From Rhodoferax potami (GTDB lineage Bacteria > Pseudomonadota > Gammaproteobacteria > Burkholderiales > Burkholderiaceae_C), in NCBI RefSeq assembly GCF_032193765.1, contig NZ_JAVBIJ010000001.1, forward strand, positions 2,418,001 through 2,482,000: a stretch of DNA of 64,000 nucleotides, read 5' to 3'. Each line of letters opens with the position of its first letter. Position 1 is the first letter of the stretch. A model generated the notes under the pieces. That model searched no databases. It saw nothing but the letters and a program-made list of their open reading frames with translations, and was not told the DNA's origin. The position numbers and the translations under genes are program-made. Shown here one piece after another: positions 1-64,000 of the stretch.

Positions 1-518
1 ACACCCCACCCGCTGCAGACGCTCTGTGGCACAAATTGCTGGTCAAGCTGGATGCGCGAGGATTCGGTCAGCGCCAGCTCATGATTGAGCCTGGGCGCTC
101 ATTGGTCGGTAACGCAGGAGTCTGCGTGACCGAGGTTTTGTACATGAAGCCAGGTGAACAGAAAAATTTCTGCATCGTTGACGCTGCGATGAACGACCTT
201 CCCCGGCCGGCCATGTACCAAGCCTTTCACACAATCGTCCCTCTGCAGTATTCATCAATTCAACCATCGACTGAAGTTTTTGATGTTGTTGGCCCAGTTT
301 GCGAGAGCGGTGACTGGATTGGACACGACCGCGCACTGGCGGTCAAAGCGGGCGATCGGTTAGCCGTATTGTCTGCTGGCGCCTACTGCATGAGCATGTC
401 GAGCAATTACAACTCCCGCCCTAAAGCGGCAGAGATCTTGGTAGACGGCACAAACAGCCACCTCATTCGCCAGCGCGATGAGTTTGCTGATCAGATTCGA
501 GGCGAAAAGCTTCTGTAG
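1..518 (+). CDS. lysA: Diaminopimelate decarboxylase, C-terminal part (5' end outside window)
   Basis: This is the C-terminal part of the PLP enzyme that decarboxylates meso-diaminopimelate to L-lysine, the last step of lysine synthesis in the cytoplasm. The frame is open from base 3, so the gene starts upstream of the window. EPGRSLVGNAG is the glycine-rich PLP-phosphate region of alanine racemase-fold decarboxylases. CESGDWIGHDRALA holds the cysteine contributed to the active site of the partner subunit, and the conserved AGAYCMSMSSNYNSRPKAAE stretch follows. The gene is convergent with msrQ, whose stop lies 4 bp beyond the lysA stop. About the last 170 residues are present. The family assignment is secure. 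Confidence 0.93.
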   Translation, partial: TPPAADALWHKLLVKLDARGFGQRQLMIEPGRSLVGNAGVCVTEVLYMKPGEQKNFCIVDAAMNDLPRPAMYQAFHTIVPLQYSSIQPSTEVFDVVGPVCESGDWIGHDRALAVKAGDRLAVLSAGAYCMSMSSNYNSRPKAAEILVDGTNSHLIRQRDEFADQIRGEKLL

Positions 519-521
519 GGC

Positions 522-1118
522 TTATTTCCGCAGATACCTGCGGACTCTCCAGCCCAACAGAATTCCGAGGATGGCGGCGTAAACGCCAACCTCGGTGAAA
601 TCGTTTTTTCCTGCGCGCATCCAGAAGAAATGCAAGATAGCGAGCACGGCAATCGCGTACACAGAACGGTGGAGCATTTGCCATCGCCTGGCCCCCATAG
701 CCTTGATCACGGCGTTGAAGGAGGTGGCCGCCAGCGCGCTAAGTAGCAACATGGCCGTAAAACCCACCAGAATGAAGGGGCGCTTCACAAGGTCCGCGGC
801 TATGTCCGGCACATCCAAGCCCATATCGAGCCAGCTGTATGAGAGCAGATGCAGCAATCCGTAAAAAAAGGTGGACACCCCTACCATGCGGCGGAACCGT
901 GCCAAGCCAGACCACTTGCTGACCTCACGCAAAGGGCTGATGACCAATGTCAAGCACAGCAAGCGCAAAGTCCAATCGCCAGTTGACCGTATCAGGGCCT
1001 CCGCTGGATTAGCACCCAAGCGATCCGCAAAGGCAGAGAACACCAGATGAATTAGCGGAAGACACAACACAATCAACAGGCACGGCTTGGCAAGTCGATG
1101 CAGCAGCCACTTGTTCAT
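522..1118 (-). CDS. msrQ: MsrQ, heme-binding membrane subunit of the MsrPQ methionine sulfoxide reductase
   Basis: This inner-membrane b-type cytochrome (198 aa, YedZ family) passes electrons from the quinone pool or a flavin reductase to periplasmic MsrP, which repairs oxidised methionine in envelope proteins. The sequence is nearly all membrane helix. Likely heme-ligand histidines sit in GLLHLL and in the LHRSVYAIAVLAILHFFW helix. It lies 17 bp downstream of msrP, the usual two-gene operon. The length is typical. No regulatory site is visible; in other bacteria the pair is induced by reactive chlorine species, and I cannot confirm that here. Confidence 0.93.
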   Translation of the reverse strand: MNKWLLHRLAKPCLLIVLCLPLIHLVFSAFADRLGANPAEALIRSTGDWTLRLLCLTLVISPLREVSKWSGLARFRRMVGVSTFFYGLLHLLSYSWLDMGLDVPDIAADLVKRPFILVGFTAMLLLSALAATSFNAVIKAMGARRWQMLHRSVYAIAVLAILHFFWMRAGKNDFTEVGVYAAILGILLGWRVRRYLRK

Positions 1119-1135
1119 AAGAATCGGCTGGACAG

Positions 1136-2143
1136 TTAGAAAAACTTCTTCAAATCCATCCCTGCGTAGAGCTGGCCCACTTGTGCCTCATAACCGTTGA
1201 ACATCAGTGTCTTGCGCTTCTTGGCAAACAAGCCATCTTCACCAATACGGCGCTCCGTAGCCTGACTCCAGCGAGGATGGTCCACATTCGGATTCACATT
1301 TGAATAAAACCCGTACTCGTTCGCGGCGGCTTTGTTCCATGCTGTGGCCGGTGGCTTTTCAGTAAAGCGGATTTTCACAATGCTCTTGCCACTCTTGAAT
1401 CCATATTTCCATGGAACAACCAGTCTCACAGGCGCACCGCTTTGGTTAGGCAAAATCTCGCCATACATGCCAAAAGTTAACAAGGTCAAGGGATGCTGAG
1501 CCTCGTCCAACCGGAGGCCCTCCACGTAGGGCCAATCCAAGACGCGTGATCCAACATACGGCATCGTCTTCGGGTCTGCCAAGGTTATGAATTCGACATA
1601 CTTGGCACTCCCCTGAGGCTCGACTCGCTTGATGAGCTCCGACAACGAATAGCCCACCCAGGGGATCACCATCGACCACCCCTCCACACAGCGGAGCCTG
1701 TACACGCGCTCTTCCAGTGGACTCAATTTCAGCAAGTCTTCCAGCGCGTATTTGCCCGGCTTTTTGATGAGCCCTTCGACTTCCACTGTCCACGGCGTAG
1801 TTTTGAGCGTGTGGGCGTTCACTGCCGGGTCCGCTTTATCGGTCCCGAACTCGTAAAAATTGTTGTACGTGCTGGCGTCTTTGTAGGGCGTTACTTTTTC
1901 CGCAGTAACGGCACCATCGACAGACGTGGCTTTGGTGGTCAAGGCGGCCAACTTGCCGGGGCGACTGCCCCAGCCGGAACCTTGCGCCATGGCATTCCTG
2001 GAAGCCCAGGTTGCCAAGCCAGCACCAACCACTCCCGTCGCGACGGTTTGCAATAGCTTGCGTCGGTTTTGATACACCACTTGCGGCGTTATCTCGCTCG
2101 ACGCCGGATGCTGGAAACCGCTGGACTTGGAGTGATAGTGCAT
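1136..2143 (-). CDS. msrP: MsrP, molybdopterin-dependent periplasmic protein-methionine-sulfoxide reductase
   Basis: This is the catalytic subunit of the periplasmic MsrPQ system (335 aa, YedY family). It reduces both diastereomers of protein-bound methionine sulfoxide using a Mo-molybdopterin cofactor. A twin-arginine signal is visible ([12 protein letters not shown], Arg27-Arg28, followed by a hydrophobic segment ending near AMA at about residue 53), so it is exported folded by Tat. Cys152, in [15 protein letters not shown], is the expected molybdenum ligand. The oxidoreductase molybdopterin domain follows, with the conserved [16 protein letters not shown] stretch. It is transcribed ahead of msrQ. 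Confidence 0.95.
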
Positions 2144-2189
2144 AAGTTTGTTCCTTGTTTCCGATTTGGTCGGTCGAGCTTGGGTTTTC

Positions 2190-3539
2190 TTACAGGGTTC
2201 CGTAGCTATGGAGTCCGCTCAAAAACATATTCACGCCGATAAAGGCAAAAGTGGTGATCGCCAAACCTGCCAAAGCCCACCATGCGGCGACCGTGCCGCG
2301 CAGGCCTTTCATCAGACGCATGTGCAGCCAAGCTGCATAGTTGAGCCAGACGATCAAAGCCCAGGTCTCCTTAGGATCCCAGCTCCAATAACCACCCCAC
2401 GCTTCGGCAGCCCATAGCGCGCCCAACACTGTCGCGATCGTAAAAAATGCGAACCCCACCGCGATGGACTTGTACATCACATCATCCAGAACTTCGAAAG
2501 AGGGCAGCTTCTCAGCAATGGCGCGGCGCCCCAAAAGGATCCCAGCCACGATCAAGGCCGAAACGCCGAAATAGACAGCCCAATAATCGTTAAGGCCAGA
2601 GGCGGACGACTTGCGAAACACAATCGGCTCGAAGCACAACACAATACCCAGCAACCAGAGAGGCGCCAAACGGTACCACTTGGTCTCCGTAGCCTGCTGC
2701 TTAATCAAATAGGCAAAGGCCACCATCGCGGCCAAAGCAAAAGTGCCATAGCCGATGAAGTTGGCGGGTACATGGAGCTTCATCCACCAGCTTTTGAGTG
2801 CCGGCACTAAAGGTTGAATTTCCTGCGCCTGCCGTGCAACGGTGTACCAGAGCAAGAAACCCACTGCGGCGCTCACGATCAGCATGACAAAAGCACCCAA
2901 CGATCTGGTCTTGTATTGCGCTTCAAAATACAGGTAGAAAAGCGCCGTCATCCAACAAAACATGATGAACACTTCATACAGATTGCTGACCGGGATATGC
3001 CCGACATCTGCGCCCAGCAGGTAGCTTTCAAACCAGCGCACCATCGTTCCGGTCAGCGCCATGGTGACGGCCACCCACACCAAACGCGAGGCTATAAGTT
3101 CTAAGCCGTCGGCACGGCCCTTGGCGAAAACAGCCACCCAATAGAAAGCAGTCGCCATAAAGAACAGCATGCTCATCCACAAAATCGCGGACTGGCTGGA
3201 TAAGAAATACTTGAGCCCGAACACTGTTTCAGCACGGACCAGATCGCCTTGGTACGCCGCAATGCCCGTTAGCGACAACACCGCCACCAGCAGCATCAGA
3301 CGCTGCAAAGGCGCCCACAGCCAGCCCAACCAGATCGCGGCAGGTACTGCTCCCAAGAGGATGCCTTTTTCATAGACATCCATCGCGGAGTGATAACGCG
3401 CAAAGGCAAAAACGCCACCCGCTATCACGAGAGCGGCAAAAACCCATTCCCACCAAGTCCGGCGGAAATAGCTGTCATTCAGCTCCAGGGTGATGTTTTT
3501 GGCAGATATCACCGCGGATTCGGCAGGTAGAGCACTCAT
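2190..3539 (-). CDS. ccsB: System II cytochrome c biogenesis protein, ResC/CcsA type (annotated CcsB in TIGR nomenclature)
   Basis: This is the heme-handling membrane subunit of the System II cytochrome c synthetase (449 aa). With ResB it moves heme across the inner membrane and attaches it to apocytochrome CXXCH motifs in the periplasm. The signature tryptophan-rich WWD segment is at about residues 381-396 ([16 protein letters not shown]), between many membrane helices. Conserved histidines in the helices probably ligate heme. Its ATG overlaps the resB stop by 4 bp (ATGA), which indicates translational coupling. Naming varies: the same protein is ResC or CcsA in the functional literature. 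Confidence 0.93.
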
Positions 3540-5665
3540 TTTTCTTGTTCCTCAAGGGCTAGCAGTCGACGCTTCAAATGTTCGAACTCTTTGTCGCCGT
3601 CCATCGTTTTCCGGTTGGTAGAGAGAGCCATCGTTGCCGCAGATGTATCTGTTCTGCCATCCAACGGCTCCAGCCAAATCCACAAGCGACGCTCTCGAAC
3701 ATACAACATGGCGAAAATCCCCAGAATCAGCAAGGCACAACCGAGGTACACCACGGTTTTTCCGGGAGCACGAGCCACCTGGAAAACGCTAGCCTGCACT
3801 TGCGTGAAGTCCGTCAAATTCAGCAAAAACGGGGCGGGATAAAGCGGCAAATCACTCAACGCCAAGACCGACTGCGTCATGAATTGTTGAGTCTCTGCAT
3901 CCGCTGGCAATGGCTTCAGCTTCGCGGCCTCACGGGTCATCTGCACCAGCTCGTAAAGAACGCCATTCAAAATACGAACCAGCACTTCACCCGCTTTATT
4001 GCGCTCAGCTTCGGGCACGTTGGACTCGATGAAGTCGGAAATCGCTTGCAGACCCGCCACAGATCCACTCGCACCAGCAAACAGTGTCAAAGCGCGAGTC
4101 GCAGACCCGGCCAACTGCCCCATCAAATCATCTCGCTGCTTATCTACCGCTTTGCTGGCGTAACGCCGCACGGCCTCCTGGCGCATCGCGGGGTCCGCGA
4201 GTGCACGACTCACCCGCAAAAACCCATCCAGACTGCCCTCTGCGTCAGCAGGCACTCTCAAATAACGGAAAGACTCAGCAGGACTTTCCCGCATGCCCAA
4301 CAAAAACACCGACTGCCCATCACCCAGATCTACCGGCAACATGTAGTTGTTGAACTCTCTGGCTTGGCCAGCCTTATCGCGGAGTTTGTAGCTGTAGCTC
4401 GGTCCGATGTTGCGCAGTGTCTTGCCATCCTTCAACTTATTGGCAGCTCCGAGTTGGGCATTGATGGAAGTGCGCAAATCCACCCCGCGCACATCAGTCT
4501 TGCCAACCGCATCGGCAGTCAAGTTCTCCACATTGATGACACGTAAACCGGTGAATTCAACGGTCAATGCCTCTGCACCAGACGACGAGTCGCCCTGAAT
4601 AACGCTGCTACCGCCCACTACGCCGTCCACGTCGAATGATTTCGCAGCGGTGCGCAGTGACTCCCCTTTGAACTTGAGTGTCGAGCCACCATCATCAAAA
4701 CTGGATTGATAAATTTCAATCCCTTTGAAACTGGCAGGGTGATTCACTTCCACCCGGGCCGGAGTCTGCTCTCCCGTGGCTTTGTCGTGAATCACGATAT
4801 CACTGGCAAAAAGCTTGGGCATGCCCGTGGAGTAGTACTCCACAATAAACTTCTTGAGCTCAATGGCAAACGGCAGCTCCTGCAAAAGAATGCCATCCGA
4901 CTGATTCAAAATCGCGGTGCTGGACTGGGTGCCTTCGGACACCATCACGTTGCCGCGGAATGTCGGATTGCGTTCACTAAGCCGGTGCTGAGCGGGCACA
5001 TCGGCAATCATTCCGCCGCCCTTGAAGGGGGTTTTATCGGCAAACAGCATTTGGGCGCGCACCACCAAATCACCATCCAGCAACCCTCCCAAGCACACCA
5101 GCACGATGGCGCTGTGCGCAGCGATGTAGCCCAGCTTATTGCTGGCACCTGTTTTGGCAGCCAGCATCCAACCAGTGCCCCGCGTAGTTTCGCGGGACTG
5201 CAGCTTGACCTTCCAGCCGCCGCCCGTTAGCAATCCGCCCAGTCGTCGCGCTGCTGCCTCGGGCGACTCTGCGAGCTCAGCCTGCGCCTTGTGCCCGAAG
5301 GCGCGCAAACTTTGCTCGCGAATGTTTTCCTTGTAGGAGCGCAGGTCGACCAAAATTTTGGGCGTGTTTCTGGCCACGCACAAAGAAGTGCTGACCACCA
5401 GAAACGCCAAGATCAACAGAAACCACCAGGCGCTGTACACATTGAACAGACTGGCACGCTGGAACACCTCAGCCCAAAATGGGCCGAACTGGTTGATGTA
5501 ATTCCCTAAAGGCTCGTGCTGTTTCAGCACCGTACCGATCACTGAGGCAATACAAATCACCGTCAGCAAAGAAATGGCGAAGCGCATGGACGACAAAAGC
5601 TCGACGCTTGTGCGCCATGCACGGGAGCCAGCCTTTATCTCAATACCTTGGGTGGAAACGGTCAT
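3536..5665 (-). CDS. resB: System II cytochrome c biogenesis protein ResB
   Basis: This is the ResB/Ccs1 subunit of the cytochrome c synthetase (709 aa from ATG at 5665). It has N-terminal membrane helices (SMRFAISLLTVICIASVIGT, then further helices to about residue 220), a large periplasmic domain, and a final helix (VVYLGCALLILGIFAMLYVRERRLW) ending in a short cytoplasmic tail. It is thought to chaperone apocytochrome for heme ligation by ResC. A TTG nine bases upstream extends the frame, but the ATG matches family proteins better. No clear Shine-Dalgarno sequence precedes it. A terminator separates it from the upstream cytochrome gene. Confidence 0.92.
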   Translation of the reverse strand: MTVSTQGIEIKAGSRAWRTSVELLSSMRFAISLLTVICIASVIGTVLKQHEPLGNYINQFGPFWAEVFQRASLFNVYSAWWFLLILAFLVVSTSLCVARNTPKILVDLRSYKENIREQSLRAFGHKAQAELAESPEAAARRLGGLLTGGGWKVKLQSRETTRGTGWMLAAKTGASNKLGYIAAHSAIVLVCLGGLLDGDLVVRAQMLFADKTPFKGGGMIADVPAQHRLSERNPTFRGNVMVSEGTQSSTAILNQSDGILLQELPFAIELKKFIVEYYSTGMPKLFASDIVIHDKATGEQTPARVEVNHPASFKGIEIYQSSFDDGGSTLKFKGESLRTAAKSFDVDGVVGGSSVIQGDSSSGAEALTVEFTGLRVINVENLTADAVGKTDVRGVDLRTSINAQLGAANKLKDGKTLRNIGPSYSYKLRDKAGQAREFNNYMLPVDLGDGQSVFLLGMRESPAESFRYLRVPADAEGSLDGFLRVSRALADPAMRQEAVRRYASKAVDKQRDDLMGQLAGSATRALTLFAGASGSVAGLQAISDFIESNVPEAERNKAGEVLVRILNGVLYELVQMTREAAKLKPLPADAETQQFMTQSVLALSDLPLYPAPFLLNLTDFTQVQASVFQVARAPGKTVVYLGCALLILGIFAMLYVRERRLWIWLEPLDGRTDTSAATMALSTNRKTMDGDKEFEHLKRRLLALEEQEK

Positions 5666-5677
5666 GAAAAACAATCG

Positions 5678-5711
5678 AAAAAAAAGCGGGCCATCTAGAG
5701 GATGGTCCCGC
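5678..5711 (-). terminator. Rho-independent terminator after the cytochrome c4 gene
   Basis: On the minus strand a GC-rich hairpin (arms at 5686-5695 and 5701-5711, loop TAGAG, one bulged mismatch) is followed by a run of eight T residues (5678-5685). It lies downstream of the cytochrome gene at 5767-6405 and just before resB, so it probably separates the two transcripts. Confidence 0.8.
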
Positions 5712-5766
5712 CTGTTGGGGTGTCAATGCTCTCTTTGGTTCCCCTGAACCTCCGAAAGCTGACTAA

Positions 5767-6405
5767 TCAGCGCAGTCCAGCGATGTAGTCCGATACCGCC
5801 TTGATTTCGCGGTCATTCAGCTTGGCAGCCACTTGTGTCATTTGCAGGCTGTTTTTGCGAACACCATCACGGAAGGCAACCAGCTGCGCCACTGAATAGT
5901 CGGCGTGCTGGCCACTCAAGCGTGGGTATTGAGAAGGAATACCTGCGCCATTTGGGCTGTGGCAGCCAGCACACGCTGGAACTTGGCGATCAGCGATACC
6001 ACCGCGATAAATCCGCTCACCCAAGCTCACCAGATCCTTGTCCTTCGCAAAGCCGGGCTTTGCAGCCTTGGTGGCCAACCAGAAGGAGATGTTTTTCATG
6101 TCGTCATCGCTCAGGCCTGCAGCAAAGCCTTTCATGACGGCGTTATTTCTCTTGTCCGACTTGAATTCTTGGAGCTGCTTCACCAAGTATTCAGGATGCT
6201 GCTGGGCAAGCTTGGGATTACCCGCGATCGCAGAGTTACCGTCTGCACCGTGGCAGGCAGCACAAACTGCACCGAAGGCAGCCTCACCCTTGGCCAGATC
6301 CGGCTTTGCAGCTTTGGCTGACTCTTTTTTCGGCTCTTCCGCATGGGAAGAAACGGCGAGTACGGCCACGGAGGCCGCAATAATCAATTGAGCGATCAAC
6401 TTCAT
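5767..6405 (-). CDS. Diheme cytochrome c4-type periplasmic protein
   Basis: This is a 212-aa secreted diheme electron-transfer protein. A signal peptide spans residues 1-22 (cleavage after SHA). Two c-type heme sites follow, CAACH at 48-52 and CAGCH at 145-149, each in a cytochrome c domain of about 90 residues. This tandem arrangement is typical of cytochrome c4, which passes electrons to terminal oxidases. MKGFAAGLSD and the SLQMTQVA segment supply probable axial methionines. Its position upstream of resB/resC, the proteins that attach its heme, is a common Burkholderiales arrangement. It is divergent from engB. Confidence 0.9.
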   Translation of the reverse strand: MKLIAQLIIAASVAVLAVSSHAEEPKKESAKAAKPDLAKGEAAFGAVCAACHGADGNSAIAGNPKLAQQHPEYLVKQLQEFKSDKRNNAVMKGFAAGLSDDDMKNISFWLATKAAKPGFAKDKDLVSLGERIYRGGIADRQVPACAGCHSPNGAGIPSQYPRLSGQHADYSVAQLVAFRDGVRKNSLQMTQVAAKLNDREIKAVSDYIAGLR

Positions 6406-6442
6406 AGGAATGTTGTGTCTGGTAGCCGGAACTGGGCCATTC

Positions 6443-6448
6443 TACAAT
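6443..6448 (+). promoter_or_regulatory. Candidate -10 element (TACAAT) for engB
   Basis: TACAAT lies 28 bp before the chosen engB ATG at 6476, in the divergent region with the cytochrome c4 gene. No good -35 hexamer is visible at 17 bp, so the call rests on the -10 match and its position only. Confidence 0.35.
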
Positions 6449-6475
6449 GCGTGTCTGGGTTTACCTTCAATTTCA

Positions 6476-7210
6476 ATGACCAACACACAAAACCCAAAGG
6501 CGACAACGCCAACCCCCAAGCCAACAATCCCACCGGAAAAAAGCGCCGCCGCGGTTGCGCTGGGCTGGTTGCACACTGCGCGGTTCCTGACTACCGCGCC
6601 GCAATTGCACTTTCTTCCTGAATTGGATGTACCCGAAATCGCCTTCGTTGGCCGCTCCAACGCCGGCAAATCAACCTGCATCAACACACTGACGCAGCAG
6701 AAACAGCTGGCCTTCGCCTCCAAGAAACCCGGCCGCACCCAGCACATCAACCTGTTTTCACTGGGCAAACAAGGGGTCACTGATGCGGTTCTCACAGACT
6801 TGCCCGGATACGGCTACGCGGCGGTGCCCAAGCAGGACAAAATCCGCTGGCAGCAAGTCATGGCCAATTATTTGGTTACCCGCAAAAACCTGAAAGCCAT
6901 CGTGCTGATGTGTGATCCGCGTCACGGCATGACAGAGCTCGACGAAATCTTGCTGGACGTCATCCGCCCCCGTGTCGCGGAAGGCCTGAAATTCCTGGTA
7001 ATTCTGACCAAAGCGGACAAGCTCACTCGCAGCGAGGGCGCCAAAGTGCTTTCCATCACCAAACTACAGGCGGGCGGTGGCGAGGTTCGTCTCTTTTCGG
7101 CGACCAAACGCACCGGGATTGAAGACGTTGCCACCCTTTTATGGGACTGGGCACACCCCGATCTGCCAGCTCCCGCTGCGACCGCCGAGACAGCCCCTGC
7201 CGATCAATAA
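6476..7210 (+). CDS. yihA: Ribosome biogenesis GTPase EngB (YihA/YsxC)
   Basis: This is an essential GTPase of the TRAFAC class needed for assembly of the 50S ribosomal subunit (244 aa from ATG at 6476). The GTPase motifs are in order: G1 GRSNAGKST, a switch I threonine in KKPGRTQHINLF, G3 DLPGYGYA and G4 TKADK. The first about 50 residues (rich in Thr, Pro, Lys) and the Ala/Pro-rich tail are low-complexity extensions. An upstream in-frame ATG at 6410 would add 22 unconserved residues and place the -10-like element inside the gene, so I prefer 6476. The 3' end overlaps the convergent acyltransferase by 7 bp. Confidence 0.92.
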   Translation: MTNTQNPKATTPTPKPTIPPEKSAAAVALGWLHTARFLTTAPQLHFLPELDVPEIAFVGRSNAGKSTCINTLTQQKQLAFASKKPGRTQHINLFSLGKQGVTDAVLTDLPGYGYAAVPKQDKIRWQQVMANYLVTRKNLKAIVLMCDPRHGMTELDEILLDVIRPRVAEGLKFLVILTKADKLTRSEGAKVLSITKLQAGGGEVRLFSATKRTGIEDVATLLWDWAHPDLPAPAATAETAPADQ

Positions 7211-8064
7211 GGCGGATGCCAGCCCTCGGGCTGGTCCTTGAAACGCTTGTGTACCCAATAGTATTGGGCCGGCATGCGATTGATGTAAGTCTCCAGCATC
7301 TGGTTCATCCGGGCAGTATCGGCCTGTAGATCGGTGCTGGGGTAGTCTGTCCAAGCGGGCAATACCTCGATTTCATAGCCGGAAGGCACCAACTTGCAAA
7401 CAATCGGGACCACCTTCGCGCGGGACAGGCGCGCGAACCGTGAGAGTGAAGGCACCGTAGCCGCAGGACGCCCGTAAAACGGAACGTATACAGACTCTTC
7501 CGGACCAAAGTTCATATCCGGCAACAGGTACAACGGCTCCCCCGCTTTCAATCCAGCAATGATGGGTTTGACGCCCTCTATCCGCCCGAACAATCGGCCA
7601 CCGAGGCGTTTGCGCCCGGCCAGAATCCAATCGTCAGCCACTTTATTCGCCTGATCGGTGTAAATCGTCGTGAAAGACCGGTCGACTTGCTGCGTCAATG
7701 CGGTCCAACCGGCATCCAACCCGACGAAATGGGGCGCGAACAAAATCGTCGGCGCATTACCGGCCAGCTCATGGAGCGCACCCGTCAATTGCAATCGCGT
7801 CCGTATCACATCGTCAGAGGCATGCCAAAGCCAGCCGCGATCGAGCCACGCCTGCGCGAACGCCACAAAAGTTGCCACGGCCAATCGCCCACGCTGCCAA
7901 GGCGTGTGGCTCGGGAAGCAGATCCGCAGGTTGGTCAGCACCACTCGGCGGCGGGACCCTACCAGCAAAAATAGGGCGACTCCCAGCCCCGCGCCGAGCG
8001 CCCGTAGCCAAGGCAGGGGAAGGCGACCCAGCCACTCCATCACGCGCAAAATCCAACGACTCAT
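7204..8064 (-). CDS. Lipid A biosynthesis late acyltransferase (LpxL/LpxM family)
   Basis: This inner-membrane acyltransferase (286 aa from ATG at 8064) transfers an acyl chain to the primary acyl groups of lipid A or a related lipid. The catalytic HX4D motif is in FAPHFVGLDAGW. An N-terminal hydrophobic segment (WLRALGAGLGVALFLLVGSR) anchors it. The frame stays open upstream to 8163, but that would overlap the preceding gene by nearly 100 bp; the ATG at 8064 follows its stop by 4 bp and has an AGG-type ribosome site. With the next gene it forms a tandem pair, which suggests successive secondary acylations. Which is LpxL-like and which LpxM-like cannot be told by eye. Confidence 0.85.
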   Translation of the reverse strand: MSRWILRVMEWLGRLPLPWLRALGAGLGVALFLLVGSRRRVVLTNLRICFPSHTPWQRGRLAVATFVAFAQAWLDRGWLWHASDDVIRTRLQLTGALHELAGNAPTILFAPHFVGLDAGWTALTQQVDRSFTTIYTDQANKVADDWILAGRKRLGGRLFGRIEGVKPIIAGLKAGEPLYLLPDMNFGPEESVYVPFYGRPAATVPSLSRFARLSRAKVVPIVCKLVPSGYEIEVLPAWTDYPSTDLQADTARMNQMLETYINRMPAQYYWVHKRFKDQPEGWHPPY

Positions 8065-8068
8065 CCTG

Positions 8069-8920
8069 TCAACCTTTTTGTTCCGGGGCCCCTTCGGGCT
8101 GACGCGGTTGTTTATAGCGTGCATAGCCCCACAAATACTGACCGGGCAGCTCGTGGATGACACGCTCCATGGCGCGGTTGATTTGTAAAGTGGCCTGCAC
8201 TACATCTGCAGAAAGCGCTTCGTCAAACGGCCTGACACACACCCGAAAGCCCTTACCGCCGGCCAACCGTTCGCCCCAAGCCAGCACCACTCGGGCACCG
8301 GTCTGCTGGGCTAGGCGTGCCGCCAAAGTCATGGTGTAAGCCGATTTACCGAAAAATGAAACCCAGGCGCCCTGCCCCTCGGGCGGCACCTGATCGGGCA
8401 GCAAGCCCACGGCTTGGCCAGACCGCAAAGCTTTGATCAACTGCTTCACCCCCGCAAGATTGGCAGGGGCCGTGACCAAGCCCGAGCGCCGGCGGCTCGC
8501 TTCGATGATGCTTCGCAACCAGACCTGACGCGCAGGCCGGTACAGCACCGTCATGGGAGCTTGGGCAACACCGAAGCGCTGAGCATAGGCCCGGGCGGTG
8601 ACTTCGAAACTCCCCAAATGCGGCGTCAAAAAAATGACGCCTTGATGAGACTCCAAGGCCGAGTCAATTAGTTCAGCGCCATCCCATTGCACAGGCACCT
8701 CCGGGCCAATCCAGAGACGGGGTAACTCCGACACCATCTGCCCGGCTGCTGCGATCGCGGCGCGCACACCCTCCGGCTTCACACCGGCGAGACGCGCGTT
8801 CGCCTGCAAACGACGGCGATAGGTCGGCGACAAGCCATACACCAACCAGCCGCACAGCCAGCCGATGCGGTGTAACAGACCCAGCGACTGTCGGGAAAGG
8901 AATCGAAATACAAAGGCCAT
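8069..8920 (-). CDS. Lipid A biosynthesis late acyltransferase (LpxL/HtrB family)
   Basis: This is the first gene of the acyltransferase pair (283 aa). The catalytic HX4E motif is in FLTPHLGSFEVTARAYAQ, followed by the conserved arginine region (TVLYRPARQVWLR) and the GQAVGLLPDQVPPEGQG segment typical of LpxL-type enzymes. It differs from its downstream partner in having Glu rather than Asp as the acidic residue. It is divergent from metK. As in other Burkholderiales, the two probably add secondary acyl chains to lipid A in the inner membrane. Confidence 0.86.
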   Translation of the reverse strand: MAFVFRFLSRQSLGLLHRIGWLCGWLVYGLSPTYRRRLQANARLAGVKPEGVRAAIAAAGQMVSELPRLWIGPEVPVQWDGAELIDSALESHQGVIFLTPHLGSFEVTARAYAQRFGVAQAPMTVLYRPARQVWLRSIIEASRRRSGLVTAPANLAGVKQLIKALRSGQAVGLLPDQVPPEGQGAWVSFFGKSAYTMTLAARLAQQTGARVVLAWGERLAGGKGFRVCVRPFDEALSADVVQATLQINRAMERVIHELPGQYLWGYARYKQPRQPEGAPEQKG

Positions 8921-8927
8921 GGTGGGC

Positions 8928-8933
8928 TAAAAT
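8928..8933 (+). promoter_or_regulatory. Candidate -10 element (TAAAAT) for metK
   Basis: TAAAAT lies about 170 bp before metK and just before a strong stem-loop that starts at 8941, the expected transcription start. The -35 region (TCGAAA near 8904) is weak. The position matches transcription starting directly at the structured leader. Confidence 0.4.
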
Positions 8934-8940
8934 CCGCGAC

Positions 8941-9099
8941 GTCACCGAGTTATAGAACTACTTGCAGGGTGACTTCACAGGGGCAACTGATCAAAAAGGA
9001 GCCATTGTGCCTCGCCGATTCCGGCGGATCTGCTAAAGCGTTCGCTGAAAGCCCCAAAGCTCAAGCAACGCGTCTTGATGTTTATTTTGGAGAAACTTT
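8941..9099 (+). promoter_or_regulatory. Structured 5' leader of metK (candidate cis-acting RNA)
   Basis: The 160-base non-coding leader starts with a 6-bp stem (GTCACC at 8941-8946 with GGTGAC at 8968-8973). This encloses a nested 4-bp hairpin (AGTT 8948-8951 with AACT 8956-8959). An A-rich CAAAAAGGAG tract (8992-9001) and a second hairpin (CGCCG/CGGCG, about 9013-9026) follow. The metK ribosome site (TTGGAG) is near 9087-9092. The length and folding suggest regulation, possibly by S-adenosylmethionine, but I cannot match it with confidence to a named riboswitch class. Confidence 0.35.
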
Positions 9100-10284
9100 A
9101 TGGCGAACGACTTCCTCTTTACCTCTGAGTCCGTATCAGAAGGCCACCCCGACAAGGTCGCCGACCAGATTTCCGATGCGATTCTGGATGCAATTTTCAA
9201 ACAAGACCCCCGCTCCCGCGTAGCTGCTGAGACGCTGACCAACACCGGTCTGGTAGTTTTGGCCGGTGAAATCACCACCAACGCGCATGTGGACTACATC
9301 CAGGTCGCGCGCGACACCATCAAGCGCATCGGTTACGACAACACCGAGTACGGCATCGACTACAAGGGTTGCGCTGTATTGGTGGCCTACGACAAGCAGT
9401 CCAACGACATTGCCCAAGGCGTGGACCACGCCTCTGACGACCACCTCAACATCGGTGCCGGCGACCAAGGCTTGATGTTCGGTTACGCCTGTGATGAAAC
9501 GCCCGAGCTGATGCCCGCACCCATCTACTACGCGCACCGCCTGGTGGAGCGTCAAGCCCAGCTGCGCAAAGACGGCCGCCTGCCCTTCCTGCGCCCCGAC
9601 GCCAAGAGCCAAGTGACCATGCGCTATGTGGACGGCAAGCCCCACAGCATCGACACCGTGGTGCTGTCTACCCAGCACAGCCCTGACCAGTCTGAGACCC
9701 AGCACAAGATGAAGGCCTCGTTCACCGAAGCCATCATTGAAGAAATCATCAAGCCGGTGTTGCCCAAAGAGTGGCTGCAGAACACCCGCTACCTGATCAA
9801 CCCCACCGGCCGTTTTGTGATCGGCGGCCCCCAAGGTGATTGCGGCCTGACCGGTCGCAAAATCATTGTGGACACCTACGGTGGCGCCTGTCCCCACGGT
9901 GGTGGCGCGTTCTCCGGCAAAGACCCGTCCAAGGTGGACCGCTCTGCAGCTTATGCAGCCCGCTATGTGGCAAAAAACATTGTGAAAGCCGGCCTGGCCA
10001 AGCAGTGCCAGATCCAGGTGGCCTATGCGATTGGTGTGGCCAAGCCGATGAACGTGACCGTGTACACCGAAGGTACCGGAGTGATCCCGGATGAGCAGAT
10101 CGCTGCCCTGGTGAACGAACACTTTGACCTGCGTCCCAAGGGCATCATCCAGATGCTGGACCTGCTGCGCCCTATCTACGAGAAGACGGCGGCGTACGGC
10201 CACTTCGGCCGCGAAGAGCCCGAATTCACCTGGGAACGCACCGACAAAGCCGCCGCTTTGCGCGCAGCCGCTGGCCTGAAGTAA
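9100..10284 (+). CDS. metK: S-adenosylmethionine synthetase
   Basis: MetK makes S-adenosylmethionine from methionine and ATP in the cytoplasm (394 aa, the usual length). Signature motifs are present: [18 protein letters not shown] near residue 15 (ATP and Mg binding), [18 protein letters not shown] (the flexible-loop and active-site signature) and [19 protein letters not shown] (the second PROSITE signature). It lies alone behind a long structured leader and divergent from the lipid A acyltransferase genes, so its expression is probably controlled through that leader. Confidence 0.97.
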
Positions 10285-10302
10285 ACCCGATCCCCCGCAC
10301 CC

Positions 10303-11544
10303 ATGAATATCCAGACACAACGCTTCATTGACCGCTGGGCAGGCCAGCTCCTGTGCGGCGCGGTGTCAGGATGGGTCAAGTTGACCGGCATGTTCGGTGC
10401 ACCGGCGCGCATGCCGGCCGCACCGAAAAACATCCTGGTGATCTTGCTCTCCGAGATGGGCAGCATCGTGCTCGCAGGTCCGATGTTTGCGGCATTGCGC
10501 CGCCAATACCCCGGGGCTGCGATCCACATCCTGCAACTCAAAAAGAACCAGGAAGTCTCCAAGCTGCTGTCATTGACGGATGTGGCCCACATGCACACTC
10601 TGGACGACAGTTCGGGCGCATCGCTGATCAGCGACATCTTGAAAGTCAGCCTGCAGATGCGTCGCATCGGGCTGGACGCAGTGATCGATTGCGAGCTGTT
10701 TTCCCGGGTGAGCGCCCTGCTGTCGTTCAGCACCGGCGCCCCCGTGCGGGTGGGCTTCACGCCGCACACCCAAGAGGGCCTGTATCGCGGAAGCTTCATC
10801 AACCACAGCATTCCCTACAACCCTTACCAGCACATCAGCAAACAGTTTTTGTCGCTGGTGGATGCACTGCAGTCGCCGGAGGCCATGCCCCGCAACCGCG
10901 CAGGTGCCATCCGTGAGATTCCGTCCGAACCCGAGCTGTCGGTTCCGTTCAGCGCCGATGAACTGCGCAGCTACCGCCAGAAGGTGGAAGTAGATCACCC
11001 CGTGACCGCAAACCGCGCCTTGGTGCTGGTCTACGCGGGCGGCGGCATCCTGCCGGAGCGGGCTTGGCCTGCCAGCCATTACGCCCGGGTGGTTCAGGGC
11101 TTGTGCAATGCCGGATACGCCGTGGGCCTGATTGGTTTGAAAGACGACGCTGTGCTGGCGCGTGACCTCAAAACCCAGGTCGGCAGCGAGGCCTGTATTG
11201 ACCTGACCGGCTACACCAAAAGCATCCGAGAGCTGCTGATGCTGATGCATGCCAGCCGCCTGCTGATCACCAACGACGGTGGCCCCAGCCACTTTGCGAC
11301 GGTCACCCCCATCCAGACCATGGTGTTTTTCGGCCCCGAAACCGGCAAGCTGTACGGCCCCTTGGGCAAAAAAACCATCATTCTCGAGAGCGGCATTGCC
11401 TGCTCGCCGTGTTTGACGGCCTACAACCACCGCCTCACCTTCTGTGATGGCGACAACCAGTGCCTCAAGCGGATTGCACCCGACCCGGTGCTGGCGCAAG
11501 CCCTGCAGTACCTGGGCACCGCTGTCGAGAGCCCTGCTGCATGA
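10303..11544 (+). CDS. Glycosyltransferase family 9 (heptosyltransferase-like)
   Basis: This 413-aa GT-B fold enzyme is of the ADP-heptose:LPS heptosyltransferase type. The N-terminal ILVILLSEMGSIVLAGPMFA and the C-terminal LLITNDGGPSHFATVTPIQT motifs are characteristic of GT9. An unusual C-terminal cysteine cluster (SGIACSPCLTAYNHRLTFCD and QCLK) is seen in some members. It is the first gene of a three-gene surface-glycan set: its stop overlaps the GtrA start as ATGA. The exact sugar and acceptor cannot be deduced; LPS core or another envelope glycan is likely. Confidence 0.85.
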   Translation: MNIQTQRFIDRWAGQLLCGAVSGWVKLTGMFGAPARMPAAPKNILVILLSEMGSIVLAGPMFAALRRQYPGAAIHILQLKKNQEVSKLLSLTDVAHMHTLDDSSGASLISDILKVSLQMRRIGLDAVIDCELFSRVSALLSFSTGAPVRVGFTPHTQEGLYRGSFINHSIPYNPYQHISKQFLSLVDALQSPEAMPRNRAGAIREIPSEPELSVPFSADELRSYRQKVEVDHPVTANRALVLVYAGGGILPERAWPASHYARVVQGLCNAGYAVGLIGLKDDAVLARDLKTQVGSEACIDLTGYTKSIRELLMLMHASRLLITNDGGPSHFATVTPIQTMVFFGPETGKLYGPLGKKTIILESGIACSPCLTAYNHRLTFCDGDNQCLKRIAPDPVLAQALQYLGTAVESPAA

Positions 11545-12023
11545 ACGGGCTGCAACGCACCGTGCTGTGGGCCCTCGGGCTGCTGGAGCGCTACCGGTAC
11601 ATCAAGTTCGGCATTGTGGGTGCGAGCGGCACCGTGGTGAACCTGGCGGTGCTGCATTTCGGTCATGAGTTTTTGTTCAACGAGATCGAATCCGGCTACA
11701 ACAAGCCCTACTTTTCATTGGTGCTGGCGATTGCTCTGGCAACCCTGAACAACTTCACCTGGAACCGGCTATGGACCTGGTCCGACCGGGTAAAAACGCT
11801 GGAAGCCGGCGAAGTGCAACCCGTCAGCCTGCGCTTGCTGGGCATGGAGTTCGGACAGTACGTCACCGCGTCGGCTTTCGGCAGTGGCATGCAATATGTA
11901 TTGACCTTGCTGCTGTCCGGCAGCATGGACTACCGGCTGGCCAACATCATTGCCATTGTGGCGGCCAGTGTCAGCAACTTTCTGGCCAACGACCGGTGGA
12001 CGTTCAAGCGTCACCGCGACTGA
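11541..12023 (+). CDS. GtrA family membrane protein
   Basis: This is a 160-aa membrane protein with four predicted helices, of the GtrA family thought to flip undecaprenyl-phosphate-linked sugars or to assist glycosyltransferases. Helix starts are visible in YIKFGIVGASGTVVNLAVLH, the LVLAIALATLNNFTWNRLWT region and the final LANIIAIVAASVSNFLANDR, which carries the family-typical asparagine/arginine-rich ends. The ATG at 11541 overlaps the preceding stop (ATGA), so I use this start rather than earlier in-frame starts inside the GT9 gene. It probably supplies lipid-linked sugar for the following ArnT-like transferase. Confidence 0.85.
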   Translation: MNGLQRTVLWALGLLERYRYIKFGIVGASGTVVNLAVLHFGHEFLFNEIESGYNKPYFSLVLAIALATLNNFTWNRLWTWSDRVKTLEAGEVQPVSLRLLGMEFGQYVTASAFGSGMQYVLTLLLSGSMDYRLANIIAIVAASVSNFLANDRWTFKRHRD

Positions 12024-12113
12024 CGGCCATCCGCTGCGCCAAGGCCATGGCACGGCGCACGACCGCTCGGGTGCCCACGGAATCCACAGGCCTACAACCC
12101 CGCCGCTCTTTTT

Positions 12114-13883
12114 ATGCCAAATAAGCAAATTGCCGCCGCCGATATTGCGTGGTTAGCTCTTGTTTTTATAGCAAGCGCTTTATATCTCTTGGGATTGGGC
12201 GGCAGCTACGCCCCCACCAACGGCGACGAAATGGTCTACATCCATATCGCTCGCATGACGGCCGAGAGTGGCCACTGGCTGCCGCTGCAGTCCGAGCTGG
12301 TGGGCACCCGCAACACCAAGCCGCCCCTGCTGATCTGGCAGGCCATGGTGGCCGGTGGCTGGGGCGAGACCTGGAGCTTGTTCGCATTGCGCCTGCCCAG
12401 CATTGCCTACACCTTTGCCACCACTGCCCTGCTGGCGTTTTTTGCCTACCGGATGAGTGAAGCGTCGAACCGGCTGCGCACCGCTTGTTTGGCCGCTGCC
12501 TTGTACTTGCTGTTTTTTTCCACCTTCCGCTACGGACGGGTGTACCTCACCTCTGCGCCCGAGACCTTCTGGCTTGCCTTGCCCATGTGGTGGGTACTGT
12601 GGCTGCGCCTGCGAGCCAGCGCCACCGGTAGCATGCACCGTGCGGACACCACGCCCGGCCCCTTGGCATACACCTTGTTCGGTATCGCCATGGGCCTGGG
12701 CGCGGCCTACAAGTCTTTTGCCTTGGTGGCACCGGCCGCTGCCGCCTTGTGGTGCGCGGTGCTGCTGAGCACGCCTTGGAGCTGGCGCACCGCGGTGCGC
12801 ACCACGCTGGGGTGCGGCTGGAGCGCTGCGCTGGGCCTGGGCATTTTTGCGCTGTGGTTTGTGCTGGACCCGGACCCCGCCAGCGTCTGGCAGGAGTTCG
12901 TGGTGGCAGAAAACGCGGGCAAGATGTCCAGCAGCATGGGCTACTGGCAGGCCGCGCTGTCGGGCCCTTACCCGATGTGGACGCAGCTGCTGGCCTACCC
13001 GTCAAACGGCGGCTTGTTGGCGCTGCCGGTGCTGGGTTTTTGCCTGCTGGCCCTGCGCCATACAGGGCAGCTGCGCCGCCTCTCGAACCTGAGCCCAGCG
13101 CCCTGGGTCTTGCTGGCCTGGATCGTAGTGTGGCTGGTGGTGTTCACCGTACCCAACCAGCGTTCGGAGCGCTATGTGATTCCTGCCATGCCGGCGGTGG
13201 CGATTGCCATGGCATTGGTGTGGGACCGGCTGCCCCGTCTGTGGTTCTGGCTCACCCTGCTGATCACAGTCCCGGCATTGGTGATGCTCGGTCGCATCAG
13301 TTGGGTGATGGGTAACTTGTCGATGGCATCGAACGGCGAAGTCGCTATCACTTTGATAGCTGCAGGCGCAGGCATTATGGCGGCTATTGCCGGTTTTTAT
13401 CGAAAATCATGGGCGGGCAATGCCAGCCTGGTGACCGTGCTGGCGGTGTATGGCTGCTTCACCCTCATGGTGCAGCCTATCTCCAAAGATGAAGCGGGCT
13501 ACAGCCCGGCCATCGAAGCGCAGATGAAGGGCCAGCGGGTCGCCGTGCCCAACGGGTTCACCGGGCAATACGAGCGCTACCACTTCCAGTTACATGGCGC
13601 GCGCATCACGCCCTATGACGCGGAAGGCCGCAACACCGGCGCGCTCTACCCCGAGATGCCACCCAAGGAACGGCTGGCGCGCTTGCTGAATGAATTTGAT
13701 GCCGTAATCTGGCTTCAAGAGGACTTGAACGAGCCGCCCTCATGCCTGCCCGATTGCACCCTGCCGGCCCAGCGCTGGCACGTGAAAAGCCGGCACAAGG
13801 ACGGCGAGGTGACGTTAAACAACCTATGGCAGGTGCAGGACTGGCTGTTCCGCCGCGAGTGGCTGCTCACAGCCACCCGGTAA
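12114..13883 (+). CDS. ArnT-like (GT-C fold) membrane glycosyltransferase
   Basis: This is a 589-aa polytopic protein of the dolichyl-phosphate-mannose/ArnT superfamily, which transfers a sugar from a polyprenyl-phosphate donor on the periplasmic side. After the first helix comes the catalytic acidic pair Asp38-Glu39 in PTNGDEMVYIHIARM, and then GTRNTKPPLLIWQAM, the substrate-loop signature of ArnT-like enzymes. Ten or more helices and a C-terminal periplasmic domain follow. Two copies of a dispersed palindromic repeat (12155-12178, 13344-13370) are read in frame and encode parts of membrane helices. With GT9 and GtrA upstream it probably decorates LPS or another envelope glycan; the sugar is unknown. 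Confidence 0.85.
   Translation: MPNKQIAAADIAWLALVFIASALYLLGLGGSYAPTNGDEMVYIHIARMTAESGHWLPLQSELVGTRNTKPPLLIWQAMVAGGWGETWSLFALRLPSIAYTFATTALLAFFAYRMSEASNRLRTACLAAALYLLFFSTFRYGRVYLTSAPETFWLALPMWWVLWLRLRASATGSMHRADTTPGPLAYTLFGIAMGLGAAYKSFALVAPAAAALWCAVLLSTPWSWRTAVRTTLGCGWSAALGLGIFALWFVLDPDPASVWQEFVVAENAGKMSSSMGYWQAALSGPYPMWTQLLAYPSNGGLLALPVLGFCLLALRHTGQLRRLSNLSPAPWVLLAWIVVWLVVFTVPNQRSERYVIPAMPAVAIAMALVWDRLPRLWFWLTLLITVPALVMLGRISWVMGNLSMASNGEVAITLIAAGAGIMAAIAGFYRKSWAGNASLVTVLAVYGCFTLMVQPISKDEAGYSPAIEAQMKGQRVAVPNGFTGQYERYHFQLHGARITPYDAEGRNTGALYPEMPPKERLARLLNEFDAVIWLQEDLNEPPSCLPDCTLPAQRWHVKSRHKDGEVTLNNLWQVQDWLFRREWLLTATR
12155..12178 (+). repeat. Dispersed palindromic repeat core inside the ArnT-like gene (copy 1)
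   Basis: AGCTCTTGTTTTTATAGC plus AAGCGC matches the core consensus AGCTAYNNTTTTNATAGC followed by AAGCGC seen elsewhere in the window. It encodes residues of about 14-22 of the first membrane helix. Confidence 0.5.
13344..13370 (+). repeat. Dispersed palindromic repeat core inside the ArnT-like gene (copy 2)
   Basis: This is a perfect inverted repeat, GCTATCA CTT TGATAGC (13344-13360), followed by TGCAGGCGCA, and it fits the same family. It is read in frame as part of a late membrane helix (about residues 411-419). Confidence 0.55.
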
Positions 13884-13923
13884 ACGCCCAGTAAGGGCCC
13901 CGGAACAAGGCCTGCTTGCAGGC

Positions 13924-14763
13924 TTACTGGTACTGCAAAGTAGCCAATGCGCGGAGCTCATCGGCATGGGTGCTGGGCAGGCCAAAGTATTCGAGATACG
14001 CCGGAATCTGCTCAAACAACATGTCCGAGCCCACCTGCACTTGGCAGCCACGTGCAATGGCTGCCGCCAGAAATGCGGTGGTCTCGGTTTTCATGACCAC
14101 TTCGCCCACAAAGGTGCTGGCTGACAGGCGCGACACATCCAGAGGCATCGGGTCACCCTCGTTCATACCCAGCGGCGTAGCGTTCACCACCAGGTCAAAA
14201 CCCTCCGGATCGGTGGATCCGGTAGTGACCTCGATTTGCGGATAGTGCTGGCGCAGGCGCGCTGCCAGCCCTTCGGCGGCCTCTGCATTCACATCAAACA
14301 GCGCCAGTGCCGACAGGCCTTCGGCCGCCAGCGATGCGGCAATCGCACAGCCCACGCCACCGCTCCCCACGACCAGGGCGCGTGCGCCCTTGAGCACCAG
14401 CCCTTTGCGCAGCACCCCGCGCACGAAGCCGGCGCCATCGAACATGTCGCCCTGTAACTGGCCTTGCGGCCCCAGGCGCACCGCGTTGCAGGCACCAGCA
14501 ATCTGAGCCGTGGGCGAGAGCTCGTCCACCAGCGTGGTGGTGGTCACCTTGTGCGGCATGGTGATCAAGGCGCCCCGGATATTGGAGAGCTTGAACACGC
14601 TGCGCAAAAAGCCGGGGAAGTCTTCGGGCTTGGAGCCCATGGGCACCACCACCGCATTGACCCCGGCTTTTTCAAACCAGGGGTTGTAGATCATGGGCGC
14701 CTTGAAGGCGTGGGTCGGGTAACCGAGGTGAACAATGAGCTCTGTATTGCCGTTGATGATCAT
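13924..14763 (-). CDS. aroE: Shikimate/quinate dehydrogenase (AroE family)
   Basis: This is an NAD(P)-dependent dehydrogenase of the AroE/YdiB family (279 aa), interconverting shikimate with 3-dehydroshikimate, or quinate with 3-dehydroquinate. The catalytic lysine and substrate loop are in GALITMPHKVTTTTLVDEL, the Rossmann motif is VVGSGGVGCAIAASLAAEG, and NATPLGMNEGD is the family signature. The ATG overlaps the aroQ stop (ATGA) at the end of a TRAP transporter operon. That context points to catabolic use of imported quinate or shikimate rather than aromatic biosynthesis; this is inference. The cofactor preference (NAD or NADP) is not determined here. Confidence 0.85.
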   Translation of the reverse strand: MIINGNTELIVHLGYPTHAFKAPMIYNPWFEKAGVNAVVVPMGSKPEDFPGFLRSVFKLSNIRGALITMPHKVTTTTLVDELSPTAQIAGACNAVRLGPQGQLQGDMFDGAGFVRGVLRKGLVLKGARALVVGSGGVGCAIAASLAAEGLSALALFDVNAEAAEGLAARLRQHYPQIEVTTGSTDPEGFDLVVNATPLGMNEGDPMPLDVSRLSASTFVGEVVMKTETTAFLAAAIARGCQVQVGSDMLFEQIPAYLEYFGLPSTHADELRALATLQYQ

Positions 14764-15206
14764 TTTTTCGCAGCTTTCGCCGCAGACACCCCGGCGCGCA
14801 GGGCCAGCAGGTAGCTGTCCGCGCCGAAGCCTGCGATCTGGCCCTTGACGATTTCCGCGAACACAGACTTGTGCCGGAACTCCTCACGGGCGTGAATATT
14901 GGACATGTGCAACTCGACGATGGGGCAGGTCAGGATGGCCAGCGCGTCGCGGATGCCATAGCTGTAGTGCGTCCAGGCGCCGGCGTTGATGAGGACTGCG
15001 TCCACACCGTCGATGAAACCCTGGTGAATGCGCTCGCACATGGCGCCTTCATGGTTGGTTTGAAAGGTCTCCACCTCCACACCCAGTTCGCGGCCCAAGG
15101 CCGTCAGGTCGGCGTTGATTTCATCGAGCGTGATGGTGCCGTACTGCACCGGATCGCGCTTGCCGAACATGTTGTGGTTAATGCCGTGGAGCATCAGGAC
15201 TTTCAT
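14760..15206 (-). CDS. aroQ: Type II 3-dehydroquinate dehydratase, divergent (probably catabolic)
   Basis: This enzyme dehydrates 3-dehydroquinate to 3-dehydroshikimate (148 aa from ATG at 15206, the normal length for the dodecameric type II enzyme). The first active-site loop reads HGINHNMFGKRDP instead of the usual NGPNLNLLGxREP but keeps the key Asn and Arg. The later motifs are standard: FQTNHEGAMCERIHQ, INAGAWTHYSYGIRDAL and VELHMSNIHAREEFRHKS, with the catalytic His and Arg. It lies between the TRAP substrate-binding gene and the aroE-like gene, so I infer a catabolic role in quinate or shikimate use. Confidence 0.87.
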   Translation of the reverse strand: MKVLMLHGINHNMFGKRDPVQYGTITLDEINADLTALGRELGVEVETFQTNHEGAMCERIHQGFIDGVDAVLINAGAWTHYSYGIRDALAILTCPIVELHMSNIHAREEFRHKSVFAEIVKGQIAGFGADSYLLALRAGVSAAKAAKK

Positions 15207-15272
15207 ACAAACCTTTAGAGAAGATGGAATCAAACGCGGAGCAGCCCTTGCAGGCCGCTCCGCACGGCGTGA

Positions 15273-16277
15273 TTACTTGCGCATCTTGGCCAACTCGGCC
15301 TGCACATCAGCCACGACGGTGCCCAAGGCAGCGCTGTGCTTGTCGATCACGGGCTTCATCTTCTCACGCAGCTTGGCGATTTCTGCGGCTGGCAGAGTCG
15401 TCACGTTCATGCCGTTTTTCTTGAGCAACTCGAGGTTGTTGTTCAAGGCGGCGCGGTTGGCTTCACGCTGGGCTTTCACCGCTTCATCGGCGGACTCGTC
15501 GATGATTTTCTTTTCAGCAGCAGACATGGTGTCCCACACCTTTTTGCTGAAGATCACGGACTGGGGGTTGTACTGGTGGTTGGTTAGGGCCACGTTCTTT
15601 TGCACTTCCCAGAACTTGTTGGCCGCGATCACGGCGATCGGATTTTCCTGGCCGTCAATCGCGCCCTGCTCCAGAGCAGCGTACACCTCAGGGAATGGCA
15701 GGGGTGTGGGGTTCGCGCCCAAAGCCTTCACCCAGTCCACGTTGATGGCGTTAGGGATCACGCGCAGCTTCAGGCCGGCGATGTCGTCCACCTTGGTGAT
15801 GACTTTTTTACCGGTGGTGATGTTGCGGAAACCCAGCTCCCAGTACGACAGGCCGACGATGCCACGGTCCGCCAAGGCGGCGTGCATTTTCTGGCCGATG
15901 GGACCGTCCACAATCGCGTCCGCTTCTTTCTCATTGGCAAACAGGAAGGGGAAGTCAAAAATTTCCAGCGCTTTCACTTCGCTGGCCAGAATGCCGGAGT
16001 TCATCACGGCCATTTCCACGGTGCCGCCCTTGAGTGCGGACAAGGTGGCTTGGTCGCTACCCAAAGATCCGTTCAAGAACAACTGCACCTTGATCTTGCC
16101 ACCGGACTTGGCTTCGACCGCGGATGCGAACTTGCGCATACCAGCCACGGCGGGGTGACCTTCAGGGCTGTTCAGGCCGAATTTGATGGTGCGCTCTTTG
16201 ATGTCCTGGGCCGATGCCAGCCCACAAGCGGCCAGTGCCACGGTTGCCAAGACGGATTTGATAAACAGTCGCTTCAT
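15273..16277 (-). CDS. dctP: TRAP transporter substrate-binding protein (DctP family)
   Basis: This is the periplasmic solute-binding subunit of a TRAP transporter (334 aa). The signal peptide runs to about residue 23 (ALAACGLASA), then FGLNSPEGHPAVAGM starts the mature domain. LKLRVIPNAINVDWVKALGANPTPLPFPEVY carries the conserved arginine that binds carboxylates, and GAIDGQENP is the DctP hallmark. The ligand is an organic acid; the neighbouring aroQ and aroE genes suggest quinate, shikimate or a related hydroaromatic acid. It lies downstream of dctQ and dctM, with an intercistronic hairpin before it. Confidence 0.9.
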   Translation of the reverse strand: MKRLFIKSVLATVALAACGLASAQDIKERTIKFGLNSPEGHPAVAGMRKFASAVEAKSGGKIKVQLFLNGSLGSDQATLSALKGGTVEMAVMNSGILASEVKALEIFDFPFLFANEKEADAIVDGPIGQKMHAALADRGIVGLSYWELGFRNITTGKKVITKVDDIAGLKLRVIPNAINVDWVKALGANPTPLPFPEVYAALEQGAIDGQENPIAVIAANKFWEVQKNVALTNHQYNPQSVIFSKKVWDTMSAAEKKIIDESADEAVKAQREANRAALNNNLELLKKNGMNVTTLPAAEIAKLREKMKPVIDKHSAALGTVVADVQAELAKMRK

Positions 16278-16335
16278 GAGTTGTCTCCTGGACAGTTAGA
16301 AATGTAAAAAGCAGGCGTACGCGGTGAATAAGAAT

Positions 16336-16365
16336 CCTGTGCGTGGCGTACCCATCACGCACAGG
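16336..16365 (-). other. Intercistronic hairpin between dctM and dctP
   Basis: A perfect 10-bp inverted repeat (CCTGTGCGTG at 16336-16345, CACGCACAGG at 16356-16365) with a 10-base loop and no T-run. It is more likely an RNA-processing or stabilising hairpin that allows different dctP and dctM levels than a full terminator. Confidence 0.55.
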
Positions 16366-16377
16366 CTTGGAATCGCA

Positions 16378-17655
16378 TCAATAGAACCAGCGGGCCGGCA
16401 CCATCACGAGTTGCGGGAACAAGACCATCAAGAACATGATGGCGAACTGGGCAATCATGAAAGGCACCACGCCCTTGGTGACCTCATCCATCCGGACCTT
16501 GCCCACACCGGCCACGGCATTGAGCACCGTGCCTACCGGCGGTGTGATCAGACCGATCGCGTTGTTGATGATGAACAGCACACCGAAGTACACCGGGTCA
16601 ATGCCTGCGGCCTTGATGACAGGCATCAAAACCGGTGTCAGCAGCAGGATGGTGGGCGTCATGTCCAGGGCAGTTCCCACCACAATGACGAGCACCATGA
16701 TCGCGAACATCAGGAGGCGCGGGCTGTCCAGCAGCGGCTGGAGCAACTCCACCACCTGGGCCGGCAGGTTCGCCACGGTAATCAGCCAGGCCGAGACCAT
16801 CGCAGCAGCCACCAGGAACATCACCACCGCGCTGGTTTTGGCGGCAGAGATAAACAGCGGAACCAACTTGGCGAAGGTCAGCTCGCGGTAGATCACCGTC
16901 GAGATGAACAAGGAGTACACCGCAGCCACAACCGCAGCCTCGGTGGGCGTGAACACGCCGAACTTGAGCCCGAACACAATGATGAAGGGCAGCACCAGCG
17001 CCCAGGTGGCCAAGCGCATGGCATCCAGCACTTCGGCCATGGTCTTGCGGGGTGGCGGGGTGATGTGCTCTTTGCGAGCCAGCCACCACCAGGTCACCAC
17101 CAACGAGAGTGCCAGCATCAAACCCGGAAACACGCCCGCCATGAACAGCTTGGAAATGGACACATTGGCGGCTACGCCGAAGATCACGAAACCGATGCTC
17201 GGCGGAATGACCGGCGCGATGATGCCGGCCGATGCAATTAGGCCCGCAGAGCGACCTTTGTCGTGCCCCGCAGCGACCATCATGGGCAGCAGCAAGGCGG
17301 TCAAGGCCGCGGCATCCGCCACGGCGGAGCCTGAAAGCGAGGCCATGATCACCGCGGCCACGATCGTCACATAGCCCAAACCCCCTTTGACGTGGCCGAC
17401 CAGCGCCATCGCAAAGTTCACGATGCGACGGGACAAGCCGCCTGCGTTCATGATTTCACCGGCCAGCATGAAGAAAGGCACCGCCAGCAACGGAAAGCTG
17501 TTGGACCCTTCGAGCAGGTTTTGCGCGAGGATTTGCGCATCGAACATGTTGAGGTGCCACATCAGGGCGGCACCGCACAAGAGCAGAGAAAACGCGATGG
17601 GCACACCAATGGCCATTGCTGCCATCAAGGAACCCAGAAAAATAATGATCGTCAT
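16378..17655 (-). CDS. dctM: TRAP transporter large permease (DctM)
   Basis: This is the large membrane subunit of the TRAP transporter (425 aa, about twelve helices), which drives solute uptake with the sodium gradient. The N-terminal MAIGVPIAFSLLLCGAALMW helix, the PLLAVPFFMLAGEIMNAGG stretch and MASLSGSAVADAAALTALLL are diagnostic of DctM. It follows dctQ by 18 bp and is part of the dctQMP-aroQ-aroE operon, read right to left. Confidence 0.93.
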   Translation of the reverse strand: MTIIIFLGSLMAAMAIGVPIAFSLLLCGAALMWHLNMFDAQILAQNLLEGSNSFPLLAVPFFMLAGEIMNAGGLSRRIVNFAMALVGHVKGGLGYVTIVAAVIMASLSGSAVADAAALTALLLPMMVAAGHDKGRSAGLIASAGIIAPVIPPSIGFVIFGVAANVSISKLFMAGVFPGLMLALSLVVTWWWLARKEHITPPPRKTMAEVLDAMRLATWALVLPFIIVFGLKFGVFTPTEAAVVAAVYSLFISTVIYRELTFAKLVPLFISAAKTSAVVMFLVAAAMVSAWLITVANLPAQVVELLQPLLDSPRLLMFAIMVLVIVVGTALDMTPTILLLTPVLMPVIKAAGIDPVYFGVLFIINNAIGLITPPVGTVLNAVAGVGKVRMDEVTKGVVPFMIAQFAIMFLMVLFPQLVMVPARWFY

Positions 17656-17673
17656 GACAATGGGCTCCGGGGC

Positions 17674-18192
17674 TTAGTGGGGGGCTTCTTCGGATTCCTG
17701 AATCAGCATCAGGTCCTTGTCGGCAATTTGGCCGGTCACCAGGCGGAACAGGTCCAGCGCCAGGATCGGAAAACTCAGGGCCGAGAACACCATGCCACCG
17801 GCATAAAACCAGCCCATGGAGACCTCCATCACCGGGCTGTCGGAGTCCTTGTTGACCAGGAATTGGTCATAAGTGCCTTTGAAGATTAGCCACAGGCACC
17901 AGATCATCAAAAGCAAAGACACGCCCATGGCAAAGCGCTTGCCCTTAGGGCCGAACTTGCCGACCAGCATGTCGGTACCCAAATGGGCGTTGTCGCGCAA
18001 AGCGATCACAGCGCCCAAGAAGGTGACCCACACAAACAACCAGCGGGACAACTCTTCCGACACGGTCAGCCCCGAGTTGAAGGCATAACGCATGAACACG
18101 TTGCCGAACACCAGCACCACCATCAGCGCAAGAGCGGCGGCGATGACATACCCGAGCAAGCGGCAATAGCCATCGATAAATTTTTTGAGCAC
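17674..18192 (-). CDS. dctQ: TRAP transporter small permease (DctQ)
   Basis: This is the small four-helix membrane subunit that partners DctM (172 aa). Helices are visible in the first 35 residues and in LSRWLFVWVTFLGAVIALRD, which carries the family's conserved FVWxxFLGA motif before the conserved histidine and aspartate region (NAHLGTDML). It is the first gene of the operon. A 19-base operator-like palindrome lies 30 bp upstream (18222-18240) and resembles the one overlapping the divergent tetR start. Confidence 0.9.
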   Translation of the reverse strand: MLKKFIDGYCRLLGYVIAAALALMVVLVFGNVFMRYAFNSGLTVSEELSRWLFVWVTFLGAVIALRDNAHLGTDMLVGKFGPKGKRFAMGVSLLLMIWCLWLIFKGTYDQFLVNKDSDSPVMEVSMGWFYAGGMVFSALSFPILALDLFRLVTGQIADKDLMLIQESEEAPH

Positions 18193-18221
18193 ACAGATCT
18201 CCGGAAAGTCTCACTTCCAAT

Positions 18222-18240
18222 AATGTACGAACTAGTTAGT
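18222..18240 (-). promoter_or_regulatory. Predicted TetR operator upstream of dctQ
   Basis: AATGTACGAACTAGTTAGT contains a near-perfect palindrome (ACGAACTAGTTAGT, 13 of 14 positions fit ACTAACTAGTTAGT). It lies just upstream of dctQ and shares 15 of 19 bases with the site at 18992-19010 that overlaps the tetR start. Confidence 0.65.
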
Positions 18241-18308
18241 TTTTAATATTGCGGGTTTTCCCTAAAGCACCCGGGCATAACCGGGAAAGCTGTTATGCCG
18301 GAAAGGAA

Positions 18309-19010
18309 TTACTTGCGCACAAAGCGCACCACCATGTCGGTGATGCTGGCGCGCCGGTCGGCCGATTGGGCAGAGCGCGCCTTGTCCTTGAAGATCAGCC
18401 CGAAGGTGTGGCGGTTGGACACGTTGAAGAAAGTCAGCGCCGAGATGGACGCGTGAATGTCCACCGGATCCAGCCCCTCGCGGAACACGCCTTGCTCCAC
18501 CCCCCGTTGGTAAAGCCGGCGTATCGACTCAATCGCCGGCACGTTGAGCTGCTGGATCGAGGTGCTCTGGGCCAAAAAAGTGCCCTGCTGGATGTTCTCG
18601 TTCATCACCAAGCGGATGAAATCTTCGTTGTCCGCATGCCGGTCGAAGGTGAACTCCACCAACCGGCGCAAGGCTGCTTCGGGCTCCAGATCGTCCAGGT
18701 GCAAGTCGCCTTCGATCTGCCGCATGCGGCGGTACGACTCCTCCAGCACCGCAAGATACAAGCCCTCTTTGCTGCCGTAGTAGTAGTAAATCATCCGCTT
18801 GCTGGTGTGGGTGGCCTCGGCAATCGCGTCGATGCGAGCACCGCTCAAGCCCTTGTCGGCAAACTCTTTGGTCGCCACCTCCAGGATGCCGGCCATGGTG
18901 CGGGCCGGGTCGTTGGTGCGCGTGGGCGCAGCCTTGGCGCTACCGGCTGTGGCCGCTTTGCGTCGGGTGGGTTTGTCTGTCTCTTTATTGGAATGTACTA
19001 ACTCGTTCAT
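18309..19010 (-). CDS. TetR family transcriptional regulator of the TRAP/aroQ/aroE operon
   Basis: This is a 233-aa repressor. After a Lys/Ala/Thr-rich N-terminal tail of about 35 residues comes the TetR HTH (ILEVATKEFADKGLSGARID, then IAEATHTSKRMIYYYYGSKE), followed by a helical ligand-binding domain. I chose ATG at 19010 (MNELVHS); the upstream in-frame start has no support. The gene lies directly upstream of the dctQMP operon on the same strand. The shared operator-like sequence before both units predicts repression of both, relieved by an organic-acid or acyl ligand. The ligand is unknown. Confidence 0.88.
   Translation of the reverse strand: MNELVHSNKETDKPTRRKAATAGSAKAAPTRTNDPARTMAGILEVATKEFADKGLSGARIDAIAEATHTSKRMIYYYYGSKEGLYLAVLEESYRRMRQIEGDLHLDDLEPEAALRRLVEFTFDRHADNEDFIRLVMNENIQQGTFLAQSTSIQQLNVPAIESIRRLYQRGVEQGVFREGLDPVDIHASISALTFFNVSNRHTFGLIFKDKARSAQSADRRASITDMVVRFVRK
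18992..19010 (-). promoter_or_regulatory. Predicted autoregulatory TetR operator overlapping the tetR start codon
   Basis: AATGTACTAACTCGTTCAT resembles the dctQ-upstream site (15 of 19 identical; core ACTAACTNGTT). On the minus strand it begins with the tetR ATG, so bound repressor would block the start of its own gene. Confidence 0.55.
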
Positions 19011-19085
19011 TCGACCAGTATAGGAGGGCGCACGCCGCACCTACAAGTGTGGCGATTCCGCAGCCCCTCACTGGGCTTATGCATC

Positions 19086-19139
19086 AAATCAGTGCCTGGC
19101 GCTCATGAGATATGCGCAAGCAGCTATCAAAACAGGAGC
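19086..19139 (+). repeat. Dispersed palindromic repeat, intergenic copy
   Basis: This is a full-length copy of about 54 bases: a left part (CAGTGCCTGGCGCTC), a short variable loop, TGCGCAAGCAGCTATC and AAAACAGGAGC. GCGC arms at 19100-19103 and 19114-19117 can pair. From CTGGCGCTC onward it aligns without gaps over 45 bases with the copy inside the DUF748 gene (about 32 identical). It lies between tetR and the dioxygenase gene. Confidence 0.65.
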
Positions 19140-19149
19140 AAATTGAAGA

Positions 19150-20055
19150 TTAGCCCCAGAGCACCGACCGCATGGAGATCGATGCAGACTGAAAGCCGGT
19201 GTTGAAAAAGCGCGGCATCTCGTCCGGCCGCACCGCGCCGGCAGCTACCAGCAAGGGCAGGTAGTGCTCGTGCGAGGGGTGGGCCTGTTGCGCCACCGCG
19301 CCTAGCGACTGGAACTTGGGCAGCTGGTCGAGCTGGCCTTTTTTGATCTGGTCCTGCACCACGGTGTCGAACTCGCGGCCCCAGTCATAGGTCTCGTTCG
19401 GCCCTGCGCCGTTGCGGGTGGCCCGCAGGTTGTGCACGATGTTGCCGCTGCCCACTACCAATACGCCGCGACTGCGCAGCGCATGTAGCTGGCGCCCCAG
19501 CGCAAAGTGTTCGGCCGGCGGGCGGCTGTAGTCCATGCTCAGCTGCAACACCGGAATGTCTGCTTTAGGGAACATGGGCTTGAGTACCGACCAGGTGCCG
19601 TGGTCTAACCCCCATTGGCTGGTGTCCAAAGCCAGCTTGTCGCCGGACGGCACCTTGATCTCCTGCGCGAGACTGCGGGCCACCGCCGGTGCTCCGGGCG
19701 CCGGGTACTGCACATCATGGAGCGCCTGCGGAAAGCCACCGAAATCATGAATCGTTGGCGGCTGTGCCATAGCGGTGACCTGCCAACCCTGCGTCAACCA
19801 ATGGGCCGAGATGCACACGATCAATTGCGGCTTTGCCTGACGCGCCAACAGCTCTTTGCCCATGGCCTGCCAGCTGCGGCGCCAGGCGTTGTCCTCAATC
19901 GCATTCATCGGGCTGCCATGCCCGACAAACAGCACCGGCATGCGGGGCGAGGGTTTTAGAGCCTGCAACAAAGGCTGTGTGGAAGCGCCGGCCAGGCTGC
20001 TGCGAAAAGTAGTGGAGAGGGCGGCGAGTGTTGCCAGTGCGGATCTGCGGTGCAT
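19150..20055 (-). CDS. DODA-type extradiol ring-opening dioxygenase family protein (YgiD-like)
   Basis: This is a 301-aa member of the class III extradiol dioxygenase (LigB/4,5-DOPA dioxygenase, YgiD) family. VLFVGHGSPMNAIEDNAW carries the first metal-binding histidine, ISAHWLTQGWQVTAM the second, and QWGLDHGTWSVLKPMFP and VGSGNIVHNLR are family signatures. An N-terminal extension (MHRRSALATLAALSTTFRSSLAGA) looks like a Tat- or Sec-type signal, unusual for this mostly cytoplasmic family, so export is possible. The substrate is probably a catechol; it is not known from sequence. Confidence 0.85.
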   Translation of the reverse strand: MHRRSALATLAALSTTFRSSLAGASTQPLLQALKPSPRMPVLFVGHGSPMNAIEDNAWRRSWQAMGKELLARQAKPQLIVCISAHWLTQGWQVTAMAQPPTIHDFGGFPQALHDVQYPAPGAPAVARSLAQEIKVPSGDKLALDTSQWGLDHGTWSVLKPMFPKADIPVLQLSMDYSRPPAEHFALGRQLHALRSRGVLVVGSGNIVHNLRATRNGAGPNETYDWGREFDTVVQDQIKKGQLDQLPKFQSLGAVAQQAHPSHEHYLPLLVAAGAVRPDEMPRFFNTGFQSASISMRSVLWG

Positions 20056-20227
20056 AAGGGGAGCGAGTGAAAAGACAAAAGGTGGAGTCGATGCGCGTGG
20101 CCAGAGTTCCCGATAGCGAATGCCTGCACTGTGCCAGCGCTTGTGTGCCCTGCCACACAGCCAAGCAGCTCGGGTGCACGCACACTGAAATGCCGTGCAC
20201 TAGCGCACGCCCTTTTGAAAGTTACCC

Positions 20228-20377
20228 ATGCTCTACACCATCGCACTTGTGCTTATTGTTTTGTGGCTCCTAGGGCTGGTCAGTGCCTACACGATGGGGG
20301 GCTTTATCCACGTCCTTCTGGTCATTGCCGTGATCATGATTTTGGTGAACCTGATCAACGGCCGCAAACCGCTATAA
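20228..20377 (+). CDS. Small hydrophobic membrane protein (lmo0937/DUF5670-like)
   Basis: This short 49-aa protein has two hydrophobic helices: MLYTIALVLIVLWLLGLVSA, then a glycine turn, then HVLLVIAVIMILVNLI and a basic tail NGRKPL. It resembles the lmo0937 family of small stress-associated membrane proteins of unknown function. It is followed at once by a terminator, and the codon pattern is consistent with a real gene. No clear ribosome site (GTTACCC precedes the ATG). Confidence 0.7.
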   Translation: MLYTIALVLIVLWLLGLVSAYTMGGFIHVLLVIAVIMILVNLINGRKPL

Positions 20378-20378
20378 A

Positions 20379-20404
20379 AAAAGGGCCCGCAGGCCCTTTC
20401 TCTT
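20379..20404. terminator. Bidirectional terminator between the small membrane gene and dctA
   Basis: The hairpin AAAGGGCC-CGCA-GGCCCTTT (20380-20399) is flanked by A-rich sequence on the left and CTCTTTC on the right. It can end the small plus-strand gene and the convergent dctA transcript. Confidence 0.8.
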
Positions 20405-20420
20405 TCAGGTCGCCTCGCAC

Positions 20421-21767
20421 TCAGCGCGCGTCTGCACTCACTGCCATGGTGGCCACCTTCTGGTCCAACAGCACTTCAGGCTCTTGGGCTTCGATGGTCG
20501 TGGGGTTGTTCAGGCCTTCCGTCAGGCGCTGCATATCCAGGTCACCCGTCCACTTGGCCACCACCAGCGTCGCCACACCGTTGCCCACCAGATTGGTCAG
20601 GGCGCGGGCTTCCGACATGAAGCGGTCAATACCAAGAATCAGCGCCAAGCCGGCTACCGGCACATGGCCCACGGCAGACAAAGTCGCTGCCAACACGATG
20701 AAGCCGCTACCGGTGATACCGGCTGCACCCTTGGAGGTAAGCAACAACACCGCCAGCAAAGTGAGCTGCTGGGTCAGGTCCATGGGGGTGTCGGTCGCCT
20801 GGGCGATAAACACGGCCGCCATGGTCAGGTAGATGGACGTGCCGTCCAGGTTAAAAGAGTAGCCGGTGGGAATAACCAAGCCAACCACCGACTTGCGGGC
20901 GCCCAGGTTCTCCAGCTTTTCCATCATGCGGGGCAGCACCGACTCCGAGGACGAAGTGCCCAACACAATCAGCAACTCTTCCTTGATGTAGCGCACAAAC
21001 TTCACAATGCTGAAGCCATGCAAGCGGCTGATCAAGCCCAGCACGCCGAACACAAAAATCAGGCAGGTCACGTAAAACGCGCCCATCAACTTGCCCAGCG
21101 AGAACAGCGAATCCACACCGTATTTGCCAATGGTGAAGGCCATCGCGCCGAATGCGCCGATGGGAGCGACCTTCATGATGATGCCCACGATGTCGAACAA
21201 CACATGCGATGTCTTTTCGATCATGTCAAACACCATGGTGCCGCGACCGCCGAACTTGTGCAGCGCAAAGCCAAACAACACCGAGAACAACAGCACCTGC
21301 AGGATCTCCCCCTTGGCGAAAGCATCAATCACCGAGCTGGGAATCACATTGAGTAGGAAGTCGACCGTGCCCTGCATCTTGCCGGGCGCGGTGTAGGCCG
21401 CAATGCTCTTGGTGTCCAAGGCAGCAGCATCCACATGCATGCCGGCACCCGGCTGCAACAAGTTCACCACCACCAAACCGATGACCAAGGCTAGTGTGGA
21501 CACGATCTCAAAGTACAGCAGCGCCAAGCCGCCGGTCTTGCCGACCTTTTTCATGTCCTCCATGCCGGCAATGCCGACCACCACGGTACAGAAAATGATC
21601 GGGGCGATGATCATCTTGATCAACTTGATAAACGCGTCGCCCAAAGGCTTCATCTCTGCGCCGGTTTGCGGAAAGAAATGCCCGAGCAGCACCCCGAAAA
21701 TCACGGCGGCCAAAACTTGGACGTAAAGAGACTTGTAGAGCGGAGTACGCCCGGTGGATAGAGACAT
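20421..21767 (-). CDS. dctA: C4-dicarboxylate:cation symporter (DctA family)
   Basis: This is a sodium- or proton-coupled dicarboxylate symporter of the DAACS family (448 aa from ATG at 21767). Signature regions: [40 protein letters not shown], the serine-rich loop [15 protein letters not shown], and [18 protein letters not shown]. It probably takes up succinate, fumarate or malate. An upstream in-frame start would add 35 unconserved residues. A perfect palindrome (21895-21908) upstream may be an operator, although no regulator gene adjoins it. Confidence 0.92.
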
Positions 21768-21870
21768 GGTGGAGTGTGGAATGTGCGTAAAAAAGCCAAG
21801 CGCAAATCCATGGACACGCGGTGCGCGCCATGATTCGCGAAAGGGCGCAACGATACGGCGCACACCCTGC

Positions 21871-21908
21871 AACGCCTACTGTGGCGTTCAACAGTAGGGT
21901 TAACCCTA
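21871..21908. promoter_or_regulatory. Palindromes upstream of dctA (candidate operator)
   Basis: There are two structures: a 6-bp inverted repeat (AACGCC at 21871-21876 with GGCGTT at 21883-21888) and a perfect 14-bp palindrome TAGGGTTAACCCTA (21895-21908), extendable as AGTA..TACT with mismatches. They lie between dctA and the downstream end of the next minus-strand gene. Confidence 0.45.
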
Positions 21909-21922
21909 ATACTTCTAAGGCT

Positions 21923-22561
21923 TCACGCGCCCTTGCGGCGCACCCACCCACGCACTGCCACGATGTGCAAAACAAGCCAGAGCCACGGGTCGAGCACCGC
22001 GTCCCACAGATTGCCGCTCGGGAGGCGGAACACCGCAAACAACAGCAGCGCTGCCGGAACCAGCCAGGCCGTGCCGCGGCGCATCGCACCCGCTTGCAAC
22101 AAGGGAGCCAAAGCCATGGCCAGCACCACTGCCAGTGCAGCCGGCCCAAACCCCAGCGGATACACCGACCAAGGTAGCTGCGCAAACGTATCCAGTAACA
22201 AGACCCAGCCCGCCACAATGCCGGCCAGCACGAGCCCGGTTTCCCCACGGTAAGCGCGCGCGCCATGGGCAGCAACATCTTCTGCCGGCGCCTTGCGCAG
22301 TGCGGTCCACCCCCACCACGCGCTCAGCAAAGCCAGCACGCCACTAGGGGCCTGAAACGCCAGCCCCAGCCCATAGGCGGCCGACAGTTCACCGGGCCAC
22401 AAGGCCCACAAACCCAGTGCCGCAGGCACACTTAAGCGAACCCACCGGGGTACCGGCAGGCGGGCCAACAGCCCCGCAGCGCCACCAGCCAGCACCAAGG
22501 CCCAGCCGATATGCAGCCAGCACTGCATCACCGCCAAGGCGGGCAAAGCGGGCGCGCTCAT
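21923..22561 (-). CDS. Hypothetical integral membrane protein partnered with the sialidase-like gene
   Basis: This is a 212-aa protein of about six hydrophobic helices with a C-terminal RGWVRRKGA tail. I do not recognise the family. The ATG at 22561 overlaps the stop of the sialidase-like gene (ATGA), so the two are translationally coupled. Two other long open frames run through the same DNA, but this one has the hydrophobic pattern and the coupled start. It may anchor or export a product linked to its partner; that is inference only. Confidence 0.7.
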   Translation of the reverse strand: MSAPALPALAVMQCWLHIGWALVLAGGAAGLLARLPVPRWVRLSVPAALGLWALWPGELSAAYGLGLAFQAPSGVLALLSAWWGWTALRKAPAEDVAAHGARAYRGETGLVLAGIVAGWVLLLDTFAQLPWSVYPLGFGPAALAVVLAMALAPLLQAGAMRRGTAWLVPAALLLFAVFRLPSGNLWDAVLDPWLWLVLHIVAVRGWVRRKGA

Positions 22562-23727
22562 GGTGTACCCCCGGGAGTAAAGCGCTGCCAAGACAAGGTG
22601 GCCCGGTCTACCGTGTAGGCCAACCACAGCGCATCGTCCGCCCACGCCATCGCGGGGTAAGAAAACTCGGCATCGCCGCCACCTGTGCGCAGGGTTTGCT
22701 GCAAGGTCCACTCCAGCCCGTCCCGGCTGCGACTCAAGTCGAGGCGGGTCCGGCCTTCAGGCGTCGGGTTGTGGGCCATCAGAATCTGGTCCGGCCCGAA
22801 ACCGAAGGTAGCCACCGCAGAATCTGGGTTGCCCAAAGGCAAATCGGGCAGGTCCTGCCAGTGGGCACCGCCATCGGAAGTGCGTACAGCGGTGATCTTG
22901 CCGTTGTGCCGTTCATCGCGCATCAGGGCGACCCAATCGGTGGGGCTGCGCACGACCACACTGGGTTGCAACTGATAGGCCAGGCTGGACATGCGAACCA
23001 AGCCGGCAAACTCACCGGTGTCGTCGAGGCGCACTGCGGCGGGGTACTTCAAACCCAACTCAAAATGCACCGGCAGCACGGTGCCACCATCCTGTAGCGG
23101 CACTACCGCATTGCGCACCAGAAAACTGGTGTTCCAAAGCCAAGACAAGGGCAGCACTCGCACAGGTTCAAACGCCAAATCCTGCAAGGCCGTGGAGGCG
23201 CCGCTCTGGCGCAAGTGCAGCACCCGACTGGCCGCCCAGCCGCCCCACCCGGTCGCCACCACAAACAAATGGATACGGCCATTCGCATCGGCCCACGCCA
23301 CCGGGTTGCCCAAGCGGCGGATGCCGTGGCCCAGCAGATCGCCCATGGTGTGGCGGTTCACCACAAAGCGCGGCTCTAACCAACGGCCAGACGCCCGATC
23401 CCATTGGGTGGCCGCAATTTGCACCAGCGGGCCGCTTTCGCGCTCACCCGAGAACCAAAACAGACTCAATGCCGCAGGGCTGCTGGCCGGCATCGGCAAC
23501 AAGCTGCTCGCATGGGCGGCTGCGGTTCCGGGCGGCATCGGGACATCGCCCATGGCAACCCGCTGGAGGCTGGCGGCCTGTACCGGCTTGCCCTGCACCG
23601 ACACTGCGGGCACCACGGCTTGGGCGGGCTGCGGCCCTGCCGGACGGGCAACATCATCCAGCGCCAGCACCGCCGCCGCGCCCACGAGCACAACTGCCCA
23701 CCGGGACCATAACGAAGAAAACAACAT
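22558..23727 (-). CDS. Exo-alpha-sialidase-like BNR-repeat protein (exported)
   Basis: This is a 389-aa protein with an N-terminal signal or anchor (WAVVLVGAAAVLALDDVA) followed by a six-bladed beta-propeller of the sialidase/BNR type. Asp-box-like motifs are SDGGAHWQDL and SRDGLEWTL. RHTMGDLLGHGIRRLGNPVA and VVVRSPTDWVALMRDERHNG place arginines where sialidases bind a carboxylate. The substrate is uncertain; it could be a glycan-processing or merely a glycan-binding protein. It is coupled to a downstream membrane protein gene and divergent from pirin. Confidence 0.75.
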   Translation of the reverse strand: MLFSSLWSRWAVVLVGAAAVLALDDVARPAGPQPAQAVVPAVSVQGKPVQAASLQRVAMGDVPMPPGTAAAHASSLLPMPASSPAALSLFWFSGERESGPLVQIAATQWDRASGRWLEPRFVVNRHTMGDLLGHGIRRLGNPVAWADANGRIHLFVVATGWGGWAASRVLHLRQSGASTALQDLAFEPVRVLPLSWLWNTSFLVRNAVVPLQDGGTVLPVHFELGLKYPAAVRLDDTGEFAGLVRMSSLAYQLQPSVVVRSPTDWVALMRDERHNGKITAVRTSDGGAHWQDLPDLPLGNPDSAVATFGFGPDQILMAHNPTPEGRTRLDLSRSRDGLEWTLQQTLRTGGGDAEFSYPAMAWADDALWLAYTVDRATLSWQRFTPGGTP

Positions 23728-23783
23728 GGGGCGATCTTAGTGGCCGCCAGCAAGGCCTTGAAACAGCTAAGACAATGGAGCCC

Positions 23784-24800
23784 ATGAAAACACTGCTCTC
23801 CATTGCCCCCCTCGGTTTCCCCTGGCAAACCGTGGACCCGTTTTTGTTTTGTGTGCACCACAACGACGCCTACCCCGCGGGCAACGCGCAGATGGCGCCG
23901 GACCCTGCCCTGCTGGCCGGCCGCAATATCGGCCAGGACTTTGCCGGCAAAGACGGCTGGAGCATGTACCACGGCGACACCGTGCCGGGCTTTCCCTCAC
24001 ACCCGCACCGGGGGTTTGAGACCGTCACCATCGTGCGCAACGGCCGCATCGACCACTCGGACTCGCTGGGCGCTACCGCCCGCTTTGGCGGCGGTGATGT
24101 GCAGTGGCTCACGGCCGGCAAAGGCATCGTGCACTGCGAGATGTTTCCGCTTCTGCACACCGACGCGCCAAACCCCACCGAGCTGTTCCAAATCTGGGTG
24201 AACCTGCCGGCCAAAAACAAAATGGCCGAGCCGCACTTCACCATGTTCTGGCACGAAGACATTCCCCGCATCACGGCTACCGACGCGCAGGGCAAAACCA
24301 CCGAAGTGGTGTGCATCGCCGGCAAGCTGGGTGACAAGCAGGGCTTGCCACCACCCCCGGATTCGTGGGCCAGCGAGCCCGGCAGTGACCTCGGCATCTA
24401 CACCATCCAACTCAGTCCCGGCGCGCAGTGGACGCTGCCAGCAGCCGAGAGTGCGGACACCCGCCGCGTGCTGTATTTCTTCAAAGGTGGCGCCCTGCAA
24501 GTGGCAGGCGAAGACGTGCCGGTGAAGTCGGTGATGGTGGTGCAAGCCGACCACGACTGCACCTTGGTGAATGGCGATGCGGAGTCTGAATTGCTGGTGC
24601 TGCAAGCCCGCCCCATCGGTGAGCCGGTGGCTCAATACGGTCCGTTTGTAATGAACACCCAGGCTGAAATCCACCAGGCGTTCGCCGACTACCGTCGCAC
24701 CGAATTCGGCGGCTGGCCTTGGGGCGCCAATGACCCCGTGCACCCGCGCGACAAAGGCCGCTTTGCCAAGCACGCAGACGGCAAGATCGAAGAGCGCTAG
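23784..24800 (+). CDS. Pirin family protein
   Basis: This is a cupin-superfamily protein (338 aa) of the pirin type; some members are quercetinases or redox-sensing regulators. The metal site is in FPSHPHRGFETVTIVRNG and GKGIVHCEMF, with His and Glu ligands. A second cupin-like domain covers about residues 190-290. I chose ATG at 23784 because GGAG lies five bases before it; an ATG at 23775 is also possible. The physiological substrate is not deducible. Confidence 0.87.
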   Translation: MKTLLSIAPLGFPWQTVDPFLFCVHHNDAYPAGNAQMAPDPALLAGRNIGQDFAGKDGWSMYHGDTVPGFPSHPHRGFETVTIVRNGRIDHSDSLGATARFGGGDVQWLTAGKGIVHCEMFPLLHTDAPNPTELFQIWVNLPAKNKMAEPHFTMFWHEDIPRITATDAQGKTTEVVCIAGKLGDKQGLPPPPDSWASEPGSDLGIYTIQLSPGAQWTLPAAESADTRRVLYFFKGGALQVAGEDVPVKSVMVVQADHDCTLVNGDAESELLVLQARPIGEPVAQYGPFVMNTQAEIHQAFADYRRTEFGGWPWGANDPVHPRDKGRFAKHADGKIEER

Positions 24801-24981
24801 ACACGGCTGACCTGCCAGGTGCGGCCGGTCATGGTCGATTGAAAAACCAACGGAATCAAAAAAGTTACCGATCAGTTCATTTAATTACCGCACAATTCAA
24901 AGGGATACTAAATCGGATATATTTCGTTCGCGCCGGTATTTTCCGGTGTGGACTACCGAATTCAACCCTTTGGAGATTCCG

Positions 24982-25437
24982 ATGAAAAAATTGCTGATCG
25001 CTTCCGTTCTGGCACTGGGTGTCGCCGTTTCTGCACAAGCTAAAGACATCGTGGACACCGCCGTTGGCGCGGGCAACTTCAAGACCCTGGCTACCGCGCT
25101 CGGCGCCGCCGGCCTGGTCGACACACTCAAGGGCAAGGGCCCGTTCACCGTTTTCGCACCGACTGACGAAGCATTCGCCAAGGTCCCCAAGGCCGACCTC
25201 GAAGCCCTGCTCAAGGACAAAGCCAAGCTCACCGCGGTGCTGACCTACCACGTGGTCCCCGGCAAAGTGATGGCTGCAGATGTGAAGGCCGGCAAGGTCA
25301 AGACCGTGCAAGGCAGCGACATCACCGTCAGCACCATGGGTGGTGTGAAGGTGGATGCCGCCAACGTAATCAAAACCGACATCGTGGCCGACAACGGCGT
25401 GATCCACGTGATCGACTCCGTGATCATGCCCAAGTAA
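24982..25437 (+). CDS. Secreted fasciclin (FAS1) domain protein
   Basis: This is a 151-aa exported protein: a signal peptide (cleavage after AQA at about residue 20), then one FAS1 domain with [17 protein letters not shown] (H1 box) and the C-terminal [12 protein letters not shown] (H2 box). TGGAG precedes the ATG by seven bases. FAS1 proteins are surface or periplasmic adhesion proteins. The A/T-rich 180 bp upstream must hold the promoter, but no clear element stands out. A strong terminator follows. Confidence 0.92.
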
Positions 25438-25456
25438 GCCCTTCTCAGGCACTTGC

Positions 25457-25494
25457 AAAAAAGCCCCGGCAGTTTCGGCTGCCGGGGCTTTTTT
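25457..25494. terminator. Bidirectional terminator between fasciclin and DUF748 genes
   Basis: A 16-bp perfect stem (25457-25472 with 25479-25494) with a six-base loop, starting with six A and ending with six T. It works in both directions for these convergent genes. Confidence 0.92.
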
Positions 25495-25506
25495 CATGCG
25501 GGCGGC

Positions 25507-28500
25507 TTAGCCCCCGATTTCCAACTCGGCTTGCGGCTTGGCGTCGGCCGCTGCGCCACCGGTTTTCACCGCGCCCAAAAACAGGCGCTCGGCAGCCAAC
25601 TTCTTGCCCGCCAGATACTCTTTCACCACCACTGCGCGCTGCAATGCGAGGTTGCGGATGTCGTCTTCATTGGCGCTCAGGTTGGCCAGCAACAGGGACT
25701 CCATGTCGGCCACTGCGATGTCTTTGGTCAGGCCCACCAGGTTGCGGGGCTTGGTGATGTCGGAGCGGCGGTACACCGCGCGCAGCAGCACCGGCATTTC
25801 TTCGGTGCTGTAGCTGGTGACCGTAGCGGCATCTTTGCCCTGCGCACTGGTGGTGCGCCGCTTTTCGGCCAGCAGCAACGCCTTGAGCTTTTCACGCTTG
25901 GCCGCATCGCGCTCGGCTTCCAGGTTGGCGGACCCCACCACCGTGAGCTTGAGGGCCGGCCGGTCTTGCAGGGCCTGCGCCACCTTGTCCAAGCCAGCAC
26001 GGGCCGCATCGCTCAGGCCTGCACTCCCCGGGGCAAACACCACACTGCTGAGCTCTGCGCCACCGCCGCCCCCGAGGGCATTGGCCAGCAAGCTGAAAGG
26101 CGCGGTAATGGCTTTGGTCACCAGGTTGGTAATCACCTGCCAAATCACAGGTCCCACACGGAACTGCGGGTCGTTGAGCGAGCCGCTGATCGGCAGGTCG
26201 AGGTTGATCACGCCATTGCGGTCAGCCAGCAGCGCCACTGCCAGTTTGACCGGCAGGCTGGTGGGCGCACCGTCCACCTTGTCGCCGAAAGACAGCTGGT
26301 TGAGCACCAGTTTGTTGGCAGCGGTGAGCTGCCCATCGGGCTGCACGGTGTAGTGCACATCCACACTCAGCTTGCCGCGCTCGATGCCGTAGCCGGCGTA
26401 TTTGACCGCGTAGGGCGACAGGGGTGAGAGCTCGAGGTCGCGCACCAGACCTTTCACATCCAACGCCAGTGGCTTTGCCAGCGGGTTGAGCTTGCCCAAT
26501 ATCTCCAGAGAGGCCGTGCCCTCTGCGCGGCCGCGCAGCTCGAGGTCGGCCAATTGCACCACGCCACCGGCGGGCTGGTTGGAGAACCGGCTGAGCTTGC
26601 CGGTCAGGTCAGTGAGGTTGGCGGTGTAGTTGGGCTGAATGAAGCGGTCGGAGAACAGCACCCGGCCATTGACCATGCTGATGGGTCCCATCTGGATGAT
26701 GGCGGCAGGGCTCGCAGATGCAGTGCGGGTGGCAGACGCCACTGCTGCAGGTGCTGCGGCACTGGCCGCTGCTGATGTTGCCGTAGCTGTACTTGTTGTT
26801 GCCGGCTTGGCGCCTTCGGCCGCAGGCGGTGCGCTCTGCCCCAGGTCTTGCAGGTTCAAACGGCCCTGCGGGTTCACGATCAGGCGGGCATAAAAGTCAG
26901 ACAGTGCCGCCTCACGCACCTGCACCTGGGTGGCAGTGCCGGGGGCCATATTGAAGTCGATGCCGGGCACATTCAGTGCTTTCCAGCTCAGCAGTTCTTC
27001 GCCCAGGCTCTCTGCGCCTTTGCCGGTCGTGTTGGCCCTGAAGTCTTCCAGCGCGGCGTCGCCTTTCACGCTCACTTGCGGTCCGTTGGCAAGCGCAGCA
27101 AAGCGCACCTGGCCCTTGAAGCTGGTGTCGGCGCGCAGCACGTCTAGGTTCAGGCCGAGGCCGGCATAGCCAAGCAGCGCATGGGCCGGCAGATCGGCAA
27201 TGTCTACCTCACCCTGGGCGACTACCGGGTCCCACATCACATTGCCGGTGTAGCGCAGGCTACCTGCATCGGCCTGGCCGGATTTGAGCTTGGCGGCCAC
27301 TTGCAGCGGCATGGGCTTTTTGCCGTCGGGCTGGATGTTTTTAGCTTGCACTTGCAAGCTACTGAGCTCCAGGCGCACCGGGCGCGCGGGCAGGCGGTCC
27401 GAGAACACCACGTGGCCCTCTTCGAGCTTGAATTCGCCCAGACTCAGCTTCCATGGGGCCGGTGACTTGGCCACCACGGTTTTGGTGTCTGCGGCCTTCG
27501 GGGCTGCAGGTTTGTTGGCAGTGGCATCTGCTACCGGTGCAGCAGCTTCGGTGGGTTTGAGCCAGCTTTCAAACATCCAGCGGCCTTCTGCGTCGCGGCG
27601 CACGCCGGTGCTGGGCTTTTGCAACAGTACTTTGCCCACCGTCGCGCTGCGGGCTTGGGTGTCCACCCGCACATCGCTCACCTCCAACAACTTGAACTGC
27701 GGCATATCGCCTGAGCTGGGGCCGTTGTTGTTGCCATTCACGCGGGGTTCCGCAGCCGGCTTGTCGCCCACCAACGCCACATCGCGCAGGGCCAGCTTTT
27801 GCACGATGGCCGTCTGGCGCTCGCCGTCCCAAGCAAGGTTCACCCGGGTATCCGCCTGCCCGCGCAAGGTTGGCACCAAATAGGGCGACACATAACCCGA
27901 CACCAGCCCCAGCCCGAAGTCCGACACGCTGGCCTCGGCCTTGCCCGCATCGACCGTGCCCTCGCCTTGCAGGCTGAGTTGGGCCACGGGTGCCTTGGCG
28001 CCCGCAGCCAGGCTTTGCAAGCGGGCCTTCAAATCCAGGGTAGCGGCTTCTTTCATGGGCCACTGCAGCTTGGAGACCGTGGCCTGGAAGTCCCGCAGCC
28101 CCAAGCGGGTAGCGGGGGCAGTGACCTGGTCGGTCCAATCTATCGATGCATCTTTCAGGGCCAGCGTATCCAGCTGGAGCGCCCAGGGGGTGGGCGCTGG
28201 CTTTTCAGCATCTTTTGGGGCACTAGCGCTCGCAGGGTCTGCGCGAGCAGCTATCTTTTTAGGAGCACTTGGTTTGGCGGGGCCGGGTGGCAGCAGGTTC
28301 AAGCTGCCATCGGCCGCGCGCACCACATTCAGCACTGGCGCGTTGAGCGTGATGCCCGAGAGCTTCACGCTGCGCTCCAGCGGGCGCACATCGGCCAACC
28401 CCACCTGCAAGCTGTCGGCAGAAAAGAGTGGTTTGCCCTTGGTGTCTTGCACCGCCAAGCGGCTCACAGTGACCCTGCCCGACAAGGTCACCGCCGTTTG

Positions 28501-29301
28501 CGGGCTCTGCACAAAGCCCAGTTGGATGTCGGCATCCACCACTGCGCTTTGGGGTTTGACCGGCAAGTTGGCGGGCAGGTAGGGCAAATAAGGCGCCAAG
28601 TCCAGCTGGCGGATGGTGAGTGCGGCATCGCCCTTGCGGCTTTGGGCAAACGGCGTGCCTTCGGCTTCGGAGTCAAAGCGGCTGCCATTGAGCACAAAGG
28701 CCAGGCGGGGCGCGACCAGCACATCGCGCTTGGAGTCGAAGCTGCTCAAAAACGGTAGGCTGATCTGCAAGTCCCGCAGGGTGTGCTGGCGCTCTGCGCC
28801 ACCGGCGCGGTCGGCGTAATCCACACTGCCCTGGCTCAGGGTGAGGTTGTAGACCGCAAATTTGGGAGTGGGGCCGGCGGGGGTGTCGTCGGGCTTGTTC
28901 AGTCGCTCGAGGATGTCGTCAATGTCGTAGCGGCCGTCGCCCAAGTGGGTGAGCTGCACTTTGGGCGCATCTACCGTGACTGCATCAATCACCGGCGCCA
29001 GCCGGAACAGGGACTGCGCCTCTGCATCCACATACACCCGGTCCAGCGAGAACTGCACGCCCTTGCCGTCCGCGGTGGCCACCGCAAGATCGCGCACCGT
29101 GAGCTCCAGCGACCAGGGTGAAAACGCAATGCTCCCGACAGTGACCTGCCGGCCCAGCAGCTCGCCCAAGCGGCTTTGGGCCTGGCTTTTGGCCAGTGCC
29201 GGAACCGCTGCCCAGGCCAACGCCCACAGGGCCAGCAAAGCACCGAGCCCCCACGCCAAACGGCGAAACCAGGGGGAAGAAACAAGAGCGCGTGGAGTCA
29301 T
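25507..29301 (-). CDS. Large DUF748 (AsmA-like) envelope protein
   Basis: This is a 1264-aa protein with one N-terminal membrane helix (LAWGLGALLALWALAWAAVP) and then a long repetitive beta-rich periplasmic region of the DUF748/AsmA class, which is related to bridge-like lipid transporters of the envelope. The C-terminal about 170 residues carry an OmpA-like region (FAPGSAGLSDAARAGLDKVA). Low-complexity Ala/Pro/Thr linkers occur near residues 345-375 and 595-625 and an Ala/Ser/Thr linker further on. The first linker is partly encoded by a dispersed palindromic repeat (28217-28267). I use ATG at 29301 (MTPRALV); an upstream start at 29343 is possible. Confidence 0.85.
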   Translation of the reverse strand: MTPRALVSSPWFRRLAWGLGALLALWALAWAAVPALAKSQAQSRLGELLGRQVTVGSIAFSPWSLELTVRDLAVATADGKGVQFSLDRVYVDAEAQSLFRLAPVIDAVTVDAPKVQLTHLGDGRYDIDDILERLNKPDDTPAGPTPKFAVYNLTLSQGSVDYADRAGGAERQHTLRDLQISLPFLSSFDSKRDVLVAPRLAFVLNGSRFDSEAEGTPFAQSRKGDAALTIRQLDLAPYLPYLPANLPVKPQSAVVDADIQLGFVQSPQTAVTLSGRVTVSRLAVQDTKGKPLFSADSLQVGLADVRPLERSVKLSGITLNAPVLNVVRAADGSLNLLPPGPAKPSAPKKIAARADPASASAPKDAEKPAPTPWALQLDTLALKDASIDWTDQVTAPATRLGLRDFQATVSKLQWPMKEAATLDLKARLQSLAAGAKAPVAQLSLQGEGTVDAGKAEASVSDFGLGLVSGYVSPYLVPTLRGQADTRVNLAWDGERQTAIVQKLALRDVALVGDKPAAEPRVNGNNNGPSSGDMPQFKLLEVSDVRVDTQARSATVGKVLLQKPSTGVRRDAEGRWMFESWLKPTEAAAPVADATANKPAAPKAADTKTVVAKSPAPWKLSLGEFKLEEGHVVFSDRLPARPVRLELSSLQVQAKNIQPDGKKPMPLQVAAKLKSGQADAGSLRYTGNVMWDPVVAQGEVDIADLPAHALLGYAGLGLNLDVLRADTSFKGQVRFAALANGPQVSVKGDAALEDFRANTTGKGAESLGEELLSWKALNVPGIDFNMAPGTATQVQVREAALSDFYARLIVNPQGRLNLQDLGQSAPPAAEGAKPATTSTATATSAAASAAAPAAVASATRTASASPAAIIQMGPISMVNGRVLFSDRFIQPNYTANLTDLTGKLSRFSNQPAGGVVQLADLELRGRAEGTASLEILGKLNPLAKPLALDVKGLVRDLELSPLSPYAVKYAGYGIERGKLSVDVHYTVQPDGQLTAANKLVLNQLSFGDKVDGAPTSLPVKLAVALLADRNGVINLDLPISGSLNDPQFRVGPVIWQVITNLVTKAITAPFSLLANALGGGGGAELSSVVFAPGSAGLSDAARAGLDKVAQALQDRPALKLTVVGSANLEAERDAAKREKLKALLLAEKRRTTSAQGKDAATVTSYSTEEMPVLLRAVYRRSDITKPRNLVGLTKDIAVADMESLLLANLSANEDDIRNLALQRAVVVKEYLAGKKLAAERLFLGAVKTGGAAADAKPQAELEIGG
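28217..28267 (+). repeat. Dispersed palindromic repeat inside the DUF748 gene
   Basis: This copy matches the intergenic copy at 19086-19139 without gaps over 45 bases (CTAGCGCTC, variable loop, TGCGCGAGCAGCTATC, then AGGAGCA). It is translated in frame, on the opposite strand, as a lysine/alanine-rich linker of about 17 residues. Confidence 0.65.
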
Positions 29302-29444
29302 GACAAGAATTCGTGGAGTAGCGTGCCCCTTGATGGTACCCAAGCAAGAGATTCACGGCAGCCATGGCAGCCTCTGTTGACTTGCATCAACCCCTATGGC
29401 GCGCCGGCATGGGAAGCTCTGGCAAAAGACCCGAGGAGACACCC

Positions 29445-30029
29445 GTGAAACAAAGCAGCCTGCAAATCATCAGGGACGAGCATGCCGCGCTCAAGGCCAT
29501 GCTGCAGTCACTCACCATGATGCTGGACCGTGGCCCCGGCGACGAGGCCGAGTCGTTTTTTGATGTCGTGCGCGCCATGCTGTTTTATATCGATGAGTTC
29601 CCTGAAAAACTGCACCACCCCAAGGAGTCCAACCTGCTGTTTCCCCGGGTGGCAAGGGTCGCACCGCAGGTGATGGACGCCATCATCCAACTCGAGGCCG
29701 ACCACGCCCAAAGCGAAACGGCGGTGCGCGACCTGCAGCACCTGCTCCTGGGCTGGGAGCTGATTGGCGAGAGCCGGCGCGCCGCCTTTGACACCGCAGT
29801 GCGCCGCTATGTGCAGTCTTACCTAGCCCACATGCAGCTGGAAGAAACCGCCATCCTGCCAGTGGCCCAGACCGCCCTCTCCAACCAGGACTGGGCCGAG
29901 CTGGACGCAGCCTTCGAGGCTAACCGCGACCCGCTGGCCACCAAGGGCCGGCGCGATCCGGTGTACGACCGGCTGTTCACCCGAATCGTGATGCGAGCGC
30001 CCGCGCCGATCGGCGTCGGCGAGGCTTAG
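29445..30029 (+). CDS. Hemerythrin-like domain protein
   Basis: This is a 194-aa four-helix-bundle protein of the hemerythrin HHE cation-binding type. Metal-ligand candidates are in IIRDEHAALKAML, FPEKLHHPKESNLLFP, LEADHAQSETAV and YLAHMQLEETAILP. I choose the GTG at 29445 because GAGGAG lies six bases before it; an earlier open stretch has no ribosome site. Proteins of this type are linked to oxygen or nitric oxide sensing or to di-iron repair. The neighbours do not narrow the role. Confidence 0.87.
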   Translation: MKQSSLQIIRDEHAALKAMLQSLTMMLDRGPGDEAESFFDVVRAMLFYIDEFPEKLHHPKESNLLFPRVARVAPQVMDAIIQLEADHAQSETAVRDLQHLLLGWELIGESRRAAFDTAVRRYVQSYLAHMQLEETAILPVAQTALSNQDWAELDAAFEANRDPLATKGRRDPVYDRLFTRIVMRAPAPIGVGEA

Positions 30030-30043
30030 GCGAGGCGTAAGCG

Positions 30044-31426
30044 CTACCGCAGTAGCTTCAGCGCCAGCACCTGCTGCGCCACGCAGCGACCCTGCACTTT
30101 GCCACCTTCGATGCCGCTTCGGAAATGGATACCTGCATACAGGCGGGACAGGGCTGCCTCGTTGGCAGCCGCCTGGAAGCTGGCGAAGGTGCGCGGGCCC
30201 CAGCCCCTGTCGTTGTGGGTGTTGTCGGTGAAGGGCTGGCCCGCACCAAACACCTTGTCCAGCACCGCCGCTGCAGCGCTGGACTGCACCGAGTGGCCCG
30301 ATGGATATTCGGGGAAGGGCGGCGTGTGCATCAAGCCCGGCACCCAGTTGCTGTCCAGCACCAGCTGCACATAGGTCACCGGCCGCAGCAGGTTCACGGT
30401 GTATTTGGTTTTCCACCCCGCAATGAAGGCATCTGCCATCGCTAGGTTCAGCTGCACATAAGTCTGCGCAGCCAGTGCCAGGTTGCCTTGGCGCTGCTGC
30501 AGCAGGTCGCCCGCAATGAAGGCCCAGTGGCCTGCGGGGGTGGGGGTTTTGAGCGGGTCGTCCGCCCAGTACAGGGCCACCTGGCGCTGCGCCTGGGTGG
30601 CCTGGTTGCTGATGCGGTAAACCTCTTCCGCCTCCTTGTAAAACGCCGAGCCCGGCACCTCGGAGTAGGCCGGAATCGGCGGCGCCGGGCAGGTGGTGGC
30701 GCTGGGCAGTGCAAACGGCCGCACATCGCCCCACCACGGCAACAGGGGCGGAGCAAATGCAGGTGGTGTGGCACTCCAGGTGCCTTCGCCGCTGGGCGGC
30801 ACATAGTTGAGCTGATGGCGGCGCAAGGGGCCCCAGGCCTCGTGCCCGCCATCGGTGCGCGCCCAGGTCATGATTGCCATGGCCATGAGCTTGCCGAAAG
30901 TCTCCGAGCGGTTGGTGATCTCGGGGGTCACGCGGGACGGGTCAAAGTCCCGCGCCAGCTTGAGCGGCAGGCTGCGCTCCAGCAGGTCGATCCGGGCTTT
31001 GTTTTCAGCACTCGCGTTGGGAAACATCATGCGCGTCATGGTGGCCAGCGCCGCATTGGCCACGGTAGGCCAGTGCAAGACCTCGTCCGGCTGTGCCCAT
31101 GGCAGCGATTGCAGCTCGTTGAGCTGCCCCGCTAGGCTGCGGTGCTGCGGCATACCGGGCACCACCGACTCGTACAGGGTCAAGCCCAAATAGGCCAAAG
31201 CCCGCGACGCCACCGGCGGGCTGAAACCCGGTGTCTGCTGCGTTAACTGCAATGCAAGGCTGAACCATTCGGTTGCCACTTGTGCGCTGTAGCTCGCTGC
31301 CGGTTGCTGCACCGGTGCAGGCGACGTCACTTGTGCCTGCCCTTGTACCTGGCCCTGTGCTGCCAGCGGCACCGCAGCCCACGCGATGCAGACGGCAGCT
31401 ACCCAGCGAATCCAGAGGGTTTTCAT
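30044..31426 (-). CDS. Vanadium-dependent haloperoxidase-like protein (PAP2 superfamily), exported
   Basis: This is a 460-aa secreted enzyme. The signal peptide ends near AAQGQ. Vanadate-binding motifs are in the expected order: WKTKYTVNLLRPVTY (Lys and Arg), EYPSGHSVQSSAAAAVLD (PSGH) and LSRLYAGIHFRSGIEGGK (Arg-x5-His, as in SRxYAGIHF). Such enzymes oxidise halides with peroxide, or act as phosphatases when diverged. ATG at 31426 overlaps the stop of the CRTAC1-like gene (ATGA), so the two are co-translated and probably act together outside the cytoplasm. Halide preference is unknown. Confidence 0.85.
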   Translation of the reverse strand: MKTLWIRWVAAVCIAWAAVPLAAQGQVQGQAQVTSPAPVQQPAASYSAQVATEWFSLALQLTQQTPGFSPPVASRALAYLGLTLYESVVPGMPQHRSLAGQLNELQSLPWAQPDEVLHWPTVANAALATMTRMMFPNASAENKARIDLLERSLPLKLARDFDPSRVTPEITNRSETFGKLMAMAIMTWARTDGGHEAWGPLRRHQLNYVPPSGEGTWSATPPAFAPPLLPWWGDVRPFALPSATTCPAPPIPAYSEVPGSAFYKEAEEVYRISNQATQAQRQVALYWADDPLKTPTPAGHWAFIAGDLLQQRQGNLALAAQTYVQLNLAMADAFIAGWKTKYTVNLLRPVTYVQLVLDSNWVPGLMHTPPFPEYPSGHSVQSSAAAAVLDKVFGAGQPFTDNTHNDRGWGPRTFASFQAAANEAALSRLYAGIHFRSGIEGGKVQGRCVAQQVLALKLLR

Positions 31427-33063
31427 GGCTGTCCTGCCGGGCGCAAGCCCGCCTCGCTGAATTGGTAAAAGGCATTCGTGTCTGCACTGGCCCACTCGCT
31501 CCATGCGCCGTGCGGCCACTGCACCCGGACCTGCACGCGGGTGGCATCACCCACACCGAAATGCATCCACCCGAGGTGGCCGCTGGCATGGCCACCGCCC
31601 ACCGTTAACTCTTGCCGGATCACGCGGGCCGCATCGCCCTCGCCCCAGCGCAGTTCCACCCAAGCGCCCACCGCATCGCGGTTGCCTGCAGCTTGGCGCA
31701 GGCGCAGCTGCAGCCAGTGGCCCGCAACAGCAGAGCTACCTGCTGTGGCAGCAGGCAACTGGCGCCAGACCTGGGCCTTGTCCCAGCGGTTGACCACCAG
31801 CACGTCGAGCAAACCATCGCCATTCAAATCCACCACCATGCCGCCGCGGCCCCGCTTGAAGCTGGCAAGACCCGCTTGGCTACCCACCTCAGTAAAGTTG
31901 CCATCGGCCTTTTGCAACAGCAGGTTGTTGGGGTCCAGGGTGGCGAAGTCGGGCATGGTGGAGACATTGCCCTTGACGATGAACAAGTCCGCCAAGCCAT
32001 CGTTGTTCAGGTCGGCAAACTGGGCGTGCCACGCAGTGCTGGGGTGCACATCGCCGCCCACATAGGGGCGGTGGGCAGTGACGCCGCGCTTGTAAGCCAT
32101 GTCGGTGTAGCGGGGCTGTTGCGCGCCGGCCTCCAGGGTTTGCAGCTTGTTGTCAGACATGCTGGTCAAAAACACCTCGGGGTAGCCATCACCCGTCAGG
32201 TCGTGGCTGGCGATGCCCATGCCCCAGATCTGCAGCGGCTTCCAGCCCTGGGCCACGGTGTACAGCGCGGGTGCCTGGCCCGGCGGCAGTTGCCACAGCT
32301 GCTCTTCCCCACCTTTGTAGTACTCGCGGTCGTTGCTCACCCGCAGCGCGGCGGCGCCTGAGCGGTTCCAGTCCGAAAACAACATCGACAAGGCGCAGTG
32401 CCCCGGTTGCAGTGGCTGCGGCGCCCCATAGCCGCCTCCCTCGCGGGGGCGCAGCAACAGGCCCGGCGTACAACTACCCCAGGGAAAGTCGGGTTTGCTG
32501 CGGTCGGTGTAGGTGCCGAATGCCAGTGTGGGCCAGCGTTGCCCCGCCTCCCATGTAGCGCTGAACGCGGTGTGCCAGCCGTTGCCGGTGCGAATGCTCC
32601 AGGCCTCGTTGGCGCGCTCAAACTTGCACTGACCCAGCCCTTTGTAGACCTGCACCTCGCCCACGCGCAGCACCACCAGGTCAGTTTGGCCATCGCCATC
32701 CACATCGAGGGGGTAGGCACCCACGGCATTGGTCAGCTCCAAGCCCGAGCGGTCTTCTTGCAGCTTGAGTGCACCGCCCCGCGCGCTGCGGTTGCGGTAA
32801 AACTTGGCTTTGTTGACCCCGGCGGTCACATACACCTCGGGCAGTCCATCTCCATCGCAATCGAAGGTGGCCACACCGCCACCCACCATGTATTCGCCCT
32901 CGCCTTCAAAGCGGCTTTGCAGGCCGGCGGTGTCGGTCTCTTCCTGAAAGCGGGGCGTGGATGGCAGCATACCGAACACAGGCACCTGAGCCCAAGCGGC
33001 CGCGCCACACAAGAGCGCCAGCCCCAGGCTCGAGCCGGGCAAAAACGGGAGGGAAAGTCGCAC
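31423..33063 (-). CDS. Exported FG-GAP/CRTAC1-type beta-propeller protein with ASPIC/UnbV domain
   Basis: This is a 546-aa secreted protein with a signal peptide (cleavage near AWA, residue 25) and repeated calcium-binding DxDxDG motifs of FG-GAP propeller blades (FDCDGDGLPEVYV, LDVDGDGQTDLVVL, DLNNDGLADLFIV, DLNGDGLLDVLVV). A C-terminal ASPIC/UnbV domain (ELRWGEGDAARVIRQELTVG) follows. It lies upstream of, and is coupled to, a vanadium haloperoxidase gene, suggesting the two proteins form a pair outside the cell. Confidence 0.85.
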   Translation of the reverse strand: MRLSLPFLPGSSLGLALLCGAAAWAQVPVFGMLPSTPRFQEETDTAGLQSRFEGEGEYMVGGGVATFDCDGDGLPEVYVTAGVNKAKFYRNRSARGGALKLQEDRSGLELTNAVGAYPLDVDGDGQTDLVVLRVGEVQVYKGLGQCKFERANEAWSIRTGNGWHTAFSATWEAGQRWPTLAFGTYTDRSKPDFPWGSCTPGLLLRPREGGGYGAPQPLQPGHCALSMLFSDWNRSGAAALRVSNDREYYKGGEEQLWQLPPGQAPALYTVAQGWKPLQIWGMGIASHDLTGDGYPEVFLTSMSDNKLQTLEAGAQQPRYTDMAYKRGVTAHRPYVGGDVHPSTAWHAQFADLNNDGLADLFIVKGNVSTMPDFATLDPNNLLLQKADGNFTEVGSQAGLASFKRGRGGMVVDLNGDGLLDVLVVNRWDKAQVWRQLPAATAGSSAVAGHWLQLRLRQAAGNRDAVGAWVELRWGEGDAARVIRQELTVGGGHASGHLGWMHFGVGDATRVQVRVQWPHGAWSEWASADTNAFYQFSEAGLRPAGQP

Positions 33064-33171
33064 GCCGCAAACCTTTACGAAGTATGAATAGTCGACCCAA
33101 TCTTATTAAGTTCGATCAATAAACTATGTCGGGTTTATCCCTATTCGCGGAAAGAACGAAGTCTCAAACAA

Positions 33172-33192
33172 TTAGTTTGTCGCTCTTACTAA
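33172..33192 (+). promoter_or_regulatory. Predicted XylR (ROK) operator upstream of xylF
   Basis: TTAGTTTGT (33172-33180), a short spacer and TTACTAA (33186-33192) match the two half-sites TTAGTTTGT and ACAAACTAA of known ROK-type XylR operators, the right half imperfectly. It lies about 90 bp before xylF, in A/T-rich DNA. A weaker similar pattern occurs at 33105-33125. Confidence 0.55.
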
Positions 33193-33283
33193 ATGCCGGT
33201 TTCGCATTTAAATCGGTGCGATGACTCGGCAGAGTCCTTCCAAAACCAAAGGTCTGGGACAGACCCAATCACTGGAGACAACG

Positions 33284-34303
33284 ATGAAATTGAAGACAAC
33301 ACTGACCGCACTCGCCCTGAGCTTGGGCGCCGCGGGTGCTTTTGCCCAAGTGGTGGGCGTGAGCTGGTCCAACTTCCAGGAAGAGCGCTGGAAGACGGAC
33401 GAAGCCGCGATCAAAGCCCAGCTCACCAAAGACGGTGCTAGCTACATCAGCGCGGATGCCGGTGGCTCCCCCGAGAAGCAATTGGCCGACATCGACAGTC
33501 TGATTGCCAAGGGCGCCAAGGCCCTGATCATTCTGGCGATGGACAAAGACGCCATCCTGCCCGCCATCAACAAAGCGGCCCAGCAAAAGATCCCCGTGGT
33601 GGCCTATGACCGCCTGATTGAAGCGCCCGGCGTGTTCTACATCACCTTCGACAACGTGGAAGTGGGCCGCATGCAAGCCCGCGCCATTCTGGAAGCCAAG
33701 CCCAAGGGCAACTACGTGATGATCAAGGGCTCGCCGACCGACCCCAACGCCAACTTCTTGCGCGGTGGCCAGCAAGAAATCATTGATGCTGCGGTGAAGA
33801 AGGGCGATATCAAGATCGTGGGCGAGGAATACACCGACGGCTGGAAGCCCGAAGTTGCCCAGAAAAACATGGAGCAAATCATCACCAAAACCGGCGGCAA
33901 GATCGACGCCGTGGTGGCCTCTAACGACGGCACCGCCGGCGGTGTAGTGGCGGCCTTGACGGCCAAGGGCATTAAGGGCATTCCGGTGTCCGGCCAGGAT
34001 GGTGACCACGCCGCGCTGAACCGCGTGGCTCTGGGCAGCCAGACCGTATCGGTCTGGAAAGACGCCCGCGACCTGGGCCGTGACGCTGCCGCAGCTGCGG
34101 TGGTGTTGGCCAAGGGCCAGAAGGTGGCAGCCGCCCAAACCTGGAGCGGTGGCGAGAAGAAAGTGGCCCTGCAGGCCCAGTTCTTGAAGCCCGTGCCGAT
34201 TACCGCCAAGAACCTCGATGTAGTGGTGAAAGCCGGCTGGATCAAGAAGGACGACCTGTGCAAGGGCGTAGACGCAGCCAAGGCTCCCGCAGCTTGTAAA
34301 TAG
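33284..34303 (+). CDS. xylF: Xylose ABC transporter substrate-binding protein
   Basis: This is the periplasmic D-xylose binding protein (339 aa). The signal peptide ends after AFA (about residue 21). The mature part begins [20 protein letters not shown], a XylF hallmark, and includes the ligand-binding [20 protein letters not shown] and [24 protein letters not shown] precedes the ATG. It is the first gene of a xylFHG-xylR-xylB-xylA cluster. A repeat-rich spacer with a terminator-like hairpin follows it, which would give more XylF than permease. Confidence 0.94.
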
Positions 34304-34307
34304 TAGG

Positions 34308-34374
34308 CACCCCCTGAGCCGCTACGCAGCTCCCCCCTCAAGGGGGGCGCGCCCAGCGGCCTGCCTTAGCCAGT
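34308..34374. repeat. GC-rich dispersed intergenic repeat of Comamonadaceae type
   Basis: The stretch starting CACCCCCTGAGCCGCTACGC contains nested stems: CCCCCC-TCAA-GGGGGG (34332-34337 with 34342-34347) within CCGCT/AGCGG arms. Similar elements are common in intergenic DNA of Comamonadaceae genomes as I recall; I cannot search to confirm. Confidence 0.45.
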
Positions 34375-34427
34375 TCCGCGGACGCCCTGGTAGCGCTACC
34401 TTGGCGCGCGGAGTTGACTTGCCCCCC

Positions 34428-34460
34428 AACCGCGGGTTGGTAGCAGCCTGCGGTTTTTTT
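34428..34460 (+). terminator. Terminator-like hairpin between xylF and xylH (probable partial terminator)
   Basis: AACCGC (34428-34433) pairs with GCGGTT (34450-34455) across a 16-base loop that can extend the stem, followed by seven T. Because xylH to xylA follow on the same strand, it probably attenuates rather than stops transcription. Confidence 0.6.
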
Positions 34461-34480
34461 ATGTCTGGCGGAGAAGCGTT

Positions 34481-35671
34481 GTGAACCCCGTAATGAATTC
34501 CTTGAAACAGGCGTCCATCGATTGGCGTCTGGTGATGATGGGCACCGTGTTGGCAGCGATTGCCATCGTGTTCAACATCCTGTCCGGCGGACTGTTTATG
34601 TCCCCCGAGAACCTTTACAACATTGCCCAGCAAACCGCGGTGGTTGGCGTGGTCGCCACCGTGGTGGTGCTCGTGATTGTGGCCCGCCATATCGACCTGT
34701 CGGTGGGCTCGGTCATGGGTTTTGTGGGCGTGCTGATTGCCACCCTCATGTACACCGGCGGCTGGCACTGGGTGCCGGCCTCGCTGGCCGGGCTGGCGGT
34801 CGCCATTGCCGTGTCGCTGTACCAAGGAGCCCTGACAGCCAAGCTGGGGGTGCCCTCGTTTGTAGTCACGCTGGGCGGGCTGATGTCGTTTCGCGGCGCC
34901 GCCTTTCTGGTGGCCGATGGCAAAACCCAGCCGGTGAACGATTTGTTTTTCCAGCGCTTGGGCGGCGGCTTTGATGGCGCTATCGGTGTGAGCGCCAGCT
35001 GGGCGCTGGCTGTTGCGATTGTGTTGGCCCTGGTACTGCAAATGTGGGCCAAGCGCCGCGCCAAAGCCTCTTACGAAGTGCCCAACAACCCCTTGTGGCT
35101 GGATGCACTCATGGTGCTGGTGCCAGTCATCCTCGTGGTGGGCTTTGTGGCCGCCATGAACCGCTACCAGATCCCCAGCAAAGACGCGCCCCAGGGTGTG
35201 CCGATTCCGGTGTTGATCTGGGCCAGTGTGGCGCTGGTGCTGTCTTTCATCGTGCACCGCACCCGCTTCGGGCGCTATGTGTTCGCCATGGGTGGCAACC
35301 CGGAGGCTGCGGCGCTGGTCGGTATCCCGGTGCGCAAGGTCACGCTGATGCTGTTTGCACTGATGGGTGTGCTCATCACGATTGCGGCCATGGTCTCGAT
35401 TGCGCGGCTGAATGCCGGCACCAACTCGCTGGGTACCAGCATGGAGCTGTATGTGATTGCCGCTGCCGTGATCGGTGGCACTGCACTGGCCGGCGGCAGC
35501 GGGTCAATCGTGGGCTCAGTACTGGGCGCACTCATCATGCAAAGTATTGACAGCGGCATGCTGCTGCTGGACGTATCCATCGGGGTGCGCTACGTGATCA
35601 TCGGGCAGGTGCTGATTGCAGCGGTGGTGTTTGATGTGATTTATCGCCGCATGACAGGAGACACCGTATGA
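34481..35671 (+). CDS. xylH: Xylose ABC transporter permease
   Basis: This is the membrane permease of the xylose importer (396 aa, about ten helices). [26 protein letters not shown] residues and [13 protein letters not shown] are XylH-like, and [15 protein letters not shown] is the cytoplasmic coupling-loop signature of sugar permeases. I use GTG at 34481 after GGAG; a nearby ATG at 34493 would also fit. Its last four bases overlap the xylG ATG. Confidence 0.92.
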
Positions 35672-36441
35672 GCGAGCCACGCACTCCCTTGGTTGCTATG
35701 CGCAACATCCGTAAAGCCTTTGGTGGCGTGCATGCGGTAGAGGATGTGAGCATCAACCTTTACCCCGGCGAAGTGGTGGCCCTGCTGGGTCACAACGGCG
35801 CAGGCAAATCCACCCTCATGAAGATGCTGGCCGGTGCCTACCCGATTGACAGCGGCGAAGTGCTGATCAATGGCGACAAAGCCAACATCCGCACCCCGGT
35901 GGACGCCCAGCACTGCGGCATTGAGTCGATTTACCAGACGCTGGCCCTGGCCGACAACCTGGACGCAGTCGCCAACCTGTTTTTGGGCCGTGAGCTACTG
36001 ACCCGCTGGAACACCCTGGACGACCACCGCATGGACGCGGACGCCCGCAAGGTGTTTCACCGGCTCAACAAAAACTTCAAAAATGTGCGCACGCCCGTGC
36101 GCCGCCTCTCGGGCGGGCAACGGCAGGTGGTGGCGATTTCGCGTGCGATTTACTTCAACGCCAAGATCCTGATCATGGACGAGCCCACCGCTGCCCTGGG
36201 CCCCGAAGAAACCGCGATGGTGGGCAACCTGGTGCGCCAGCTCAAGGCCGAAGGTGTGGGTATTTTCTTGATCACCCACGACATGCCCGACGTGTTCGGG
36301 CTCAGCGACCGCCTCTCGGTCATGAAAAACGGCAAATTAGTAGGTACATATCGCACGACAGACGTGGCGGAGGACGAAGTTCTTGGCATGATCATCGCTG
36401 GCAAACAACCTGAAGGAAAAGCACAGACCCACACCCTGTAG
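35668..36441 (+). CDS. xylG: Xylose ABC transporter ATPase, single-domain type
   Basis: This is an ABC ATPase that powers xylose import (257 aa). Walker [10 protein letters not shown] (about residues 40-48), signature RLSGGQRQ, Walker [13 protein letters not shown] and switch histidine ITHDM are all present. It is about half the length of E. coli XylG, which has two fused ATPase domains. A homodimer of this single-domain protein is therefore expected. It overlaps xylH by 4 bp and lies 25 bp before xylR. Confidence 0.9.
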
Positions 36442-36466
36442 GCCTGTGCCATTTACCCGCGACATC

Positions 36467-37648
36467 ATGAAAACCACCGGCGATCAACAGCTAGTCAAAC
36501 GTATCAACCGTAGCGTGCTGCTGCGGCTGTTGCGCGCACAGCCGGGTTACTCCAGAGCCCAATTGGCCACCGGCAGCGGGCTCACCAAATCCACCGTGAG
36601 CCTGCTGGTGCGCGAGCTCATTGACGAAGGCTGGGTCACAGAAACCGACATCACCGCCGCCCAAGGCCTGGGCCGCCCCTCCACACCCCTGCATATCGAT
36701 GGCCGCTCGCGCGGACTGATCGGGGTGGAAGTCGCGGTCGAGGCTTTGCGAGTCGTGGGTGTCTCGCTCACCGGGCAGGTGCTGTGCGCGGCCGAAGAGG
36801 CGCTCATCGGCACCAAACCCGAAGACGTGTGCCGCCAAACGGCCCGGCTGGTGGCCCGCACCTATGCCCAACTCCAGCAGCGCAGCATCGCCCTGACCGG
36901 CGTGGGCGTGGGCTTGCCCGGCGCGTTTGACGAGGCAACAGGCATGCTGCGCTTTGCCCCCAACCTCGGTTGGCGCAATGTGGACTTTTTGCCCATGATC
37001 ACCCAGGCACTCGCCCACGCCAAAGTGCCCGAAGTGCCGGTGCATGTGCAAAACGAGGCCGACACGGCCGCGCTCAGCGAATACGAGTTTGCCGATGGCG
37101 ACGCCCACGACTCCCTGATTTTTGTGACCTGCGGCGCCGGTGTGGGCGCGGGCATTGTGATCAATGACCGCTTGTTCACCGGCAAACAGGGCATGGCCGG
37201 CGAAATCGGCCACAGCACTCTGCTGATCGACGGGCCGCTGTGCTCGTGTGGGCGCAAAGGCTGTGCCGAGACCTTTTTTGGCGCCCGCACCCTGGCCAAG
37301 TTGCCTGACCCGGCCCAGGGCGGCCGCTATTTGGGCGTGGTGTTGCAAAACCTGTGGACCACCTTTAACCCCAGTACCTTGGTGGTGGGCGGCCCCTCGT
37401 GTGACACCTACCCCGGCATCGTCAAGGTCGCGCAAACCACCTTGCAAGCCTATGCAGACGCCGCCGGCATGTCGCCCCCGCAAGTCCGCGCAGCCCGCTA
37501 TGGCCTGCTGGCCTCTGCCGTGGGTGCAGCGGCCTTGGTACTGCACCACGAATTGCGCCCGATGCACACCCGATTGCAGGCGCCGCTTGTCCAGGCGCTG
37601 GAAACCCCGGATGAATCTCTTTCCATGACAGCGAGCACTACGGTCTAA
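36467..37648 (+). CDS. xylR: ROK-family xylose-responsive regulator
   Basis: This is a repressor of the ROK family (393 aa). The N-terminal winged HTH (LLRAQPGYSRAQLATGSG, then LTKSTVSLLVRELIDEGWV) is followed by a sugar-kinase-like domain with the ROK zinc motif CSCGRKGCAE. It is predicted to bind the operator before xylF and to release it with xylose. I prefer the ATG at 36467; a GTG at 36446 is also possible. It sits inside the operon it is expected to control. Confidence 0.9.
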   Translation: MKTTGDQQLVKRINRSVLLRLLRAQPGYSRAQLATGSGLTKSTVSLLVRELIDEGWVTETDITAAQGLGRPSTPLHIDGRSRGLIGVEVAVEALRVVGVSLTGQVLCAAEEALIGTKPEDVCRQTARLVARTYAQLQQRSIALTGVGVGLPGAFDEATGMLRFAPNLGWRNVDFLPMITQALAHAKVPEVPVHVQNEADTAALSEYEFADGDAHDSLIFVTCGAGVGAGIVINDRLFTGKQGMAGEIGHSTLLIDGPLCSCGRKGCAETFFGARTLAKLPDPAQGGRYLGVVLQNLWTTFNPSTLVVGGPSCDTYPGIVKVAQTTLQAYADAAGMSPPQVRAARYGLLASAVGAAALVLHHELRPMHTRLQAPLVQALETPDESLSMTASTTV

Positions 37649-37650
37649 CT

Positions 37651-39099
37651 ATGTTTTTAGGTATTGATATCGGCACCTCGGAAGTCAAAGCACTTCTGCT
37701 CTCGGACGACCACCGCATCATCGGCTCGGCCGGCACCGCACTGACGGTGCAGCGCCCCCACCCCGGCCACAGCGAGCAAGCCCCCGCCGACTGGTGGGTC
37801 GCCACCCAAAGCGCCTTGGGCAAGCTGCGTGCCGCGCACCCCACCGAATACGCAGCAGCCCGGGCCATTGGCCTCTCCGGCCAGATGCACGGCGCGGTGC
37901 TGCTGGACGCGCAAGACCGCGTGCTGCGCCCCGCCATTTTGTGGAACGACACCCGCTGCGCCCTGGAGTGCACCGAGATGATGGCCGAGTTGCCCGGCCT
38001 GACCGACCTGGCCGGCAGCCTGGCCATGCCCGGCTTTACCGCGCCCAAGCTGCGCTGGGTGGCCAAGCACGAGCCCGAGATATTCAAGCAGGTGGCCAGA
38101 GTGCTGCTGCCCAAAGACTATGTGCGCCTCATGCTCACTGGCGAATACGCCTGCGACATGTCTGACGCCAGCGGCACCCTCTGGCTGGACGTGCAACAGC
38201 GCGACTGGTCGGATGCCCTGCTGGCGCTGACCGGCCTGAACCGCAGCCACATGCCCCGCTTGGTGGAAGGCAGTGCGCCCGGCGGCACCCTAAAGGCCGA
38301 TGTGGCCCGCACCCTGGGCCTGCCCGTAGGCATCGTGGTGGCCGGGGGCGCGGGCGACAACGCCGCCAGCGCCGTGGGCATGGGCGCGGTGGACAGCGGC
38401 CAGGGCTTTTTGTCGCTGGGCACCAGCGGCGTGTTGTTTGTGGTGACCCCTAGCTACCAGCCCAATGCGGCCAGCGCTACCCACGCGTTTTGCCACGCGG
38501 TGCCCGGCCGCTGGCACCAGATGAGTGTGATGCTCTCTGCCGCCAGCAGCCTGCAGTGGGTGACCGACCTGCTAGGCGCGCCCAACGCGGGTGTGGTAGC
38601 CGAAAAAGCGGGCGCCCTGAGCGCGGCACAGCGCGCTGCGTCCCCCCTGTTTTTGCCCTACTTGGGCGGCGAACGCACCCCGCACAACGACGCCAATGTG
38701 CGCGGCAGCTTTCATGGCCTGAGCTTTGACACCGACGCCGCTCGCCTGGGCTACGCCGTGATTGAAGGCGTGACCTTCGGCCTGAAGGACGGCCTGGCCG
38801 CGCTCAACGCCGCAGGCAGCAGCGTGCAACGCCTCTCGCTCGTGGGCGGCGGTGCGCGCAGCACCTTCTGGGCACAGCAACTGGCCACCGCGCTGGATGT
38901 GGAAATCGTCACCCACGGCAGCTCGGCAGTGGGCGGTGCCCTAGGGGCAGCCCGCCTGGGCTGGCTGGCCACCGGTGCTGCGTCTGCCGACGTGTGCCTG
39001 AGCCCCGAGGTAGACGCCACCTACCACCCCGACCCCGCCGAACAAGCCTTGCTGCTGGAGCGCTACGCGACCTTCCGCAGCCTGTACCGCAACACCTAA
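37651..39099 (+). CDS. xylB: Xylulokinase
   Basis: This enzyme phosphorylates D-xylulose to xylulose-5-phosphate (482 aa, FGGY family). FLGIDIGTSEVKALL is the N-terminal phosphate loop. LSGQMHGAVLLD, the xylulokinase signature, carries the substrate-binding residues. LWNDTRC and the C-terminal LVGGGARSTFWAQQLATALD complete the kinase fold. It starts 3 bp after xylR. Confidence 0.94.
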   Translation: MFLGIDIGTSEVKALLLSDDHRIIGSAGTALTVQRPHPGHSEQAPADWWVATQSALGKLRAAHPTEYAAARAIGLSGQMHGAVLLDAQDRVLRPAILWNDTRCALECTEMMAELPGLTDLAGSLAMPGFTAPKLRWVAKHEPEIFKQVARVLLPKDYVRLMLTGEYACDMSDASGTLWLDVQQRDWSDALLALTGLNRSHMPRLVEGSAPGGTLKADVARTLGLPVGIVVAGGAGDNAASAVGMGAVDSGQGFLSLGTSGVLFVVTPSYQPNAASATHAFCHAVPGRWHQMSVMLSAASSLQWVTDLLGAPNAGVVAEKAGALSAAQRAASPLFLPYLGGERTPHNDANVRGSFHGLSFDTDAARLGYAVIEGVTFGLKDGLAALNAAGSSVQRLSLVGGGARSTFWAQQLATALDVEIVTHGSSAVGGALGAARLGWLATGAASADVCLSPEVDATYHPDPAEQALLLERYATFRSLYRNT

Positions 39100-39172
39100 A
39101 ACCAGTGCCTGACCATGTGTTGGGCCGCCCATTTAATTCGACCAGACAACTAAACCACCCCAGGAGACCACC

Positions 39173-40489
39173 ATGAGTACCTACTTCTCTACCGTCGCGG
39201 CGCCCATTGCCTATGAAGGCCCGCAATCCACCAACCCGCTGGCCTTCAAGTGGTATGACAAAGACCGCATGGTCTTGGGCAAGCGCATGGAAGAGCACCT
39301 GCGCTTTGCCAGCTGCTACTGGCACACCTTCTGCTGGAACGGGCTGGACCCGTTTGGTGGCGACACCTTCCAGCGCCCCTGGCACGCCATGCCCGACCCC
39401 ATGGCCGCCGCCAAGGCCAAGGCCGAAGTGGCGTTTGAGTTTTTTGCCAAGCTGGGCGCGCCCTACTACTGCTTCCACGACCGCGATGTGGCCCCCGAAG
39501 GCGCCACCCCACGCGAGAGCGTGAACCACCTGCGCGAGATGGTCGACATCCTGGGCGCCAAGCAGCAAGCCACCGGCATGAAGCTGCTGTGGGGCACGGC
39601 CAACCTGTTTAGCCACCGCCGTTTCATGTCGGGCGCGGCCACCAACCCCAACCCCGAAGTTTTTGCCATGGGCGCCTTGCAGGTGAAAGAAGCCATGGAC
39701 GCCACCCTGAAACTGGGTGGTGAAAATTACGTGCTGTGGGGCGGCCGTGAAGGTTACGAGACCCTGCTCAACACACGCATGGGCCACGAGCTGGACCAGA
39801 TGGGCCGCTTCCTGAACATGGTGGTGGAGTACAAACACAAGATCGGCTTCAAGGGCACCATCCTGCTCGAACCCAAGCCCCGCGAACCCTCCAAGCACCA
39901 ATACGACTTTGACACCGCCACCGTCTACGGCTTTCTGTGCCGCTACGGCCTGGAGAAGGAAATCAAGGTCAACATCGAAGCCAACCACGCAACCCTGTCG
40001 GGCCACAGCTTTGAGCACGAAATTGCCACGGCCATTGACTTGGGGCTGTTCGGTTCCATCGACATGAACCGCGGCGACATGCAGTGCGGCTGGGACACCG
40101 ACCAGTTCCCCAACAACATCCCCGAGACCGCGCTGGCGATGTACCTGATCTTGAAGGGCGGCGGCTTCACCACCGGTGGCTTGAACTTTGACGCCAAAGT
40201 GCGCCGCCAGAGCATCGACCCCGAAGACATCTTCCACGGCCACATCGGCGGCATGGACGTATCCGCCCGCGCCCTGCTGATTGCCGAGAAGATGATCAAC
40301 GACGGCCAATTCGCCCAAGTGACCGAAGACCGCTACGCCGGCTGGAAAGGCAGCTTCGGCCAAGACGTGCTGACCGGCAAGCTCGGCCTGGACGCCGTAG
40401 CCCAACGCGTGCTGGACCAAAACGTGGACGTGCAACCCGTCTCCGGCCGCCAGGAGCGGATTGAGAACCTGCTGAACAGCTACATCTGA
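39173..40489 (+). CDS. xylA: Xylose isomerase
   Basis: This metal-dependent TIM-barrel enzyme converts D-xylose to D-xylulose (438 aa, the long class II type). Active-site motifs: [72 protein letters not shown] and [19 protein letters not shown], containing the metal ligands. GGAG lies before the ATG. It closes the xyl cluster and is followed by a strong terminator. Confidence 0.97.
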
Positions 40490-40515
40490 GTTGCGCCGCT
40501 AGACAGCGGAAAGAC

Positions 40516-40553
40516 AAAGGCCCCGCAGGTGAATGCCTGCGGGGCCTTTGGTT
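40516..40553 (+). terminator. Terminator after xylA
   Basis: A perfect 14-bp stem (40516-40529 with 40536-40549), five-base-plus loop, then GGTTTG. It marks the end of the xyl cluster and the left edge of the less GC-rich accessory block. Confidence 0.88.
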
Positions 40554-40722
40554 TGTCAACTTTGCGATGGACTGTGGACTGCTCTGGGCAAGCTACATAC
40601 TTTGACGAGTGGGTGCTTCTGAGAAGACAGTCTGTATTGAATCACTTTAATTATCTGATTGGATTTCGCCAGTAGTGTCGACTTTCGTCATTCACGGTCA
40701 CTCTGCAACCGCATTTCGTATT

Positions 40723-41919
40723 TCACTGCGCAATCCCTTTTTCACCAGGTTCACCATTCCATTCTACGAACCCCTCCCATCCAAACTGCTCTCGCTCGAA
40801 TTGCTCTTCCGTGCTGAGTTCTTGGAATGGAAAGAAGTTGACCGTCATATGGCCTGAATCGGGCTCACCGTCCAATGCAATGGTATTCGCGCGGGCAATG
40901 AGTTCCATCGTCCATACGATTCCAAGTCGCTCGGCAATATGCGATACATGCAGTGACACCAGTGCGTGGTGTTGGTTCCCTCGCATCTCAACGATGGTTA
41001 CGATGTGCTTGGCACTATTGATTGAGATGAAGTAGTCGAACGTTCCACTGTCCCAAGCTGCAAGACATGTCTTAAGTGCAGCATCACCTCTTGCATTTGT
41101 TTCTTCCGGGCTGTGGCTCGGACGCGCCCAGCCCACCAATTTGTTCGAATTGGTCTGGTTGTTAATTAGGCAGAGTAAGTCGTCGCGGACCATCGTGGCG
41201 CACATAGGATCCTCAAAGACCGGTATTTCTCCGTGAATTTGGTAAAGGTGATCCCCTTGCCACCTTGCGCCAGCTGGTGTCACCCAGGCGGCTACGAATG
41301 CTCCACCAACGCCGTATTTGAGCAGGTAGTCATGGACCCCATAACTCTGCAACAAAGCAACCAGATTTGTGAACATCCGCTCGGTGTGCAGTGGATGCGG
41401 GCCAAGTTGATCGAGCAGCCGCAGGAACGATGTTACGAATTTTGCAGTCCACTCATGCTGGCCACTCGACAGCTCACTTCCCAGTTGCACGAGTCCTTCT
41501 ACATCGTGCGTTGACTGATTTGACGTATCGACCAGCAGTAGGCAAGGTGTTTCGCCTTCATAGAAGGCGAAGAGAACTTCTGATTTACCTTCGCAGGGAG
41601 TGACACTAAGGAGCGCAACATTGACAGCATCACGATGACCAAGGCTAGACTTCCTTCCGTCGAAGTAGGCTTGTGTAAGGGCTCTAGCGGTGTCAACGTC
41701 GCCCGCAAACCCAACGACAGCACCATCTCCTACGGAGACTTTCAAACCTTCCTCCGACACGTACCGGAGTGAATTTAATCCCACGTTACCCTGTTGCTCG
41801 CCAAACACCGTCGTATTGCTGGCAGCAGCCATATATGTCGATGGAGTCGCTGAACTGAAGACGCTGTCAGCCGCAATAAAAACACCTTTTTTTGTACGTA
41901 GCCCAACGCAGTAAGTCAT
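40723..41919 (-). CDS. Proteasome-fold (Ntn-hydrolase) protein of unknown family
   Basis: This protein (398 aa from ATG at 41919) looks like a proteasome-type Ntn hydrolase. After Met it begins TYCVGLRTKKGVFIAADSV, so removal of Met exposes Thr1, and Asp17 falls exactly where HslV and proteasome beta subunits have Asp17. KVSVGDGAVVGFAGDVDTA (Lys59 onward) aligns with the Lys33 strand and the GFAGGTADA motif of HslV, with about 26 extra residues before it. I chose 41919 because GGGAAGGG precedes it and because Thr would become N-terminal. The remaining 200 or more residues are longer than in HslV, Anbu or the betaproteobacterial BPH proteins and I do not recognise them. No ATPase partner is adjacent. 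The DNA is visibly less GC-rich than its flanks. Confidence 0.7.
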   Translation of the reverse strand: MTYCVGLRTKKGVFIAADSVFSSATPSTYMAAASNTTVFGEQQGNVGLNSLRYVSEEGLKVSVGDGAVVGFAGDVDTARALTQAYFDGRKSSLGHRDAVNVALLSVTPCEGKSEVLFAFYEGETPCLLLVDTSNQSTHDVEGLVQLGSELSSGQHEWTAKFVTSFLRLLDQLGPHPLHTERMFTNLVALLQSYGVHDYLLKYGVGGAFVAAWVTPAGARWQGDHLYQIHGEIPVFEDPMCATMVRDDLLCLINNQTNSNKLVGWARPSHSPEETNARGDAALKTCLAAWDSGTFDYFISINSAKHIVTIVEMRGNQHHALVSLHVSHIAERLGIVWTMELIARANTIALDGEPDSGHMTVNFFPFQELSTEEQFEREQFGWEGFVEWNGEPGEKGIAQ

Positions 41920-41934
41920 ACATTCCCTTCCCAA

Positions 41935-42237
41935 GGATCATTGTTCTCGTTGGAATGTAGCCTGTCGGAGCCAGAAGGCTATTTAGAAACTCACTCATTT
42001 CTTTCGGGGGGATTGTGAGGGCGAATTGGCCAGCCAAAATCAAGAATTACTGGCCCCTGCGTTTCTCTGGGTTTATGCCTAGGCGGTCCAATCTCCTGTC
42101 GTATGGGATTGGGCTTCAACATCATTTGCTACTCAAATACGGGGGGACGGGATGACAGCAAAGGTGGTACGACGCCCCGTGGACGAAGTCTAAGAATTCT
42201 ATGTAGGCCGCGTTGGGTCGGAAGCAAGCATTGAATC
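41935..42237. other. Intergenic, no gene seen
   Basis: About 300 bp of less GC-rich DNA between the proteasome-fold gene and the MFS gene. I see no supported open reading frame. The only structure is a GGCCAG..CTGGCC inverted repeat near 42030-42056; its right end merges into a dispersed repeat copy. Confidence 0.5.
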
Positions 42238-42289
42238 AGACTCTAGCCCTTATAAAAACTGCGCGACCAGCTACTTTTTTAATAGCAAC
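42238..42289 (+). repeat. Dispersed palindromic repeat at the MFS 3' end
   Basis: GACTCTAGCCC, a variable part, then TGCGCGACCAGCTACTTTTTTAATAGCA. The right half is nearly identical to the copy at 54771-54832 in dnaE2. The stop codon and last residues (LLLKK) of the MFS gene lie within it. Confidence 0.65.
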
Positions 42290-43440
42290 CCTACCATCAC
42301 CACACCCACCGCAGCGGCAAACCACATCAGCGCCACGCTGCTGGTAGCGGTCATGGCGCCGCCAGCCACCACCGGGCCGACGACGGCACTGAGGGAGTAG
42401 GCCATGGAGAGGCTGCTGACGTTCCAGGCCATGTCGGGCGTGGGCGTCTTGGTGGCGGCAATCAGTGCCAGGGTGAGGAAGGCGGTGATCAACCCGCCCA
42501 GCACAAACATGGTGGCAAACGCCACAGTCACACCGGTCACGCAAGCCAACAGTGCAGCAGCCAGGACGGTTCCCAGCGCGGCCAGAACGCCGGCGGCGCG
42601 CAGGCCCCAGTGGTCGGCCATCCAGCCCACGGGGTATTGCAGCAGCAAGCCGCCCAGCCCGAAAGCGGTAAGCAAGTGGGCGATGCCTTCGGCCTCAAAC
42701 CCGCGGTCGCCCGCAAACACGGCAAACAAGCCGGCCAGCGCCGACTCCAGCATGCCGCCGCACAGCGCGATCAGCAGCCCCTGCCGGAAGATATGGTGCG
42801 GCCACGCTGCGCGAGCAGACTGGGGCCAACTGTTCACTTCGTGTGCCTCTTCTACCGGCGGGGTGCGGGCCAATGCCAGCGGCACCAATGCCGATACGGT
42901 AAAGCCCACGCCCACCCACAAAATGGTGTGGCCCTGCACGCCCACCCAAGCGGCAATGGCCGGGGCCACCACGGGGGCGGCGGCAATCAGCGTTTCATGA
43001 AAACCCACCAAGCGCCCGCGTGCGTGAGCGGGGGCAATGTTGTAGAGCCAGGGCTCCAGCCCCACCCAGCGCAGGCCCATGCCCAGACCGGCCAGCAGCC
43101 CGCATGCCAAGTACGCTTGCCACGGCAGAGACGCCATAGGCACCCATGCAATGCCCAGCAGCGCCACCACCGAGCCGGCCAGCCCCACCACCACCACGGT
43201 GCGTGCGCCCCAGTGGCGGCACAACCAGGGCGCCAGGCCCAGCCCGGGCATTTGCCCCATCCACAACGAAGCCGCAAAAAAGCCCAGCTGCGCAGCACTC
43301 AGGCCCTGCAGGGCCAGCCACACCGGCACGATGACAAAGATGATGCCGAACTGCCCGATCTGGGCCAGAGTGGACACCGCGTTCAGCGCGGTGATGGTGC
43401 GCCAGTCGTAGGCGCTGTGGGCTTGGGTGGTGCGGGACAT
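42271..43440 (-). CDS. MFS transporter
   Basis: This is a twelve-helix major facilitator protein (389 aa from ATG at 43440; a TTG start at 43482 is also possible). FFAASLWMGQMPGLGLAPWLCRHWG is the loop 2-3 region with a weak family motif, and ARGRLVGFHETL is typical of drug or metabolite MFS proteins. It is divergent from the glutamine synthetase operon and shares its regulatory region, so it may transport the same substrate or its product. Its C-terminal codons and stop lie in a dispersed repeat. The substrate is unknown. Confidence 0.85.
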   Translation of the reverse strand: MSRTTQAHSAYDWRTITALNAVSTLAQIGQFGIIFVIVPVWLALQGLSAAQLGFFAASLWMGQMPGLGLAPWLCRHWGARTVVVVGLAGSVVALLGIAWVPMASLPWQAYLACGLLAGLGMGLRWVGLEPWLYNIAPAHARGRLVGFHETLIAAAPVVAPAIAAWVGVQGHTILWVGVGFTVSALVPLALARTPPVEEAHEVNSWPQSARAAWPHHIFRQGLLIALCGGMLESALAGLFAVFAGDRGFEAEGIAHLLTAFGLGGLLLQYPVGWMADHWGLRAAGVLAALGTVLAAALLACVTGVTVAFATMFVLGGLITAFLTLALIAATKTPTPDMAWNVSSLSMAYSLSAVVGPVVAGGAMTATSSVALMWFAAAVGVVMVGLLLKK

Positions 43441-43506
43441 GGAACGAAACAGGAGGCGGAGGCGGGAGTCTAGCCGGTTCAAAAACTAGGCTAACTCTCA
43501 AATTTT

Positions 43507-43524
43507 TCGATCACAGATGATCGA
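43507..43524. promoter_or_regulatory. Inverted repeat between MFS and glutamine synthetase genes (site 1)
   Basis: TCGATCA (43507-43513) and TGATCGA (43518-43524) are perfectly complementary across CAGA. It shares the GATCA half-site sequence with site 2, and probably belongs to the GntR regulator encoded in the operon. Confidence 0.45.
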
Positions 43525-43553
43525 TTTAAATCAAAATTTCGAATAATTCTACT

Positions 43554-43569
43554 ATTTGTGATCACAAAT
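43554..43569. promoter_or_regulatory. Inverted repeat between MFS and glutamine synthetase genes (site 2)
   Basis: ATTTGTGATCACAAAT is a perfect 16-bp palindrome, about 50 bp before the glutamine synthetase ATG. The TTGTGATCACAA core fits a GntR-type operator, and a GntR gene lies in the same operon. Confidence 0.55.
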
Positions 43570-43617
43570 TGATTATTGCGCACTAGAATTTGGCCATCTC
43601 CACTCCCGGCTATACGC

Positions 43618-44958
43618 ATGTCTACTCCCAGCGCCATTGAAGCTTTTTTGACCCAGCACCGCATCCACGAGGTGGAGTGCGTCATCCCCGACATGACGGG
43701 CATTGCGCGCGGCAAGATCCTGCCGCGCGACCTGTTTTTGGCGGCGGGCGAAATGCGCATTCCCAAAAGCGTGCTGCTCAACACAGTGAATGGTCAGCAG
43801 CCCGACAACGGGCCCTATGTGGGCGACACCGACCCCGACATGGTGTGCCTGCCCGACGTAAGCACCGCCCGTGTGGTGCCCTGGGCGGCCGAGCCGGTGG
43901 CGGTGGTCATTCACGACTGCCAGGAGTGGGATGGCAGCCCGGTGCAAATCTCTCCGCGCGGCGTGCTGCGCCGGGTGCTCAAGCTGTTTGACGAGCGTGG
44001 CTGGACGCCGGTGGTGGCGCCTGAGATGGAGTTCTACCTCGTAGCCCGCCAGCAAAACCCGCACGAACCACTGCAGCCGCCTTTGGGCCGCACCGGCAAG
44101 CCTGAGGCGGGGCGGCAGAGTTATTCGATCGATGCTGTCAACGACTTTGACCCCTTCTTCATGGAGCTGTCGAGCTTTTGCCAGCAGCACAACCTGGGCG
44201 TGGAAACGCTGATCCACGAGGCCGGCCCCGGCCAGATGGAGATCAACTTCAGCCACGGCAATGCGCTGGAGCTGGCGGACCGGGTGTTTTTGTTCAAGCG
44301 CACGGTGCGCGAGACGGCGCTGCGCCACGGCATTTTTGCCACCTTCATGGCCAAGCCCATGGAGCAGGAGCCGGGCAGCGCCATGCACATCCACCAGAGC
44401 ATTCTGGATGCCGAGGGCAACAATATCTTCAGCCTGCCCGATGGCTCGGCGAGCCCGCTGTTCGGGCAGTGCATTGCAGGGCTGCAGGCCTACATTCCGC
44501 AGCTCATGCCCATGTTTGCGCCGTATGTGAATTCATACCGGCGGCTCTCGCCCTTTATGTCGGCGCCCATCAATGTGCGCTGGGGGCATGACAACCGCAC
44601 CTGCGGCATTCGCATCCCCAAGTCCAGTCCCGGCAACCGCCGGGTGGAAAACCGCGTGCCCGGCGTGGACGTGAACCCCTACCTCGCCATGGCCGCCACG
44701 CTGGCCTGCTGCTACTTAGGGCTAACCCAGGGCCTGACGCCCAGCGCCCCCACCACAGACAGCGCCTGGAACGTGAGCCACGAACTGCCCCGCCACCTGG
44801 AAGACGCCATTGCCTCCATGCGCAGCTGCGAGCCCATGCGCGAGGTGCTGGGCGCCGGTTTTGTGGACGCCTTTTGCGCCGTGAAAGAGCTGGAGTACGC
44901 CACCTACAACCGTGTGATCAGCTCCTGGGAGCGCGAGCACTTGTTGCTCTTGGTCTAG
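43618..44958 (+). CDS. Glutamine synthetase family protein (gamma-glutamylpolyamine synthetase-like, PuuA type)
   Basis: This is a 446-aa ATP-dependent ligase of the glutamine synthetase fold, closest in feature to PuuA, which joins glutamate to an amine. VVAPEMEFYLVARQQNP carries the metal-binding glutamates, HEAGPGQMEINFSHGNALEL and AKPMEQEPGSAMHIHQS the ATP/metal motifs, and NRRVENRVPGVDVNPYLAMA the C-terminal signature. I use ATG at 43618. It is followed by an aminotransferase and a GntR regulator, which suggests catabolism of an amine or amino acid; the amine itself is not identifiable. Confidence 0.85.
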   Translation: MSTPSAIEAFLTQHRIHEVECVIPDMTGIARGKILPRDLFLAAGEMRIPKSVLLNTVNGQQPDNGPYVGDTDPDMVCLPDVSTARVVPWAAEPVAVVIHDCQEWDGSPVQISPRGVLRRVLKLFDERGWTPVVAPEMEFYLVARQQNPHEPLQPPLGRTGKPEAGRQSYSIDAVNDFDPFFMELSSFCQQHNLGVETLIHEAGPGQMEINFSHGNALELADRVFLFKRTVRETALRHGIFATFMAKPMEQEPGSAMHIHQSILDAEGNNIFSLPDGSASPLFGQCIAGLQAYIPQLMPMFAPYVNSYRRLSPFMSAPINVRWGHDNRTCGIRIPKSSPGNRRVENRVPGVDVNPYLAMAATLACCYLGLTQGLTPSAPTTDSAWNVSHELPRHLEDAIASMRSCEPMREVLGAGFVDAFCAVKELEYATYNRVISSWEREHLLLLV

Positions 44959-44983
44959 ACCCCGCACGCACCGGAGAACCGCC

Positions 44984-46363
44984 ATGACACAGAACCACAC
45001 ATCCGCCTTTCGCCACCTGGACCCGCAACGCCTGACCACCGTGCGCGAGCGCGAGCGCGCCGCCTACGCCGCTGCCAACCCCACGTCCCACGCCCTGTCG
45101 CAACGGGCGGCCAAGCACCTGATGTTTGGCGTGCCGCTGCACTGGATGAACGACTGGTCCACCCCCTTTCCGCTGCACCTGGCCCACGCCCAGGGCGCGC
45201 AGCTCACCGACGCCGATGGCCACCGCTATGTGGACTTTTGCCTTGGCGACACGGGCGCCATGTTTGGCCACAGCCCGCCGGCGATAGCGCGCGCAATTGC
45301 CGCACAGGCCGCGCAAGGCATTACCACCATGCTGCCCGGTGAAGACGGCGTGTGGGTGGCCGAGGAGCTGGCCCGCCGCTTCGGGCTGCCGGTGTGGCAG
45401 TTTGCGTTGTCGGCGTCTGACGCCAACCGCTTTGCCATCCGCTGGGCGCGGGCGCTCACCGGGCGTACGCAGGTGCTGATTTTTAATGGCTGCTACCACG
45501 GCACGGTGGACGATGTGTTTGTAGACCTGGTGGACGGCCAGCCCCGCACGCGCGACAGCCTGCTGGGCCAGGTGGTGGACATCACCCGCACCACGCGCAG
45601 CGTGGAGTTCAACGACCTGGCCGCGCTGGAAGCTGCACTGGCCGACGGCCAGGTGGCCTGCCTGCTGGCCGAACCTGCCATGACCAACATCGGCATGGTG
45701 CTGCCCGAGCCCGGCTTTTGGGAGGCGGCGCAGGCCCTGTGCCGCCGCTACGGCACGCTGCTGCTGATCGACGAAACCCACACCATCAGCACCGGGCCCG
45801 GCGGCTACACCCGCGCCCACGGCCTGCAACCCGACCTGCTGGTGCTGGGCAAACCAGTGGCCGGTGGCGTGCCCTGCGCGGTGTATGGCTTTAGCGCCGA
45901 GGCCGCAGCCCGCGCCGAAGCCGCCAAACGCAACGCACCGCCCGGTCACAGCGGCATAGGCACCACGCTCACCGCGAATTTGCTGACCATGGCCGCCATG
46001 CGCGCCAACCTGGCCGAGGTGATGACGGACGCGGCCTACGCCCACATGTCCACGCTGGCGACCCGCTTGGCCAATGGCTTGCGCGCCATGATTGCGCGGC
46101 ACAACTTGGGCTGGTGCGTCACGCAAGTGGGCGCGCGCACCGAGTTCCAATTCACCCCCACGCCGCCCCGCAACGGCAGCGAGGCAGACCGCATTTTGAA
46201 CCCGGTGCTGGAACAGAACATTCACCTCTACCTGCTGAACCGGGGCCTGGTGATCACGCCGTTTCACAACATGATGCTGGTGTGCCCCGACACCACCGCA
46301 GACGATGTGGACCGCCTGGTAGCCGGCATGGAAGCGTTTGTGGTGGACACTATCGCCCCATGA
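44984..46363 (+). CDS. Class III PLP aminotransferase (HemL/aspartate aminotransferase family)
   Basis: This is a 459-aa fold type I PLP enzyme of aminotransferase class III. The PLP lysine is in DLLVLGKPVAGGVPCAVYGF, preceded by LLIDETHTISTGPGGY, where the Asp binds the pyridine nitrogen. Near the N-terminus, FCLGDTGAMFGHSPPAI matches glutamate-1-semialdehyde aminomutase-like members. It probably removes the amino group from the product of, or substrate for, the adjacent gamma-glutamyl ligase. Its stop overlaps the GntR start (ATGA). Confidence 0.85.
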   Translation: MTQNHTSAFRHLDPQRLTTVRERERAAYAAANPTSHALSQRAAKHLMFGVPLHWMNDWSTPFPLHLAHAQGAQLTDADGHRYVDFCLGDTGAMFGHSPPAIARAIAAQAAQGITTMLPGEDGVWVAEELARRFGLPVWQFALSASDANRFAIRWARALTGRTQVLIFNGCYHGTVDDVFVDLVDGQPRTRDSLLGQVVDITRTTRSVEFNDLAALEAALADGQVACLLAEPAMTNIGMVLPEPGFWEAAQALCRRYGTLLLIDETHTISTGPGGYTRAHGLQPDLLVLGKPVAGGVPCAVYGFSAEAAARAEAAKRNAPPGHSGIGTTLTANLLTMAAMRANLAEVMTDAAYAHMSTLATRLANGLRAMIARHNLGWCVTQVGARTEFQFTPTPPRNGSEADRILNPVLEQNIHLYLLNRGLVITPFHNMMLVCPDTTADDVDRLVAGMEAFVVDTIAP

Positions 46364-47037
46364 GCGAAGCCCCCACCCCAGAGACAAGCACCAGCACCGA
46401 CCAGGACCGCGTGTACACCACGCTGCGCCAGTGGATCACGGTGGGGCGCTTTCTGCCCGGCGAGCGGCTCAAGATCCGCAATGTGGCGGCCGACATGGGC
46501 GTGGGCCAGATGCCGGTGCGCGCGGCCTTGCAGCGCCTGGCTGCTGAGGGCGCACTCATCAACGTGCCCAACGCCGGGGTGACCGTGCCCCGCCTCTCGC
46601 TGCCCGAGTTTGATGACCTACTGCAAATGCGCATGATGCTAGAGGGCGAAGCCGCCGAGCGTGGCTGTCTTCGACTAGACGCGGTGCAAATTGCCACCCT
46701 GCAAAGCTGGAGCACCGACATGGCCGCTGCTCTGCAGATGGGTGATGCCAAGCGCTACCTGGACATCAACGAAGACTTCCATGTGATGCTTTACAAGGCT
46801 GCCGGCTCACCCCTGCTGTTTCAGCTGATAGACACCCTGTGGCTGCGCGCCGGCCCCATTTCCAACCGCCTGTTTGACACCCCGGACGCGAGCGCCGTGC
46901 TCAACGACGCCCACGACGATCTGGTGCAAGCCCTGCAGAAGCGCGACAGCGCCGCCGTGCGCCGCGCGGTAGAGCGCGACATCTTTGTAGCTGGCCAGTT
47001 TTTGCGCGCTGCGTGCGTGGACAAGAAGCGCAAATAA
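46360..47037 (+). CDS. GntR family transcriptional regulator (FadR/FCD type)
   Basis: This is a 225-aa regulator with an N-terminal winged HTH (RQWITVGRFLPGERLKIRNV, then GVGQMPVRAALQRLAAEGAL) and a C-terminal all-helical FCD ligand domain (EFDDLLQMRMMLEGEAAERG, NEDFHVMLYKAAG). I choose ATG at 46360 since it overlaps the aminotransferase stop. It is the probable regulator of the operon and of the divergent MFS gene through the palindromes at 43507-43569. Confidence 0.9.
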   Translation: MSEAPTPETSTSTDQDRVYTTLRQWITVGRFLPGERLKIRNVAADMGVGQMPVRAALQRLAAEGALINVPNAGVTVPRLSLPEFDDLLQMRMMLEGEAAERGCLRLDAVQIATLQSWSTDMAAALQMGDAKRYLDINEDFHVMLYKAAGSPLLFQLIDTLWLRAGPISNRLFDTPDASAVLNDAHDDLVQALQKRDSAAVRRAVERDIFVAGQFLRAACVDKKRK

Positions 47038-47048
47038 AAATACACACA

Positions 47049-48419
47049 ATGACTACCCTGCAGACCTCTATTGCCGCGTTTTTCAGCTTCAAAGCGTATG
47101 TGATGCTGCCCATCCTGATGCTGGTCATTGCGCTTGTAGCGCGAGTACCCGCACGGCAGGCGGTTCTCAGCACCGTCAGCCTCGCTGCGGGTTTTGCGGG
47201 GGTTTTTATTGCTTTTAACTTTTTTGTGGCCAACATCAGCCCTGCCGTACAGCAACTGTCCCAAGCGCGCGGACTTGATTTTCAAGTGCTGGACGTCGGC
47301 TGGTTACCCTTGGCAGCGATCACATGGGCATCTCCCTTGGCGGCTATTTCTATCCCCGTCGTGCTGGCGCTCAATATCGCCATGCTGGGCTTGGGCTGGA
47401 CACGGGCGATCTATATCGACATCTGGAATTATTGGCACTTCGCACTGATGGGTGCCTTGGCCATGACAGTGAGCAACCAGTGGTGGGTAGGGCTTGCGGC
47501 AACGCTGGCACTGGCGGTGTACTGCTTCAAAATGACCGAGTGGAACGCACCTGAAGTTGAACGCGAAACCGGACTCAAAGGTATTGCGGTGTCGCCCGTG
47601 TCGGTGAATGGCTTGTTGCCCTATTTCGCTTGTGCAGATGCCGTGATGAATAAGGTGCCCGGACTCAAGCGCTGGACCTATAACCCGCAGAAAGAACACC
47701 AGGCCGCCCGCGACGGGCAAGGTAGTGTTTTCCTTGCGTTTGCGGGTGAACCGATGATGATCGGCCTGCTGATGGGCCTTGCATTAGCCCTAGCCGCTGG
47801 CTACGACGTGAAAAACACCCTGGAGCTGGCAGTCCACATTGCTGCTGTGATGTTCATATTGCCCAAGAGCGCAGGTCTGATTGGCGAGGCCATGATCCCG
47901 ATCACGACCGCGCTGCGGGAGCGGGTGGAGAAGCGTTTTCCATCGCGTGGTCAACTGGTCGTGGCGATGGATACGGGGTTTCTCATGCACCACAAATCAG
48001 TCGTTATCACCGGGCTGTTGCTCATGGCACTGGCGATCGTGATTGCGCTGGTGTTACCGGGCAATCAGGTTCTGCCGCTGGGGGACCTGTCCAACCTCAT
48101 CTCGGTGATGTCCATGTCCGTGCTGGTGTTCAGGGGTAATGTGATCCGCGCCGTATTGGCAGGTATCCCGGTGGTGGTGAGCTTCCTGCTGATTTCATCC
48201 AGGATGGCGCCGCTTTACACCGAGCTGGCTAAGGGCACACCTTCTTTTGATGCCACGGGTCTTGGTCAAATTACCTCGTTCACTGATGGCGGGCACCAAA
48301 TCCGCTACCTAATGCTGGAGGCTCTCAACGGCGCGTGGTGGACACTACCTGCCACTTTGGCCTTGGGTGTCGCGGTCTGGCATACCCACCGGCGCTACCA
48401 AAAGCTGGTAGCAGACTGA
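47049..48419 (+). CDS. Galactitol-type PTS EIIC-like membrane protein (GatC family), orphan
   Basis: This is a 456-aa polytopic protein resembling the galactitol PTS permease GatC. FQVLDVGWLPLAAITWAS, TRAIYIDIWNYWHFALMGAL, AGEPMMIGLLMGLALALAAG and PGNQVLPLGDLSNLISVMSM align with the corresponding E. coli GatC regions. No EIIA or EIIB gene adjoins it, so phosphotransferase function cannot be assumed. It is separated by 11 bp from the GntR gene and its 3' end holds a GCTACCA..TGGTAGC inverted repeat. It may be a facilitator for the substrate of the PuuA-like/aminotransferase pathway. Confidence 0.85.
   Translation: MTTLQTSIAAFFSFKAYVMLPILMLVIALVARVPARQAVLSTVSLAAGFAGVFIAFNFFVANISPAVQQLSQARGLDFQVLDVGWLPLAAITWASPLAAISIPVVLALNIAMLGLGWTRAIYIDIWNYWHFALMGALAMTVSNQWWVGLAATLALAVYCFKMTEWNAPEVERETGLKGIAVSPVSVNGLLPYFACADAVMNKVPGLKRWTYNPQKEHQAARDGQGSVFLAFAGEPMMIGLLMGLALALAAGYDVKNTLELAVHIAAVMFILPKSAGLIGEAMIPITTALRERVEKRFPSRGQLVVAMDTGFLMHHKSVVITGLLLMALAIVIALVLPGNQVLPLGDLSNLISVMSMSVLVFRGNVIRAVLAGIPVVVSFLLISSRMAPLYTELAKGTPSFDATGLGQITSFTDGGHQIRYLMLEALNGAWWTLPATLALGVAVWHTHRRYQKLVAD
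48394..48412 (+). repeat. Inverted repeat at the 3' end of the IIC gene
   Basis: GCTACCA (48394-48400), AAAGC, TGGTAGC (48406-48412): a perfect 7-bp inverted repeat inside the last codons. It is structurally like the dispersed repeat but diverged, so its membership is uncertain. Confidence 0.35.
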
Positions 48420-48426
48420 AGCCGGC

Positions 48427-48798
48427 TTACACCAAGCCGCAAAACTTCTTGAATGGCCCGAGCACCGCGTCTCCGCGGAAGGGCTTGACGATCCATCCGG
48501 TCACGCCAATGGCGCGGCCGCGCGCGCGCATCACGGCGTTGTCCTCGGTGGTCAGCATGATGATGTGTACCAGCTTATTGCCCTGCTCGGTCCGGATTTT
48601 TTCGGCCATGGCCAAGCCATCCATATTGGGCATGTTCACATCGCTGATGACCAGTTTGATACCGGGATCTGCCTGTAGCTGCAGAAGCCCATCGCGCCCG
48701 TCGGTGGCCAGTGTGACCTCGAATCCATGTTGCTGTAAGTAGCTGGAGACGATCTCCCGCATCGTGCTGGAGTCGTCCACTACCAAAACATTCGCCAT
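48427..48798 (-). CDS. CheY-like single-domain response regulator
   Basis: This is a 123-aa receiver domain. VLVVDDSSTMREIVSSYL carries the acidic Mg pocket (Asp7, Asp8) and LVISDVNMPNMDGLAMA the phosphoacceptor Asp. LTTED and KPF supply the switch Thr and the conserved Lys. It has no output domain. It is transcribed after the REC-CheX gene, 45 bp apart, which may dephosphorylate it or be its partner. Confidence 0.92.
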   Translation of the reverse strand: MANVLVVDDSSTMREIVSSYLQQHGFEVTLATDGRDGLLQLQADPGIKLVISDVNMPNMDGLAMAEKIRTEQGNKLVHIIMLTTEDNAVMRARGRAIGVTGWIVKPFRGDAVLGPFKKFCGLV

Positions 48799-48843
48799 CT
48801 CTACCTACTTCCTGTCCGCACTGTCAGTGGCGCTTGGCGCCAT

Positions 48844-49803
48844 TTAAAACAAATCAAGTTCACCCGCCTCGCTGGAGTTGGAGGCTGCATATTCCGCAAA
48901 TTGCTCCGGTGACCAATGGAGGTTGAATATAAACCGCTGCACGATCACCAGCGGCTGGCCGCCCCGGCGGGTGCTCTCGCAGAGCGAGTAACGCACACAG
49001 AGCTGAGGATCGGGCGAGCCGAAAGAGATGTATTTGTGGGCGTGATTGATCACGATCGGCACTTGGGCCAACTGGGTCGAGACGCTGATGGGGGCGATGT
49101 AGCGGTTCTTGAACGCCCCCCAGATCAGGTTGGTGGTCTCGCCCAGCATGTTGTTGAGATCCCGGAAGTTGAGCTCACCGCCAACGCCGTCATAACTGAA
49201 GCCTTTGAGCATGCCCTGCCGCAGGGCGCTCTCTTCGGTCTGCAGCATCATGTAACCGCGACACCATGAACTCTCCAGCGGGATGATCGTAGAGACCTCG
49301 CCATGGATGATGCGGTCGTGCACCACATACGGGGGCTCGGCCGTCACGGTCGCGTTAGGAAACATGGAACGCATGGAAGACAAGGTCAGATCCACAATGC
49401 CCTCCACCAACGCCGTGGGGTAGCGCAGGCTAAAGATGGAGCGCTCGACGCCGAGGCGTAACTGCTCGATCTCCCCCGTAGCCCAAGGGTACCGGATGAA
49501 TTCCCGGTACAACGCATTCAAGTCGCCGAAGGTAGTCCTGCGTAAAAAAATCGGGAGCTCGGGGCGCAAGCGGTGGATCGACTCTGCAAGATGCAGCGCA
49601 TCATGGGTGCCACAGGGCAAGTCCTCCGCCAGCAGCACACCAGCCAAATCTTTATTTTGCTCAAGGCAGCCCAATGCGTCATGGGAGGTGCGCAGCAAGG
49701 GGAGCAAGCCTACAGAATCGCAAAAATCAGAGAGCAACTTGCACTGGTGGGCATCGTGCTCCAGCAACAGTACTTTGGCTTCCAGGTGGGTAGTGTCCGT
49801 CAT
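48844..49803 (-). CDS. Two-domain protein: degenerate receiver plus CheX-like phosphatase domain
   Basis: This is a 319-aa protein from ATG at 49803. The N-terminal about 120 residues have a receiver fold (VLLLEHDAHQCKLLSDFCDS) but the acidic pocket and phosphoacceptor are degenerate. The C-terminal about 190 residues form a CheX/CheC-type domain with the catalytic E-x2-N pattern in LNNMLGETTNLIWGAFKN. CheX proteins remove phosphate from CheY; the neighbouring CheY-like protein is the natural candidate. Confidence 0.75.
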   Translation of the reverse strand: MTDTTHLEAKVLLLEHDAHQCKLLSDFCDSVGLLPLLRTSHDALGCLEQNKDLAGVLLAEDLPCGTHDALHLAESIHRLRPELPIFLRRTTFGDLNALYREFIRYPWATGEIEQLRLGVERSIFSLRYPTALVEGIVDLTLSSMRSMFPNATVTAEPPYVVHDRIIHGEVSTIIPLESSWCRGYMMLQTEESALRQGMLKGFSYDGVGGELNFRDLNNMLGETTNLIWGAFKNRYIAPISVSTQLAQVPIVINHAHKYISFGSPDPQLCVRYSLCESTRRGGQPLVIVQRFIFNLHWSPEQFAEYAASNSSEAGELDLF

Positions 49804-49870
49804 CAAAAAATGCCTCGAGCGGTGTTGTGAAACCCTGCGTGACATCCTACACCGGCATTGTGTAGCCAAC

Positions 49871-49897
49871 AGCAAAAGCGGGCCCGAAGGCCCGCCC
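49871..49897 (-). terminator. Terminator after the PEP-CTERM gene
   Basis: Stem GCGGGCC/GGCCCGC (49878-49884 with 49889-49895), tetraloop TTCG on the minus strand, followed by TTTTGC. It ends the gene at 49922-50455. Confidence 0.75.
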
Positions 49898-49921
49898 GTC
49901 AGCTAGGTTTTGAGACGCGGC

Positions 49922-50455
49922 TCAGGCAGCCTTGTCCTTGCGGCGGCGGGCAATAGCGCCCATCAGGCCCAAACCTGCCAGCAACATGGCGTAGGTCTCA
50001 GGCTCGGGAACCGCTGTCACAGAAATGGAGCCGTGATAACCGGTACTGGCAATATTGCTGTAACCATTCACCTTGAATACAAAGGTGGGGTTGGTGGTGC
50101 CATCAATATCAAAAGAGCGCGTGGCCATGTAGCTGATCGGGATCTGGTTCAGCGTAGCGGATGTGACGGTGATGGGATCACGGGTCGCAACGTTGCCGCT
50201 GGCCTGCTCCATGAAGTTCAGCTCCACGTAGTACGCCCCCTCTGGCCAAGGGCCACTGACGCTTTGAAAGGTGATGGTATCGGTGCCGGCCACATTGGGC
50301 GCGCCACCCAACAAGGGGCCGGTGAGAAATTTGGAGTCATAGCTAGCTTGCCAGAAGCCAGGTGCAGTTTCGTTCAAAAACACACTCATGGTTCCGGCTT
50401 GTGCGCCGGCAGACAGGCACAGCAAAGTGGCGATGGAAAGGGCTTTAAGTTTCAT
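49922..50455 (-). CDS. PEP-CTERM sorting-signal exported protein
   Basis: This is a 177-aa protein with a signal peptide (ATLLCLSAGAQA) and a C-terminal PEP-CTERM signal: VPEPETYAMLLAGLGL then MGAIARRRK, the exosortase-processed anchor. The middle has no domain I recognise. The exosortase itself is not in the window. ATG at 50455 is the start at the head of the signal peptide, although the frame stays open further. A second PEP-CTERM protein is at 61667-62260. Confidence 0.85.
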   Translation of the reverse strand: MKLKALSIATLLCLSAGAQAGTMSVFLNETAPGFWQASYDSKFLTGPLLGGAPNVAGTDTITFQSVSGPWPEGAYYVELNFMEQASGNVATRDPITVTSATLNQIPISYMATRSFDIDGTTNPTFVFKVNGYSNIASTGYHGSISVTAVPEPETYAMLLAGLGLMGAIARRRKDKAA

Positions 50456-50716
50456 GGGGGCTCCCGTGCATGGGTTGATTGAGCCTGCATCAAGATGACA
50501 CCTTGAGCGCTCGGAGCCATTGTTTTGCGTGGACTGATTCCACTCAGTGCGCCAGCGTACGCAGGGGGCATCCATTCGGGCTATGCCCAGGCTTGAAGCG
50601 CGCGGGCTCTTGCTGAAGACATTGCGTTCGCGGGGATTTTCGGTCGAGCTTGCGGCAATCTGGGGGCTGTAGCTACCATTTGTAACTGCCCTACTACTCC
50701 TTCGACTTTTTAAGCC

Positions 50717-51358
50717 ATGCCACTTCTCCACCTGCCTGCTCCCCCTAGGCTGCCCCACTTCAGGCGGGCTAAGCACGCCGCCGCTTGGCTCATGTGGAGC
50801 TTGGCTGTCGGCGTGGGGGCTATCAGCCCGGCAAACGCTGACGAGTTCGACTGGAGCATCGGCACTTATGTTGGCAAATACCACGACGCGGAGCCTGCAG
50901 GTGCTTTGGCAGGTCGCGCAAATTACGCCGAGCACTACATGTTCGCTGTGACCGGCAGCAAAACCGTGTGGCGCCACTCAGAGTGGCCTATCGCCATTGA
51001 GTTGGATGCGATGGCGGGCCAGCAAAGCGGCTTGGCCAACCTGACAGAGGTTGCCTTCGCGCCCGCTTTGCGCTGGAGTGGCTTTCCTTGGCGGGATGTT
51101 TTGCGCACCGACATCCGGCTGGCGCCCCTGGGCGTGTCTTACACCAGCCGGGTCGGCCCCATGGAAACGGGGCCCGACGGGCGTGGCAGCCGCACCCTGA
51201 ACTACTTGTTTGTAGAGGCGGCATTCTCGAGCCCGAGGGCCACCGCGCATGAGTTTTTTGTGCGCTTGCACCACCGTTGTGCGATTTACGACCTGCTCAA
51301 CAATTACGGGGCCAACGGCGAAGACTTTCTGAGCTTTGGCTACCGCCACAAGTTTTAA
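50717..51358 (+). CDS. Outer-membrane beta-barrel protein (possibly acyloxyacyl hydrolase/PagL-like)
   Basis: This is a 213-aa protein with a signal peptide (cleavage after PANA, about residue 41) and alternating beta strands ending in the aromatic RHKF, typical of barrels. The C-terminal FVRLHHRCAIYDLLNNYGAN contains a His-His-Arg pattern seen in lipid A deacylase-like small barrels, but the catalytic identity is uncertain. Its stop overlaps the convergent esterase gene by 4 bp. Confidence 0.6.
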   Translation: MPLLHLPAPPRLPHFRRAKHAAAWLMWSLAVGVGAISPANADEFDWSIGTYVGKYHDAEPAGALAGRANYAEHYMFAVTGSKTVWRHSEWPIAIELDAMAGQQSGLANLTEVAFAPALRWSGFPWRDVLRTDIRLAPLGVSYTSRVGPMETGPDGRGSRTLNYLFVEAAFSSPRATAHEFFVRLHHRCAIYDLLNNYGANGEDFLSFGYRHKF

Positions 51359-52239
51359 GGGCGGGCCGGCCCTTGAATGAACTGCACCACATCGTTCAGC
51401 ACCGGCGCCATCCACCGCAAGGGGCGTGACAAAGCAGCCACCAGCGTGATGTGGTTCACCCGGGTGTGCATTTTTACGAGCACCGGCACCTGAGCAGCGC
51501 CCAGGCGCTTAGCAATACCCGCGGTATTACGCTGGGGATTGACCAAGTCATCTTCCAAAGCGGCCAGCAGCAAGGCACGTGGGGCGCCCGGCTGTACATG
51601 GTCGAGTGGCTGGGAGTTGGCGGGGTAGTTCGGGTGGTGGAACACCGGCATCGCGTCTAGATTGGTCAGGGGCAAAAAGTCATACGGGCCGGCCAAGCCA
51701 ATCCAGCCGGCCAATTGCTGGGGTGAGCGCCCGTGGGCGGCCAACCAACGGGGATCCAGCGCCATCATGGCGGCGTTGTAGGCGCCCGCGCTATGCCCCA
51801 TGACATACACCTTGTCGGGGTTGCCGCCCCAGTCGGCAGCATGGTCCAGCCCGTATGACAAGGCGGCCGCGCTGTCCCGCAGAAAATCGGGGTAGCGCAC
51901 CTCGGGGTACAGCCGGTAGTCGGCCACCAGGGTGAGTATTCCGCGCGAGGCCAGCGCCTCCCCCACAAAGCGGTACTGCGCCCGCTCGCCGCGGTTCCAT
52001 GAGCCACCATAATAAAACACCACCACAGGCCACCCCTTGGCCGGCTGTGCGGCGCGTGGCACATACACATCAAGGCGCTGGCGGTGCAGTGGGCCGTAGG
52101 TCACGCCCTCGTGCAAGGTGTAAGTCCGTGAGGGGGTTAAAAAATTCAACACATCCACGGGCGAAAAGCCTGCAGCCAGGGCTGCGGGGTTCGCCAGGGT
52201 GGTCAAGAGTGCAAAGAAGAGGCTGATCCGGTGGTTCAT
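51355..52239 (-). CDS. Exported alpha/beta hydrolase (BD-FAE/carboxylesterase-like)
   Basis: This is a 294-aa secreted alpha/beta hydrolase. The signal peptide (FFALLTTLANPAALA) is followed by the oxyanion stretch VVFYYGGSWNRGERAQYRFV and the nucleophile elbow GHSAGAYNAA. HTRVNHITLVAA gives the catalytic His. YGGSW instead of HGGG is typical of the BD-FAE family. Substrate is unknown. I use ATG at 52239; ATG at 52254 is also possible. Confidence 0.82.
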   Translation of the reverse strand: MNHRISLFFALLTTLANPAALAAGFSPVDVLNFLTPSRTYTLHEGVTYGPLHRQRLDVYVPRAAQPAKGWPVVVFYYGGSWNRGERAQYRFVGEALASRGILTLVADYRLYPEVRYPDFLRDSAAALSYGLDHAADWGGNPDKVYVMGHSAGAYNAAMMALDPRWLAAHGRSPQQLAGWIGLAGPYDFLPLTNLDAMPVFHHPNYPANSQPLDHVQPGAPRALLLAALEDDLVNPQRNTAGIAKRLGAAQVPVLVKMHTRVNHITLVAALSRPLRWMAPVLNDVVQFIQGPARP

Positions 52240-52303
52240 CCACCGGATACGCACGCCGATGGCTTTTGGATTCAGCCCCGGATTCGAGTTCTGTTTGACA
52301 GTA

Positions 52304-52726
52304 TCAACGCACCAACAACACAGGCACTTTGCAATGCGCCAGCACCTGGGTGGCGACAGAACCCATTACCAAACTGGCAACCGCGCCATTGCCATGCGAA
52401 CCCATGATGACGAGGTCATATTTGCCCTCGGTTGCGATCTTGGAAATCACCTCGCCCGGCGAACCCGCCTTCCACATGCTCTTGGCGCTGATGTTGTGGC
52501 GCTGCAAGAACTTGTCGATCGGAGCAATGACCTTCTCAGCCTCGTCGGCATAGTATTTTTCGACGATCGCCTTGCCCACAGCAGCACGCGCTCTTGGGGG
52601 TACTGCAAACGGTACGGTGAGCACGGTGTACTCATTGGAAGGGGTGAACAAGGTGTCGTGATTAACCAAATAGGCCAACATTTTCTTGCTGTAAGCACTT
52701 CCATCAACCGCCAGGAGAATCTTCAT
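52304..52726 (-). CDS. Universal stress protein (UspA family)
   Basis: This is a 140-aa single UspA domain. KILLAVDGSAYSKKMLAYLV starts the fold and GSHGNGAVASLVMGSVATQV fits the ATP-binding G-2x-G-9x-G(S/T) pattern, so it probably binds ATP. It lies alone between the esterase gene and dnaE2. Confidence 0.92.
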   Translation of the reverse strand: MKILLAVDGSAYSKKMLAYLVNHDTLFTPSNEYTVLTVPFAVPPRARAAVGKAIVEKYYADEAEKVIAPIDKFLQRHNISAKSMWKAGSPGEVISKIATEGKYDLVIMGSHGNGAVASLVMGSVATQVLAHCKVPVLLVR

Positions 52727-52832
52727 ATCAGTCGCCTTTTAAGGTGTACAAAAGCCCGAGGCTATCGACTTCGGCGCGATTCGTACACCAGAGGCCCTGT
52801 AGCTTGTGGCACATTGCGCTGGATCAAATTTG

Positions 52833-55800
52833 CTAATGAAAGTCCCGACTGGTCGTCGCCAGCTCGCCCAGCAGGGGCGTCATGTCCACCACGCGCTTGG
52901 CAATCACATGGCGGACTTGGCCGCCGGTGGCCTCGTCACGCTGCCACACGCCGTACACCGCCATCAGCCGGGCGCGATAGACTGCGTCGCGGAACTGCTC
53001 TTTCACCGCTTTCCAGACGATGATGTTCACACTGCCGGTTTCATCCTCAAGTGTCACAAACACCACGCCTTTGGCGGTACCCGGTTGCTGGCGGGAGGTG
53101 ACGATACCGCAGGCACGCACCAGGCGGCCACTGGGATAGTTGCTCATCTGGGCCGCGGTCAGCAGCTTCTGTTTTGATAGCTGCTCCCGCAATAGCTGCA
53201 AGGGGTGGGAGCGCAAAGTGAGACCGGTAGCGGCGTAGTCAAAGGTCACTTCCTCACCCTCGTCGGCCGGAGGAAGCTCCAACACATCCTCCTCAATCGG
53301 CACGCCCTGTAGCAGCGCGGGTGCGGGGCGCAGGGCGGAGGCGTCCCACACCTGCTGGCGGCGGTGGCCGCTGAGGCTGATGAGGGCATCGGCACTGGCG
53401 AGCGCTTTGAGGTCACCTGCATCGAGGGCGCAGCGCAGAGCCAAATCCTGCGTGCTGGTGAACGGGCCGTTTTCGCGTGCAGCGCAGATGCGCTCCGCCA
53501 CTTCTTTCTGCAAGCCACTCACCATGCGCAGCCCCAATCGGATGGCGGGTTGGGTTTGCAATGCCCATCCGTACGGATCGCTATCAGGCGTTTGCGGCTG
53601 CTCAAGTGTGCAGTCCCACGCGCTGTGCAGCACATCCACGGCGTGCACTTGGACACTATGGCGACGAGCGTCTTGAACCAGCTGTGCCGGGCCGTAAAAA
53701 CCCAGCGGCTGGCTGTTGAGCATGGCTGCCAGAAAACAAGCCGGCTCATGCCGCTTGAGCCAGCAGCTCACGTACACCAGCAGCGCAAAGCTGGCTGCAT
53801 GGCTCTCGGGAAAGCCGTATTCGCCAAAGCCCTCAATCTGCTTGAACAGCGTGTCAGCAAACTCCTGCGTGTAGCCGTTTTTGAGCATGCCACCCACCAG
53901 CCGTTCGTAGAACTTGCCCACGCCACCCTTGCGCTTCCAGGCGGCCATAGAGCGGCGCAGCTGGTCGGCCTCGCCCGCCGTGAAGTCGGCCGCCGCCATA
54001 GCGATCTGCATGACCTGCTCCTGAAAAATCGGTACACCCAGGGTGCGCTTCGAAGCCTCTTTCAGAGCAGGAGACTCGTACATCACCGCTTGCGGGTTGG
54101 CACGCGCCTTGAGGTAGGGGTGCACCATACCACCCTGAATCGGCCCCGGCCGCACGATGGCCACCTCCACCACCAGGTCGTAAAAGCATTGCGGCTTCAG
54201 GCGCGGCAGCATGCTCATCTGCGCCCGGCTCTCGATCTGGAACACGCCCACCGTGTCGGCCTGGCAGATCATGGCGTAGGTGGCGGGGTCTTCGGCAGGC
54301 ACGTCTTGCATGCGCATGGGCGCGCCGCGCCACTGGCCGATGAGGTGCAGGCAGCGGCGTATGGCGCTGAGCATGCCCAAGGCCAGCACATCCACTTTCA
54401 AGAGGCCCACCGCATCAAGGTCGTCCTTGTCCCACTGGATGACCGAGCGGTCTGGCATGGATGCGTTTTCCACCGGCACCAGCCGGGTTAGCGGGCCTTG
54501 CGTGAGCACAAAGCCGCCTACGTGCTGGCTCAGGTGGCGAGGAAAATTTTGCAGTTGCGTGGCAAGGTCCAGCCAGAGTTGCAGGCGGCGCAAAGGCGGC
54601 AGGGGCGAACCGTCCACCAACAGGCCAAGCTCAGCAGCGCCACCCTCGGAAGCCAGAGCGGCAGGGCGCCCAGCTCCGTGTCCCCCGCCCGCGTTGCGGG
54701 CTCCTCCTTGACCTACGCTGTGCGCCCTGCCACTCTGGCTCTGTCCTGCCGCACCATAAGCCTGCACTTTTGAATCAAAACCACCTCCAGCGCTCACGGA
54801 ATCTGCGCTACCAGCTACTTTTTCGATAGCAGCCTGCAGCCGCTCCACCAGTACCGCACGGCTGTACATGCCCGGATGCTCCTTGGCCATGGCCGTAATC
54901 AGCACCTCAGGAATCTCCAGCGCCCGCCCCACATCACGGAGTGCGCTGCGCGGTCGATAGCTGGCCACCACGGCGGTAATGGCGGCGCGCTCCCGGCCGT
55001 ATTTGGCGTAGATGTATTGGATGACCTCTTCGCGCCGCTGGTGCTCAAAGTCCACATCAATGTCGGGCGGCTCGTCGCGCTCCTTGGAGATGAAGCGCTC
55101 AAACAGTACGTTCATGCGGCTGGGGTCCACCTCGGTCACGCCCAGGCAATAGCAGACCGCAGAGTTCGCCGCCGAGCCCCGCCCCTGGCACAAGATGCCG
55201 CGCCCCCGCGCAAAGCGCACCAGGTCGTGCACGGTGAGAAAGTACATCTCGTACTTCATGTCGGCAATCAGCGCGAGCTCATGCTCCACCTGCGTGCGCA
55301 CGTTGGGCGGCATACCGGCCGGATAACGCTCCAAGGCGCCCTCCTCGGTGTACTGCCGCAGAGTCTGCGCCGGGGTGTGGCCGGGCAGCACGGCCTCCAT
55401 GGGGTACTGGTAGCGCAGCGCATCCAGTGTGAAGCTGCAGCGCCCCGCCACCACCAGCGTGTGGGCCAGCTCATCGGGCGTGAACAGGGCCGCGAGCCGG
55501 GCGCGACTGCGCAGGTGGTGCTCGGCATTGGCCTGCAGCGCAAAGCCGCACTGCGCTACCGGCAGGCCGCAGCGCACGGCGGTCAGCACATCGTGCAGCG
55601 GCTTGCGCGAGCGGGTGTGCATGCGCACCTGCCCGGTGGCAATAGGGGCCAGCCCGCTCACCGCTGCAATCTGCTGCCAATGCGCCCGCTCCAAAGCTTG
55701 CATGCCGCCCAGACCCGCTGTGACTGCCAGCCAGCAATTTTGGCCAAATAGGCCTCTGACGCCCGCTGCTATTGCGCAAGCAGCTTCTGTTTTGATAGCA

Positions 55801-56276
55801 AGTGGCAGGTGCAGCAGCACCTCGCAATGCCGCAGCGTGTGCCAGGGCGAGGCATCCGGCTGCCCCAACCAGGCGACCCGGTATTCGCCCTTGGGCGCCG
55901 CCATGCGCGCGCGGGTGATGAACTCGCACAGGTTGCCCCAGCCCTGCAGGTTGTGCGGCAACACCACCACGGTGAAGCTGGCCCCCGCTGCCACACCACC
56001 CGGCGCAGCCGGGTAAGGCACCGCAAACTCCGCCCCCGGCAGCAGCTGGAGCCCCAGGCGCTGCGCCTCGCCATGCGCGCGCACCACCCCGGCCACCGAA
56101 CATTCGTCGGTAATAGCCAGCGCCGCATACCCAAGCCGGTGCGCCCGCTCCACCAGCTCCTCCGGCTGCGAGGCACCGCGCTGGAAGCTGAAGTTGGAGA
56201 GGCAATGCAGCTCGGCATAGGCCGGTGTCGTGGTGGCTACCGGCGGCTGGGGCTTTATGGGCTTTGGGGTTGACAT
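52833..56276 (-). CDS. dnaE2: Error-prone DNA polymerase DnaE2 (ImuC), with in-frame repeat insertions
   Basis: DnaE2 is the catalytic C-family polymerase of SOS translesion synthesis (1147 aa). The PHP domain starts YAELHCLSNFSFQRGASQPE. The palm catalytic region includes GILCQGRGSAANSAVCYCLG and RDEPPDIDVDFEHQRREEVI (acidic residues), and IVRPGPIQGGMVHPYL follows. The C-terminal OB domain ends near residue 1130. It is longer than most DnaE2 proteins. The excess is a Gly/Ala-rich stretch at about residues 481-545 that coincides with two palindromic insertions (54651-54740 and 54771-54832). A LexA-like box lies 2 bp before the ATG. imuA and imuB are not adjacent. Confidence 0.93.
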   Translation of the reverse strand: MSTPKPIKPQPPVATTTPAYAELHCLSNFSFQRGASQPEELVERAHRLGYAALAITDECSVAGVVRAHGEAQRLGLQLLPGAEFAVPYPAAPGGVAAGASFTVVVLPHNLQGWGNLCEFITRARMAAPKGEYRVAWLGQPDASPWHTLRHCEVLLHLPLAIKTEAACAIAAGVRGLFGQNCWLAVTAGLGGMQALERAHWQQIAAVSGLAPIATGQVRMHTRSRKPLHDVLTAVRCGLPVAQCGFALQANAEHHLRSRARLAALFTPDELAHTLVVAGRCSFTLDALRYQYPMEAVLPGHTPAQTLRQYTEEGALERYPAGMPPNVRTQVEHELALIADMKYEMYFLTVHDLVRFARGRGILCQGRGSAANSAVCYCLGVTEVDPSRMNVLFERFISKERDEPPDIDVDFEHQRREEVIQYIYAKYGRERAAITAVVASYRPRSALRDVGRALEIPEVLITAMAKEHPGMYSRAVLVERLQAAIEKVAGSADSVSAGGGFDSKVQAYGAAGQSQSGRAHSVGQGGARNAGGGHGAGRPAALASEGGAAELGLLVDGSPLPPLRRLQLWLDLATQLQNFPRHLSQHVGGFVLTQGPLTRLVPVENASMPDRSVIQWDKDDLDAVGLLKVDVLALGMLSAIRRCLHLIGQWRGAPMRMQDVPAEDPATYAMICQADTVGVFQIESRAQMSMLPRLKPQCFYDLVVEVAIVRPGPIQGGMVHPYLKARANPQAVMYESPALKEASKRTLGVPIFQEQVMQIAMAAADFTAGEADQLRRSMAAWKRKGGVGKFYERLVGGMLKNGYTQEFADTLFKQIEGFGEYGFPESHAASFALLVYVSCWLKRHEPACFLAAMLNSQPLGFYGPAQLVQDARRHSVQVHAVDVLHSAWDCTLEQPQTPDSDPYGWALQTQPAIRLGLRMVSGLQKEVAERICAARENGPFTSTQDLALRCALDAGDLKALASADALISLSGHRRQQVWDASALRPAPALLQGVPIEEDVLELPPADEGEEVTFDYAATGLTLRSHPLQLLREQLSKQKLLTAAQMSNYPSGRLVRACGIVTSRQQPGTAKGVVFVTLEDETGSVNIIVWKAVKEQFRDAVYRARLMAVYGVWQRDEATGGQVRHVIAKRVVDMTPLLGELATTSRDFH
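53161..53181 (+). repeat. Dispersed palindromic repeat core in dnaE2 (copy A)
   Basis: These 21 bases are identical to 55779-55799 in the same gene. The core contains TTCTGTTTTGATAGC and is read in frame near residues 1032-1038. Confidence 0.6.
54651..54740 (+). repeat. 90-bp inverted-repeat element within dnaE2
   Basis: Arms 54651-54668 and 54723-54740 pair over 18 bp with one mismatch (begins AGCCAGAG, ends CTCTGGCT). The inside has its own GC-rich hairpin. The length, 90 bp, is 30 codons, so the frame is kept. It encodes a Gly/Ala/Arg-rich stretch not typical of DnaE2. Confidence 0.65.
54771..54832 (+). repeat. Dispersed palindromic repeat in dnaE2 (copy B)
   Basis: A full-length copy: CCTCCAGCGCTC, variable loop, TGCGCTACCAGCTACTTTTT, then CGATAGCA. 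It adjoins the 90-bp element and encodes the KVAGSADSVSAGGG stretch. Confidence 0.65.
55746..55800 (+). repeat. Dispersed palindromic repeat in dnaE2 (copy C)
   Basis: GGCCTCTGACGCCCGC, variable loop, TTGCGCAAGCAGCTTCTG, TTTTGATAGCA. It is read in frame as about residues 159-177 in the PHP domain (AIKTEAACAIAAGVRG). Confidence 0.6.
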
Positions 56277-56278
56277 TT

Positions 56279-56298
56279 AACTGTATAAAAAGACAGTA
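56279..56298 (-). promoter_or_regulatory. LexA (SOS) box before dnaE2
   Basis: AACTGTATAAAAAGACAGTA fits the CTGT-N8-ACAG pattern of LexA sites, directly before the dnaE2 ATG. SOS control of dnaE2 is well known, so damage-induced expression is predicted. There is no visible Shine-Dalgarno sequence between box and ATG. Confidence 0.8.
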
Positions 56299-56418
56299 TA
56301 TAAAAGAGACGCAAATTCTGCAAAGCAGACCTCCGCCATGCACCCGGGCACTGCACTTACATAATGGCTGGGTAACGCTGCGAAACAAGCAACGCACCTC
56401 ACCCTCAAGGAGTTCCGA

Positions 56419-56943
56419 TTGCAAACCACGTCCATCCGCAAACCACAAGTCTGCGTTCTCGGTAGTGCCGAACCTGGCTCCGCCGCTTATGAGCTGGCCG
56501 GCCAAGCAGGTGCGCTGCTGGCGCGTCACGGTATTACGCTGGTCAGCGGCTGCGGCAGCCCTGCTACCCGTGTGGCGGCTGAACGCGCCATCGCCGCAGG
56601 AGGGCTGGTGCTCAGCATCGTGCCGCCCGACGAAATGCCGCCACCCGACTGGCCAGCGACCGTGGTCGTGCCGTGCGGCATGGGGGATGCGCGAAACCTC
56701 CTCATGGCGCTGGCGGGCGATGCCTGCCTGGTCATCGGCGGCCGTGCCGGCACGATCTCTGAAGTCTGCTTGGCCTGGCTGCACAAGCGGCCGCTTCTGC
56801 CCTTGATGGGATGCGGTGGATGGTCAGAATCCCTGCCCGCCAATCCACCGGATGAACGTCAGAACTCTCCCATCCTTCCCTGGGGCAGCATGGCGGAACT
56901 GGAGCAGCAACTGCGCGGGTTGAAGCTCATCTCTTCTGCCTGA
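56419..56943 (+). CDS. SLOG/LOG-like family protein
   Basis: This is a 174-aa Rossmann-like protein of the SLOG/LOG (lysine-decarboxylase-like) superfamily. VCVLGSAEPGSAAYELAGQA is the nucleotide-binding first strand and VIGGRAGTISEVCLAWLHKR the GGxxGTxxE motif. It starts with TTG at 56419, supported by AAGGAG six bases before. Family members may be cytokinin-type phosphoribohydrolases or nucleotide sensors; I cannot tell which. Confidence 0.78.
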   Translation: MQTTSIRKPQVCVLGSAEPGSAAYELAGQAGALLARHGITLVSGCGSPATRVAAERAIAAGGLVLSIVPPDEMPPPDWPATVVVPCGMGDARNLLMALAGDACLVIGGRAGTISEVCLAWLHKRPLLPLMGCGGWSESLPANPPDERQNSPILPWGSMAELEQQLRGLKLISSA

Positions 56944-56952
56944 ATTCCCCGT

Positions 56953-57705
56953 TTAGTACAGCACCCGCCTGAACATGCCAATCGCCATCTGGTAGCCCAG
57001 CAGCTGCAGCTCGGCGTCATAGCGCTCGCCTTCGTCGCGCATGAAGGCGTGCACGCCGTTGAACTCGTGCCATGTGAAGTTAACGCCGGCCTTCACCAGG
57101 GTGCTGTAGACCAGCGCCCGGCCTTCGGGTGGGATGTGGGGGTCTTGCTTGCCCCAGATCATTTGCAACTCACCTTTGATTTCGGGCGTGCGGGTCAGGC
57201 TGTCGTTGCCGGCGCTTGAGGGCACCATGCCGGAATGGATGTCGGTGGCGTAGAAGCACGACGTGGCGCTGATGGCCGGGTTCATGGCCGCCCGGTACGC
57301 CAGCCCGCCCCCTAAGCAAAAGCCCATGGCGCCTACGCGGCCCGAGCAGTAAGACAAGGTGCGCAGGTGGTCGATGATGGCTTGCGCATCGCTGTCGTGC
57401 GCTTCCAGCGTCTTGACCACTTTGTCGGCGTTGCCCTTGTCTCGGCCTGCGTCGTCATAGCCCAGCACGGTGCCGATGCGGTTGAGCTCGTGGAACACCT
57501 CAGGCACCACCACCACAAAACCGTGCCCGGCCATGATCTGCGCGCTGCGGCGAATGGGGCCGGTCTGCTGAAAAATCTCGGAATACAGAATGATGGCCGC
57601 GTACTGCTTGGGCGCTGCGCCCTCAGCCTCTTTGGGGCGGTACACAGTGCAGCGCATCACGCCGGTGGGGGTGGAGAGGTCAACTTCATGGGACTGGATT
57701 TGCAC
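56953..57705 (-). CDS. Dienelactone hydrolase family protein
   Basis: This is a 250-aa alpha/beta hydrolase of the DLH family. The nucleophile is in GRVGAMGFCLGGGLAYRAAM (Cys in the usual nucleophile position) and the histidine in FNGVHAFMRDEG. I choose GTG at 57705, with GGAG eight bases before it. It hydrolyses dienelactones or related esters; the actual substrate is unknown. It is divergent from the SDR gene. Confidence 0.85.
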   Translation of the reverse strand: MQIQSHEVDLSTPTGVMRCTVYRPKEAEGAAPKQYAAIILYSEIFQQTGPIRRSAQIMAGHGFVVVVPEVFHELNRIGTVLGYDDAGRDKGNADKVVKTLEAHDSDAQAIIDHLRTLSYCSGRVGAMGFCLGGGLAYRAAMNPAISATSCFYATDIHSGMVPSSAGNDSLTRTPEIKGELQMIWGKQDPHIPPEGRALVYSTLVKAGVNFTWHEFNGVHAFMRDEGERYDAELQLLGYQMAIGMFRRVLY

Positions 57706-57847
57706 AGCAATAACTCCGGTGAAAAACGTGCCCCGAGTATCCGGCACTGGCGGGTACGGCCCGCGCCCTGTCGCGCGGGTTACGCCAGCGGCGGCGTGGC
57801 GCTATGCCGCGGCCTAAGATGCCTTTTTTTGCGGCAAGGGGCATTCC

Positions 57848-58609
57848 ATGGACATTCGGTTTGACAACAAAGTGGTGCTGGTCACCGGCGGTGGCGGTGG
57901 CATCGGGCGGGCCAGTGCGCTGGCGTTTGCGCGTGCGGGAGCCAAGGTGGCGGTGACCGACCGCGACGTGGCAGCAGGCGAAGAAACCACAGCACAAGTC
58001 AAAGCGCTGGGAGCCGAGGCGCTGTTCATTGCGGCGGATGTGATGCAGGCCGCGCAGGTGCAAGCCATGGTGGCCCAAGTGGTGGCGCACTTCGGGCGGC
58101 TGGACTGCGCCTTCAACAATGCCGGCATTGAAGAAGAACACATGCGCCTGGCCGACTGCGAAGAGGCCACCTTCGACCGCATCATGGGCGTGAACGTCAA
58201 AGGCGTGTGGCTGTGCATGAAGTACCAGATTGCGCAGATGCTTGCCCAAGGTGGCGGCGCCATCGTCAACACCGCATCGGTGGCCGGGCTGGTGGGCGCG
58301 CCCAAGATGTCGGCCTACAGCGCGAGCAAACATGCGGTGATTGGCCTTACCAAATCTGCCGCGGTGGAGTACGGGCGCAAAGGCATTCGCGTGAATGCGG
58401 TGTGCCCTGGCGTGATCCGCACGGTGATGCTGGAGCGCGCCGTGCAAGCCGACCCCAAGGTCGCCGCCACCGTAGCAGGCGCCCACCCGATCGGCCGCAT
58501 CGGCGAGCCCGATGAAGTGGCCGCTGCGGTGCTGTGGCTTAGCTCGGATGCGTCCAGCTTTGTGACCGGCCTGGCCCACACGGTGGACGGTGGGCTGACC
58601 TCGATCTAA
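57848..58609 (+). CDS. Short-chain dehydrogenase/reductase (SDR)
   Basis: This is a classical 253-aa SDR with Rossmann motif TGGGGGIGRASALAF, DRD after the second strand (NAD preference), NNAG, and the active-site SAYSASKHAVIGLTKSAAVE with Tyr and Lys. The substrate is not identifiable from sequence. It is divergent from the DLH gene. Confidence 0.88.
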   Translation: MDIRFDNKVVLVTGGGGGIGRASALAFARAGAKVAVTDRDVAAGEETTAQVKALGAEALFIAADVMQAAQVQAMVAQVVAHFGRLDCAFNNAGIEEEHMRLADCEEATFDRIMGVNVKGVWLCMKYQIAQMLAQGGGAIVNTASVAGLVGAPKMSAYSASKHAVIGLTKSAAVEYGRKGIRVNAVCPGVIRTVMLERAVQADPKVAATVAGAHPIGRIGEPDEVAAAVLWLSSDASSFVTGLAHTVDGGLTSI

Positions 58610-58628
58610 ACCGGCTCAAACCCTACAT

Positions 58629-59564
58629 TTACGCCCGGGCTGTGCGGCTGCGCACCCAACCCACAATGGCCGGGCCGTACATGATCATGGCCAGCGCACC
58701 GGCAATCAGCGGCAGGGCCAGGAACACCCAGCCGGTGAGCACTTCCTTGCCAATCACCACACCCACCACCAGGGCCACAGCAGGGTTCACAAACGAGTAG
58801 CTGCCGGCCACCGCAGCCGTGGTGTTTTGCAGCAGCCAGAGGTAGGCATTGAGCGCTATGAGCGTGCCGAACACCAGCAGGTACCACCAGGCCAACCAGG
58901 CTTCGTGCGACACATTGCCCAGCGACCCTTGCGGCTCGATGAGCGAGGCTGCCACCCCCCCCATCAGCCCGCCGGCCAGCCACTCAGTGGCCGAGGCCAT
59001 GGCAGGGCCCGGTAAATCCAGCTTGCGGGATGCGTAAGAGCCCATGCTCCAGCACAGCGGTGCGCCAAAGGCAGCCAAGGCACCCAGCCAGCTGGCAGAA
59101 AAGTCGCCCTCCATGGCCAGCAGCAAAGCCCCCGCCACACCCAGCACCAAGCCTACCCAGCTGGTAGTGGGCACACGTTCGCCGCCTAGGCGTGTCCACA
59201 GCGCCAGCCACATGGGCATGGTTGTGATGACGGTGGCCATGAGCCCGGAGCCGATGCCCTGCTTTTGCGCAAACACCACCAGGTTCATGGACACAAACAC
59301 CATCAGCCCGCCCACCAGCGCAGCATTGCGCCACTGGCGCCAGCTGGGCAGCTTTTCGCCGCGCCACAGGGCCCAGGCCAGCATGATCACGCCGGCCAAC
59401 GTGAATCGGGTGGCATTCATCCACAGCGGTGGGAAGCTATGCACCGCCACGCCGATGGCAAAGTAGGTGGTGCCCCAGACGATGTAGACCAACCAGAGCG
59501 CCACCATGAGGCGCCAGAATGGGGACAAACGCCAGCCTTGCTGAATATTGAGTGCCGAAATCAT
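58629..59564 (-). CDS. EamA/DMT family transporter
   Basis: This is a ten-helix drug/metabolite transporter (311 aa from ATG at 59564). Two EamA repeats are visible: VALWLVYIVWGTTYFAIGVA in the first and APLCWSMGSYASRKLDLPG in the second half. It is divergent from an Lrp/AsnC gene that probably controls it, since Lrp-linked DMT proteins often export amino acids. The substrate is unproven. Confidence 0.88.
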   Translation of the reverse strand: MISALNIQQGWRLSPFWRLMVALWLVYIVWGTTYFAIGVAVHSFPPLWMNATRFTLAGVIMLAWALWRGEKLPSWRQWRNAALVGGLMVFVSMNLVVFAQKQGIGSGLMATVITTMPMWLALWTRLGGERVPTTSWVGLVLGVAGALLLAMEGDFSASWLGALAAFGAPLCWSMGSYASRKLDLPGPAMASATEWLAGGLMGGVAASLIEPQGSLGNVSHEAWLAWWYLLVFGTLIALNAYLWLLQNTTAAVAGSYSFVNPAVALVVGVVIGKEVLTGWVFLALPLIAGALAMIMYGPAIVGWVRSRTARA

Positions 59565-59571
59565 GAATAGT

Positions 59572-59586
59572 CCGTAAAATTTACGG
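59572..59586. promoter_or_regulatory. Palindrome between EamA and Lrp genes (predicted Lrp operator)
   Basis: CCGTAAAATTTACGG is a perfect 15-base palindrome. Related half-sites (ATTACCG at about 59611 and TTACGG near 59674 and 59704) lie close by, as expected for cooperative Lrp binding. Confidence 0.6.
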
Positions 59587-59629
59587 CAACCAGCGCCGCT
59601 GGGCGTGATATTACCGAAAAACCAGCCCA

Positions 59630-60100
59630 ATGCAAGCAAATATTCAGACAGACGCCATCGACGCCAAAATTCTTACGGCGTTAGGCGAAGACGGCCGGCG
59701 TTCTTACGCCGAGGTGGGTGCGGATGTAGGCCTGTCTACCGCCGCGGTGCATGAGCGGGTCAAGAAGATGCTGGAGCGCGGCGTGATTCGCCGTTTCTCG
59801 ATCAGCGTGGACCCGCACACCGTGGGGCTGAACTTCACCGCGTTTGTGGCGATTCGCAACGATGGCGGCGCCCACTGCCGCGACATTGCACCCCGCCTGC
59901 GCGAGCTGCCCTCGGTGCAAGAACTGCACAGTGTGGCCGGCGAATACGACCTGCTGGCCAAGGTGCGCACCCCGCATGCCCGCGACCTGGAGGCGGTGCT
60001 GCTGCAGATCAAGGCCATCCCCGGGGTGGCGCGCACCACCAGCACCGTGGTGCTGAACACCGAATTCGAAGACCAGCCCCTGCGCCTGCCCGGCACCTGA
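59630..60100 (+). CDS. Lrp/AsnC family transcriptional regulator
   Basis: This is a 156-aa regulator: HTH at residues 8-50 (AIDAKILTALGEDGRRSYAE, then VGLSTAAVHERVKKMLERGV) and a C-terminal RAM domain (LHSVAGEYDLLAKVRTPHAR) that binds amino acids. It probably controls the divergent EamA exporter through the palindrome at 59572-59586. Confidence 0.92.
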   Translation: MQANIQTDAIDAKILTALGEDGRRSYAEVGADVGLSTAAVHERVKKMLERGVIRRFSISVDPHTVGLNFTAFVAIRNDGGAHCRDIAPRLRELPSVQELHSVAGEYDLLAKVRTPHARDLEAVLLQIKAIPGVARTTSTVVLNTEFEDQPLRLPGT

Positions 60101-60161
60101 AAGCACACCCCCTTGCAGGGCGGCGCACAGACAAAAGCGCGCCAAACCTGTAGAAGGGGGG

Positions 60162-61025
60162 ATGATCCGCCTTCGCCTTGCCATCCAGCTGCACTACCAA
60201 GTGCAGCCCCCGGGCGGCGACTTTGTATTTCACTTGCACGCGGCCTTCACGCCGCGCCAGCGGGTGGTGTCCGAGTCGCTGCACTTCAGCCAGCCCCTGG
60301 CCTACACACTGGAGAGCAGCCCGCCCTCCACCAACCGCGTCCTGCGTACCAACGCCCTGCCCGGCATGCTGCAAGTGGCCTATGCCGCCACGGTGGATCT
60401 GGACCATTGGGTGGCAGCGCCCGCCACCATCGCAGAAGTGCCGGTTAGCCGCTTGCCTACCAACGTGCTGCCCTATCTTTACCCCAGCCGCTACTGCCAA
60501 TCGGATTTGCTGCTGCAGTTTGCCCAGCAGGAGTTCGGCCAGCGCTGGCAGGGCTACAGCCGGGTGCAGGCCATTCGCGACTGGGTGCTGCAGCACACCG
60601 CCTTCAGCCCCAACACCTCCAACAGCAACACCTCAGCTTTGGACACCCTGCAAAGCCATGTGGGAGTGTGCCGCGACTTTGCGCACCTGATGATTGCGCT
60701 GTGCCGCGCAGCCAATGTGCCGGCCCGCTTTACCACCGGCATCGACTACGGGGCCGACCCCGCGCTGGGGCCGACCGACTTCCATGCCTATGTGGAAGCC
60801 TATGTGGGCGACCGCTGGTATTTGTTTGATCCCTCAGGCACCGCCATCCCCATGGGCCTGGTGCGCTTTGCCACCGGGCGCGATGCGGCCGACGTGGCCT
60901 TTGCCACCATCTTCGGCTCCGTGCAAAGCAGCACCCCGGTGATCAGCATCGAAGCCATTCCAGGGGCGGACGGGCTGCTGCGGGTGCCGCACCACAGCGC
61001 CGATGCGCTGAGCACCGACGGCTGA
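60162..61025 (+). CDS. Transglutaminase-like family protein
   Basis: This is a 287-aa protein with a transglutaminase core. The predicted triad is Cys170 (GVCRDFAHLMIALCR), His208 (TDFHAYVEAYVGD) and Asp223 (WYLFDPSG). An N-terminal beta domain (about residues 1-90) precedes it. It has no signal peptide. The role is probably peptidase or cross-linking; the substrate is unknown. Confidence 0.87.
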   Translation: MIRLRLAIQLHYQVQPPGGDFVFHLHAAFTPRQRVVSESLHFSQPLAYTLESSPPSTNRVLRTNALPGMLQVAYAATVDLDHWVAAPATIAEVPVSRLPTNVLPYLYPSRYCQSDLLLQFAQQEFGQRWQGYSRVQAIRDWVLQHTAFSPNTSNSNTSALDTLQSHVGVCRDFAHLMIALCRAANVPARFTTGIDYGADPALGPTDFHAYVEAYVGDRWYLFDPSGTAIPMGLVRFATGRDAADVAFATIFGSVQSSTPVISIEAIPGADGLLRVPHHSADALSTDG

Positions 61026-61043
61026 GCACAGGCTATAAAAGAC

Positions 61044-61535
61044 TCAGACCGTGCCGGGCTGGCGGGTGGTTTTGCGGAATTTTTCTTCGAGCTCGTGGCG
61101 CAGGGCCTTGCGCATCTGGGCTGCCTCGAAGCGGCGCTTTTCATCGTCAGTTTCGGGCTGCAGCGCCGGCACCGGCGCGGCCTTGCCATGGTCGTCCACC
61201 GCCACCATGGTGAAGAAGCAGCTGTTCACATGGCGCACCTCTTGGGTGCGGATGTTTTCGGCAATCACCTTGATGCCCACCTCCATGGACGACTTGCCGG
61301 TGTAGTTCACACTGGCCAGAAAGGTCACCAGCTCCCCCACATGGATGGCCTGCAAAAACAGCACCCGGTCCACACTCAGCGTCACCACATAGCGCGAGGC
61401 ATAGCGGCTGGCACAGGCATAGGCCACCTGGTCAAGCAGCTTGAGGATGGCGCCGCCGTGCACGTTGCCGGAGAAGTTGGCCATGTCGGGCGACATGAGC
61501 ACAGTCATGGAGAGTTGGTGGGTGGGCAAGTTCAT
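61044..61535 (-). CDS. Acyl-CoA thioesterase (YciA-like, hotdog fold)
   Basis: This is a 163-aa single hotdog-domain protein. NFSGNVHGGAILKLLDQVAY holds the conserved catalytic Asp and Gly region, and SVDRVLFLQAIHVGELVTFL is typical of the YciA group. It hydrolyses acyl-CoA thioesters in the cytoplasm. It is convergent with the transglutaminase gene, 18 bp apart. Confidence 0.9.
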   Translation of the reverse strand: MNLPTHQLSMTVLMSPDMANFSGNVHGGAILKLLDQVAYACASRYASRYVVTLSVDRVLFLQAIHVGELVTFLASVNYTGKSSMEVGIKVIAENIRTQEVRHVNSCFFTMVAVDDHGKAAPVPALQPETDDEKRRFEAAQMRKALRHELEEKFRKTTRQPGTV

Positions 61536-61666
61536 GGGCCAGAAAGTAGTGAAAAACGCGAATCATGCGATTGTTCACACTTTTCGCCACGCATCCGTTC
61601 GGACTACTGCGCCGAATGGCGTAATTTGCAAAAATAAAGTCAGTTACAAATTGTTAAGATTTCTCT

Positions 61667-62260
61667 ATGAAGAACATCCACACAAAAGCAATCGCCGTCA
61701 TTTTCGGCTTGCTGTCGTTCGGCGCACAAGCCGTCAGCTCTTTGACTTTCCAAGGCGTGACCTTCGCGTCTCAGGCGATTGATGCCGATACGCTGGAGTT
61801 CTCTATCCTCAACTCCAATCACGCCACTGGCGACTGGAGCGGTGCGAGCTTCTTGAAGGCATTTGAAATCAAGGGATTGGGCACCGAAGTCCTTTCCGGC
61901 AAACTTATCAGCGGCCCCGGTGTAACAGCACTGAGCTTCGGCTCCGTAACTGCTGGGGTAGCGGCCAACTTGGGCTGTACAACCGGCGGCACTAGGGGCA
62001 CCTGTTTTTCTTTTGCGACCCCCTTGGCGCTGACAAGCAACATGACATGGCGTATTGACTTCACCGCCGCGGCACCTTTGGTGTTTGACACACCACACAT
62101 CAAAGTCCAATTCCTGGGCAGCTTGGGCGACAAGAAGAAAATGGGCGAGCTGCTCTCCAAAGACTTGGTAGTAAGCGCTGTTCCTGAGCCAGAAACTTAT
62201 GCCCTGCTCTTGGCGGGCTTGGGACTGGTCGGTGCCGCAATGCGCAAGCGCAAAGCCTGA
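61667..62260 (+). CDS. PEP-CTERM sorting-signal exported protein
   Basis: This is a 197-aa protein with a signal peptide (IFGLLSFGAQA) and a C-terminal exosortase signal (VPEPETYALLLAGLGLVGAA then MRKRK). The middle is glycine/serine-rich beta structure without a domain I recognise. It resembles the protein at 49922-50455 only in the sorting signal. A terminator follows. Confidence 0.87.
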   Translation: MKNIHTKAIAVIFGLLSFGAQAVSSLTFQGVTFASQAIDADTLEFSILNSNHATGDWSGASFLKAFEIKGLGTEVLSGKLISGPGVTALSFGSVTAGVAANLGCTTGGTRGTCFSFATPLALTSNMTWRIDFTAAAPLVFDTPHIKVQFLGSLGDKKKMGELLSKDLVVSAVPEPETYALLLAGLGLVGAAMRKRKA

Positions 62261-62282
62261 GAACGGTTGAAACGCTAAAAAC

Positions 62283-62307
62283 AAGGGCCCTGAGGGGCCC
62301 TTTTTCA
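62283..62307 (+). terminator. Terminator after the PEP-CTERM gene
   Basis: Stem AAGGGCCC-TGAG-GGGCCCTT (62283-62302) followed by TTT and C. It is a strong Rho-independent site. Confidence 0.85.
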
Positions 62308-62336
62308 TTCCCGGAGTCGGGAGTAGGATTCCGCGC

Positions 62337-62873
62337 ATGTCACCCCATTTTTTATTTGATGCCAGCGTGCCGGTGTTCGCCCGCTACCTCGGTCAGCTGC
62401 AAGGCTTGTTGAGCAAGGCCGCAGTGCACTGCGCACAGCAAGGTACCCCGGAGGCGGCGCTGCTGCAGGCCCTCCTGGCGCCCGACATGCTGCCACTGGG
62501 CGTGCAGGTAGAGATTGCGGTGAACTTTGTGTTGCGGGCCTGCGCCCCGCTGGCCGGCCAGCCCGTGCCGCCCTTCGGCGAACACCGTGAAAGCTTGGCC
62601 ACGTTACAAGCGCGGGTGGCCGCGGCACAAGCCTTTTTGCACACCCTGCAGCCCCACGACTTTGCCGCTGCCGCTGAACGCACTATTCACGACCCGGCCG
62701 GCGAGACGACTGTGGCGCTGGATGGCAGCACCTTTTTGCAGCAGTACGCGCTACCCAACTTCTTTTTCCACCTCAGCATGGTCTACGCGCTGCTGCGCCA
62801 GCACGGCCTGCCACTCAGCAAAGGCGACTTTGATGGCTGGCATGTGTACCGGGGCCAGATCAAAACGCTATAA
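62337..62873 (+). CDS. DUF1993 family protein
   Basis: This is a 178-aa helical protein. The C-terminal LPNFFFHLSMVYALLRQHGL then PLSKGDF matches the DUF1993 (DinB-like) consensus. The stop codon lies in a dispersed repeat and the last residues (KTL) come from it. Function unknown. Confidence 0.87.
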   Translation: MSPHFLFDASVPVFARYLGQLQGLLSKAAVHCAQQGTPEAALLQALLAPDMLPLGVQVEIAVNFVLRACAPLAGQPVPPFGEHRESLATLQARVAAAQAFLHTLQPHDFAAAAERTIHDPAGETTVALDGSTFLQQYALPNFFFHLSMVYALLRQHGLPLSKGDFDGWHVYRGQIKTL

Positions 62874-62917
62874 ATTACATAGCTGCTCGCGCAATATTTA
62901 CGAGCGCTACAGCCATT
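62867..62917 (-). repeat. Dispersed palindromic repeat at the DUF1993 3' end
   Basis: Read on the minus strand: GGCTGTAGCGCTC, variable loop, TTGCGCGAGCAGCTATG, then TTTATAGCG. This is a full-length copy in reverse orientation and it contains the DUF1993 stop. A second core fragment (TTTTCTATAGCAA) adjoins it. Confidence 0.65.
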
Positions 62918-62919
62918 TT

Positions 62920-63559
62920 CTATAGCAATCGTGCTTGCAAGGATGCATCCGCCAAAGGCCGAAGCTTTGCATAGTCCAAGAGTTCCGCCAGCCGAGCGCC
63001 CTTGGCCTGCCATTCATAGACTACGTTTTCCGCCAGCAGTACGTAATGCCACGGCGGGCCGCCGCGCTGCTCTGGGGTTAGTGCATTGATACGTTCGCAC
63101 CAAGCCAATGCCGCCTTGAGCTTGCGCTGCACATTGGGATGCATGGTTTGTTGCTGGGCCTTGGTTTCTGCCAAGAACACCGCACCCTCCGTACGCACCA
63201 GGAAGTCAGGCGAATAGAAAGCAGGCAAACCGTCTTCCTTCACGTAGCGTAGCCTTGCAAAGGTGTGCCGGTTTTCGCTGATCTTGCAGAAGGCTTGCAC
63301 ATGCGAGTCCGCCTGCGCCCAGTGGATGAAAGTCCGCTCTAACCCGCCGTTGCGCGCGGGCCATCCCAAGCGGTTGTAAATGCACTTGCTCACCTCCACC
63401 GAATGGCTCTCTCGCATCATCAACTTGGGCACCTCGCTCAAGGCGCGCAAATGCACTTCGGTCTGGCCACTCACATGCTTTTGCTCGGACTCCAACATGG
63501 CCACAGCAAAGTAAGCGGCCAGCGAAGTCACCTTGTTGACCGACCCTCGACCTTGCAAC
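62920..63559 (-). pseudogene. 3' remnant of a restriction-enzyme-like gene, cut by an IS66-type element
   Basis: About 210 residues resemble the C-terminal part of a type III restriction/helicase-type endonuclease: LPAFYSPDFLVRTEGAVFLAETKAQ fits the PD-(D/E)xK pattern (PDFLV, then E-T-K). There is no plausible N-terminal start, and the frame runs into the IS66 terminal structure at about 63560, so the 5' part seems lost or displaced by the insertion. Function is inferred from the fold pattern only. Confidence 0.55.
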
Positions 63560-63592
63560 ATTGCGTCCACAACAATTGATCGTGGACACAAT
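63560..63592. repeat. Inverted repeat at the apparent IS66 left end
   Basis: Arms 63560-63570 and 63582-63592 (10 of 11 matched) with an 11-base spacer. It separates the restriction remnant from tnpA. Confidence 0.5.
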
Positions 63593-63977
63593 GCTCAAAG
63601 ACTCAGACACCCCGAGGTACGCCGTGCGCCGTACCAAGCGAACCTATTCAGCAGATACCAAAGCCGCGTTGCTTGCCGCGTGCAGGGCGCCGGGCGCGTC
63701 CATCGCAGCGGTCGCCAGCGCGCATAGCATGAACGCCAATGTGTTGCACCGCTGGCTGAAGGAGCAAGCACAGCCGGACGCTCACGCCGAAGCCCTTCCG
63801 TCAGAGCCGATAGACATGCCAGCATTTATCCCGGTGCCCCTGCTCACGCAAACGGCAGAGCCCGTGGAGCGCACGATTCGTGTGGAGGTCCGCAAAGGTA
63901 GTTTGAGCATGACCGTCACTTGGCCCATGTCTGCTGCCCATGAATTTGCCGGCTGGTCGGGCGCCCTTCTCAAGTGA
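63591..63977 (+). CDS. tnpA: IS66 family TnpA
   Basis: This is a 128-aa small DNA-binding protein of the IS66 type. An HTH region (KAALLAACRAPGASIAAVAS, then ANVLHRWLKEQ) is the family hallmark. The C-terminal region ends in RVEVRKGSLSMTVTWPM. It is followed by tnpB with a 4-base overlap. Confidence 0.87.
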   Translation: MLKDSDTPRYAVRRTKRTYSADTKAALLAACRAPGASIAAVASAHSMNANVLHRWLKEQAQPDAHAEALPSEPIDMPAFIPVPLLTQTAEPVERTIRVEVRKGSLSMTVTWPMSAAHEFAGWSGALLK

Positions 63978-64000
63978 TCCGCATCGACTTCGCCTGGTTG
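63974..64000 (+). CDS. tnpB: IS66 TnpB (Orf2), 5' fragment cut by window end
   Basis: GTG start at 63974, overlapping the tnpA stop. The first nine residues VIRIDFAWL match the usual IS66 TnpB start (MIRIDxxWL). The rest is outside the window. Confidence 0.7.

Follow-up and report, generated by a model that had tools for sequence, protein, structure and literature searches.

A low-GC gene alone in a variable chromosomal slot

We analysed a stretch of 64,000 nucleotides from Rhodoferax potami, called the window below. At positions 40723..41919, on the minus strand, it encodes a predicted proteasome-like Ntn-hydrolase of 398 aa, with an ATG start, a TGA stop and a second residue that would become Thr1 once the start methionine is removed. 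The open reading frame, picked out in an earlier note on this DNA, is real: its 398 codons contain zero internal stops, and the plus-strand reading is interrupted by stops. The gene has a GC content of 0.517 and a GC3 of 0.524, against GC3 values of 0.76-0.85 in the eight neighbours scanned, which bears out the remark that it is less GC-rich than its surroundings. No window ORF of ≥ 90 codons in a non-overlapping list has a lower GC3, and the one tie (0.52) is a 274-codon frame at 52199-53023 that overlaps a long gene on the opposite strand. The composition of the gene is foreign.

The gene lies in a slot (40551..42205, GC 0.507) flanked by xylA and an MFS gene, whose 3' ends converge on it. 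It is the only recognised cargo of this slot, in support of the solitary setting claimed previously. One flank consists of what we take, from sequence and Pfam class, to be xylose genes (ABC ATPase, ROK regulator, xylulokinase-type FGGY kinase and xylose isomerase), and the other of genes for the MFS protein, a glutamine synthetase, a class-III aminotransferase and a GntR protein. The left border of the slot is a 15-bp perfect inverted repeat after xylA (40515..40550, plus strand). The gene had been described as sitting between a terminator and repeats. The inverted repeat is terminator-like in its stem and its place, but it was not flagged by the terminator scan (40480-42300), and scanning the slot for promoters and terminators returned no site of either kind. 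The flanking repeats did not hold up: the interval 40480-42320 has no direct repeats, and its only other inverted pair (23 nt, 41312-41334/42120-42142) is a chance-like 78% match. We considered this pair as the remnant of a second copy upstream and rejected it as chance. When 24 relatives of the protein were compared with 41920-42270 by tblastn, the best E value was 0.013 in a tiny search, with scattered pieces and no pattern.

Of 100 same-genus genomes, 40 (the window's own included) had a XylA match, and the region after xylA was retrieved from the ten best of the other 39. Homology to the window ends at 40502-40578 in all ten. In seven it picks up again at 42205-42260, beyond 1.6 to 7.0 kb of non-matching DNA, and in one of these, L034, the renewed match spans just 70 bases. 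In the other three, no renewed match appears within the retrieved stretch. The slot in L034 carries an AbiJ-NTD4 protein (PF18863, E 1.3e-25), an FMN-oxidoreductase gene and an arsenate-reductase-like gene whose score falls short of the curated cut-off. L035 and L036 encode similar low-GC proteins of 740-761 aa there, and the L036 copy (433-2718, minus strand) has no Pfam, NCBIfam or PADLOC match. By eye, two IS-type transposases occupy the slot in L037, and regulators or enzymes occupy it in L039 and L041. The main cargo in L042 (908-1837, plus strand) is a 309-aa protein without a family match. Across the four relative-slot proteins scanned, three had no Pfam match and none had a PADLOC match. 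Accessory genes are exchanged at this slot, and one of its occupants is clearly of a defence type. Its position where same-genus homology breaks off and the composition of the gene both support the suggestion that the gene was acquired from elsewhere. Two further observations were made by eye: the C-terminal part of the 309-aa protein in L042 is HEPN-like, and an ORF at the edge of the window (63561-63977, plus strand) resembles the small helix-turn-helix protein of an IS66-type element.

Predicted fold, insertion and C-terminal part

Five structure models had mean pLDDT values of 76.8 to 63.6, with residues 21-57 below 50. Residues 1-230 (41230..41919, minus strand) form a predicted proteasome-like Ntn core of sheets and helices H1-H4, based on model secondary structure, Foldseek and VIA, with an uncertain core end. 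H1 (75-90), H2 (95-106) and H3/H4 (154-171 and 176-193) flank a beta-sheet core in the model, as the proteasome beta-fold of the Fuchs et al. family requires. The Ntn fold proposed from the sequence is therefore supported by the predicted structure and by its Foldseek and VIA matches; a non-Ntn prediction did not occur. Structure matches in BFVD comprise 11 at E ≤ 0.001, and the phage proteasome-like proteins among them point to a common fold only, not to phage carriage.

Residues 20-55 (41755..41862, minus strand) are an insertion between the Asp17 strand and the equivalent of the Lys33 strand. The distance from Asp17 to Lys59 is 42 residues, compared with 16 from Asp17 to Lys33 in the proteasome, in agreement with the insertion noticed before. 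We read the insertion as a putative lid or specificity loop because it is sited about where the specificity insertion of connectase is and because T37 and G40 in it are invariant; F39 and E41 are kept in 23 of the 24 aligned relatives. The C-terminal part (residues 231-398; 40726..41229, minus strand) has no clear PDB fold match when folded alone. At 398 aa the protein is indeed unusually long, since Anbu spans 240-287 aa (n = 14) and HslV 172-185 aa (n = 24).

No PF00227 match was found for the protein even at E ≤ 10, or among 19 family members at E ≤ 1, so membership in the proteasome family rests on the predicted fold and the residues described below. The best Pfam match of the protein is MA3 (E 0.23), and the best among the 19 members reaches E 0.027, in one member. 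NCBIfam gave no match to the protein, and no PADLOC model matched it at E ≤ 10. With PHROGs, the best E value was 0.025, in one member, and a faint HslV-type match appeared at E 0.2.

Relatives and invariant residues

Three protein searches yielded at least 32 clusters of relatives, the window's own included (27 + 4 + 1). Each search scored about 8000 candidates, so the family may exceed 32 clusters. The organisms named among them are Burkholderia ubonensis, B. latens, Comamonas testosteroni, an Aromatoleum metagenome genome and Massilia aquatica. We aligned 24 of the 32 clusters. The eight omitted are P0024, which has the MTYC start and a short C-terminus, and seven annotated without the Thr1 region (P0008, P0014, P0015, P0017, P0018, P0019 and P0026), including three of the five organism-named clusters (P0017, P0018 and P0019). 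In P0018 the missing region looks like a start-call error, because all of its 334 residues are found unchanged in P0009 from residue 76, with VTYC upstream. Judging from the sequence, the true start of P0018 is probably GTG.

The most distant aligned relative, P0032, is 26% identical to the query. Numbered with the methionine, the residues invariant in 24/24 include T2, Y3, C4, D18, T37, G40, E56, K60 and G73 in the N-terminal part, and G147, S148, Y193, G203, G205, W220, Q221, F294, D295, N301, M312 and H318 in the rest. After loss of the methionine, the mature N-terminus would read Thr-Tyr-Cys. Thr1, Asp17 and Lys59 (methionine removed) are located as the earlier note claimed, and their invariance in all 24 aligned relatives makes this placement more than chance. 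The codons, all on the minus strand, lie at 41914..41916 for the candidate catalytic Thr1 (Thr2), 41866..41868 for Asp17 (Asp18) and 41740..41742 for Lys59 (Lys60), the counterpart of proteasome Lys33. The structure alignment starts with model residue 2 opposite residue 1 of several K/L chains. Gly73 (41701..41703), at the end of the next strand, is likely the oxyanion-hole glycine (proteasome Gly47), and Ser148 (41476..41478) is, from sequence order, likely the counterpart of proteasome Ser129. All 24 relatives have the equivalents of Thr1/Ser1, Asp17, Lys33 and Gly47 of the Fuchs et al. family, with Gly47 matched by order and not by superposed coordinates. As to homologues lacking Thr1, Asp17 or the lysine, which the earlier note had set against its own reading, there are none among the 24 aligned, but the seven clusters annotated without the Thr1 region count on the other side.

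Distribution

The gene is single-copy in its own genome and the family is rare. One genome in 399 of the order sample, one in 198 of the relatives and one in 399 of the family sample carried it, always the window's own; these samples overlap. The class sample gave 4 of 369, namely the own genome and three others that we rejected as family members since their matches are Anbu N-termini. A pattern scan of one genome per species over 84,980 species returned 111 stretches, with one true relative, in Massilia aquatica. Around that genome the count was one in 17 in the genus and one in 392 in the family, itself each time. All these counts are lower bounds, with only the best first-look candidates scored in several samples. 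Searches of phage records, plasmid records and viral contigs yielded no homologue. The 1 and 19 stretches picked up by two viral scans did not include a relative, and we rejected carriage by a phage, plasmid or virus. This result speaks neither for nor against a role in defence.

A proposed free-standing enzyme

We estimate a probability of roughly three in four that the protein is a free-standing proteasome-like Ntn-hydrolase with Thr1 catalysis and a lid, carried as single-gene cargo, most likely with an accessory stress or defence role. From the computed fold, conserved residues, rarity, slot and composition we infer the catalysis, the role of the lid, the target and the physiological role as follows. 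Removal of the methionine by methionine aminopeptidase suffices when a propeptide is absent. Here such removal would expose Thr1, and, as there is no propeptide, the Thr1-dependent self-processing that had been put forward for testing would be unneeded. In the family, the Thr1 hydroxyl is the nucleophile, its amino group the base, Lys33 and Asp17 give support and Gly47 forms the oxyanion hole (PMC8665760 and excerpts of PMC5666114). Each of these elements has a conserved counterpart in the protein. The Thr1 hydroxyl would attack an amide bond with help from the amino group of Thr1 and from Lys59, Asp17 and Ser147, while Gly72 would form the oxyanion hole. The insertion beside Lys59 could close over the site as a lid or select substrates as a specificity loop, and the C-terminal part may bind a substrate or partner or shape an oligomer.

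Working without an ATPase, the enzyme would have a single target or a small number of them. No unfoldase gene is present among the eight neighbours, which fits a specific target rather than bulk degradation. The gene would travel singly and enter a variable slot of the chromosome as cargo; its role would be accessory, most likely in stress or defence. We infer from the sequence that the activity may be that of a peptidase. According to PMC6376114, Anbu with the same active-site residues was inactive as a peptidase or amidase when given standard proteasome substrates, so a negative outcome with these would not disprove that the present protein is an enzyme.

Genomic context and a possible role in defence

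Of the roles suggested in the earlier note, protein quality control or defence, the latter has its hint in two neighbourhoods, that of the slot in L034 and that of the Massilia homologue. A possibility that we hold tentatively is a solitary anti-phage defence gene, carried in slots where defence genes are exchanged, whose product would respond to infection by cleaving or modifying a protein of the phage or the host. The AbiJ N-terminal domain protein in the same slot of L034 is in its favour, as are the rare and patchy distribution and the low GC. So is the setting of the Massilia aquatica homologue, which lies just upstream of an AAA/McrB-like and then an McrC-like gene on the same strand and has, on its own upstream side, a RES-domain gene at a distance of about 3 kb. 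In PADLOC, the Massilia AAA protein matches REase_II and PD-T4-1. As an observation on this McrB/McrC-like pair itself (L002:11321-14942), the N-terminal stretch of the AAA protein corresponds to PD-T4-1 (residues 28-212, E 2.2e-15). Against a defence role, the neighbourhoods of the gene itself that were read number two, the other cargo of the slot is mixed (insertion sequences, regulators and oxidoreductases), and the slot proteins of relatives that were scanned mostly lack a Pfam match and all lack a PADLOC match. PADLOC also has no model for the Ntn protein.

We consider doubtful a single-gene immune effector in which the conserved lid holds Thr1 off, the C-terminal domain senses infection and one essential target is cleaved or ligated. 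If true, phage defence would here rest on a proteasome-like core that works without an ATPase.

Position within the proteasome-like superfamily

About three named members of the present family were probably public by 2020. Fuchs et al. 2021 described 22 new proteasome-like subfamilies, with no genomic context pointing to a specific function, and kept clusters with at least 10 representatives among the sequences of August 2020 (PMC8665760). With few named members, the present family could have dropped below that limit of 10.

One member of the superfamily, connectase, is a ligase (PMC8665760). It is rather unlikely that the protein is likewise a connectase-like transpeptidase or ligase instead of a hydrolase, in which the insertion covers the acyl-enzyme and keeps water out. 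The signature of connectase is a two-helix insertion between strands S3 and S4, some forms have an extra C-terminal domain (PMC8665760), and the insertion with invariant T37 and G40 lies in about the same place. However, connectase is archaeal and, by its description, lacks H1 and H2 (PMC8665760), both of which are present here, and our insertion is modelled with low confidence.

Three of the 22 subfamilies were compared by description (PMC8665760). PMI-5 is proteobacterial and has an S3/S4 insertion that is predicted to be unstructured, as here, but it also has an H3/H4 insertion, of which none is seen in the present model. RPC shares a C-terminal domain of unknown structure but lacks H2, which the present model has. 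DAH likewise has a C-terminal domain without known structure. Judged by description, the family may be part of one of the 22, but it is probably a subfamily of its own in the proteasome-like superfamily.

Subunits of the 20S proteasome (PF00227) differ from the protein, which has no sequence match to them, no propeptide, and an extra insertion and C-terminal part; neither a ring partner nor an unfoldase gene is among the eight neighbours. HslV shares the fold class and the catalytic threonine, but is less than half as long and works with HslU, and no hslU is among these neighbours. In hhalign, the family scored a probability of 1.5 against 24 HslV sequences and of 89.6 (P 1.9e-6) against 14 Anbu sequences from this and other genomes, with a local alignment of residues 1-19 only; a longer profile alignment past residue 19 is unreliable. 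The MTYC...DS N-terminus with Thr1 is common to Anbu, at 53% identity over 19 residues. With the family profile, hmmsearch gave a best E of 5.6e-6 for Anbu and 6.9e-4 for HslV, values that stem from small sets of 14 and 24 sequences. A profile search of PDB sequences found a designed Anbu at E 2.4 over profile positions 2-32, below an unrelated row at 0.16. The profile scores and the confinement of the match to residues 1-19 place the protein nearer to Anbu than to HslV, yet not as an Anbu.

Anbu, as described in excerpts of PMC5666114 and PMC6376114, also has an Ntn fold, starts at Thr1 with MTYC, has Asp17-Ser18 and the lysine strand, and lacks a propeptide and an AAA+ partner. A divergent Anbu that keeps the ancestral job, itself unknown but perhaps the cleavage of tags made by the ATP-grasp enzyme of the Anbu operon, would explain the common MTYC...G...DS motif. 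We regard it as improbable given the end of local similarity after 19 residues, the lysine at 59, the insertion that Anbu lacks and the more than 100 extra residues. The frequent Anbu operon comprises ATP-grasp, alpha-E and transglutaminase genes, none of which is among the eight neighbours; the six Massilia neighbours scanned also differ from it. The window's genome, moreover, already has its own Anbu (about C1:596.3-597.2 kb) as well as its own HslV. The operon criterion is not strict, because this Anbu is also without obvious partners within 9 kb: by eye, among ORFs of ≥ 180 codons (L093, G000:C1:591500-600500), no ATP-grasp, alpha-E or transglutaminase gene is recognisable. In the part of this stretch around the Anbu gene (L093, 4842-8944, minus strand) we noted upstream of it, also by eye, AAA-type ATPase-like and DNA-methyltransferase-like ORFs, perhaps another insertion site. 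Separately, the PF00227 search of a same-order genome returned a short proteasome-like protein (L076, G007:C1:4148000-4149200) that starts with MTTCVVVKK and by eye is neither Anbu nor HslV.

A catalytically dead relic or pseudo-enzyme, to which the extreme rarity and the absence of an annotated Thr1 region in seven of the 32 clusters might point, is very improbable with an intact frame and candidate catalytic residues that are invariant in 24/24, down to 26% identity.

Implications

The free-standing Ntn-hydrolase described here is apparently a rare and previously undescribed relative of the cutting subunit of the proteasome; neither the family nor a proteasome-like defence protein is described in the titles and abstract starts among the matches listed from the open-licence PMC literature. 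Should the family prove distinct, the superfamily gains a subfamily whose active-site insertion is conserved and whose C-terminal domain is unmatched. Having no propeptide and no obvious partner, the protein should be easy to express and assay. As a candidate stress or anti-virus enzyme it is open to experiment, and its place in an exchange slot where a relative has a defence-type gene would allow a direct and cheap test of its function.
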